NCBI GenBank assembly: GCA_026397505.1
Contig: JAPLUR010000094.1
Location: 1-34,943 of the forward strand
Length of the DNA: 34,943 nt
Direction of reading: 5' to 3'
Origin: Candidatus Zixiibacteriota bacterium
GTDB taxonomy: Bacteria > Zixibacteria > MSB-5A5 > GN15 > PGXB01
In this document: positions 1 through 34,943 of the stretch, in pieces
How positions within the stretch are numbered: position 1 is the stretch's first letter
Layout of the letters: each line of letters starts with the position of its first letter
Notes under the pieces: model-generated
Told to the model about the DNA's origin: nothing
The model's database searches: none
What the model saw: the letters and a program-made list of their open reading frames with translations, nothing else
Made by a program: the position numbers and the translations under genes

Positions 1-120
1 ATCAACGACTATATCAGAGACTATAACCGGAAACCGACCGTCTTTCGCTGGACCAAAAACGCAAATATGATCCTCCGAAAAATCGATCGCTGTAAAGAAG
101 CGTTAGGGACACCACACTAG
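1..120 (+). CDS. IS630-family transposase, C-terminal end (cut by window edge)
   Basis: The first 39 codons are open from the window edge to a TAG at 118-120. The peptide contains DYNRKPTVFRWTKNA, which matches the conserved C-terminal block of IS630-type DDE transposases (usually FxxxYNxxPxPFxWTK), followed by the usual short helical tail. Only this tail is in the window, so the catalytic DDE residues cannot be judged and the element may be intact upstream. Its stop lies only about 17 bases before the first ATG of the following CHAT fragment. That leaves room for little more than the terminal inverted repeat, and implies the element landed inside or next to the CHAT gene. Confidence 0.75.
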   Translation: MNDYIRDYNRKPTVFRWTKNANMILRKIDRCKEALGTPH

Positions 121-137
121 CAGAATCGTTTCGGTAT

Positions 138-1613
138 ATGAAGTTTCAAATATCTAAGTTTATTATCAAGGGCCCTGGTGATGACACTACTGGGACCTAT
201 AAGAAGAAACTCGACTCCTTACTTCAAGCTGCCAATAATCTTGAGGGCGAGTTATCGCGCCGCAGTTTGAGTTTTCGGAGAAGGCAAGAGATTAATAATA
301 TCTCGGTGGTGAAGATTGACTCTTTATTGCCGGCCAATACGGCGTTTATCGAATTTCTTAAATGGGATTATCGTCAAATAAAGTCAGATTCCGTTATTCC
401 GAAATACTTGGCGCTAATTATAAACAAGGGGAGAAATACAGAGATCGTGCAGCTTGGCGACGCCTCGGATATAGATCCATTGGTTTATCATTACTTGGAG
501 CATATGCGCGGAGTAGCCTCGTCAGGCCGACAGCCGAATAACTCAGATTTGGCAGCATATAAACCGATTGGTCAGGAAATTTATGAGAAGATCTGGAAAC
601 CGCTGGAAAACAATCTTGAAAAAGAGCAAACTGTATTTGTTGGGCTCGACGGCTCACTAAATCTTGTATCGCTGGCCGGATTGATTGACGAGAAAGGGAC
701 ATATCTGGCGGAGAAATATACGCTTCATCATCTTTCTTCGGCCAGGGACTTGATCAGGCTGCAGGATATACCGAATCCATCAGCGGGGCTATTTGCTTTG
801 GGAGATCCTGATTATGACGCGACGCCTTTGAGTCGCAAATTTCCGGACGAACTCGCGAAAGATTCGAATGGTATTAATAACGTCTCGGCATTTGCAACGC
901 GCAATGTTCGCTCCGGATGCGGAGACTTAAGAGATCTCCAGGTGCAACCATTGCCGGGGACAAGACGCGAGATTAATCGAATTATGGCCGAGTGGCGGGC
1001 TGCTTCAGATGAACCAACATCTGTGTTTCTTGGTTCTCAAGCCAGCGAGGACAATTTCAAGGCTCAGGCGCCGGGGAAACGTGTGGTGCATCTTGCCACA
1101 CATGGGTATTTTCTTGAGGGTCGATGCCAGCCTTCAGCGCCGTCCGTTAGGCTCGACGAAGAAGAAGCCTGGATTGGCGAGAATCCGCTTCTTCAGTCCG
1201 GCCTGCTTTTGGCAGGCGCGAATTTGCATGGCGCCGGAGCCGATAGTCTGGACATTGATGATGGCGTTCTTTCCGCCTATGAAGTATCGGCGATGAATCT
1301 GGAAGGAACGCAGTTGATAGTCTTGTCAGCCTGCGAGACCGGCTTGGGCGAAGTCAAATCAGGTGAAGGTGTCTACGGGTTAAGGCGGGCGTTTCAAATG
1401 GCCGGAGCGAGGACGGTTATTAGTGCGCTCTGGCAGGTGGATGACCAAACCACGGCCGACATAATGAGTCGGCTATATATCAAGTCAGATAAATCAATTC
1501 CAGAACGGATTAGGGAGTTGCAGTTACAGCAAATCAAGAAGCTTCGAGCTGGCGGATTCTCGGATCATCCATATTCCTGGGCTGCTTTTATCGCGCAAGG
1601 GGATTGGCGATGA
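138..1613 (+). pseudogene. CHAT-domain protease, C-terminal half of a TPR-CHAT protein
   Basis: This 491-residue reading frame ends in a complete CHAT (caspase-HetF-associated with TPRs) domain, a clan CD cysteine protease fold. The catalytic histidine is His322 in VVHLATHGYF and the nucleophile is Cys399 in LSACETGLG. The typical GVYGLRRAFQMAGA and ALWQVDD segments follow. Residues 5 to about 60 match the linker that in this family joins the TPR array to the CHAT domain (KGPGDD, YKKKLDSL, LEGELSRRS, LLPANTAFIEFLKW), but the TPR repeats that normally precede it are absent. An IS630 transposase end lies immediately upstream, so I infer a 5' truncation by insertion. The ATG at 138 has no clear ribosome-binding site and may be fortuitous. 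TPR-CHAT proteins are proposed regulated proteases, in some cases part of immune or cell-death pathways. Without its TPR sensor this copy may be inactive or unregulated. Confidence 0.8.
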
Positions 1614-1635
1614 TCGAGTTTCATCCCTCTATCTA

Positions 1636-1668
1636 AAAAGGGGACGGTCGAAATGCCTGTCCCCTTTT
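1636..1668 (+). terminator. Rho-independent terminator after the CHAT gene
   Basis: A 10-bp perfect stem (AAAAGGGGAC with GTCCCCTTTT) closes a 13-base loop and is followed by CTTT, 22 bases after the CHAT stop. The A-rich left arm means it could also act on the opposite strand. Confidence 0.75.
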
Positions 1669-1977
1669 CTTTATCGGATTTCCATTTCTACAATAGCGAG
1701 TTTATGAAATTGGACACTGCAAGATTGGAGTATATAAGGCAAAGATGATAAATGCGGTCTAGAAATTAGCGCACAATGTCTATGATGATCATCTTCGAAT
1801 CTATGGCTCTTTGTCCGTCAGCCGCGCATTGCGGAGCTCTGGTTCCCTTGTAACCGAGTGACGGAACATCATGACATAGCCAGGCCGCGGGAGAAAGATG
1901 TTCCAATTCTGTCACAGGGGCCTAGAAAATATTTATTGGCCGCCGTAACTGATTGTGAATCATTGACTTAAATTCAA
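1669..1977. other. Intergenic stretch, nothing recognisable
   Basis: About 310 bases between the CHAT terminator and the tRNA. I see no credible reading frame, no RNA gene and no strong palindrome. Confidence 0.5.
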
Positions 1978-2051
1978 TAGCGGTGCAGGGACTCGAACCC
2001 CGGACACGTGGATTATGATTCCACTGCTCTAACCAACTGAGCTACACCGCC
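1978..2051 (-). tRNA. tRNA with CAT anticodon (elongator Met or Ile2)
   Basis: On the minus strand the 74 bases fold as a full cloverleaf. The acceptor is GGCGGTG with CACCGCT (the first pair is G-U), the D stem is GCTC/GAGC, and the anticodon stem is GTGGA/TCCAC with loop ATCATAA. The variable loop is GTGTC and the T arm is CGGGG-TTCGAGT-CCCTG, with discriminator A. The anticodon is CAT. The anticodon stem lacks the three G-C pairs of initiator tRNA, so this is an elongator Met or a lysidine-modified Ile2. CCA is not encoded. Confidence 0.93.
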
Positions 2052-2071
2052 ATTCTTCAGCGAGGATTCCT

Positions 2072-2099
2072 AATCTATCAAAATATCAACATTTGTCAA
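2072..2099 (-). promoter_or_regulatory. Promoter of the tRNA gene
   Basis: Reading the minus strand, a consensus -35 TTGACA (2099-2094) is followed after 16 bases by TAGATT (2077-2072), about 20 bases before the mature tRNA 5' end. Confidence 0.7.
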
Positions 2100-2124
2100 G
2101 GAATTTGCCTTGTCGCAGATGAAT

Positions 2125-2907
2125 CTATTGGGACAGACAGTTCTTAATCGCCTGCTCTATCTGGGTCAGGTCGACACAGGTGTTCTTGCAGGGCCCTTCC
2201 GGCCGCTGATTCGGAAAACCGATCACCGGTATATAAGGATTGATTTCCCGGAATCCCGATATCAAGTCTCTTTCGCAGGCGATTGCAATAATAATCCGCG
2301 GGTGAACCTCTTTGATTTTGAGACGCGCCTCGGTGCCACCGCCGACAGTTGCCATCTGGAACCGGTAACGGTCGCGCAACTCCCGCAGCCGGGAATTGTT
2401 CTCTTTAGTCAGACAGCGCGGCATCAGCAGCAAAAGCTTTTCCGGGTCGGTCAGTGTCGGCCGCGTGCCAATAATCATATTATGAATCTTGAGGAAAGAA
2501 TTGGCCAGACGGTCCCTAGAAACTCCGAGAATCCTCCCTACCGTCATAACAATTGAGAGCAGGCGATTAACCAGCGGCGGGATGACAATTAACCTGGTAA
2601 ACGGCCACCGAAGCACCGCCGAGAGAACAAAAAGAATCAGCCAGAGAATCAAGATTCCACAGAAAACCAGAAAGAGAACAGAAAAAAGACTCGGCAGAAA
2701 TGTCCCGATAGCCGCCAGGCGTGGATATATGAGCCATAGGAATAATCCCCCCACCAGTATCAACGCCAGCGTGGAAAGGACGGCCAGCCCCAAGAATGTC
2801 CGATATTCGGCTTCCGATGATTCCGTGCGGCTCTGGCTATCCCAATCCAACCATTCCTCGCCAAGTCTGCGATCAACGGTTTTTTTATTTTCAGGCTGAT
2901 TTTCCAT
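2125..2907 (-). CDS. DUF116 family membrane protein
   Basis: The product has 260 residues when started at the ATG at 2907; the frame runs 12 codons further to a TTG, but the ATG gives a normal start. After a charged N-terminus there are two hydrophobic helices (about residues 36-65 and 75-100), then a cytoplasmic domain with the DUF116 signature: LLLMPRCLT, VGGGTEAR, IIAIACERDL, NQRPEGPCKNTC. The conserved cysteines in PRCL, ACERD and GPCKNTC suggest a metal or Fe-S site, but no activity is established for DUF116. It is monocistronic, faces the tRNA promoter and has no obvious terminator before it. DUF116 proteins are widespread in anaerobes and FCB bacteria. Identification as DUF116 is firm; function is unknown. 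Confidence 0.85.
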   Translation of the reverse strand: MENQPENKKTVDRRLGEEWLDWDSQSRTESSEAEYRTFLGLAVLSTLALILVGGLFLWLIYPRLAAIGTFLPSLFSVLFLVFCGILILWLILFVLSAVLRWPFTRLIVIPPLVNRLLSIVMTVGRILGVSRDRLANSFLKIHNMIIGTRPTLTDPEKLLLLMPRCLTKENNSRLRELRDRYRFQMATVGGGTEARLKIKEVHPRIIIAIACERDLISGFREINPYIPVIGFPNQRPEGPCKNTCVDLTQIEQAIKNCLSQ

Positions 2908-3447
2908 TATTGACAATATATACGGCAGAAAGACGCCGGTCAACTAGAGCGAACATTTAATGGATCGGCCCCCGGCTTGGAGACTGATAAAGAGACTATC
3001 CGAACTCTGATTATTAACCGATACAGTGAGGCGGTGAAGAGAAAGACTTGGGCAAATCAAAAGGAGCTCCTTCCTCACTTAAGGAGCTCCTTCATCCCCA
3101 CCTCTTAAATACCCTTCACCGCCATACTATATTTAAGAGTAACTAACCTCGATAAGAATATAATCAATTGATATGCCGAACAGCCCCACCCAAGTTCTTA
3201 TTGTTGTAAGCGACATCATAACAATAACTTACGAAAAGACATATTTCTTTCAAGACAACTTATCGAATATCCGGCGACGCATAATATGCGCTTGATTCTG
3301 ATGCTTGATGCCATCTGATTTTTGAGCCTATTGTTATTTAATGAGTTATCTTTTGCAGGACCTGCGTCATTATTGCCCTTGATGACAAACTCTGCGCCGG
3401 AAACACGTCGGAAGAGTCCTATAATCCTTGCCGCTACGGTCTATTAA
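2908..3447. other. Intergenic region with nested palindromes
   Basis: About 540 bases between two minus-strand genes. The only clear structure is the nested inverted repeat at 3030-3123, listed separately. From 3124 to 3447 I see no coding potential, RNA gene or further repeat. Confidence 0.5.
3030..3123. repeat. Nested inverted repeat with doubled AAGGAGCTCCTT palindrome
   Basis: Outer arms GGCGGTGAAG (3030-3039) and CTTCACCGCC (3114-3123) are perfect complements. Inside them the 12-base self-complementary word AAGGAGCTCCTT occurs twice, at 3061-3072 and 3081-3092, separated by CCTCACTT. The whole can form a long stem carrying one or two inner hairpins. There is no T tract, so it is not a simple terminator. 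Confidence 0.7.
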
Positions 3448-3448
3448 G

Positions 3449-3482
3449 TAAAAAAACCCGCTCCGAATTGAAGCGGGTTCAA
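3449..3482 (-). terminator. Terminator of the lipoprotein gene
   Basis: On the minus strand, AACCCGCT (3479-3472) and AGCGGGTT (3462-3455) form an 8-bp stem with a 9-base loop, followed by a T run. It starts about 20 bases after the stop of the gene at 3502-4038. Confidence 0.85.
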
Positions 3483-3501
3483 TAAATTCCAGCCAATACT
3501 C

Positions 3502-4038
3502 TTAACTGCTGGCCGTTATCGTCACAATGACCGTAGCCGAATCGATTGTGATATCAAAAGGAAGCGTTGTAGTAAGAGCATAAACCTTGAACTTGCCGCC
3601 CTCAACCAGCTTTCTCATGGAAGGAAGATTCTTAATATATATCAGAGAAGTCGGCCAATCAACGTAGGTCTTCCCGGCCGGAAGTATCAGACCGGAAAAA
3701 ATCGGTATAGCATTGTCTCGAACACCGGCCGTATCCGTATAAATCGTATCCAGTGCAGAGGCAAAAAGCTCCCCGGTAACCGGCGATGAGCCGTTATTGG
3801 TCACCCAGAGCTGGAAACCGACATTGTCAACATACTTGATATCGTCTTTATGATCTTTCCAGACCTGTTCCTTGGATAAATCCGCTTCAAAATACTGGAA
3901 TTGATTGCCAGGGTTGACCTCCGTTCTGTTAATCTTCAGGTCGATGACAAACGTCCCTGTCAGAAGCAAACATCCGCTGATTGCAAAAATCGCAAGAAGG
4001 GCGGAGAGAAGAACATATAATTTCATTTTTCTAATCAT
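3502..4038 (-). CDS. Lipoprotein of unknown function
   Basis: A 178-residue protein. Residues 1-22 form a lipoprotein signal peptide (charged MIRKMK, hydrophobic core, lipobox AISGC), so Cys23 would be lipidated. The mature part is beta-rich with no motif I recognise; a conserved-looking VGFQLWVTNNG segment and alternating hydrophobic strands at the end suggest an immunoglobulin-like or similar sandwich. GGAGGTGGAGG just upstream supports the ATG at 4038. It begins 14 bases after the stop of the beta-barrel gene at 4053 and shares its transcript, so the two may act together in the cell envelope. A terminator follows directly. Confidence 0.75.
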   Translation of the reverse strand: MIRKMKLYVLLSALLAIFAISGCLLLTGTFVIDLKINRTEVNPGNQFQYFEADLSKEQVWKDHKDDIKYVDNVGFQLWVTNNGSSPVTGELFASALDTIYTDTAGVRDNAIPIFSGLILPAGKTYVDWPTSLIYIKNLPSMRKLVEGGKFKVYALTTTLPFDITIDSATVIVTITASS

Positions 4039-4052
4039 GATCCTCCACCTCC

Positions 4053-4586
4053 CTAAAATCCAAAGTAATAGTTAAGGCCGCCGGTAACAGCAGCCGATTT
4101 CTTGGACCCACCCCCGTCAGTGGTGACAATATTCAGCTTGCCTCGGAAATCGAGCCCAAAACTGGGGGCCAGACCGATTTCAAAACCGAGCCCGGTCGTC
4201 CATCCCATCTTGCTGATATCATCATCATTATCACGTTTGATTTTATAAATCCCGCCACCCAGGATCCCATACATTCTGAAGCCGATCGCGCCCAATCCGG
4301 CGCTTCCCAATATGGCATCGACTCCATACGAGGTAACTTTGGACCCTTTGCGGACACCAAAGCTGTACTCGGCGTCGCCGAACTTGGCGAAATTGATGTT
4401 CGGCTCCAGCGCGATTCCAGGCAGAAGGCTCAATTTTGCCTTCAGGCCATATACTGTGCCGGAGCTTTGATCCTCCTGAATGATCGGGATATTGACGCCG
4501 CCATAGCCGCCGACTCCGAAATGAGCCGCCCCGACCGATGCGGAAATCGCCATCATCAAGAGGAGTAAAAGGATTCGCTTGCGCAT
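4053..4586 (-). CDS. Outer-membrane beta-barrel protein
   Basis: The product has 177 residues when started at the ATG at 4586, which has GGAGG seven bases upstream; a longer frame exists but lacks a ribosome-binding site. Residues 1-21 form a Sec signal peptide ending near SVGA-AHF. The rest alternates polar and hydrophobic residues with many glycines (GVGGYGGVNIP, YGILGGGIYKI, TGLGFEIGL). It ends YYFGF, with the terminal Phe typical of BAM-assembled barrels. Length and pattern fit a small OmpA/OmpX-like eight-strand barrel. It is first in a two-gene operon with a lipoprotein. The specific function is not visible. Confidence 0.8.
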   Translation of the reverse strand: MRKRILLLLLMMAISASVGAAHFGVGGYGGVNIPIIQEDQSSGTVYGLKAKLSLLPGIALEPNINFAKFGDAEYSFGVRKGSKVTSYGVDAILGSAGLGAIGFRMYGILGGGIYKIKRDNDDDISKMGWTTGLGFEIGLAPSFGLDFRGKLNIVTTDGGGSKKSAAVTGGLNYYFGF

Positions 4587-4874
4587 TGAACCTCCGTCGC
4601 TGCGTTCTTTTAATTGGTTAATTATAATAAACTTACGCAACCTGATTGATAATTGTCAAGGATTTTAGCAGAATCCCGTTAATTTTTATTTCCGCCGGCA
4701 GTATATCGTCACTGCGTCCGGCCCAAGTCCCCCTTTCGATAAAACTCGGTTTATTATAAAGTAACCTCAAGTATAGTATACCGTTATTTGTTTTAATATC
4801 GACTCCATCAATCCAATATCTTTTCCCGACCCCAATAATTTTGAAAAAAAATCGTTTTCTCCTATAATTTTTTC

Positions 4875-4902
4875 TTGACAGGCCGAAAATTTAAATTAGA
4901 AT
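4875..4902 (+). promoter_or_regulatory. Promoter of the polyamine operon
   Basis: TTGACA at 4875-4880 and TAGAAT at 4897-4902 are separated by 16 bases in an AT-rich context. Transcription would start near 4909, about 35 bases before the regulator gene. The regulator may bind here itself; I see no clear operator palindrome. Confidence 0.7.
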
Positions 4903-4944
4903 AGGGAAGCTTTATTAAACTTTTGTTTGTTTTTTGCTAAACTG

Positions 4945-5487
4945 ATGAGACTGGAAATAGGAGAAAAAATCAAGGCCCTGAGACTGGCTTCAGAACTGAC
5001 CCAGTCGGAACTGGCGGCTCGGGCGCGTCTCACCAAGGGATTTATCTCTCAGGTGGAACGCGACCAGACCTCTATTTCGCTCGATTCGCTGCTGGATATC
5101 CTGGAGGCGCTGGGTGTATCGATCACCGAGTTTTTCGGAAATGTAGGGCAGTCACGGGTTGTTTTTTCCCCTAAGGAACGGCTGCAATTGGAGGAAAAGG
5201 GAATTCAGAAGTTTGAAATGCTGATTCCGGGCAGTACCAACAATCTGATGGATCCGATCATGGTCGGGATGGCGCCGGGTGAGGAACTTCCACCCGAGGG
5301 GCCCCACGCCGGAGAGGAATTTGGTTATGTCCTTTCAGGTGTCCTGACTCTGATTATCGGAAAAAGGGTTTTTAAGCTGCCGCCCCGACATTGCTTCTAT
5401 TTTGAAGCTGACCAGAATCATCAATATGTCAACCGAGGCAAGGTGGGCACCAATTTTCTATGGATAACAGCGCCGCCTCAAATGTAA
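4945..5487 (+). CDS. XRE-family HTH regulator with C-terminal cupin domain
   Basis: A 180-residue regulator. Residues about 5-60 are an XRE/Cro helix-turn-helix (IKALRLASELTQSELAARAR, then TKGFISQVERDQTSISLDSL). Residues about 105-178 are a cupin_2 beta barrel (GEEFGYVLSGVLTLIIG, with later His residues in FEADQNHQY). HTH-cupin proteins of this kind (PuuR-like) sense small molecules and often control polyamine genes. It lies 36 bases upstream of speD and leads the polyamine operon, so a role as polyamine-responsive autoregulator is a good inference. The ATG at 4945 is preferred over an upstream TTG at 4927 because it begins the conserved domain. Neither start has a strong ribosome-binding site. 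Confidence 0.85.
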   Translation: MRLEIGEKIKALRLASELTQSELAARARLTKGFISQVERDQTSISLDSLLDILEALGVSITEFFGNVGQSRVVFSPKERLQLEEKGIQKFEMLIPGSTNNLMDPIMVGMAPGEELPPEGPHAGEEFGYVLSGVLTLIIGKRVFKLPPRHCFYFEADQNHQYVNRGKVGTNFLWITAPPQM

Positions 5488-5523
5488 CCTGCGAAACCCC
5501 TACCTTAGAAGGAGGGATATAGG

Positions 5524-5943
5524 ATGAAAATACTTGGTCGTCACCTTCTGGCCGAACTTGCCGAGTGCGAATCGGATGCGCTCAACAACCGGCCGGAGCT
5601 GGAAAGAATCATGTTGGAGGCGGCTCGTCGTTCCGGCGCGACCGTGGTTGATTCAGTATTTCATCATTATAATCCTCAGGGCTTATCCGGCATTGTCGTG
5701 ATAGCCGAATCACATATTTCTATCCACACCTGGCCCGAATATGGTTATGCCGCGGTCGATTGCTTCACCTGCGGCTCCAGTGTTGACCCATGGAAAGCGC
5801 TGGAATATCTGAAAGAGGCCCTCGGCTGCAGAGCGCCGCAAATTCGCGACTTTTCACGCGGTATCCCCTCTGCCTCCGATGAAATCATCGCCCATAAAGC
5901 CAACGCGGTTCTCCCCGCCATGGATAACCAGTTAACCCATTAG
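5524..5943 (+). CDS. speD: S-adenosylmethionine decarboxylase proenzyme
   Basis: SpeD is a pyruvoyl enzyme that decarboxylates S-adenosylmethionine to supply the aminopropyl donor for spermidine. The 139-residue length is that of the short bacterial class (SpeH type). Self-cleavage would occur between Glu62 and Ser63 in [10 protein letters not shown], with Ser63 becoming the pyruvoyl group. His68 and Cys83 (DCFTCG) are the processing and proton-donor residues, at the same numbers as in the Thermotoga maritima enzyme. AAGGAGGG upstream of the ATG is a strong ribosome-binding site. It is the second gene of the operon; the decarboxylase gene begins 20 bases after its stop. Confidence 0.97.
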
Positions 5944-5963
5944 CGTCAAGGGGGAATGGAAAA

Positions 5964-7127
5964 ATGATTAAGGCAATCGATGTCCGAAACCCCAATCAGA
6001 AATCGCGTCTTCAGGATTCCGATTTCAACCGCGTGACCGAACTCATGGGAGAACGGAGGCTGAGAACTCCTTTCCTGATTCTCTATCGTTCGGAAATCAG
6101 AGATAACCTGGCCCGACTGGCCGCCGCCCTTCCCGGCGTTGACATTCATTATGCGGCCAAGTCAAACAACCACCCCGCCATTCTTGAGGAAGTGGCCGAT
6201 GCGGGACATAAATTCGACATCTCCTCCTATCAGGAGATGCTGCAGGCAATCAAGGCCGGCGGCCATGTGGATGAAATGATCCATTCCAATCCGATCAAAT
6301 CGCCCTATGAAATCGCCGATGCCGTTCAGGCCGGGATTTCCCTTTTTGTCGTCGATAACCCCGATGAGATCGACAAGTTTATCCCTTACCGCGGCAAAGT
6401 CCGCCTGCTGGTTCGTTTCAAAGTCGAAAACAGCGATGCGGTCGTCAACCTCTCCACCAAATTCGGCTGCACCACAGCCGAGGTCCCCGAATTGGCCGAA
6501 AAGATCCGGGAGCAGGGGCTGGAATACCACGGACTGGCCTTCCATGTCGGGAGTCAGTGTCTCAGCAATGACATCTACCTGAAGGCGATTGATATCTCCG
6601 CCGGGTTGATTGAAGAACTCAGCGCCCGCGGCTTCAGAACCCGACTGCTCGATATCGGCGGCGGTTTCCCCGTTCCCTATACCGGCGAAGTTCCCGGGAT
6701 TGAGGAATTCTGCAAACCGATCCGGGAAAGGCTCGCCGAGAAGATCGATTCCGCAGTCAATTTGATTTGCGAGCCGGGACGGTATATCTCGGCGACGGCG
6801 GTGACACTGGTGGCTGCTATTATCGGCAAGTCCCTTCGCTCCGGGAAAAGATGGTATTTCCTCGATGACGGCGTTTACGGCTCGTTCTCCGGACGCCTCT
6901 ACGACCACTGTACCTATCAGATTATGACCAACCGCAACACCACCTGGAAACGTTCCGTGCTGGCCGGCCCGACCTGCGACTCATTTGATGTTATCTACCG
7001 TGATATCGTCCTTCCGCCCCTCAGTGTCGGCGACCTGCTGATGTTCCCGGCCATGGGCGCTTACACTTCGGTCTCGGCGTCATCTTTCAACTGTCTCAGA
7101 AAGGCGGAATACATTGTCATCGACTAG
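5964..7127 (+). CDS. Fold-III PLP decarboxylase, probably ornithine decarboxylase
   Basis: A 387-residue alanine-racemase-fold (group IV) decarboxylase. Lys66 in HYAAKSN binds PLP. FHVGSQC, LLDIGGGFP and CEPGRY form the barrel and phosphate site. AGPTCDSFD near the C-terminus supplies the catalytic Cys338 and the substrate-binding Asp339 across the dimer interface, as in eukaryotic-type ornithine decarboxylase. Flanking by speD and speE makes putrescine the logical product. Lysine or carboxynorspermidine decarboxylase are alternatives that sequence alone cannot exclude. AGGGGG sits 9 bases before the ATG. The 3' end overlaps the proposed TTG start of speE by 14 bases, implying translational coupling. 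Confidence 0.88.
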   Translation: MIKAIDVRNPNQKSRLQDSDFNRVTELMGERRLRTPFLILYRSEIRDNLARLAAALPGVDIHYAAKSNNHPAILEEVADAGHKFDISSYQEMLQAIKAGGHVDEMIHSNPIKSPYEIADAVQAGISLFVVDNPDEIDKFIPYRGKVRLLVRFKVENSDAVVNLSTKFGCTTAEVPELAEKIREQGLEYHGLAFHVGSQCLSNDIYLKAIDISAGLIEELSARGFRTRLLDIGGGFPVPYTGEVPGIEEFCKPIRERLAEKIDSAVNLICEPGRYISATAVTLVAAIIGKSLRSGKRWYFLDDGVYGSFSGRLYDHCTYQIMTNRNTTWKRSVLAGPTCDSFDVIYRDIVLPPLSVGDLLMFPAMGAYTSVSASSFNCLRKAEYIVID

Positions 7128-8025
7128 GAAAAGCAACGCCGGTTCGGACAAATATATTGTCGAATCCTCGATGTCCGACCTCTGGGACATGTGGCTGACC
7201 GAACTGCACCAGGGAAAAAGCGGCCTGACCATCAAAATCAAGGCTCTGCTCGAATCGACCCAGTCGAAATTTCAACGAATCGATATTCTCGATACCGAGG
7301 ATTTCGGCAAGATGCTGGTTTTGTACGGCTCGATGATGGTGGCCGATAATGACCTCTTCTCTTACAACGAGATGATCACCCATGTGCCGCTCTTTGTGCA
7401 TCCCAAACCGAACAAGGTGCTGATTATCGGCGGCGGTGATTGCGGGGCGCTGACCAACGTGATGAAACATCCCGAGGTCAAATCGTGCACCATGTGCGAA
7501 ATCGACAAAATGGTGGTCGAGGTCTGCAAGCGGCATTTCCCGAAAATGACCGCCGGCACCAGAGATAAGCGGACGAAACTGGTGTTCCAGGATGGCAAGA
7601 AATTTATTGCCGATACCAAACAGAAATTCGACATCATTCTCCTCGACCTGTCCGACCCGATCGGCCCGGCGGCCGACCTGTTTCAGAAGAAATTCCACCA
7701 GAAGGTGCATGACACGCTTGGTCCTGATGGTATCATGGTGGCGCAGTCGGAATCGCCGGTTTTCAATCCAGAGACGGTGAAGCAGATGTATAAGAATCTG
7801 CGGCAGATTTTCCCGATTGTGAGAATGTACACGGCGCATGTGCCGATTTACCCCTCGTCTTACTGGTCGTTTGCTTTTTGTTCCAAGAAATATCATCCGA
7901 TTGATGATTTCGATTATGGCCGTTACAAAAACCTGAAACTGCAGAACAATTATTACAATGTGGATATTCATCTTGGTGCGTTCTGCCTTCCCGAGTATGT
8001 GAAGAAGTTGATTGGAGACAAGTAA
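7114..8025 (+). CDS. speE: Spermidine synthase
   Basis: An aminopropyltransferase that joins decarboxylated SAM to putrescine. The Rossmann motif is VLIIGGGDCG (family usual GGGDGG; here one Gly is Cys), followed by KHPEVKSCTMCEID. The catalytic Asp lies in LLDLSDPIGPA, and MLVLYGSMM and NEMITHVP are the usual substrate-pocket segments. The 303-residue form starts at a TTG at 7114 that overlaps the decarboxylase gene and has AGGCGG upstream. An ATG at 7171 would give 284 residues beginning MSDLWDMWLTE, close to where the family usually begins. Either start is possible. It is the last gene of the operon and a strong terminator follows 40 bases downstream. Confidence 0.93.
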   Translation: MSSTRKSNAGSDKYIVESSMSDLWDMWLTELHQGKSGLTIKIKALLESTQSKFQRIDILDTEDFGKMLVLYGSMMVADNDLFSYNEMITHVPLFVHPKPNKVLIIGGGDCGALTNVMKHPEVKSCTMCEIDKMVVEVCKRHFPKMTAGTRDKRTKLVFQDGKKFIADTKQKFDIILLDLSDPIGPAADLFQKKFHQKVHDTLGPDGIMVAQSESPVFNPETVKQMYKNLRQIFPIVRMYTAHVPIYPSSYWSFAFCSKKYHPIDDFDYGRYKNLKLQNNYYNVDIHLGAFCLPEYVKKLIGDK

Positions 8026-8064
8026 GGGGCAGGAAGATTTTTGACATCCTTGATTTTGCCATAG

Positions 8065-8095
8065 AAGGGCGGTCTTGTGACCGCCCTTATTATTT
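8065..8095 (+). terminator. Terminator of the polyamine operon
   Basis: A perfect 10-bp stem (AAGGGCGGTC and GACCGCCCTT) with loop TTGT, followed by ATTATTT, 40 bases after the speE stop. Confidence 0.9.
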
Positions 8096-8347
8096 GCCTG
8101 GACATAATTTATCTCTATGTAATCGGCTTGAAAGGGCACGAGCGCCCGCCGTGGCGGGCAGCGAGCCTACACCGCCTATTCCGGCGGGTCTGATGACCGG
8201 CGCGGCACGGTAAATGGGCTGCGGTGGGGTACCCGGCACCCGGGCAAAATGGGTTCGTCGCTTAAATTCTTGTTCTACCAAAAAACATAATCACTTTCTT
8301 TTTATTTGTTGCCGGAGAATGGATTGGGCAGGCGGGAGAGGGTCGGC

Positions 8348-8372
8348 AAATTGGGTTTGTTTCTTCGTTTTT
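8348..8372. repeat. Degenerate AATTGGGTTTG repeat, copy 1 of 4
   Basis: AAATTGGGTTTG followed by TTTCTTCGTTTT. Related copies lie at 9045-9075, 9149-9171 and 9325-9350. Read on the minus strand the copies give KNEETNP, KQTQF, RNEKTNP and KNEETNS, so the word repeats as a short peptide-like motif although no intact gene is present. Confidence 0.55.
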
Positions 8373-8451
8373 TAAAATGTTTCTTTTAGTCCGGCGGCGA
8401 ATTGGCATAGTGGCCCTGCAACAAAGGCGGGTGTCCCGGTCGGTTTTGGGG

Positions 8452-8652
8452 CCGGATGATTTTAAGGCATTGGCACAATTGGCGATAAGCTGTTTTTCTC
8501 TGTCGGACATATAAATAATCACTCTTTCTATATAAGGGGGGGAGGTGCAAATCACCATCGATTCGATGTGGATTTTGTAATTAAGGCGGTTGATGACATG
8601 ATTCATTACCGTGTGAAGGTCCCGACAGAGGTCGGGACTGATGGCGCGGGGA
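8452..8652 (+). repeat. Diverged ~200-bp dispersed repeat, copy 1
   Basis: Aligns with 9398-9608. The best-conserved core (8549-8581) differs from 9490-9522 at one base in 33. Both copies keep an open frame reading YIRG...NHHR(F/I)DVDFVI(K/E)AV, and both end in a hairpin followed by GGCGCGGG and AATT. Here the hairpin is GTCCCGAC-AGAG-GTCGGGAC (8619-8638). Confidence 0.7.
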
Positions 8653-8744
8653 AATTCGACCAGCCCGGATGACGGAAAGATAAGAAATTATGTAGGGGCG
8701 AATCCGCCAGTGGCGGATGTTAGCCCTATTCACACTCTGGGTCG

Positions 8745-8771
8745 ACACCTCGAGGCTGTCTCATAAGTTGG
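8745..8771. mobile_element. Solitary insertion-sequence end
   Basis: GAGGCTGTCTCATAAGTT at 8752-8769 matches 34804-34821 with one mismatch, and the similarity extends a few bases to each side. The word resembles the terminal inverted repeats of several DDE insertion sequences (GAGGCTGTC...). No transposase is attached here, so it is a remnant. Confidence 0.45.
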
Positions 8772-9397
8772 CTAAAGAATACTTTTGGGTCACAAGCCCA
8801 GAGAGCTATTGTTTGCAAGCCATTGAATGTCAACGGTCGGTTCGCAGACCGACCGGGCGGCGGGTTTGAGAACCCGCCGATCACGGTACTTGTGGGATGG
8901 CCTCTGGACAGCCGCCGCCCACAAATAAAGAAAGAGGGGGAATGATCCACTAAAACGGTTGTGCCGCAAGAGATTGAATTTGGGTGCAAGAAAGCGAAGC
9001 CAAAATAAAGCAAGTCAAACGTATGTATAGCAAGGAAATAACAGAAATTGGGTTTGCTTTTCAAAATTTTTCGTCTCTCCCGGGCAGATTTATTTTGGCC
9101 CGAATTGCATGCATGGCAAAGAGTAAGACGAAAAGACAAGGGGGTCACAATTTGGGTTTGTTTTTTCGTTTCGATATTTATTGATTTATTTCGCAGGCGG
9201 TAATTGGGCACGCGGGCGATGGCGGAAAAATGCGGCATTATTGGATTCACCCGCCGAAGAAAATATGGCGCCCCATTGTGGCCGCTTGGGAAACAATGAG
9301 TTAGGCGGAATGAGTTGAACCGGGACCGGGGAGTTCGTTTCTTCATTTTTGTATTCAGTTGTAGCGATCTTGTAGTGATTTTGCGGCATGCGTTCCT

Positions 9398-9608
9398 CCG
9401 GTGATAAATTCCGCGAAGGGAATCGCGATAGATTTCATTCTGGAAATAGACATATTAACATTCATGCTATATATCAGGGGGGCAGGGGGAAATCACCATC
9501 GAATCGATGTGGATTTTGTAATCGAGGCCGTCCAGCGCATCCCGCAGCCGCCGAGACAGAGGGGGAATTATGGTTTTCCGTCAGGAGGGACTCCTGACGG
9601 CGCGGGAA
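9398..9608 (+). repeat. Diverged ~200-bp dispersed repeat, copy 2
   Basis: Counterpart of 8452-8652. Its 3' end carries a different hairpin, CCGTCAGGAG-GGA-CTCCTGACGG (9578-9600), followed by CGCGGGAATT. That hairpin recurs at 27483-27505 and, diverged, at 31700-31723. Confidence 0.7.
9575..9602. repeat. CCGTCAGGAG hairpin family, copy A
   Basis: A perfect 10-bp stem with a 3-base loop, preceded by TTT and followed by CG. Other members are at 27480-27507 and 31697-31725, with a relative that has a different stem at 8619-8638. Confidence 0.75.
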
Positions 9609-9640
9609 TTTGGCACAAATCTGGCACAATATTTAATGGA

Positions 9641-11521
9641 TTAACTATGCTTTTCATTATTCCATTCATCGAATAATGCCCCAGACTTTACTTTTAGTAG
9701 TTTCAATATTGAACGATATAATGGAAGTGGATTGAAAAAGATGTCAGCTGAAAGATTTGAACTCGAGACAAGTCGGTACCTTTTGGAATCTATAATTATT
9801 TCTTTATCAAACTTAGAATAATCCAATTGAGGCGCAGATTTATCATCTTCCATATATACATCAATTGTAATTTCATGATTTTCATCTAAACACAGAAGAT
9901 TAAAATATATTATACTCGGCCAGTCACTCATTTCATTACACTCCTCATGCGCAACAACTTTGACAACCTGTCTATTAAAGTCGGATGCATAATGAAATTT
10001 ATCTTCTAACATTGGAAAATTTTCATGTATAATTGAATTAAAAGCAATTGGCAAATAGGCAAAATATGTCTTTACTTTACTCAATAAATCAGCCGGTGCT
10101 AACCATTTATAAATCCATCTTGATTGCCTGTTCCGATTATAGTCATATTTTGGATACAGTCTTTCAACCTCAATAACACCTCTATTCCTAAAATCTTCTA
10201 ACGATGATAAGAATAAGTTAATTGGATAATCGTCGTGACCGATGGGGAAGTTTAGCATAAATGGAGAATTGTCAGCAATTTGTTTTATGGTGATATCATG
10301 TACTTTATCAACTGTAGCTTTTGGGATTAGAATATCTGCACTATTAATATCAAAATATTGCTTAGAAGTATAAGAATTTTTATGACCTTGCCTTTGACTA
10401 TCATTGCATAAATTTATAATATTAATTATCCATCTTGGCAAGAATTTATTAAAGCCGAAGAGTATTTCATCTATAGTATATTTATCCTTTTTTTCGAGGC
10501 CAAATTTATAATGTGACTTATTCAATATATCAAAAATCAACTCTCTTGCTAGATAATCATTTTTGAAACCAAGACCTCCTCTTTCAATAATATGAATCAG
10601 GTCTTCCCTGACAAGTTCTTGTGCATAGGTTCTGGGGTCTGTTTCTACGGGATTAATACCAAAATGAGTTACCGCCCTAAGCCCCTTGCTCACCATTTTA
10701 TCAATAAACGAGTCGGGAATTTTCTTTATATCAAGATCAGTTGAATCCTTAGGGATTTCATAAATAACATAACTTAAATGCTTCTCGTCATAATGAGTAT
10801 ATGCAAATCCATATTTGCGAGCATTGGGATAGTACAGTCTTGATATAATTCTAAACTTTGATGACATTAGATTGTTGTACTCATCCAAAAACTCCTGGAT
10901 TTTTTCTACATTTATGTCGTCATCAAGTCTAATTCCTCCCAAGTTCTCACTCAAAATCTTTTGTACAAGACGAATTCGCGCGGCATCGTCTTCGAGTTCA
11001 CTAAATAATTTTATTACCTGCTTTCTGTTATTAAGAATTATTACCCAGGATTCATAATAATTTTGTTCCGATTTTGAAATAACATTTCTTACGGGAAGCT
11101 TAACTGTTAAAGATCCTTCTTTCTCCAAATTCTCTACCATTTTAGCGGTGACTTCATTCCAATATGCAATCTCATTTTGAATATCCACTCCAACCAAAAT
11201 AGATGGTTCTAAGGCATCTTTGCAATGGCCAAGAAATCCTTCATCTGAAGAATAACCACCTCGTTTTATATCTGCATCTGATAGTGTTTTTACTTGTACA
11301 TGTATCGTTCCAATAGAGCGATTTTCTGCATCGACAGGTTCAATATATCCGTCAGTATTTGGGTATTTATCTCTTTTAGCTATATGGGTTTTAACTCTAT
11401 TTTCATCAATTAAACCTTCAAAAATCTTGATAGCGGTTACTTCTGCTGCATCTGTTTTTGGATAAGCAGCTTTTTTGTATTCTGTGCCTTTGCGGTTTAT
11501 ATGTTTTCTTTTTTCATTCAT
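9641..11521 (-). CDS. DUF4365-like nuclease-motif protein, AT-rich and probably acquired
   Basis: A 626-residue protein that is much more AT-rich than the housekeeping genes around it. Residues about 24-160 resemble DUF4365, a PD-(D/E)XK nuclease-type domain. Glu27 lies in AAEVTA, Asp57 in YPNTDGYIE, and Gln76 and Lys78 in IHVQVKT, followed by a Ser/Gly-rich turn, a YWNEV element and a helical stretch. The remaining ~450 residues are of mixed alpha/beta character with no motif I recognise; a possible sensor or effector part is only inference. DUF4365 domains occur in proteins linked to anti-phage defence. It stands alone, flanked by repeats downstream and by gene debris plus a REP transposase upstream. 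No good ribosome-binding site precedes the ATG. Confidence 0.7.
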   Translation of the reverse strand: MNEKRKHINRKGTEYKKAAYPKTDAAEVTAIKIFEGLIDENRVKTHIAKRDKYPNTDGYIEPVDAENRSIGTIHVQVKTLSDADIKRGGYSSDEGFLGHCKDALEPSILVGVDIQNEIAYWNEVTAKMVENLEKEGSLTVKLPVRNVISKSEQNYYESWVIILNNRKQVIKLFSELEDDAARIRLVQKILSENLGGIRLDDDINVEKIQEFLDEYNNLMSSKFRIISRLYYPNARKYGFAYTHYDEKHLSYVIYEIPKDSTDLDIKKIPDSFIDKMVSKGLRAVTHFGINPVETDPRTYAQELVREDLIHIIERGGLGFKNDYLARELIFDILNKSHYKFGLEKKDKYTIDEILFGFNKFLPRWIINIINLCNDSQRQGHKNSYTSKQYFDINSADILIPKATVDKVHDITIKQIADNSPFMLNFPIGHDDYPINLFLSSLEDFRNRGVIEVERLYPKYDYNRNRQSRWIYKWLAPADLLSKVKTYFAYLPIAFNSIIHENFPMLEDKFHYASDFNRQVVKVVAHEECNEMSDWPSIIYFNLLCLDENHEITIDVYMEDDKSAPQLDYSKFDKEIIIDSKRYRLVSSSNLSADIFFNPLPLYRSILKLLKVKSGALFDEWNNEKHS

Positions 11522-11557
11522 GATATGACTTATGCGTAACCGCGCTATGCATGTCCA

Positions 11558-11683
11558 CTAATGCTCCAAAATAGTCCTCTCAAAATCAACATTAAGCAAT
11601 ATATCTATTTCGAAACTAAATTCCAATCGCTTTTGTTTTTCTGCTTTATTGTTCTTCGATTCAAGCCATTTTAGAACATCATT
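11558..11683 (-). pseudogene. C-terminal remnant of a small AT-rich gene
   Basis: On the minus strand 41 open codons (NDVLKWLESKNNKAEK... to ...ERTILEH) run to a TAG at 11560-11558, with an in-frame TAG immediately before them and no usable ATG. The composition is like that of the 626-residue gene downstream. The open stretch begins five bases from the REP inverted repeat at 11688, which is what an interrupted gene would look like. A possible N-terminal counterpart lies at 12318-12368 on the other side of the element. Confidence 0.4.
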
Positions 11684-11687
11684 CTAT

Positions 11688-11739
11688 GTTGCGCCAGGTT
11701 CTAGGTTTCGCGCCAGCGAAAGCGAGACCTGACGCCTCC
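11688..11739 (+). repeat. REP-like inverted repeat, left end
   Basis: Begins GTTGCGCCAGG and ends GACCTGACGCCTCC. Its first and last parts are complementary (GCGYCAGGT with ACCTGACGC) around a centre containing GGTTTCGCGCC and GCGAAAGCGAG. Its complement stands at 12266-12317. Confidence 0.85.
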
Positions 11740-11742
11740 CCC

Positions 11743-12222
11743 TCACCAATCTTTCCACACTAATCCGTATCTATCCACTCCCTTCACATATGCCTCCGCG
11801 CTTGACCATGGCCAATCCTCCGGCTTCTCTACCAATCCGGCGGTAACCGGATTATTATGAATGTAATCCAACTTCACTCTGAAGATACGCTCATCTGAAA
11901 TCGCTACCCGATCATGGCGCGGCATCCAGAGATGCGGCATTTTGATAAGCAGCTTTCTAACCCCTTCCTGCGCAGTAAATATTTTGTAGTCGCGCATGAA
12001 ATGCGGCAATTGGGCTCCATCAATAAAGAGGATTAAATGAATATGGCTCGGCATCAAAGTGTATGCGGCGATTTTCGCTCCAAATTTCTCCTTATAGAAT
12101 AGAAGGGAGTCTATCAGCATTTCATATACACCCTCAACTAGTCCAAACTTGATTCGTGACGAAAAAGAAGAGGTGACAAAGAAGCAGGAATGATTTTTCT
12201 GGTCGGGATAGCGAAGGCCCAT
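11743..12222 (-). CDS. REP-associated tyrosine transposase (RAYT, Y1/HUH)
   Basis: A 159-residue single-domain HUH endonuclease. The metal-binding HUH pair is His60 and His62 in LMPSHIHLIL. The catalytic tyrosine is Tyr120 in KLDYIHNNPV, followed by the diagnostic tail AGLVEKPEDWPWSSA. Length and motif order are those of intact RAYT/TnpA-REP proteins (COG1943-like). Such enzymes nick single-stranded REP hairpins, which here bound the gene on both sides. The stop lies four bases from the left hairpin. There is no strong ribosome-binding site, as is common for lowly expressed transposases. Confidence 0.93.
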   Translation of the reverse strand: MGLRYPDQKNHSCFFVTSSFSSRIKFGLVEGVYEMLIDSLLFYKEKFGAKIAAYTLMPSHIHLILFIDGAQLPHFMRDYKIFTAQEGVRKLLIKMPHLWMPRHDRVAISDERIFRVKLDYIHNNPVTAGLVEKPEDWPWSSAEAYVKGVDRYGLVWKDW

Positions 12223-12265
12223 GCAGGTAATTTACACTCTGGAGATGTATTTGTCAAGGTTCTTT

Positions 12266-12317
12266 GGAGGCGTCAGGTCTCGCTTTCGCCGGCGCGAAAC
12301 CTAGGACCTGACGCAAC
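12266..12317 (-). repeat. REP-like inverted repeat, right end
   Basis: Inverted partner of 11688-11739 with three differences in 52 bases. Within it GCGTCAGGTC and GACCTGACGC form a perfect 10-bp outer stem. Confidence 0.85.
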
Positions 12318-12368
12318 AGTGAAATGAATAACCTCCCTCACCAGATTAATAAAGGCATATAAACGCAT
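12318..12368 (-). pseudogene. Possible N-terminal remnant of the interrupted gene
   Basis: On the minus strand an ATG at 12368-12366 opens 17 codons (MRLYAFINLVREVIHFT) that run exactly into the REP repeat. There is no clear ribosome-binding site. Joining it to 11683-11558 would need removal of four bases to keep frame, so the link is only suggestive. Confidence 0.25.
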
Positions 12369-12590
12369 CTATTTAGTGTGACTAACCTGTCACCTAGGAC
12401 GGGTTGGATGACGACGGAAAAAATCCGGACGAATGTCCGGGCCACCCGCTCACGGCTTCACCCTCGAGGCGTGCACGCATGCGTGCGAGCACCGTAATAT
12501 GTTATGGCATATAGGAATGGCACGAGCGCGGGGCACGTGCCATACAACTCACCCTTTGAAACGGGCTGGGGGGCAAACTCCTGATTTTCC
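12369..12590. other. Intergenic, small palindromes
   Basis: No gene. Contains CCGGAC-GAAT-GTCCGG (about 12426-12441), a 14-base self-complementary GCACGCATGCGTGC near 12474, and an inverted repeat ATGGCACG...CGTGCCAT near 12516-12542. Confidence 0.6.
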
Positions 12591-12619
12591 TTGCCAGGAT
12601 GGAACTTATATGTTATAAT
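12591..12619 (+). promoter_or_regulatory. Promoter of rpmE
   Basis: TTGCCA (12591-12596), a 17-base spacer and a perfect TATAAT (12614-12619). Transcription would begin near 12626, which excludes the in-frame ATG at 12599 as a start for L31 and supports the GTG at 12671. Confidence 0.8.
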
Positions 12620-12670
12620 TATCGTTTGAATTCGTTTGGAGATAGTGATTTGCTAATAAAGGATAAAGAA

Positions 12671-12925
12671 GTGAAAGAGAAAATTCATCCCAAGTATTTT
12701 GACACCACGGTCTCCTGCGCCTGTGGGAACGTGATCAAAACCCGCTCCACGGTCAAGGATCTCAAGGTTGAAATCTGCTCCAACTGCCACCCGTTTTTCA
12801 CCGGCCGCCAGAAACTGGTCGACACCGCCGGACGGATCGAGCGGTTCCGCCGGAAATACGGCATGGACAAGGAGAAAAAGGGCGAAACCAAGCCCGCCGC
12901 GGCCAAGAAGCCGAAAAGCGCGTAG
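12671..12925 (+). CDS. rpmE: 50S ribosomal protein bL31, zinc-binding form
   Basis: An 84-residue protein starting at GTG 12671 with AAAGGA upstream; its sequence opens MKEKIHPKY like the family. Cys16 and Cys18 (SCACG) with Cys36 and Cys39 (ICSNC) are the four zinc ligands of the C+ form, followed by [20 protein letters not shown], the conserved ribosome-contact segment. A lysine- and alanine-rich tail of about 15 residues extends past the usual ~70. It bridges the subunits on the 50S central protuberance. It opens the rpmE-yqhQ-prfA cluster, a common bacterial arrangement. Confidence 0.96.
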
Positions 12926-13028
12926 TCGGAATAAATCTTTAATTCCCCAAGATATGGAAGGGGGATGCGTATATTGTTTGGTTTTTGTCGAAGAACTGAC
13001 AGCAAGCATGTAACTCAATGAGGTATTG

Positions 13029-13994
13029 ATGCCCGATTTAAGCGTTGGCGGACAGGCGGTAATTGAGGGTGTGATGATGCGGTCGAAAGATCGCGTGGCG
13101 ACCGCAGTCCGCATTTCCACCGGCGAAATTCTGGTCAAATCGGAAGAGTCCATTTCGCTCACCAAGAAATACAAGATACTTGCCTGGCCGGTGCTCCGGG
13201 GCATTATTACTTTTTTCGAAATGCTCATTATAGGTATCAGAACCCTAAATTTTTCGGCCGATATCGCGGTCAAAGAAATCGAAAAAAGCGAGGCACTGGC
13301 CAATGGCCAGGTTTATGTCCCCAAAGAGCGGAAATCAAGTAATTTGGTGCTGATCGGGACAGTGATTTTTGCCCTTGGCCTGGGAATACTCATTTTCTTT
13401 TTTCTCCCCCTAGCGATTTCCTCGCTCCTGAATGTCCAGCGTGATGCGATCGCCTTTAATCTGGTCGCCGGTGGAATCCGGGTGTTGCTGTTTCTGCTTT
13501 ATGTCTGGGGGATTTCGCAGTTCCGTGAATTCAGGCGGGTTTTTCAGTATCACGGCGCCGAACATAAATCAATCTATGCTTATGAAACCGGCGAGGAGTT
13601 GACGATCGATAATGTGGCGCGCTTTTCCACTTTCCATCCGCGCTGCGGGACCAGTTTCATTCTGATAGTCGCTCTCTTTGCCATTCTTATTTATTCTTTC
13701 ACCGATTCACTCTATGCCGTTATTGTCGGTGTCCCGCCGGCGCTGGCCAAGCGATTCCTGATGCATTTCCTGCTTCTCCCTTTAGTGGCGGGCGGCGCTT
13801 ATGAGCTTTTGAAGCTTTCCGGGAAAACGCGTGATAACAAAATCACCAAGCTATTGATCCAACCCGGGCTCTGGCTCCAGCGGATCACGACCCGCGAACC
13901 CTCTCCCGAGCAGATGGAAGTGGCTATCGTGGCGCTCGAGACGGCGCTCGGGATTACCGAGTCAAAGCTGGCCGTCAAAAAGACTTGCCTTTAG
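13029..13994 (+). CDS. yqhQ: DUF1385 family membrane protein (YqhQ)
   Basis: A 321-residue protein starting at ATG 13029 (a TTG precedes it directly). The N-terminal signature VGGQAVIEGVMMR is diagnostic of YqhQ/DUF1385, as are AWPVLRGI, FQYHGAEHKSIYAYE and STFHPRCGTSF. Four to five hydrophobic segments (about 105-130, 145-165, 212-235, 245-265) place it in the membrane. Its histidine, glutamate and cysteine motifs (YHGAEHK, HPRCGTS) suggest a metal site. The function is unsettled. It commonly sits between rpmE and prfA, as here. Confidence 0.93.
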   Translation: MPDLSVGGQAVIEGVMMRSKDRVATAVRISTGEILVKSEESISLTKKYKILAWPVLRGIITFFEMLIIGIRTLNFSADIAVKEIEKSEALANGQVYVPKERKSSNLVLIGTVIFALGLGILIFFFLPLAISSLLNVQRDAIAFNLVAGGIRVLLFLLYVWGISQFREFRRVFQYHGAEHKSIYAYETGEELTIDNVARFSTFHPRCGTSFILIVALFAILIYSFTDSLYAVIVGVPPALAKRFLMHFLLLPLVAGGAYELLKLSGKTRDNKITKLLIQPGLWLQRITTREPSPEQMEVAIVALETALGITESKLAVKKTCL

Positions 13995-14045
13995 CTTCCA
14001 AAAACATTTATTTCTGACCTGCTTTCTTTAACCTGAGATAAATAT

Positions 14046-15134
14046 ATGCTTGCGATTATAGAAAATTTGGAAAAGCGCCTGGAAGAGTTGAATAACGACC
14101 TGATGAAACCGGAGATTCTGACTGATCAGGCGCGTCTCAAAGCGGTCTCGCAGGAACGGCGGCAGGTCGAGGAAATTCTTATGACCGGGCGGATTTATCG
14201 GGAATGCCTGAAAAGTATCGATGAGGCCAAGGAGATCCTGGCCGAATCGGAGGATTCCGATCTGCGAGAGATGGCCAAACAGGAATTGGATGAATGCACT
14301 GCCCGCCTTCCGGAGTTGGAAAGCAAGCTGAACCTTCTGCTTGTCCCGCGCAATCCCCATGATTCCAAGAATGCCATTTTCGAAATCCGGGCCGGCACCG
14401 GCGGTGATGAAGCGGCCATTTTTGCCGCCGATTTATACCGTATGTATACCCGCTATGCCGAGCGCCGGGGCTGGAAAGTCGATCTCCTTTCCTCCAATCC
14501 GACCGGTATCGGCGGTCTTAAGGAAGTTATTTTCTTGATTAAGGGGGAATCGGCCTACGGGGAACTGAAATTCGAGTCGGGGGTACATCGGGTGCAGCGT
14601 GTCCCGCAGACCGAAGCTCAGGGGCGGATTCATACCTCCGCCGCCACCGTGGCGGTTTTGCAGGAGGCCGAGGAAGTAGATATAAAGATTGAAGAGAAGG
14701 ATTTGAAAGTCGATGTTTATCGTTCCTCCGGCCCCGGGGGGCAATCGGTCAATACGACCGATTCGGCGGTGCGACTAACGTATCTCCCCACCGGCACGGT
14801 GGTCACCTGCCAGGATGAAAAATCACAGTTGAAAAATAAAGTGAAAGCGATGCAGGTGCTGCGCGCGCGGCTTCTGGATAGAGCCATTGAGGAGCAAAAC
14901 AGGGAAATCGCTCAGGAGCGCAAAGCGATGGTCGGGACCGGCGATCGCTCGGCCAAAATCCGGACCTATAATTTCCCCCAGTCGCGTGTGACCGACCACC
15001 GTATCGGCCTGACCCTGCACCGTCTCGACGATATCCTTCAGGGGAACCTGGATGATCTGATCGAGGCCATGAAGAAGGATGATCTGGAAAGAAGGCTGAA
15101 GGAATCCGGGAAAATGAAAGAGAGAACGGTATGA
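14046..15134 (+). CDS. prfA: Peptide chain release factor 1
   Basis: RF1 recognises UAA and UAG in the ribosomal A site and triggers peptide release. The 362-residue length is normal. An N-terminal helical domain (1-105) precedes the core. The codon-recognition tripeptide, PxT in this family, is Pro187-Gln188-Thr189 in RVPQTEAQG, where Ala or Val is the more familiar middle residue. The catalytic GGQ is residues 231-233 in [12 protein letters not shown], the target of PrmC, whose gene lies 4 kb downstream in the same run. The last four bases (ATGA) overlap the start of the next gene, so translation is coupled. No strong ribosome-binding site precedes the ATG. Confidence 0.97.
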
Positions 15135-16117
15135 AGACTTCTACGAAAATCCTGAGGTATTTTGCGGCCGCCGCCCTGACTATCATTCTGCTTATAATCG
15201 CCCGCCAGCTTTCAATGGTGCGGCCGATCAATATCGAAACTTCCGGCGGCAGTGTGGCTGTCGAGCATACCACCGTGCCCAAAATTGTGGAAGGTAAACC
15301 GGACCGTATAACGGTAAAAATTATAAATCCGGAGCAGAAGATGCTGGCGCCGATTTTGCACTGGATCGCCGCCAAAGAAAATATCGATGATCCCAATCGT
15401 TATCAAAGCCTGGCAATGATTCCGGATAGTACTCCCGACACCTATGCGGCGATGATGCCGGCCATGGAACGAGGAACGATCATTTATTACTATATCGATG
15501 CCAGAGACAACAACGGCATGCCGCTGGCGCGTCTGCCCGAATCGGGCGACCGGCCGATAAAATTGAAGTATGAGGGTGGGGTTCCCTCTTATATAGTCAT
15601 ACCGCACATCTTTCTCATGTTCATTGCCGTCTTTTTGGCCTCATTGGCCCTGATTGATTCAGTAGGGGTGATTTCCGGGCAGGAGCGTCTGGTGCCGATG
15701 GCCAGGAATTTCCTCTGGGCGGCCCTGGCGGTTTTTTTCGGCGGATATCCTTTCGGCTGGGCCATGAATTACTTTGCTTTTGGGATGATCTGGGAGGGAA
15801 TTCCGTTCGGGTGGGATTTCACCGATAACAAAACCCAGATTGTTCTCCTGTACCTGATGTTTCTAAACCTGTCCACCCTCGGCACTCTGTCTAAGAATAG
15901 ATTGGGAACCGACAATTTTCGGGGCAAATCACTGGGATGGCTGGGGCTGCTCGGTTTTATTCTCGTTCTGGGCATTTATATCGTTCCGCATTCCATTCAA
16001 TTTTCCATTCCTGTCACCGCTCTTTTTTCTTATGGTTTGACAGCGGTTATTGCAATTCTGTATATTTCGGGTTTGACAGGGAAGAAAAAATGGAACGCGC
16101 CAAGTTCGCCGAAATAG
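15131..16117 (+). CDS. Membrane protein of unknown function with a periplasmic beta domain
   Basis: A 328-residue protein I do not recognise. Predicted layout: one N-terminal helix (8-24), an extracytoplasmic beta-rich domain (about 35-150; [19 protein letters not shown] resembles fibronectin or carbohydrate-enzyme-associated folds), then five helices at about 156-176, 193-213, 235-251, 268-286 and 295-314. Loops between the helices carry unusual aromatic and charged motifs ([26 protein letters not shown]) that look functional. It overlaps prfA by four bases and tldD by 28, so it belongs to the same transcript, between translation termination and TldD/E. The context does not reveal a function. 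Confidence 0.75.
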
Positions 16118-17538
16118 CTTTAAAAGAATGCAAAGCCCTGAAGGCGGAATATGCCGATATCCGGCTGGAGCGGATTGAGGATGAGAATATTGCCGTCTCC
16201 GACGGCAAAGTCGAGCCGATCGAGCAGGCTTCCTCGGCCGGGATCGGTATCAGGGTAATCAAGGATGGCGCCTGGGGTTTTGCCGCCACCGATGACCTAT
16301 CGGAAAAATCGGTCAAAAATAAAGCTCAGCTCGCGGTCGAAATCGCCATTGCCTCCGCTTCGGTCAATAAGAGCAGAGTAGAACTCTCCTCTCTCAAGGC
16401 ATCTCAGGGTGAATATGTCTCCCCCTATGAGATTGACCCCTTCACAGTCCCCCTTGATCAAAAGATTTCCTTCCTGATGGAAATCGACAGCACCATCGGG
16501 GCGCAGGGTGCCGATAAGATAAATTCCCGGAATTGCTTTGCCGGGTTTCGCAAAATCGACAGCTATTTCGCCTCCTCCGAGGGGGCCAAAATAAGGCAGA
16601 TTGTTGTACATAGCGGCGGCGGGATGCTATTGGGATTGACCAAATCGCACCGCGAGCGTTATGAGCGCTCTTTTCCATCATCTTCGGGCCAGTATGAATG
16701 CAAAGGGTTTGAGCTTCTCGAGGAATTGAAAATGAAAGAGGCTATTCCGCGTCTAATCGAGGAAATCGAGATGATGAAAACGGCCGAGCCGTGCCCCTCA
16801 AAGATGACCACTCTTCTGCTCTCGGGCGACCAGGTATCGCTTCAATTGCACGAATCGGTCGGGCATCCGCTGGAACTGGACCGGGTGTTCGGCTCCGAAC
16901 GGAATTTCTCAGGGACTTCTTTCGCCACTCCGGATAACCTGGACAAACTCAAATATGCCTCTGATATTGTCACTGTCACAAGCGACCCGACCGCCTCTCA
17001 TGGACTCGGCTCTTATGGCTATGATGATGAAGGGGTTCCGGGTTATCGGGCGGAATTGATAAAGAATGGCCTTCTGGTGAATTACCTTTCCTCGCGCGAG
17101 ACGGCCGCCAGAATCGGCAAACTCTCGACCGGCGCCATGCGGGCCGATGGCTGGAGCAATCTGCCGCTGGTCAGAATGACCAACATTAACCTTGTTCCCG
17201 GCGAAAAATCAATCGCGCAGATTCTTTCGGAAATCGATGACGGCATTTATATGGACACGGTAAGCTCATGGTCGATCGACGACCAGCGCAAATATTTCCA
17301 GTTCGGCTGCGAAATTGGGTGGCTCATAAAGGGCGGGAAATTGACCACGGTCATAAATAATCCCACTTATTCGGGTTGTACCACCGATTTCTGGAACAAG
17401 TGTACGGCCATCGCCGATCAGAAATCATACCGCATCTGGGGGACGCCCAACTGCGGTAAAGGGGAACCAGGCCAGAACGCCCGCACCGGGCAGGGTGCAT
17501 CACCCTGCCGGTTCGACAATATTCAGGTGGGAGGATAG
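16090..17538 (+). CDS. tldD: TldD metalloprotease subunit
   Basis: A 483-residue protein that starts at ATG 16090 inside the end of the upstream gene, with AGGGA before it; longer in-frame starts would read through the upstream gene. TldD and TldE form a heteromeric zinc protease that degrades unfolded or leader-bearing peptides, for example in microcin B17 and CcdA processing. The zinc motif HExxxH is His254-Glu255-to-His259 in LHESVGHPLELD. SSRETAARIG, GAMRADGW and SGCTTDFW are family blocks, and the conserved late Cys lies in TPNCGKGEPGQ. tldE follows four bases after its stop. Confidence 0.93.
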   Translation: MERAKFAEIALKECKALKAEYADIRLERIEDENIAVSDGKVEPIEQASSAGIGIRVIKDGAWGFAATDDLSEKSVKNKAQLAVEIAIASASVNKSRVELSSLKASQGEYVSPYEIDPFTVPLDQKISFLMEIDSTIGAQGADKINSRNCFAGFRKIDSYFASSEGAKIRQIVVHSGGGMLLGLTKSHRERYERSFPSSSGQYECKGFELLEELKMKEAIPRLIEEIEMMKTAEPCPSKMTTLLLSGDQVSLQLHESVGHPLELDRVFGSERNFSGTSFATPDNLDKLKYASDIVTVTSDPTASHGLGSYGYDDEGVPGYRAELIKNGLLVNYLSSRETAARIGKLSTGAMRADGWSNLPLVRMTNINLVPGEKSIAQILSEIDDGIYMDTVSSWSIDDQRKYFQFGCEIGWLIKGGKLTTVINNPTYSGCTTDFWNKCTAIADQKSYRIWGTPNCGKGEPGQNARTGQGASPCRFDNIQVGG

Positions 17539-17542
17539 TCTC

Positions 17543-18949
17543 ATGCCGGATAAACCTGTCATTTATCCCATCCTGCCGATGTTCCCCTCAGACAATCAGG
17601 TTGACAGAGATAGTTTTCAGTCGTTGCTGCAATCGGTATTGAAATTATCCAAAGCCGACATGACCGAGGCAGTGCTTGAAAAGAACGGCCTGGTGCTGAC
17701 TCGATTTGCCGAATCGAAAATTCATCAGAATATCGATACCGAGGATACGACTCTTTATATAAGGATGGTTAAGGACAAGAAGTTGAGTGTGGTCGCGACC
17801 GGTGATATCTCGGAATCCGGAATCAAAAAGGCGGTGGGAGCCGGGGAGGATATGCTCAAATATATGCTTCCCGATGACAAGTTTGTTTCCTTTCCCAATC
17901 CGGACAGCACTGTCCTTAAGGAAAACTCAATTTCGGAAGGTACATCTACCTATGGGCCCGACAGACGGGCCGAGGCGGTCAAGCTGATAGATGCGATCGG
18001 GAGAAAAGGAAACCTGGAAGCCTCGGGCGCTTTTCGTATCGAGGAGAAGAGCCTGGCGGTGGCCAATTCCCTGGGTGTGAAAAGATTTTTCACCGGCAAC
18101 AATGCCCAACTCTCTCTCACACTCTCCGGCAAGGAAAAAGAATCGGGCTGGGCGATCGGTTATGACCGTGATGCCTCGTTGATAGATGTCGGCGAATTGG
18201 CCAAAAGAGCCGCCCAGAAGGCGGTTCTGTCGAGAAATCCGATATCACTTCCCGATGGACAGTACACTGTCATTCTCGAACCGGCCGCAGTGGGGCAGCT
18301 TCTGATTCTTCTGGCTTTTATGGGTTTCGGGGCAAAGACATTTTCTCAGCAGCGCTCCTTCATGGCCGGAAAAATCGGGCAGAAAATTGCGGGAGATAAT
18401 TTCACGGTCTATGAAGATCCGCATGACCCGGCTTTTGGGACGATGCCTTTCGACTATGAAGGGGTTCCGAAAGTGAAAGTACCGCTGATTGAAAATGGCC
18501 TGGCACGAGGAGTGGTAAGCAACTCGTACTATGCCAATATCATGGGGACGACCTCCACCGGCAATGCCCTGCCGGCCAATAACAGTTTCGGCCCTTATCC
18601 CAAGAATATGGTGGTCGCCCCCGGCGAGAAAACGCTCGACGAGATAATTCAATCGACCGAAAAAGGGATACTTATCACCCATTTCTGGTATTTGAACTAT
18701 CTCAATCCGATGAAAACGATGGTTACCGGCACCACCCGCGATGGGACATTCCTTATCGAGAAGGGCCAGATAGGTTCGGCTGTCAAAAACATGCGCACTA
18801 ATCAATCGATACTTGAGGCTTTCACCAATATCGCCGCGATCGGCAAGGAAAGCATTATCTATCCCCAGTACTCGATTCTGATGAAAGTGCCGGGGATGAA
18901 AATCGATAATTTCAATCTGGCGGCCGAGGAGGATCAAGAAAAATGTTAA
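17543..18949 (+). CDS. TldE/PmbA protease partner subunit
   Basis: A 468-residue protein whose ATG at 17543 is preceded by GGGAGGA. It has the TldE/PmbA organisation: LIDAIGRKGNLEASGAF, the GTTSTGNALP block, and MVTGTTRDGTFLIEKGQI near the end. It lacks the zinc HExxxH, as expected for the non-catalytic partner that pairs with TldD. The N-terminal ~45 residues (including IYPILPMFPSDNQVDRD) precede the usual family start and may be a lineage-specific extension. Its last codons overlap the ATG of the small Tat-signal gene. Confidence 0.9.
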   Translation: MPDKPVIYPILPMFPSDNQVDRDSFQSLLQSVLKLSKADMTEAVLEKNGLVLTRFAESKIHQNIDTEDTTLYIRMVKDKKLSVVATGDISESGIKKAVGAGEDMLKYMLPDDKFVSFPNPDSTVLKENSISEGTSTYGPDRRAEAVKLIDAIGRKGNLEASGAFRIEEKSLAVANSLGVKRFFTGNNAQLSLTLSGKEKESGWAIGYDRDASLIDVGELAKRAAQKAVLSRNPISLPDGQYTVILEPAAVGQLLILLAFMGFGAKTFSQQRSFMAGKIGQKIAGDNFTVYEDPHDPAFGTMPFDYEGVPKVKVPLIENGLARGVVSNSYYANIMGTTSTGNALPANNSFGPYPKNMVVAPGEKTLDEIIQSTEKGILITHFWYLNYLNPMKTMVTGTTRDGTFLIEKGQIGSAVKNMRTNQSILEAFTNIAAIGKESIIYPQYSILMKVPGMKIDNFNLAAEEDQEKC

Positions 18950-19164
18950 GACGCAATTTTCTTAAAGCGGCGGCCATGACTCTGGTCGGATTCCTGTTCG
19001 CCAGACGAATTCCTCTGGCCGAGAGCATTGCCGCTGAAGAAGCGCCGAAAAAGCGTTCCGGAAGAATCTATCATTTTCATGGCCACGCTCGCTCCGGCTG
19101 CGCCTCACGTCCCGAATTGGCTCCTTTCCTTGAAAAGGGAATATCAAATATCCCGCCGATATGA
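18943..19164 (+). CDS. Small twin-arginine signal protein, function unknown
   Basis: A 73-residue product. It begins MLRRNFLKAAAMTLVGFLFA, a clear Tat signal peptide with an RRNFLK box and an Ala-rich hydrophobic segment, so about 40 residues would be exported folded. The mature part is basic, then rich in possible metal ligands: YHFHGHARSGC. It ends NIPPI. The ATG overlaps the tldE stop and has GAGGAGG upstream, a strong signal that it is real. Its TGA (19162-19164) ends one base before the prmC ATG at 19166, so it is coupled on both sides. I do not recognise a family. A folded protein this small on the Tat route is unusual. Confidence 0.65.
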   Translation: MLRRNFLKAAAMTLVGFLFARRIPLAESIAAEEAPKKRSGRIYHFHGHARSGCASRPELAPFLEKGISNIPPI

Positions 19165-19165
19165 A

Positions 19166-20026
19166 ATGGATGAAAAGGAATTCCATCGGCTGATCAAAGA
19201 GGCCGAAAAGAAGCTTAAAAAAGCCGGGATTGATTCTGCGGCGGCCGAAGTCGAAATAATCCTGGAATACCTTCTGGAAGTGGAGCGAATAGACCTCTAC
19301 CTTCATGGCGCCCGATTGATCGACAATAAGATTCGCGAGCAGTTTGACCGGATAATCGACAAGCGCACCACTCGCTATCCTCTGCAATATATTCTGGGTG
19401 AAATGTATTTTTACGGACGGAAGTTTATGGTCACGCCCGAGGTGATGGTGCCGACTCCGGAAACGGAACTGCTCTGCGACCTGGCGATCAATTACATCCG
19501 CAACGAGGGGATTGGGGAGCCGGATATTCTGGATGTCGGAACCGGCTCGGGGGTTATCGCCGTGACAATTGCCTGCGAATTGCCCGATTCATTTGTTACG
19601 GCTCTCGACATTTCTCCGGGGGCGTTGACAATCGCCCATAAAAATGCGGGGGAATATGAAGTCGCCTCACGGATTGAGTTTGTCGAGTCCAATGCTTTTA
19701 CGGAAGTCAGAGCCGATCGGAAATATGAATTGATTCTGTCCAACCCTCCGTATATTTCTGATGATGAGTATAAGGGTTTACCGCCTGAGGTTTTGGCCGA
19801 CCCAAAAATATCTCTTGTTTCCGGCCCCAAAGGGCTTGATTTTATTGCCATGCTGGTCGGCCGGGCGCCTGATTTTCTGAAAAAGAAAGGGCGCCTGATG
19901 TTCGAAATAGGGTATAATCAAGCAGACTTGGTTGCGGAGATGACCGAAAAGGACTCGCGCTATCATTCAATTTCAATATTTAAGGATTTAAATGATATTG
20001 ATCGGGTGGTGATATTGAGCATATGA
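19166..20026 (+). CDS. prmC: Release factor glutamine methyltransferase
   Basis: PrmC methylates the GGQ glutamine of RF1 and RF2. The product has 286 residues when started at ATG 19166, one base after the small Tat gene; in-frame upstream starts would overlap that gene and add non-conserved residues. It has an N-terminal helical substrate domain (1-75, ending YPLQYILGE), the SAM-binding ILDVGTGSGVIA (121-132), and the catalytic NPPY (193-196) in LSNPPYISDDE. EVMVPTPETE is the conserved loop before the SAM site. Its stop overlaps the next gene (ATGA). Confidence 0.95.
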   Translation: MDEKEFHRLIKEAEKKLKKAGIDSAAAEVEIILEYLLEVERIDLYLHGARLIDNKIREQFDRIIDKRTTRYPLQYILGEMYFYGRKFMVTPEVMVPTPETELLCDLAINYIRNEGIGEPDILDVGTGSGVIAVTIACELPDSFVTALDISPGALTIAHKNAGEYEVASRIEFVESNAFTEVRADRKYELILSNPPYISDDEYKGLPPEVLADPKISLVSGPKGLDFIAMLVGRAPDFLKKKGRLMFEIGYNQADLVAEMTEKDSRYHSISIFKDLNDIDRVVILSI

Positions 20027-20490
20027 CCGAGGATGAAAAACAGCTGGAGAGGCTGGCGGAATTGCGCCCCCTCTGTCGTTTTATTCAAACCGCAGTGGAG
20101 CAACTGGGCCGGGAAAAGGCCAAGGAACTGGCGGCCGTTGCTTTCGAGAAATATGCCTGCGACCGCTTTGTTGCCCCTTATAATGATACCCCGTTGGATG
20201 AGCGGTGGGAAATGTTCCGCGAGGCGATTATCAACGGCGCCGATGAAAGCACCTATGCTATCGAATATTGTGATGATTTTATGGTCAAAATTCGGTATCT
20301 GAACTGCACCTTTCTGAATATTTTTCGGGAGTTCGGTCTCGAGGATTTTGTGCCCTCATATTGTCAGACCGATTATATTACCTGCCGCCGGATACACCCC
20401 GATATAGCCATGACCCGCACGCAGACCCTGGCCGAGGGGGCCGCTTACTGCGACCACTGCTGGACATTTGTCGCCGGGCGAAAATCATAG
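20023..20490 (+). CDS. ATC-hydrolase-like protein (L-2-amino-thiazoline-4-carboxylate hydrolase family)
   Basis: A 155-residue protein of the PF14196 type. The family motif set is present: CQTDY (the Cys is the proposed nucleophile), then RTQTLAEGAAYCDHCW with the conserved Cys-Asp-His. An internal YCDDF and a helical N-terminal half complete it. Characterised relatives open the thiazoline ring to S-carbamoyl-cysteine, but most family members have no proven substrate. It overlaps prmC by four bases and is the last gene of this run. Confidence 0.8.
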   Translation: MTEDEKQLERLAELRPLCRFIQTAVEQLGREKAKELAAVAFEKYACDRFVAPYNDTPLDERWEMFREAIINGADESTYAIEYCDDFMVKIRYLNCTFLNIFREFGLEDFVPSYCQTDYITCRRIHPDIAMTRTQTLAEGAAYCDHCWTFVAGRKS

Positions 20491-20694
20491 TCCTTAGCTC
20501 TTTAAATCATCCCGCCCCGGAGAGCGACACCATTTGTGGCGCAAAGCCTATTACATTCCTTATTCTTTCCAATCAGGTATCAGGGATAAAACGTAAATTG
20601 AATTTGAATAATTAAAACTTGTTTTGGCGGATTCAAACGCATATTTTTTGTGATAAGAGAGACTGGAATCTTTTGAGGCCCTGAACATCATGAT

Positions 20695-22197
20695 ATGAAC
20701 CCCAAAAATCACTCATTTGAAATATGGAAAGCTTTCCGTGAGAAGGCCGATATTTTCTCGGACTATACGGCGGTGTTGTCGGTCTCAGGTCAGGTCACTT
20801 TTAAAGAACTTTATGGGAAAGCCGAGCAATTATCAGAGTCGCTGAGCAAATCGGGAATTCAGCCGGGAGATGTTATCGGTATCGCGTTGCCCAATATAAC
20901 CGATTTTGTCATATCATTTTTGGCTCTCTGCCGTCTTTCGGCGATCGTAGCGCTGATTTCTCCCAAATATCAGACTTCTGAATTGAAGGCTGTCATTGAT
21001 AATCTGGCGCCCCGCTGCCTTTTGGTTTCTTCGGGGCAGCTCGGCGATTTCGAGCGAAAAATCACGTCTTACAGAGCCGACATGATTGAAACCAAAATAA
21101 ATAATGAAATTACCTGCCTGACATTCCCGGATAATCCTTCCGCCGGGAAACGCCATCCGTTTCTGGATGACGCTGCTCTGATCAAGTTTACCTCCGGTTC
21201 CACCGGCGAACCGAAAGGGATTGCTCTATCGGCGGCCAATATCCTGGCCGAAACCGAGAATGTGGTCGACACCCTGCAGATGACCCAGAAGGATCGGATA
21301 CTCGCGGTCGTGCCGATTTCGCACTCTTACGGATTTGACCTGGGAGTGCTGGCGATGCTGTCTTCGGGCGCAACGCTTGTGCTCGGAGAAAACTTCATCC
21401 CCCGCCGTATTCTATCCGACCTTGAAACCAGGGGAATTACCATTTTCCTCGGCGTCCCCAGCATGTACCGTTTCTTTTTGGAGACCCCCTTAAATATGCC
21501 GCCCGATCTGTCGCAGATCCGCTATCTGCTTTCATGCACGGCGCCGCTGAGCCCGCAAATGATTATTGAATTCGCGTCAAAATTCGGCCAGCCGCTTTGC
21601 CAGCATTACGGTTCCTCCGAGACGGGAGCGGTGACAACGCATGTCCCGGCCAAGGTTTATACGCACCCCGATTCGGTCGGGCTGCCGATGAGAAATGTGC
21701 AGATTGGCATCTATGATCGTGATGGGAACGAGCTTTCCGCCGATGAAGAGGGTGAAGTGGTTGTCAGAAGCAGAGCGGTCGCTCTCGGATATATTATGGG
21801 TGAGCCGAAGGATAGGATTACAATCACGGATGGTACTTACCGGACCGGCGATACCGGCGTTCTTGATAAGAACGGCTATCTTTATATTCGGGGGCGTATC
21901 GATGGTATGATTAATGTCGGCGGCCATAAAGTATCGCCGCTGGAGGTCGCGCAGGTTCTGGAAAGTCATTCGGCGGTGAGAGAAGCCGCGGTTATCGGTG
22001 TCATCGATCAGTCCGGAGGACAAATTGTCTATGCGGCAGTCACCCTGAAAAGCGCCGCTATGGAAAATGACATTCTGGAGTTCTGCCGCCGGCATCTGGC
22101 CGAATACAAAGTACCGCGCCGAATCGACATCATGGATTCACTTCCACGAACCGCCGCCGGAAAAGTCAAACTCGACCCGGAGAATATCAAATGGTAG
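20695..22197 (+). CDS. Acyl-adenylating enzyme (AMP-dependent synthetase / A-domain-like)
   Basis: A 500-residue ANL superfamily enzyme that activates a carboxylate with ATP. The phosphate loop is FTSGSTGEPKG (165-175). The acid-binding floor includes YGSSETG, the ribose and hinge motif is TYRTGDTG, and RTAAGKVKLD near the C-terminus holds the catalytic lysine. The length fits a stand-alone acyl-CoA synthetase or acyl-AMP ligase. It overlaps the following ACP-GNAT gene by seven bases, which suggests it loads the fused carrier domain rather than CoA. The substrate is unknown. An isolated AMP ligase, carrier and acyltransferase set resembles small lipid or amino-acid acylation systems. Confidence 0.88.
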   Translation: MNPKNHSFEIWKAFREKADIFSDYTAVLSVSGQVTFKELYGKAEQLSESLSKSGIQPGDVIGIALPNITDFVISFLALCRLSAIVALISPKYQTSELKAVIDNLAPRCLLVSSGQLGDFERKITSYRADMIETKINNEITCLTFPDNPSAGKRHPFLDDAALIKFTSGSTGEPKGIALSAANILAETENVVDTLQMTQKDRILAVVPISHSYGFDLGVLAMLSSGATLVLGENFIPRRILSDLETRGITIFLGVPSMYRFFLETPLNMPPDLSQIRYLLSCTAPLSPQMIIEFASKFGQPLCQHYGSSETGAVTTHVPAKVYTHPDSVGLPMRNVQIGIYDRDGNELSADEEGEVVVRSRAVALGYIMGEPKDRITITDGTYRTGDTGVLDKNGYLYIRGRIDGMINVGGHKVSPLEVAQVLESHSAVREAAVIGVIDQSGGQIVYAAVTLKSAAMENDILEFCRRHLAEYKVPRRIDIMDSLPRTAAGKVKLDPENIKW

Positions 22198-23126
22198 AGC
22201 GGGAACAGATAACGGCCGAGATTATCCGCCTGCTGCGTCGACGCGCCCTGGCCGGCTCCGGACGCGAGATACCGCTTGATGCCCCGTTGGGTGAAACCGG
22301 GCTGGGGCTTGATTCGCTGGCGATGGTGGAATTTATAACCGCGCTGGAGAAGACTTTCGAGGTTGAGTTTCCGGAAAATATCTGGGTCGAGCGGGATAAA
22401 TTTACGCCCGGCAATTTCGTTGAGATGATCCTGAGCCTGCGCCCGGCGAAAATGACATTGTCTCAAGCCGCCGGCGAACTGGAAAAGCCTGAGGACAGAA
22501 CACCAATCTCGGTATCTCATGTCTTTCGGAAGGCAACGGCCCGGTTCTACGCGCGCGAGAGATATTTCATTTTGGCCTACGACCTGATGAATCATAAACC
22601 TCACCCCTACCGGTTCGATCTCGATATGACTCTGAAAGAAGCAACACCCGGAGACAAATCAGCTCTTTCGGCCATGTGGAATAAGGATTTGATGGAGCGT
22701 AAGCTCGCTCTTTTTGAGAAGCGGCTTGCCTTGGGATATATCTGTCTGACCGCCTGGCACGAGAGCCGGATTGTCGGCATCGACTGGCTTTCGGCCACCG
22801 GTGATAGGGAACCTTATACCGGTCTGGAAATAAGGATGAATCCCGGCTCCTGCTATGGCTTTGATCTTAATGAACATCCGCGATATGAAGGCAAAGGGGT
22901 GGGATTGGCCACGCTGGCATTTTCGCTGGCGGTAGCTAAAGAGCGCGGTTTCAAAACCCAATTTACGATTGTCCATTCGGGCAACAAGAAAATGCTCGGT
23001 GCGGCGGTGCAGATATTCGGTTTCAAGCAGGTCGGCACAATCGAAACGACGCGCATTTTCGGCCGGGTGCGTTCCTCATGGGAAATCGAGGGACGGCGGG
23101 GCAACTCTCCCCTATTGCAATTGTAA
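22191..23126 (+). CDS. Acyl carrier protein fused to a GNAT acyltransferase
   Basis: A 311-residue two-domain protein. Residues 1-82 are an acyl or peptidyl carrier domain with the phosphopantetheine serine at Ser42 in GLGLDSLAMVEF. A linker (about 85-140) follows, containing a possible helix. Residues about 145-300 form a GNAT fold with the acyl-CoA or phosphopantetheine-binding loop RYEGKGVGLATLAF and the late strand-helix KKMLGAAVQIFGFKQVG. It is translationally coupled to the adenylating enzyme. The arrangement implies that the acyl group activated upstream is loaded on Ser42 and passed in cis to an amine by the GNAT domain. The acceptor is unknown. Such an ACP-GNAT fusion is uncommon. 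Confidence 0.82.
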   Translation: MVEREQITAEIIRLLRRRALAGSGREIPLDAPLGETGLGLDSLAMVEFITALEKTFEVEFPENIWVERDKFTPGNFVEMILSLRPAKMTLSQAAGELEKPEDRTPISVSHVFRKATARFYARERYFILAYDLMNHKPHPYRFDLDMTLKEATPGDKSALSAMWNKDLMERKLALFEKRLALGYICLTAWHESRIVGIDWLSATGDREPYTGLEIRMNPGSCYGFDLNEHPRYEGKGVGLATLAFSLAVAKERGFKTQFTIVHSGNKKMLGAAVQIFGFKQVGTIETTRIFGRVRSSWEIEGRRGNSPLLQL

Positions 23127-23182
23127 ATTCATAGATGAAATGTTATCTTATGGTGGAATGAACCGCCATAATAATATTAGTC

Positions 23183-23812
23183 ATGATTCCCGCTGATAAG
23201 ATAATCCACGCCCTAAAGAAAGCTTATCCCGATGCCGCCTGCTCGCTGAATTTTAAGACACCGCATCAACTATTAGTGGCGACGATTCTTTCGGCGCAGT
23301 GCACCGATGAACGGGTGAATGCGGTCACGCCGGCCCTGTTCGAGAAATACAAATCCCCGACCGCCTTTGCGCAGGCGGATATAAAAGAACTGGAGAACGA
23401 TATTCGCTCCACCGGTTTTTTCCGCAATAAGGCAAAGGCGATCAGGGAATCATCGAGAATTATTGTCGGGCAGTTTAACAGCCGGATGCCGCGACGGATG
23501 GAGGACCTGGTCAAATTGCCGGGGGTGGGAAGAAAGACCGCCTCGGTCATTCTGGGAACTGCTTTCGGCAAAGCTGAGGGGATTGTGGTGGACACACATG
23601 TGGCGCGTCTTTCGAAGAGACTGGGATTCACATCCGAAAATGATCCAGTCAAAATCGAAAATGATTTGATACAAATGATTCCAAAAAAAGAGTGGATTAT
23701 TTTCTCGCATTTGATGATATTTCATGGACGTTCTATCTGCAAGGCGCGGCGGCCCGAATGCCGCCGATGCGTGATAGCAAATTACTGCCCCTCGGCGAAA
23801 CTCTTTTTATAG
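23183..23812 (+). CDS. nth: Endonuclease III
   Basis: A base-excision-repair glycosylase/AP lyase for oxidised pyrimidines; 209 residues, the usual length. The helix-hairpin-helix is LPGVGRKTASVIL (112-124) with catalytic Lys118; the catalytic aspartate is Asp137 in VVDTHVARL. Cys186, Cys193, Cys196 and Cys202 have the C-x6-C-x2-C-x5-C spacing of the 4Fe-4S cluster. It stands 57 bases after the ACP-GNAT gene and may share its transcript. All key residues are intact. Confidence 0.96.
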   Translation: MIPADKIIHALKKAYPDAACSLNFKTPHQLLVATILSAQCTDERVNAVTPALFEKYKSPTAFAQADIKELENDIRSTGFFRNKAKAIRESSRIIVGQFNSRMPRRMEDLVKLPGVGRKTASVILGTAFGKAEGIVVDTHVARLSKRLGFTSENDPVKIENDLIQMIPKKEWIIFSHLMIFHGRSICKARRPECRRCVIANYCPSAKLFL

Positions 23813-23853
23813 CTTGGCAAAACCTTTTTCCCGCCGATACAGTATAAGGAAAT

Positions 23854-24483
23854 ATGGTTATTATAATTTTATCAGTTATCCTGTTGATCATTGCGGTGGC
23901 GCTAGTTGGTGCGGTCCGGTTTAAGTTCAGGTTCGACAAGAAACAGAAAACAATCTCTATCTCATACTTGCTGTTTGGATTTCTGATTGATTTCGACACC
24001 ATGACCGGACAGTTCTCCGTTGCCGCCATTAGGGTCAAGCGGATAGAATTAAAAAGTCTTTTGCAGAAGACCGCCAAAGAGACGCCGGGCACTGCTACTC
24101 TCCCACCAGCCAAGAAAGCGGAGAAAATGCCACGATGGCTCAAGCTCGGCTGGTCGGATATAAAGAGGTTTTTCCGGCTGCTAGGGAAAATTCGCACCAA
24201 GGATTTGGTTTTCACTATTTCCGGCGGGATTTCTGATCCATATCAGACCGGCAAATATTTTGGCTATTATATGGCGCTCTGCGGGGTGTTTCCACGGCTG
24301 ATGTCGCATATCTCTTTCCAGCCCGATTTCGCGGCGGAAAGCTTGAAATTTGAAGGAAAAGGGATTATCTATATCAGGGTATATCAGATACTGATTTTTG
24401 CCATTAAGATGATATTTGAGAAACTAAAAAAACTGATCAATCTGAAATATGTTACAAGAAAGAAAGGAGCCAGTTATGCCTAA
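23854..24483 (+). CDS. DUF2953 membrane-anchored protein
   Basis: A 209-residue protein with a single N-terminal membrane helix (2-21, MVIIILSVILLIIAVALVGA), then RFKFRFDKKQKTISISYLLFGF, the hallmark of DUF2953. The C-terminal half is beta-strand and ends in a basic tail. In Bacillus the DUF2953 protein YtfI is encoded next to YtfJ/GerW, and the same pair is found here: the gene overlaps the GerW start by eight bases. The function of DUF2953 is not known. Confidence 0.75.
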   Translation: MVIIILSVILLIIAVALVGAVRFKFRFDKKQKTISISYLLFGFLIDFDTMTGQFSVAAIRVKRIELKSLLQKTAKETPGTATLPPAKKAEKMPRWLKLGWSDIKRFFRLLGKIRTKDLVFTISGGISDPYQTGKYFGYYMALCGVFPRLMSHISFQPDFAAESLKFEGKGIIYIRVYQILIFAIKMIFEKLKKLINLKYVTRKKGASYA

Positions 24484-24868
24484 TAATGTTTCGGAGATTC
24501 TCCAGAATATTGTGGGAGAGCTGCGGCAGATGGCCCGTTCGCAGTCGGTGGTGGGCGAGCCGATTACGCTCGGCAATAAGATCATTGTTCCGCTGGTTAA
24601 GATTTCGGTCGGTTTTGGGGCGGGGGGCGCGCAGAGCGAAAAGCAGCCGGAAGGGACCAATTTCGGCGGCGGCGGTGGCGGCGGCGCCAAAATTGAGCCG
24701 GCGGCTTTTATTATTATTGATGGCGATAAGGTCTCGCTCATGGCGGCCAAGCCGGGGAAATATGATTCCCTGATCGAGGCGGTGCCGGCGCTGGTCGGCA
24801 AGCTGATCGATATGCGCTCTTCCGCCAAGGAGAAAAAGGAAGAGGAATCCACCGGCGAGAATAAGTAA
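24476..24868 (+). CDS. GerW family protein (YtfJ-like)
   Basis: A 130-residue protein starting at ATG 24476 with AAAGGAG upstream. It shows the family pattern: MARSQSVVGEPITLGNKIIVPLVKISVGFGAGG, a glycine-rich loop (FGGGGGGG), then AKIEPAAFIIIDGDKV and a helical lysine/glutamate-rich tail. In Bacillus the family is tied to spore germination, but it is widespread in non-sporulating bacteria and pairs with DUF2953, as here. No sporulation genes are visible in this window. A terminator follows. Confidence 0.85.
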   Translation: MPNNVSEILQNIVGELRQMARSQSVVGEPITLGNKIIVPLVKISVGFGAGGAQSEKQPEGTNFGGGGGGGAKIEPAAFIIIDGDKVSLMAAKPGKYDSLIEAVPALVGKLIDMRSSAKEKKEEESTGENK

Positions 24869-24900
24869 GACAGTTCATTTGCACTAGATTGATTTCATGC

Positions 24901-24940
24901 AAACCGCCGTGGCCGATTATGATCGCGGCGGTTTTATATT
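24901..24940 (+). terminator. Terminator after the GerW gene
   Basis: AAACCGCCG (24901-24909) pairs with CGGCGGTTT (24926-24934), followed by TATATT. It stands 32 bases after the GerW stop. Confidence 0.8.
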
Positions 24941-25004
24941 AGGTGATGTCACCCATCATGCTGTAAAATAAGTGTCGAAATCGCAAGGGCTTCGACTTTT
25001 GCGG

Positions 25005-26534
25005 CTAAGTAAGCAGAGTTCTCATATTTGACGATATAATAGCCTTCAATGTATTGAGCTGGTCAATGTTTTCATCGCTTGTCATTGTCAACTCCGCTGC
25101 CGCCATTGAATAGATAAGATAGTCAACGGCAGTCACAAGTCTCCCATCAGATCTTTGATCCAAAATGAATCTTTGATAGAAAGGATGTTGGAGATTCCAG
25201 GTTATGATTATCGTCCTACCCTGTAATTCACATTCAAAGATCTGGCCATTTGCACCGAGGTTCGCATATACGAATTTGGATCTTTGGACTGAAGCTGGTT
25301 GGGTGAGCCGAAAGTTCGCCCGAGTCGTTTTTTCTTTTGTTTCGGGTTTGGATACAGAAGTACTACTGGCACCAGATCTTCTCTCAATATTGGTCTTGGG
25401 CGTAACCAAAAGCTTTGCTTTCTGGTCAATCGTCCTTTGAGCCGATTTATGTAGTTCATCAATTTCTTCACTCTCCTTTGTTCGGCTCTTCGAGCTTTCT
25501 CTGGACTTTATTGTAGTACACTGGGCTTTCAGATGCTTCAGAAGCTGGTCCTTGAAGGATTGATCCAGAACAATTGATCGCTTTGTGAAGTCGATTCCGA
25601 CAAACTTATCGAGATCGCCGGTCAGGAAAATCTCGCCCCGCATTCTATTAAAGTCATTATGCTTAGTGAATGCGTCAAGGGTCTCGGCCGCCTGGATCTC
25701 TCTCTGATTTCGCAAGATGTAGAATCCTTGGTTCTTGATGCCAAGCGCAATCTCGCGCTCACCTGCTGAGGGTTTGTCAGGTATTAGAACGATCCGCACT
25801 TTTACATTTTCAGTGCGTTCAGTATCATCAGTCTTTATGGTCACTGGATATACATCATCGCTGAATACTTCCGTATGCGGATCATCTAGTTCCAGTGGAT
25901 CCAAAATCTTCGCCTGCTCGTCATTAATAGTCACGCTCAGGTGAGATCGCAGAAAGTATCTATGTATTTGTCCTATGCGCTTCCGCAGAGTACTGGCGAA
26001 GACAGTAGTATTTTGATTAGATAAGCCATCACAATTGTCAAGAATAACAACCGTTCCAGATTCAGCGTCTGCTAGCAAAGTTTCAAATAATCTGATCTCC
26101 TTTTCTGCAGAATTCTCCAAATATTTCTCAAATTTATTTGAATTAATAACGTGATCAATGTCGGCCACACTCGTGAGATACACATCATTTTTCTTGGTGA
26201 TCAATGTGGTTTTTCGAGCCAGTGATAGACTAGCAGTCACCAATCCCATGCCGAATTTTCCAAGATCTGAGACAGGGTTTTTTGAAGTGAGTGAACCAAG
26301 CCGCAAGGCCTGATCTAGGATATCACGATCCATGCCGGTACCATCATCGGCTATTATAATACGTATTGCACCATTCTCTTTATAGATCCTCAAGACTATT
26401 CTCTGCGCCTCCGCATCAATTGCATTGTCGATGAGATCTGCAATAGCCCCGTAATTCTCATATCCTAAGCACCTTAAGGACTCTATCAGTCTAGCAGGAT
26501 TAGGATCGTTTGGTGAATTAAACCTGAAATTCAT
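25005..26534 (-). CDS. GHKL (MORC-like) ATPase
   Basis: The product has 509 residues from ATG 26534, which has AGGAAGG about six bases upstream; a GTG at 26561 would add nine residues. It has an N-terminal Bergerat-fold ATPase: the N box LIDNAIDA (34-41), the G1 box DDGTGMD (63-69), and the lid GKFGMGLVTASLSLARK from residue 92. An S5-like transducer domain with a second half of uncertain fold follows (about 170-330), then a charged Ser/Lys/Glu stretch (about 345-410) and a C-terminal domain of unknown type. The pattern is closer to MORC/Hsp90-like ATPases than to histidine kinases; no H box or CA partner domain is seen. Bacterial MORC-like GHKL proteins often occur in defence loci. It is more AT-rich than its neighbours and stands alone. 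I cannot assign it to a named system. Confidence 0.75.
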   Translation of the reverse strand: MNFRFNSPNDPNPARLIESLRCLGYENYGAIADLIDNAIDAEAQRIVLRIYKENGAIRIIIADDGTGMDRDILDQALRLGSLTSKNPVSDLGKFGMGLVTASLSLARKTTLITKKNDVYLTSVADIDHVINSNKFEKYLENSAEKEIRLFETLLADAESGTVVILDNCDGLSNQNTTVFASTLRKRIGQIHRYFLRSHLSVTINDEQAKILDPLELDDPHTEVFSDDVYPVTIKTDDTERTENVKVRIVLIPDKPSAGEREIALGIKNQGFYILRNQREIQAAETLDAFTKHNDFNRMRGEIFLTGDLDKFVGIDFTKRSIVLDQSFKDQLLKHLKAQCTTIKSRESSKSRTKESEEIDELHKSAQRTIDQKAKLLVTPKTNIERRSGASSTSVSKPETKEKTTRANFRLTQPASVQRSKFVYANLGANGQIFECELQGRTIIITWNLQHPFYQRFILDQRSDGRLVTAVDYLIYSMAAAELTMTSDENIDQLNTLKAIISSNMRTLLT

Positions 26535-26929
26535 AAATTCCTTCCTCTTGATGTTAGCCACACCAAGATTGCATCAACTAAAGTTTCGAATTTTGCTGTA
26601 ATAAGAAAGCCAGCATTTTTAATTTTGAGATCGCACCCCGTAAGCTTACATCTATCACCTCCTATTCGATGTTAAACACATCAAATAAACAAAAAGTCCG
26701 ATATTAATCTCCGAATCGGATGTCTACATCCAATTCGACTATCAAATAATGATTTTATTGAATTTATGTCAAGTACTTTTATTCAACCAGGTAACCCGCC
26801 TGCCGCGGCAACCCCCTGGCCTAGAGGACTATTAGCAGTCAAGATTTATCTTGCAGAATCGATCAGATATCCTTATATAGACCCCGGTAGCGCATCAAAT
26901 CCAAATATCTGTTTAAATAAGGAGGTTTC
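26535..26929. other. Divergent intergenic region between the GHKL gene and the 26930 gene
   Basis: An AT-rich gap of about 395 bases that must hold both promoters. It contains the strong ribosome-binding site with AUG-UAA at 26646-26662 and a hairpin at 26712-26737 (CGAATCGGATGT against ACATCCAATTCG, one mismatch). I do not see an unambiguous -35/-10 pair. Confidence 0.5.
26646..26662 (-). promoter_or_regulatory. Perfect Shine-Dalgarno followed by a start-stop AUG-UAA
   Basis: On the minus strand AGGAGGTGAT (26662-26653) is fully complementary to the usual 16S rRNA 3' end. Two bases later comes ATG (26651-26649), followed at once by TAA. It lies about 115 bases upstream of the GHKL start, in its presumed leader. 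It may be a start-stop regulatory element or a leftover of a lost gene. Confidence 0.45.
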
Positions 26930-27388
26930 ATGCCATCCAATCTCGGAAAACGTGGTGCCGATGAGAGTGAGTTTCTCATTAGCCCAAACCTTGAGAAATC
27001 AATCGAGAATATTTACACGCCGCAGATGAAAGCTGCGTTAGAAAAGGCGGCTGCCGATGCCAACCTTTGGATCACCGCCAAGAATGATCCCATTAAGTAT
27101 CTTCGGGACTGTGGCATTGCGTTGGCGTCAGATTATGCGATCCGACTTGAGGATAGCCTTGTAGGAATAGCTGGAGAGTTGCCGGTTCCCCCGATGTGTC
27201 CCGCCGGATACCACCCTGTTCTAGTTGTGGAAAAGAAAACGGTCTGCGTGCATTGGGGTTTGATCGTTCGCGGCACGACAGTATTCGAGGTGGCAGGGAA
27301 GGTGATTGTGAAGGGCAACAAGGTGCGAGTCTGTCTAAGGAGCGAAGAAAGATTGGTGGGCACATGGGTCTGCGAACCAGGTGAATGA
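26930..27388 (+). CDS. Unknown cysteine-containing protein with leader-like N-terminal half
   Basis: A 152-residue product. AAGGAGG stands six bases before the ATG, so the start is well defined. Residues 33-78 (LEKAAADANLWITAKNDPIK... to ...GIALASDYAIRLEDS) recall the nitrile-hydratase-like leader peptide pattern: an Ala/Asp helix, a DP...L...GI...L core, then a short acidic strand. The second half holds cysteines at 90, 106, 135 and 148 (PPMCPAGYHP, TVCVHWG, VRVCLRS, WVCEPGE) among beta-strand-like segments. No RiPP-modifying enzyme is visible in the window, so a small zinc- or disulfide-stabilised protein is an equal possibility. It is divergent from the GHKL ATPase gene. Confidence 0.55.
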   Translation: MPSNLGKRGADESEFLISPNLEKSIENIYTPQMKAALEKAAADANLWITAKNDPIKYLRDCGIALASDYAIRLEDSLVGIAGELPVPPMCPAGYHPVLVVEKKTVCVHWGLIVRGTTVFEVAGKVIVKGNKVRVCLRSEERLVGTWVCEPGE

Positions 27389-27850
27389 ATTGTCAGGGTA
27401 GCCTTGGGTCTGGTCTGCAGTAGATCTGCCCCCAAAGGCGGTAAAACGGTGCAGAACTGCGCGATTGATGGATTACCGGTTTCCGTCAGGAGAGACTCCT
27501 GACGGCGTGGGGAATTACATTTTTGGAGAAAGATGTCGGGTTTCTCATTCATCCCGCTTATGCGGGATTCATTCGAAACGCCGACCTACGTCTATTGTAA
27601 CAGATTTCGCAAAACCCTTCGGGATTTTGCGCTACGAGTCTGAGATTCTGCTGCCCAATATGAATTGTCGAAACCCCGCTCATTCCGCCTGAGGCGGAAT
27701 TCGGGGGAAGATCGACCCACAACCTGACAAAAGCGGCAAACGAGGACCCGCCTGCGGCGGGCCGGGCACATAATGCCCGCTAAAGTTTTTCCTGTCCTGT
27801 CCGATTTCTACCTCGTTAATGAGACATTCAACGAAACTCGGAGGATAGCT
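27389..27850. other. Non-coding, hairpin-rich spacer
   Basis: No gene. It holds a member of the CCGTCAGGAG hairpin family (27480-27507) and then a series of unrelated perfect hairpins: ATCCCGC-TTAT-GCGGGAT (about 27550), CGCAAAACCC-TTC-GGGATTTTGCG (about 27607-27629), TTCCGCC-TGA-GGCGGAA (about 27685), CCCGCC-TGC-GGCGGG (about 27750). This is the same style of intergenic filling as at 8096-9640. Confidence 0.65.
27480..27507. repeat. CCGTCAGGAG hairpin family, copy B
   Basis: CCGTCAGGAG (27483-27492), a 3-base loop, and CTCCTGACGG (27496-27505), followed by CGTGGGGAATT. The arms are identical to those at 9578-9600. The adjacent bases (GGATTACCGG before, GGGGAATTA after) also resemble those of copy A. 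Confidence 0.8.
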
Positions 27851-28108
27851 ATGCCGGTTGCAACCTGTCAGACCTGCGCCCGTGTCATGCGCGAAAAGGC
27901 CGATTACCCCCGCGGCAATTTTTCATCCGAATACTGTTCGAATTGCGTGGACGAAAGAGGGGTTCTGAAACCGAAATCGGTAATAAAGGAAAATATGATC
28001 CGTTACCGTGTGCGGAACAACGGCTTAAGCGAGGAAGAGGCGACCGAGGCGGTCGATAACCTGATGAGACTTCTCCCCGCCTGGCAAACCGTGCCGACGC
28101 GGCGCTAA
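27851..28108 (+). CDS. Small zinc-ribbon protein (Zn_ribbon_2-like)
   Basis: An 85-residue product from ATG 27851, which has CGGAGGA eight bases upstream; longer in-frame starts lack such a site. The N-terminal half holds CQTCARVM and, 20 residues later, YCSNCVDERG, a C-x2-C pair duo that would bind zinc, as in the PF12674 putative zinc ribbon. The C-terminal part (EEEATEAVDNLMRLLP) is a helix. Family members are common and uncharacterised. It is a single gene between two non-coding spacers. Confidence 0.75.
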   Translation: MPVATCQTCARVMREKADYPRGNFSSEYCSNCVDERGVLKPKSVIKENMIRYRVRNNGLSEEEATEAVDNLMRLLPAWQTVPTRR

Positions 28109-28162
28109 GCTTCAAAAGGGCGGAATTTATCGCCCTGCGGAACAATCTCTCCCGCCTGATGT

Positions 28163-28244
28163 TGGATTGGAAAGAACATTTATCTTGTTTATATGTTTGG
28201 ATTTAGTATATTATTTACAGTTAACCTTATGTCTTTCCAATCCA
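28163..28244. promoter_or_regulatory. yajC-operon promoter enclosed by a 13-bp inverted repeat
   Basis: TGGATTGGAAAGA (28163-28175) and TCTTTCCAATCCA (28232-28244) are perfect complements 56 bases apart. Between them is a promoter-like pair: TTGTTT (28185-28190), 16 bases, TATATT (28207-28212). The left arm would lie upstream of -35 and the right arm in the 5' leader, so they may be paired operator sites or the ends of a tiny element. Confidence 0.55.
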
Positions 28245-28292
28245 GGAAGGGATAGGAAAGCTATATATTTATTTTTTTATTAGGAGGAGAGA

Positions 28293-28610
28293 TTGATTAC
28301 TCTTCTGATGTTTTTTGCCGGCGGCGCCCCGTCGGATGGCGGCGGCGGCAGTTGGCTGGCGACCTGGGGGATGCTGATCCCGCTTTTTCTTATCATGTAT
28401 TTGCTTCTCATCAGACCCCAGCGCAAGCGGCAAAAAGAGCACGATAAGTTGCTCAAAGAGTTGAAGAAAGGCGATCGGGTGGTAACCAACAGCGGAATGT
28501 TCGGCACCATTTTCGCCATCAACGATGAGAAAAGCATCGTAGTTCTGAAGCTGACCGATGAGGTCAAAGTCGAGTTTTTGAAATCCGCGATTGCGGGTCG
28601 AGTAGAGTGA
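28293..28610 (+). CDS. yajC: Sec translocon accessory protein YajC
   Basis: A 105-residue single-span membrane protein of the SecDF-YajC complex. AGGAGGAG stands a few bases before a TTG start at 28293; an ATG five codons in has no better site. A Gly-rich exposed N-terminus is followed by the membrane helix WGMLIPLFLIMYLLLIRPQ, with the family hallmark LLIRPQRKRQKEH. The cytoplasmic part has GDRVVTNSGMFGTI and a charged end. It leads the yajC-def-fmt-rng operon; secD and secF are not in the window. Confidence 0.95.
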   Translation: MITLLMFFAGGAPSDGGGGSWLATWGMLIPLFLIMYLLLIRPQRKRQKEHDKLLKELKKGDRVVTNSGMFGTIFAINDEKSIVVLKLTDEVKVEFLKSAIAGRVE

Positions 28611-28627
28611 TTTTTTAAGGAGTTATC

Positions 28628-29134
28628 GTGGCAGCAAGACCGATCGTTTTATACGGCGAACCGGTTCTGCGGGAAAAGGGCAAACCGGTCGAGAAATTTG
28701 ACCGTGAGACAAAAGATTTGGTGGCCGATATGATCGCCACCCTGAAAAATGCCAAGGGGCTCGGTCTGGCCGCCCCCCAGGTGGGCGCAGCGGTCAGAAT
28801 TTTCATCATTGACTTATCCGCCATTGAGTTGACCGAGTCGGTGAGGGTTTTTATCAACCCCCAGATAATTGAGACCTCGGGTGAGGTGCTGATGGAAGAG
28901 GGTTGCCTCTCTTTTCCGGGAATCTACCAGAAAATAGTTCGTCCGGAAACGGTGAAAATCAGGGCAACCGAACCAAACGGCAAAGAATTCACCTTGCGGG
29001 CATCGGGCATGTTGGCCCGAGCCATATTGCATGAATACGACCATCTCGAGGGAAAGCTATTTATTGACTATTTTTCGCCTGTCTCCCGTGCCCTTGTAAG
29101 AGGGAAACTCCGTAAGATGGCCGCGACGCTTTAA
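28628..29134 (+). CDS. def: Peptide deformylase
   Basis: Removes the formyl group from nascent N-terminal methionine. 168 residues, starting at GTG 28628 with AAGGAG upstream. All three motifs are intact: GLGLAAPQVG (44-53), EEGCLSFPG with metal ligand Cys93, and HEYDHLEG with His135, Glu136 and His139. The C-terminal tail (RALVRGKLRKMAA) is typical of type 1 enzymes. It lies 17 bases after yajC and 30 before fmt, so deformylation and formylation genes are paired. Confidence 0.98.
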   Translation: MAARPIVLYGEPVLREKGKPVEKFDRETKDLVADMIATLKNAKGLGLAAPQVGAAVRIFIIDLSAIELTESVRVFINPQIIETSGEVLMEEGCLSFPGIYQKIVRPETVKIRATEPNGKEFTLRASGMLARAILHEYDHLEGKLFIDYFSPVSRALVRGKLRKMAATL

Positions 29135-29164
29135 AAAGTCGTCTTCCGCCACGATCAGTTTCGG

Positions 29165-30127
29165 ATGAGAGTTGTTTTTATGGGGACGCCGGAGTTTGCC
29201 CGGCGGCCGTTGGAGTATCTCTATAGGAATGCCCGCCATGATATCGCGGCGGTGGTGACCGGCCCGGATAAACCCTCCGGGCGCGGCCTTAAACTGATCC
29301 CTACCGCGGTCAAGGCGGCGGCCCAGAAATTCGAAATCCCCGTCTATGCACCGGAATCGCTGAAAGACCAGCCTTTTCTGGAAAAGATGAAGAATATCGG
29401 GGCCGATATTTTTGTCGTGGTTGCTTTCCGGATTCTGCCGGAGGCCCTCTTCACCATCCCGGCGCGTGGCTCGATCAATCTTCACGGTTCGCTTCTGCCC
29501 AAATACCGGGGAGCCGCCCCGATAAACTGGGCCCTGATCAACGGCGAGACCGAAACCGGCCTGACCACCTTCTTCCTGAAGAAGAAGGTCGATACCGGTG
29601 ATGTTATCTATCAGGAAAAGATATCTATCAAGCCCGACGAGATATTCGACGAGCTTTACACGCGCCTTTCGGAGATGGCCGGGCCGGTTATCGAGAAGAC
29701 GCTCAATCTTATTGAGACGGGAAATGTGGTACCGATCGCACAGGATAATTCCCTGGCCACCCCGGCGCCCAAGCTGTCGCCGGAAGATTGCCAGATCGAT
29801 TGGGGTTTCCCGCCCGAGAATATAGTCAATTTCATTCGGGGGCTGTCCTCCATCCCGAGCGCTTTTACCGGATTTCGGGGAAAGAAAGTAAAAATTTTGA
29901 GAGCACGGAAAGACGAGGTCGAAATGACCGAAAAATTTGAACCGGGGCAGATAATCAAAGATAAACAGAGACTGCTGGTCGCCGCCGCATCGGGCGCTGT
30001 TGAAATACTGGAACTGCTCCCTGAGGGAAAATCCAGAATAACCGGCGGCGAATTTGTCCGGGGATACCATCCGGATAACCATGAAATGCTGAGCGCCAGA
30101 CTGAAAGGGGAGCTTTCGCAACAATGA
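29165..30127 (+). CDS. fmt: Methionyl-tRNA formyltransferase
   Basis: Formylates initiator Met-tRNA using 10-formyl-THF. 320 residues, the normal length. The N-terminal Rossmann domain starts RVVFMGTPEFA; the catalytic loop is NLHGSLLPKYRGAAPINWAL, with the conserved Asn, His and later Asp in KVDTGDVI. The C-terminal OB-type domain (from about 205) contacts the tRNA. The stop overlaps the rng start by four bases (ATGA). Confidence 0.97.
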   Translation: MRVVFMGTPEFARRPLEYLYRNARHDIAAVVTGPDKPSGRGLKLIPTAVKAAAQKFEIPVYAPESLKDQPFLEKMKNIGADIFVVVAFRILPEALFTIPARGSINLHGSLLPKYRGAAPINWALINGETETGLTTFFLKKKVDTGDVIYQEKISIKPDEIFDELYTRLSEMAGPVIEKTLNLIETGNVVPIAQDNSLATPAPKLSPEDCQIDWGFPPENIVNFIRGLSSIPSAFTGFRGKKVKILRARKDEVEMTEKFEPGQIIKDKQRLLVAAASGAVEILELLPEGKSRITGGEFVRGYHPDNHEMLSARLKGELSQQ

Positions 30128-31662
30128 AAAAAGAAATTCTTATTAATTCCCACGAATACGAGACCAGAGTGGCGATTCTCGAGGATGACCGCCTGGAGGA
30201 GTTGTATGTGGAAAGGCCGCAGTCGGAGCGACTGGTCGGCAATATTTATAAGGGGAAAATCAAGACGGTGCTTCCCGGGATGCAGGCGGCCTTTATCGAT
30301 ATCGGCATGGAGAAAGCGGCTTTTCTGCACGCCTCCGATATCGGCGATCTGACCTCCACCCAGGAATATGATTCGGAATTTGTCGATGAGGAACCGCCGG
30401 CGGAAATTATCCGCAAGGCGCGTCGGGCCGGAATCGAGACGGTTCTCAAAGACGGCCAGGATATCCTGGTGCAGGTTATCAAAGAACCGATCTCGACCAA
30501 AGGGCCGCGGGTGGCCACCGATGTCTCTATCCCCGGAAGGTACCTGGTGCTGGTGCCGGATGACGACCATGTGCGGGTTTCGAAGAGAATCTCCAACTGG
30601 GGTGAAAAACGGCGGCTGAAAAAGATCATCTCGCCGCTACGGCCTGAAGGGTTCGGGCTGATTGTCCGCACCGAGGCGGAAGGGAGAGAAGAGGATGATT
30701 TCCGTTCCGATGTCAAGCGGCTGCAGAAGCTCTGGTCGCGTCTGATACGTCGCTCGGAAATGATGAAAGCGCCGGCGCTGATTCATAAGGAGGTAGAAAT
30801 AACCACCTCGATAATCCGCGATATTTTCACCGATGATGTGACCCGTCTGCTGGTCGACAACCGCTCCGAATACCGCACCATCATGGCCTATGTGCGTCAG
30901 GTGATGCCGCATTTCAAAAACCGGGTGGAGTTGTATAAAGGCGCCACCCAGCTGTTCGACCTGTACAAGGTGGAGCCGGAAATCGACAAGATGCTTGACC
31001 GGAAAATATGGATCAAAAAAGGCTCTTATCTGGTGATCGATCAGACCGAGGCGATGGTGACGATCGATGTCAACACCGGCCGGTTTGTCGGCAAGGGTGA
31101 CCAGGAGACGACGATCCTGCGAACCAATCTGGAGGCGGCCAAGGAAATCGCCCGGCAGATAAGACTTCGCGATATCGGCGGCCTGATTGTCTGCGATTTT
31201 ATCGATATGTATAGCCGGGAAAACCGACGCCGGCTTTTCGAGGAATTTAAGAATGCATTCCGCAACGACCGCGCCAAGCGGGCGATAAATCCGGTCAATG
31301 AATTCGGCCTGATCGAACTGACCCGAGAGAGAATCAGACCCTCCCTGATATTCACTTTCTCGGAGCCCTGCCCACACTGTCACGGTTTCGGGCGAATCCT
31401 TTCGCGCGAGACGGTAGCGACCAAGATTGAGCGATGGTTCAACCGCGCTCGAGTTGATTCCCGGTTCAAGAAGTACAATCTGGTGGTGAACCCGCTTCTG
31501 GCCGAGACATTGATTGGGAACAATATCAATCGGGTCAGCAAAATTATGAAGATGCATGGATTCAGGATAAACCTGGTGCGCGATGCAACCATTCCGGCGC
31601 AGGATTTCCGGGTTTATGAGGGCGAGGGAAACACCGAGTTGACCGAGGCGTACGAAGGGTAA
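30124..31662 (+). CDS. rng: Ribonuclease G/E family endoribonuclease
   Basis: A 512-residue protein of RNase G length, without the long C-terminal scaffold of RNase E. An S1 domain (about 37-125; GNIYKGKIKTVLPGMQAAFIDIG) is followed by the RNase H-like and DNase I-like core. The magnesium ligands are Asp315 (TIDVNTGRFVG) and Asp358 (VCDFIDM). The zinc-link CPHC (Cys416, Cys419) joins protomers. RNase G matures 16S rRNA 5' ends and degrades mRNA. It is last in the yajC-def-fmt-rng operon. Confidence 0.95.
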   Translation: MKKEILINSHEYETRVAILEDDRLEELYVERPQSERLVGNIYKGKIKTVLPGMQAAFIDIGMEKAAFLHASDIGDLTSTQEYDSEFVDEEPPAEIIRKARRAGIETVLKDGQDILVQVIKEPISTKGPRVATDVSIPGRYLVLVPDDDHVRVSKRISNWGEKRRLKKIISPLRPEGFGLIVRTEAEGREEDDFRSDVKRLQKLWSRLIRRSEMMKAPALIHKEVEITTSIIRDIFTDDVTRLLVDNRSEYRTIMAYVRQVMPHFKNRVELYKGATQLFDLYKVEPEIDKMLDRKIWIKKGSYLVIDQTEAMVTIDVNTGRFVGKGDQETTILRTNLEAAKEIARQIRLRDIGGLIVCDFIDMYSRENRRRLFEEFKNAFRNDRAKRAINPVNEFGLIELTRERIRPSLIFTFSEPCPHCHGFGRILSRETVATKIERWFNRARVDSRFKKYNLVVNPLLAETLIGNNINRVSKIMKMHGFRINLVRDATIPAQDFRVYEGEGNTELTEAYEG

Positions 31663-31696
31663 AAGGGATCAGTTAAGGAAATCGCGAACCGCAAAA

Positions 31697-31725
31697 TTTC
31701 CGACAGGAAAGGGTTCCTGCCGGCG
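31697..31725. repeat. CCGTCAGGAG hairpin family, diverged copy C
   Basis: CCGACAGGAA-AGGG-TTCCTGCCGG (31700-31723), preceded by TTT and followed by CG, keeps the frame of copies A and B with matched changes in the arms and one mispair. It lies 35 bases after the rng stop. It has no T tract, so termination is doubtful. A 22-base word at 31651-31672 recurs with three changes at 31737-31758 on its far side. Confidence 0.6.
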
Positions 31726-31790
31726 CAATGGCGGCATATGAAGGGTAAAGGAGATCAGGCCACAATTCCGCAACAGGAAGGTGCAAAATA

Positions 31791-32108
31791 ATGGCCTCTG
31801 AATATCTATATCGTCTCGTACCGACCCGGCTTGAAATGCTTACGGAGGGGCCGACACAATTGGAGACAGAATTGGTGACGGCCCACTTCGCCTATCTTCA
31901 GGATGCTGTTGCAAAAGGGACTCTTCTTCTCGCCGGCAGGACGACGCTACTGGATGAGCGGACATTCGGGATCGCGGTGTTCAAAGCGGAGACCGAGGAG
32001 GAAGCGCGGTGTTTCATGGAAAATGATCCCGCGGTTGCGGGGGGCGTGATGCATGCAGAGCTTTTCCCATTCCGAGTGGCGCTCTTAGCAGAAGACTGGG
32101 TTGTGTAG
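31791..32108 (+). CDS. YciI-like protein
   Basis: A 105-residue protein of the YCII fold (ferredoxin-like alpha/beta). Characteristic segments are VTAHFAYLQDAVAKG (the conserved His), LLLAGRTTL, FGIAVFKAETEEEARCFMENDPAVAGGVMHAEL and PFRVAL. AGGAAGG precedes the ATG. YciI-type proteins act as small dimeric enzymes or accessory domains, and no activity is settled for this subgroup. It stands alone on the plus strand, convergent with the next gene. Confidence 0.85.
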   Translation: MASEYLYRLVPTRLEMLTEGPTQLETELVTAHFAYLQDAVAKGTLLLAGRTTLLDERTFGIAVFKAETEEEARCFMENDPAVAGGVMHAELFPFRVALLAEDWVV

Positions 32109-32156
32109 GTAAGTGCCGTAAGCCCCGACCAAGGGGTCGGGACAGGCGTGAGGGCT

Positions 32157-32975
32157 TTACCCACCCGGCTGTTGGTCGTTGTTCTCAACTCGGACTATTG
32201 TGACGCCGCGTGTACCTGCATATATTGACTGATATTCCCGTAGATTGCCCTCGGTGTTGTCGTTGATCTCGCGCATCTCAAACAGTGTGCGTATGATGCG
32301 TGGAATGCTCTCTTCATACCCTCTGCGGAAATCAGCATCTTCGGCGTCTGTTTTCCCTCTCCGGCCTCTAGGCGATACCATAAAGTAGCGACGGAAGAGC
32401 TCTTGAGGACCGTGCGACCGGAAATCAAGGACTAATGGGCAGCAGAACAGACATTCCAAGGGTATGGAGAGGGCAAGGATATCTCCGGACTCAATGCGTC
32501 GGCGTGCAGACCCAAAGACTAACTCGTAGGTCTCTTGAGCCGAGCAGATCGAAAGAACGATAGGTCTTGGGGGGCGCTGACATCGCTCAACGCCCTCAGT
32601 CCTGGCATACAGAACGTAAAGCGGGTAGAAATTATGCTGAGCGCTTGAATCCAAGAGAAGGTCGATCTGGTAACCCGTCTGATTTGATCGTGCCAACTCC
32701 GAATAGTGGTCCTTTCCCGGCTTTATTTTTTTCGCCTGCACTCGCATTTTGAAACAACCATTGCGAAGCAGGAACCACCAATCCCAGTCGGCACCAGAGA
32801 ATCTCGCCTCCTCATGCCTGTCGAACTCGTAATAGCGAACATCTGGAGTCTTTTGTTGAAAGAAGTCAAGGAGCCAGTCAGTGATCGACTCCTCTTTGAC
32901 TGCGGGTTGACGTTGAAGCCAACCCGCCACGTAATCATTGGCTTCTCTTGCGACAATGCCGATTGCGGTCTTCAT
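32157..32975 (-). CDS. DUF6615-like protein with a restriction-nuclease-type motif
   Basis: A 272-residue protein. The N-terminal 90 residues have the order E (KEESITDWLLDFF), EE (HEEARF), GADWDWWF, then MRVQAKKIK, resembling a PD-(D/E)XK core in which Asp63/Asp65 and Gln80/Lys82 would bind metal. GADWDWWF followed by QAKK is, as I recall it, the DUF6615 signature. The rest (about 95-230) alternates strands and helices with SLPLECLFCCP-like hydrophobic stretches and no known motif. AGAGAGG precedes the ATG. It is the second gene of a minus-strand pair, 52 bases after the gene at 33028-33789. Confidence 0.65.
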   Translation of the reverse strand: MKTAIGIVAREANDYVAGWLQRQPAVKEESITDWLLDFFQQKTPDVRYYEFDRHEEARFSGADWDWWFLLRNGCFKMRVQAKKIKPGKDHYSELARSNQTGYQIDLLLDSSAQHNFYPLYVLYARTEGVERCQRPPRPIVLSICSAQETYELVFGSARRRIESGDILALSIPLECLFCCPLVLDFRSHGPQELFRRYFMVSPRGRRGKTDAEDADFRRGYEESIPRIIRTLFEMREINDNTEGNLREYQSIYAGTRGVTIVRVENNDQQPGG

Positions 32976-33027
32976 ATAGTCAATAGCCTCTCTTTGGACT
33001 ACGGGTCTTTATGCCGAACGGCGCAAA

Positions 33028-33789
33028 TCAGCCGCCGCTATCAGCGGTCAGCTGCATTTGCATTGTGATGCCGCACAACTCTGAGGGCAGACTTGGCTCG
33101 ATTACTTTCGTATAGTACTCTGCCATGCATTTCGCCTGAACAGCAAGAGCACTGCGTTGTTCATCCTCAAGAGAACCCAGGTGATAAGCGTCAAAATCCA
33201 ACTGAGCGATGAACTGGGCCACGAAAAGTGCCCTTAGCGTACGAGCGATTTCCTCTGCTTGGTAGACTGGAAGCAGGACGTCGAGGTCAATTTCCTTTTG
33301 CCCAGCGGGCCAAGATCGCAAGGCGACCATCGCTTGTGGATTAGGATGCGCAATTGCTGACAGTTCCTGATAAAGAAATTGTCGCTGCTTTGCAAGTCTT
33401 TTGATAGCAGAACGGATGTCTATGGGCCTGAGCTGTTCACCGCGATACCACGCTTCGACAAGAGCGGGACGTTCGTGAAAAGCAGCACTTTGCCAGGCAG
33501 TTTCGCAGGCCAACCGGATGGCATTAGCCGCCTGTGAGTGCATCGACGATCTGGCCAACTGGAAGGCGGCTAGGAAATCGTGGATTACCTTGGAACAATG
33601 GAGCTTACAGGCTGCACCCAACCGGTCGTCGGCGTGAAGGTAGTGGCTCGTGGCTAGGCATGCCACCGCTGTATTAATGCCGTACTGACAAGCGAAAAGC
33701 TCGTCGTCGAAGTCCCGCTCGCATTTGCTAACCCGTTCTATGAGTAACTGGTTGAGTATCGGTAAAAATGATTTTTCTATTGTGCCCAT
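33028..33789 (-). CDS. All-helical DUF5677-like protein
   Basis: A 253-residue, almost purely helical protein. The central part (ANAIRLACETAWQSAAFHERP, AWYRGEQLRPIDIRSAIKRL, LYQELSAIAHPN) has the Arg/Glu helix, the short W-G segment, the DIR helix and the His-Pro-Asn end that recall DUF5677 proteins, a helical family often near toxins or defence genes. Assignment is by pattern only. Upstream on the minus strand is a strong promoter at 33949-33976. It is first in an operon with the DUF6615-like nuclease-motif protein, so a two-component module (helical sensor or toxin plus nuclease-like partner) is a fair inference. Confidence 0.55.
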   Translation of the reverse strand: MGTIEKSFLPILNQLLIERVSKCERDFDDELFACQYGINTAVACLATSHYLHADDRLGAACKLHCSKVIHDFLAAFQLARSSMHSQAANAIRLACETAWQSAAFHERPALVEAWYRGEQLRPIDIRSAIKRLAKQRQFLYQELSAIAHPNPQAMVALRSWPAGQKEIDLDVLLPVYQAEEIARTLRALFVAQFIAQLDFDAYHLGSLEDEQRSALAVQAKCMAEYYTKVIEPSLPSELCGITMQMQLTADSGG

Positions 33790-33913
33790 CGCGATTTATC
33801 CCCTACGCGGTATAACAATGATTATACAGCATGCATAAAACGGTAGCACAGGCTATTTCCAACTGTATAAGTACTTGCCGTGCCTTATTGTTGCGTATCT
33901 AAGCTCCTTATAG

Positions 33914-34020
33914 GATTCTTGCCTGCTTGTTATCTTGTTATGATATGAAGTATATCGCTCCCCCCGCATTTGTCAAGCAAAAAATCTGTCGGGTTTTTCA
34001 ATTCCTGCGGCGGGGAATTT
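33914..34020 (-). promoter_or_regulatory. Promoter of the two-gene module (repeat copy A)
   Basis: On the minus strand TTGACA (33976-33971) is followed after 16 bases by TATACT (33954-33949). The -10 lies inside GATAT-GAAGT-ATATC (plus strand), a perfect 5-bp inverted repeat that could be an operator. The whole ~105 bases recur at 34678-34785 at roughly 75-80% identity. The leader before the first gene of the module would be about 150 bases. Confidence 0.6.
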
Positions 34021-34174
34021 CGAGACTCCGAACTGCCTTTGGCGCATACCAATGGCAGGACCGCAAGACTTCGTCTGGGGTTCTGCCCTACGGGGCTTAC
34101 CATTGGTCTGAATGTCAAGCCCTCGGGCAGATGTGGACATCTGCCGCGCACAGCACAGGCGTACGGGTTTCGAT
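34021..34174. repeat. Palindromic intergenic element
   Basis: No gene. A perfect 9-bp hairpin GGCAGATGT-GG-ACATCTGCC (34126-34145) lies next to an inverted CCAATGG...CCATTGG pair (about 34050-34117). It resembles the hairpin-type fillers elsewhere in the window but has no close copy here. Confidence 0.5.
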
Positions 34175-34618
34175 CTAACCAGTTGGCTGTTGCGGCGGGC
34201 GAAGAGCGTACCTGAGAATGCATCCAAGTAACGTGGTGAGCATCTGCAGGATCGGAGAGATGATCACCATGAGGACGATCCATGCGATGAAGCTTGGAAG
34301 GGGCTGATACAAGATCAGGGGGATGCCGAAATTGGCAATTTTGGCCGGGGGACCTCCCAGCACCCGGAGCGCGGGAAGCCAGATCAGGGCAGTTATTAAG
34401 AGCGTGACCCCAGAAGTGAGCGCGGCGGCGCGCAGGACCGCCCTCAGGTCACCAGAAGTATACGGGCTGCGGATACCAAGAAATGCGGGAAGGAACCAGC
34501 CGACGGGAAAGCCGAGGAGAATGGCAAAAATCGGAACGCCCATACCCATGCCGACCGCGATGACATCGATAGCTACGAACATGGCGATTCGGAAGGTTCG
34601 ATTCACAAGGATGGACAT
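34175..34618 (-). CDS. Small polytopic membrane protein
   Basis: A 147-residue, highly hydrophobic protein with about four membrane helices (10-22, 26-44, 62-84, 108-134) and short loops. GGGGAGGAG precedes the ATG at 34618. No family motif recognised. It has its own promoter (34715-34742), a near copy of the one in front of the helical/nuclease-motif pair downstream, so the three genes may be co-regulated. Confidence 0.65.
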   Translation of the reverse strand: MSILVNRTFRIAMFVAIDVIAVGMGMGVPIFAILLGFPVGWFLPAFLGIRSPYTSGDLRAVLRAAALTSGVTLLITALIWLPALRVLGGPPAKIANFGIPLILYQPLPSFIAWIVLMVIISPILQMLTTLLGCILRYALRPPQQPTG

Positions 34619-34677
34619 GTGGTCTCCTCCCCTTCTTTGGTCAAGACACGGATATAGATCATATTCGTGCTGGTCTT

Positions 34678-34785
34678 ATGATTCTTGACTGCTTGTCATC
34701 TTGTTATGATATGAAGTATATCTCCCCACTACGTTTGTCAAGCGAGAATTTTGTCGTGGTTTCTCAATTCCTGACGGGAGGAGCT
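34678..34785 (-). promoter_or_regulatory. Promoter of the membrane protein gene (repeat copy B)
   Basis: On the minus strand TTGACA (34742-34737... just before the A/C-rich spacer) is followed after about 15-16 bases by TATACT (34720-34715), with the same GATAT-GAAGT-ATATC inverted repeat over the -10 as copy A at 33914-34020. Leader of about 90 bases. Confidence 0.55.
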
Positions 34786-34796
34786 TGAATGGGCGA

Positions 34797-34943
34797 ACAC
34801 TTCGAGGCTGTCCCATAAGTTAGTTTTATTGATATCGAAATTCAGGTTAAGGGGTTTGGGAGTGGATTTTGGCGTCCGCTGACCCTGAGAGTCCGAAAAT
34901 GCGTTTGCCAGCGTTCTATATGGGCCAGAATCATAGCTAAACT
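34797..34943 (-). mobile_element. Insertion-sequence end with possible transposase C-terminus
   Basis: The word GAGGCTGTCCCATAAGTT (34804-34821) matches the solitary IS end at 8752-8769 with one mismatch. On the minus strand a frame is open from the window edge for 33 codons to a TGA at 34844-34842, 20 bases short of this repeat. It reads ...MILAHIERWQTHFRTLRV... and could be the tail of the transposase of this element. I cannot name the IS family from so little. Confidence 0.4.

Follow-up and report, generated by a model that had tools for sequence, protein, structure and literature searches.

A repeated sigma70-type promoter-plus-leader block in front of two neighbouring transcription units of a Zixibacteria contig, probably a re-used promoter

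Introduction

The window analysed here, a stretch of 34,943 nucleotides making up a contig of a Candidatus Zixiibacteriota bacterium, carries near its right end two similar sequences, each lying 5' of a minus-strand transcription unit, and this raises the question of whether the two units answer to a common regulator or have come to carry copies of the same promoter. The first-pass annotation had favoured the former: it described a direct repeat (33914-34020 and 34678-34785, ~75-80% identical) with a palindrome, GATAT-N5-ATATC, laid over the -10, and took this to be the operator of a shared regulator tying a membrane protein gene to a two-gene module.

Arrangements of this general kind are familiar. 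Duplicated sigma70 promoters and the promoters of regulons have TTGACA and TATAAT-like hexamers, in the same orientation, 5' of separate transcription units, and putative mobile promoters are said to have been described by Matus-Garcia, Nijveen and van Passel in 2012 under the title 'Promoter propagation in prokaryotes'. That paper is cited in excerpts of PMC9208149 and PMC8049555, the latter of which also discusses REPINs (REP-like elements). The available excerpts of the literature on mobile or propagated promoters, G-rich spacers, phase variation and similar repeats held no description of the element considered here.

Results

The features of the region, all on the minus strand, are listed in the order in which they would be transcribed.

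34804-34943, minus strand: end of an insertion sequence (motif AACTTATGGGACAGCCTC), cut by the contig end; transposase C-terminus at about 34842-34943
34677-34782, minus strand: copy 2 of the promoter-like and leader block, 5' of the membrane-protein gene; TTGACA 34741-34736, spacer 15, TATACT 34720-34715
34708-34722, minus strand: exact palindrome GATATACTTCATATC over the -10 of copy 2, not kept in related sites
34175-34618, minus strand: P0001, 147 aa, membrane-protein-like; predicted leader of about 90 nt from copy 2
34021-34175, minus strand: REP-like, hairpin-rich cluster separating copy 1 from the membrane gene
33911-34016, minus strand: copy 1 of the promoter-like and leader block, 5' of the two-gene module; TTGACA 33976-33971, spacer 16, TATACT 33954-33949
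33942-33956, minus strand: exact palindrome GATATACTTCATATC over the -10 of copy 1, not kept in related sites
33028-33789, minus strand: P0002, 253 aa, without a family match; its start codon lies about 150 nt from where transcription from copy 1 is predicted to begin
32157-32975, minus strand: P0003, 272 aa, DUF6615 (PF20320, E 1.8e-10)

The repeat proved to be real and slightly better kept than first described, the two copies (766 bases apart from start to start) agreeing at 90 of 108 alignment columns; stricter scoring gives 87 of 103. Their local alignment scored 119, against a maximum of 25 among 1000 dinucleotide-shuffled pairs, and the best other 110-base stretch within the window reached only 26. 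The TTGACA, 15-16 base spacer and TATACT noted on the minus strand are present in both copies, which therefore fit the sigma70-type pattern of TTGACA and TATAAT-like hexamers about 15-19 bases apart. A promoter scan gave copy 1 an 11/12 match at spacing 16; in copy 2, which was read by eye, these hexamers stand at a spacing that is short and below the range of the scanner. This 15-base spacer may make copy 2 the weaker promoter. The blocks thus bear out the description of two promoter-like sequences, each 5' of a minus-strand transcription unit.

The degree of identity differed between the parts of the block: 33/42 upstream of the -35, 6/6 in the -35, 8/14 in the spacer, 15/15 in the palindrome and 28/31 in the leader that follows it. 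Conservation is thus highest over the palindrome together with about 30 bases of leader. The earlier statement that it peaks at the -10 and palindrome holds for the palindrome itself, but the leader comes close to it. The alignment stops at 33911 and 34677, before any coding sequence is reached.

It had been recognised at the outset that the repeat might be a general intergenic element. This is not the case: the 3.44-Mb genome contains just two full copies, plus one 19-base match to the flank of the -35, and a dispersed repeat of the REP or MITE kind is therefore ruled out. The cluster at 34021-34175 does resemble REP-like elements in being a dispersed hairpin repeat (parts of it recur at 23 other places in the genome, and it folds at z -5.3), whereas the promoter block is not dispersed in this genome.

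The palindrome was considered separately. The search for further sites that had been called for found no exact or one-mismatch copy of GATATACTTCATATC in the 3.44-Mb genome beyond the two in the window, but at two mismatches there were 14 more places, against 2 for a reversed control pattern. When random flanks were placed around a fixed TATACT, 13% gave a perfect palindrome overlapping it (5-base arms, loop of 3-10). Among 11 related sites in other genomes, for each of which the -10 was chosen by script, GATATACTTCATATC was found in none; three had other palindromes, with arms of 5 to 8 bases, and eight had none. Only the two window copies, then, bear this palindrome, which is common to them by descent. 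The proposed operator is not sustained by these figures: the palindrome amounts to a modest coincidence at a TATACT -10, and a shared regulator is weakly supported.

Relatives of the block itself were sought by DNA search in 60 genomes, including the window's own, and matches were obtained in 6. The longest outside the window's own genome were a 66-base match (77%, E 3.4e-7) in G024, from another family of the order, and a 68-base match (74%, E 1.5e-5) in G020, from a third; short matches were also seen in G038, G053 and G015, the last of which (L008) was dropped as not looking promoter-like. What the best relatives have in common is a -35 flanked by T-rich sequence, a spacer rich in G and a -10, and in several of them also leader letters, such as the AAGCAGG(C/T)AAGAA common to copy 1 and the G020 site. 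A sequence-only model (R1) was built from six sites and run over 132 genomes of the phylum. It recovered its six sites, placed sites of this kind in three families of the order, and added two matches near full length, G060:C46:2727-2798 (E 4.5e-10) and G057:C145:1612-1683 (E 1.2e-6), its E-values being rough throughout. It also gave weaker matches, and since a cutoff of E 0.1 yields at least one match in 52 of the 132 genomes, those above about 0.001 are probably mostly chance.

The strong sites stand 5' of different reading frames, the window's two units included. One frame begins MARFPRSEAE... (L124 and L125, truncated in L116), another is MAINKSGEGEPSNTVMAML (L117, with a remnant in L126 that has no ATG, GTG or TTG start), and behind L123 lies a 493-aa protein; a promoter sequence is thus repeated upstream of non-homologous genes. 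However, the sites of G053, G020 and G060 have gene starts and up to 250 bases in common beyond the promoter, so some of these are ordinary orthologues or paralogues and not moved promoters. For L116, L124 and L125, where up to 250 bases including the gene starts are common, the homology does not stop before the coding sequence.

The sites of family f4 (L116, L117, L118, L122 and L124-L126) have in common a further upstream block around CCCTGAGGGGCAAAACAAGTGAAATAAGTCGA, of which the window copies hold only a faint trace, and some of these sites precede a truncated or start-less reading frame. The leader of copy 1 contains AAGGAG at 33904-33909, apparently an orphan Shine-Dalgarno sequence with no start codon just behind it; at the same place the relatives L116, L117 and L124 have GGAGG, with a start codon 11-12 bases on. 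The orphan sequence would be consistent with the loss of the gene that first lay behind this promoter and its replacement by another. Neither terminal repeats nor target duplications were observed at the block. Phage and plasmid collections contained no match to it, and two patterns run against viral contigs gave 0 matches each, so that neither source is proposed as its origin.

Searches were also made with short patterns. In genome contigs GCTTGACAAATGCGGGGGG occurred at 5 places, on the G038 and G053 contigs and in Clostridia (2) and Chitinispirillia (1), and the matches in the last two groups may be chance. CTTGACAAATGCGGGG, with up to one mismatch, occurred at 10 places, against 2 for its reversed control; of these places, L009 and L014 seem to be coding, and L016 has no long G-run. 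CTTGACANNNGNGGGGG was present at 24 places, some of which, in G130 and G017, are near-duplicates, and its reversed control at 3; for CTTGACANNNCNCCCCC the figures were 15 and 7. As this last figure makes the strand preference of the G-run patterns weak, a phylum-wide G-run promoter habit is not claimed.

The genes behind the two copies were then compared across the same 132 genomes. P0001 has no Pfam match, although 3 homologues at 44-46% identity confirm it as a family; P0002 and P0003 have no useful match among solved structures, and P0002 none among plasmids. PADLOC and NCBIfam gave no match for any of the three, leaving a defence role without support from either. P0003 carries GADWDWWF...RVQAKK, with GADWEWWF...RVQAKN in the counterpart at L046, which we take to resemble the core of a PD-(D/E)XK nuclease. 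Counting the window's own genome, homologues of P0001, P0002 and P0003 were found in 4, 1 and 3 genomes, and the three sets coincide only in that genome. Apart from it, the genomes with strong promoter matches have no homologue of P0001 or P0003, and in other genomes the contigs that carry such homologues have no R1 match. The suggested tie of the two-gene module to the membrane gene thus finds no counterpart elsewhere. This argues against an old functional link among these genes but leaves room for their co-expression today; co-regulation of the window's transcription units is possible.

A second palindrome, GTATAA-N6-TTATAC, lies upstream of P0002 at 33810-33827, about 20-38 bases from its start, and contains TATAAT. 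By eye there is no good -35 for this hexamer, and the palindrome is possibly a promoter or operator closer to the two-gene module than copy 1.

Discussion

The two repeats are probably diverged copies of one sigma70-type promoter with the leader at the start of its transcript, duplicated and re-used, and belonging to a small family in this order. The layout of the family would be a T-rich flank with GCTTGACA, a G-rich spacer of 15-19 bases and a -10, followed in several members by a leader with approximately AAGATA-(A)AGCAGGYAAGAA. Such blocks would have been duplicated or transferred and now precede unrelated accessory genes, copy 2 presumably driving P0001 and copy 1 driving P0002 and P0003 through a leader of about 150 nt. 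We infer the promoter activity, the start points and the manner of copying from sequence. That diverged relatives precede unrelated genes in related bacteria points to a re-used promoter rather than to the mark of one dedicated regulator.

A regulator binding GATAT-N5-ATATC over both -10s, to repress or co-induce the membrane gene and the two-gene module, could explain why the palindrome is exact in both copies, nowhere else exact in the genome and fully kept beside a spacer at 8/14. The identity of the -10 and palindrome counts to that extent against the promoter-family reading, as a shared operator would also predict it. Yet the adjoining leader is almost as well kept, such palindromes arise by chance at TATACT in 13% of random flanks, none of the related sites has this one and the genes are not linked elsewhere, so that a dedicated regulator seems quite unlikely. 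Any shared control would then be a by-product of the shared promoter sequence, and not the work of a palindrome-binding protein; a repeat with a palindrome at the -10 does not by itself prove a shared regulator. A structured or regulatory leader RNA, with the promoter kept merely as its neighbour, is very improbable: the leader is well conserved and partly common across families, and ACAAG recurs at 8-base spacing in both copies (by eye), but there was no Rfam match up to E 0.5, neither leader folds better than its shuffled versions (z 0.03 and -0.69), and the -35 with its flank is conserved at least as widely as the leader.

The history might also be purely local, a single promoter duplication that accompanied the insertion of either the two-gene module or the membrane gene and its REP-like hairpins, the distant likeness being a common promoter style. 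The presence of exactly two full copies so close together and in the same orientation would suit this, as would the accessory genes, REP-like cluster and insertion sequence that adjoin them, and a G-run with TTGACA alone could help R1 matches in other families. We nevertheless think it unlikely, because the matches of 66 and 68 bases in other families include leader letters and R1 found near full-length sites outside its training set. The duplication in the window is modest and fairly ordinary, with possibly a wider promoter family behind it.

Among known systems, the re-used promoter block is best read as close to the putative mobile promoters: like them, it is a promoter-sized, near-identical sequence 5' of non-homologous genes with relatives in other genomes. 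Unlike them, it has only two copies, 84% identical and including the leader, and neither terminal repeats nor target duplications were seen that would speak for movement. It resembles duplicated sigma70 or regulon promoters in its hexamers, orientation and separate transcription units, but differs in having a G-rich spacer and leader letters that also occur in further families of the order. Poly-G spacers are known from phase variation of the porA type. It is conceivable, though doubtful, that a cassette of G-run-spacer promoter and leader moves among several families of the order as one piece, repeatedly capturing unrelated accessory genes, and that changes in G-run length (the spacers span about 15 to 19 bases, with runs of up to 12 G) vary promoter strength by slippage. 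The G-rich spacers allow a simple laboratory test of spacer length against promoter strength. If the promoter-family reading is true, the locus offers a compact case of promoter re-use in bacteria known here mainly from draft genomes.

The window also holds features of separate interest. The insertion sequence end at 34804, with copy 2 beginning about 20 bases downstream of it, belongs to an element with a full copy on contig C38 (DUF772 / DDE_Tnp_1_6 transposase, 18-base inverted ends), which we take to be of the IS1182 type. The DNA just outside its end is alike in three places, 34784-34804, L082 and L083 (GTTCGCCCATTCAAG, GGTCGCCCAT and GGTCGCCCGTGCAAG), which suggests that the element may have a target preference. 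A 25-base match (92%) to the end and flank lies at 8745-8769 and may be what remains of an insertion sequence of this type, and the left end of the contig (138-1613) encodes a protein of 491 aa that contains a CHAT domain (PF12770, E 1.6e-64).
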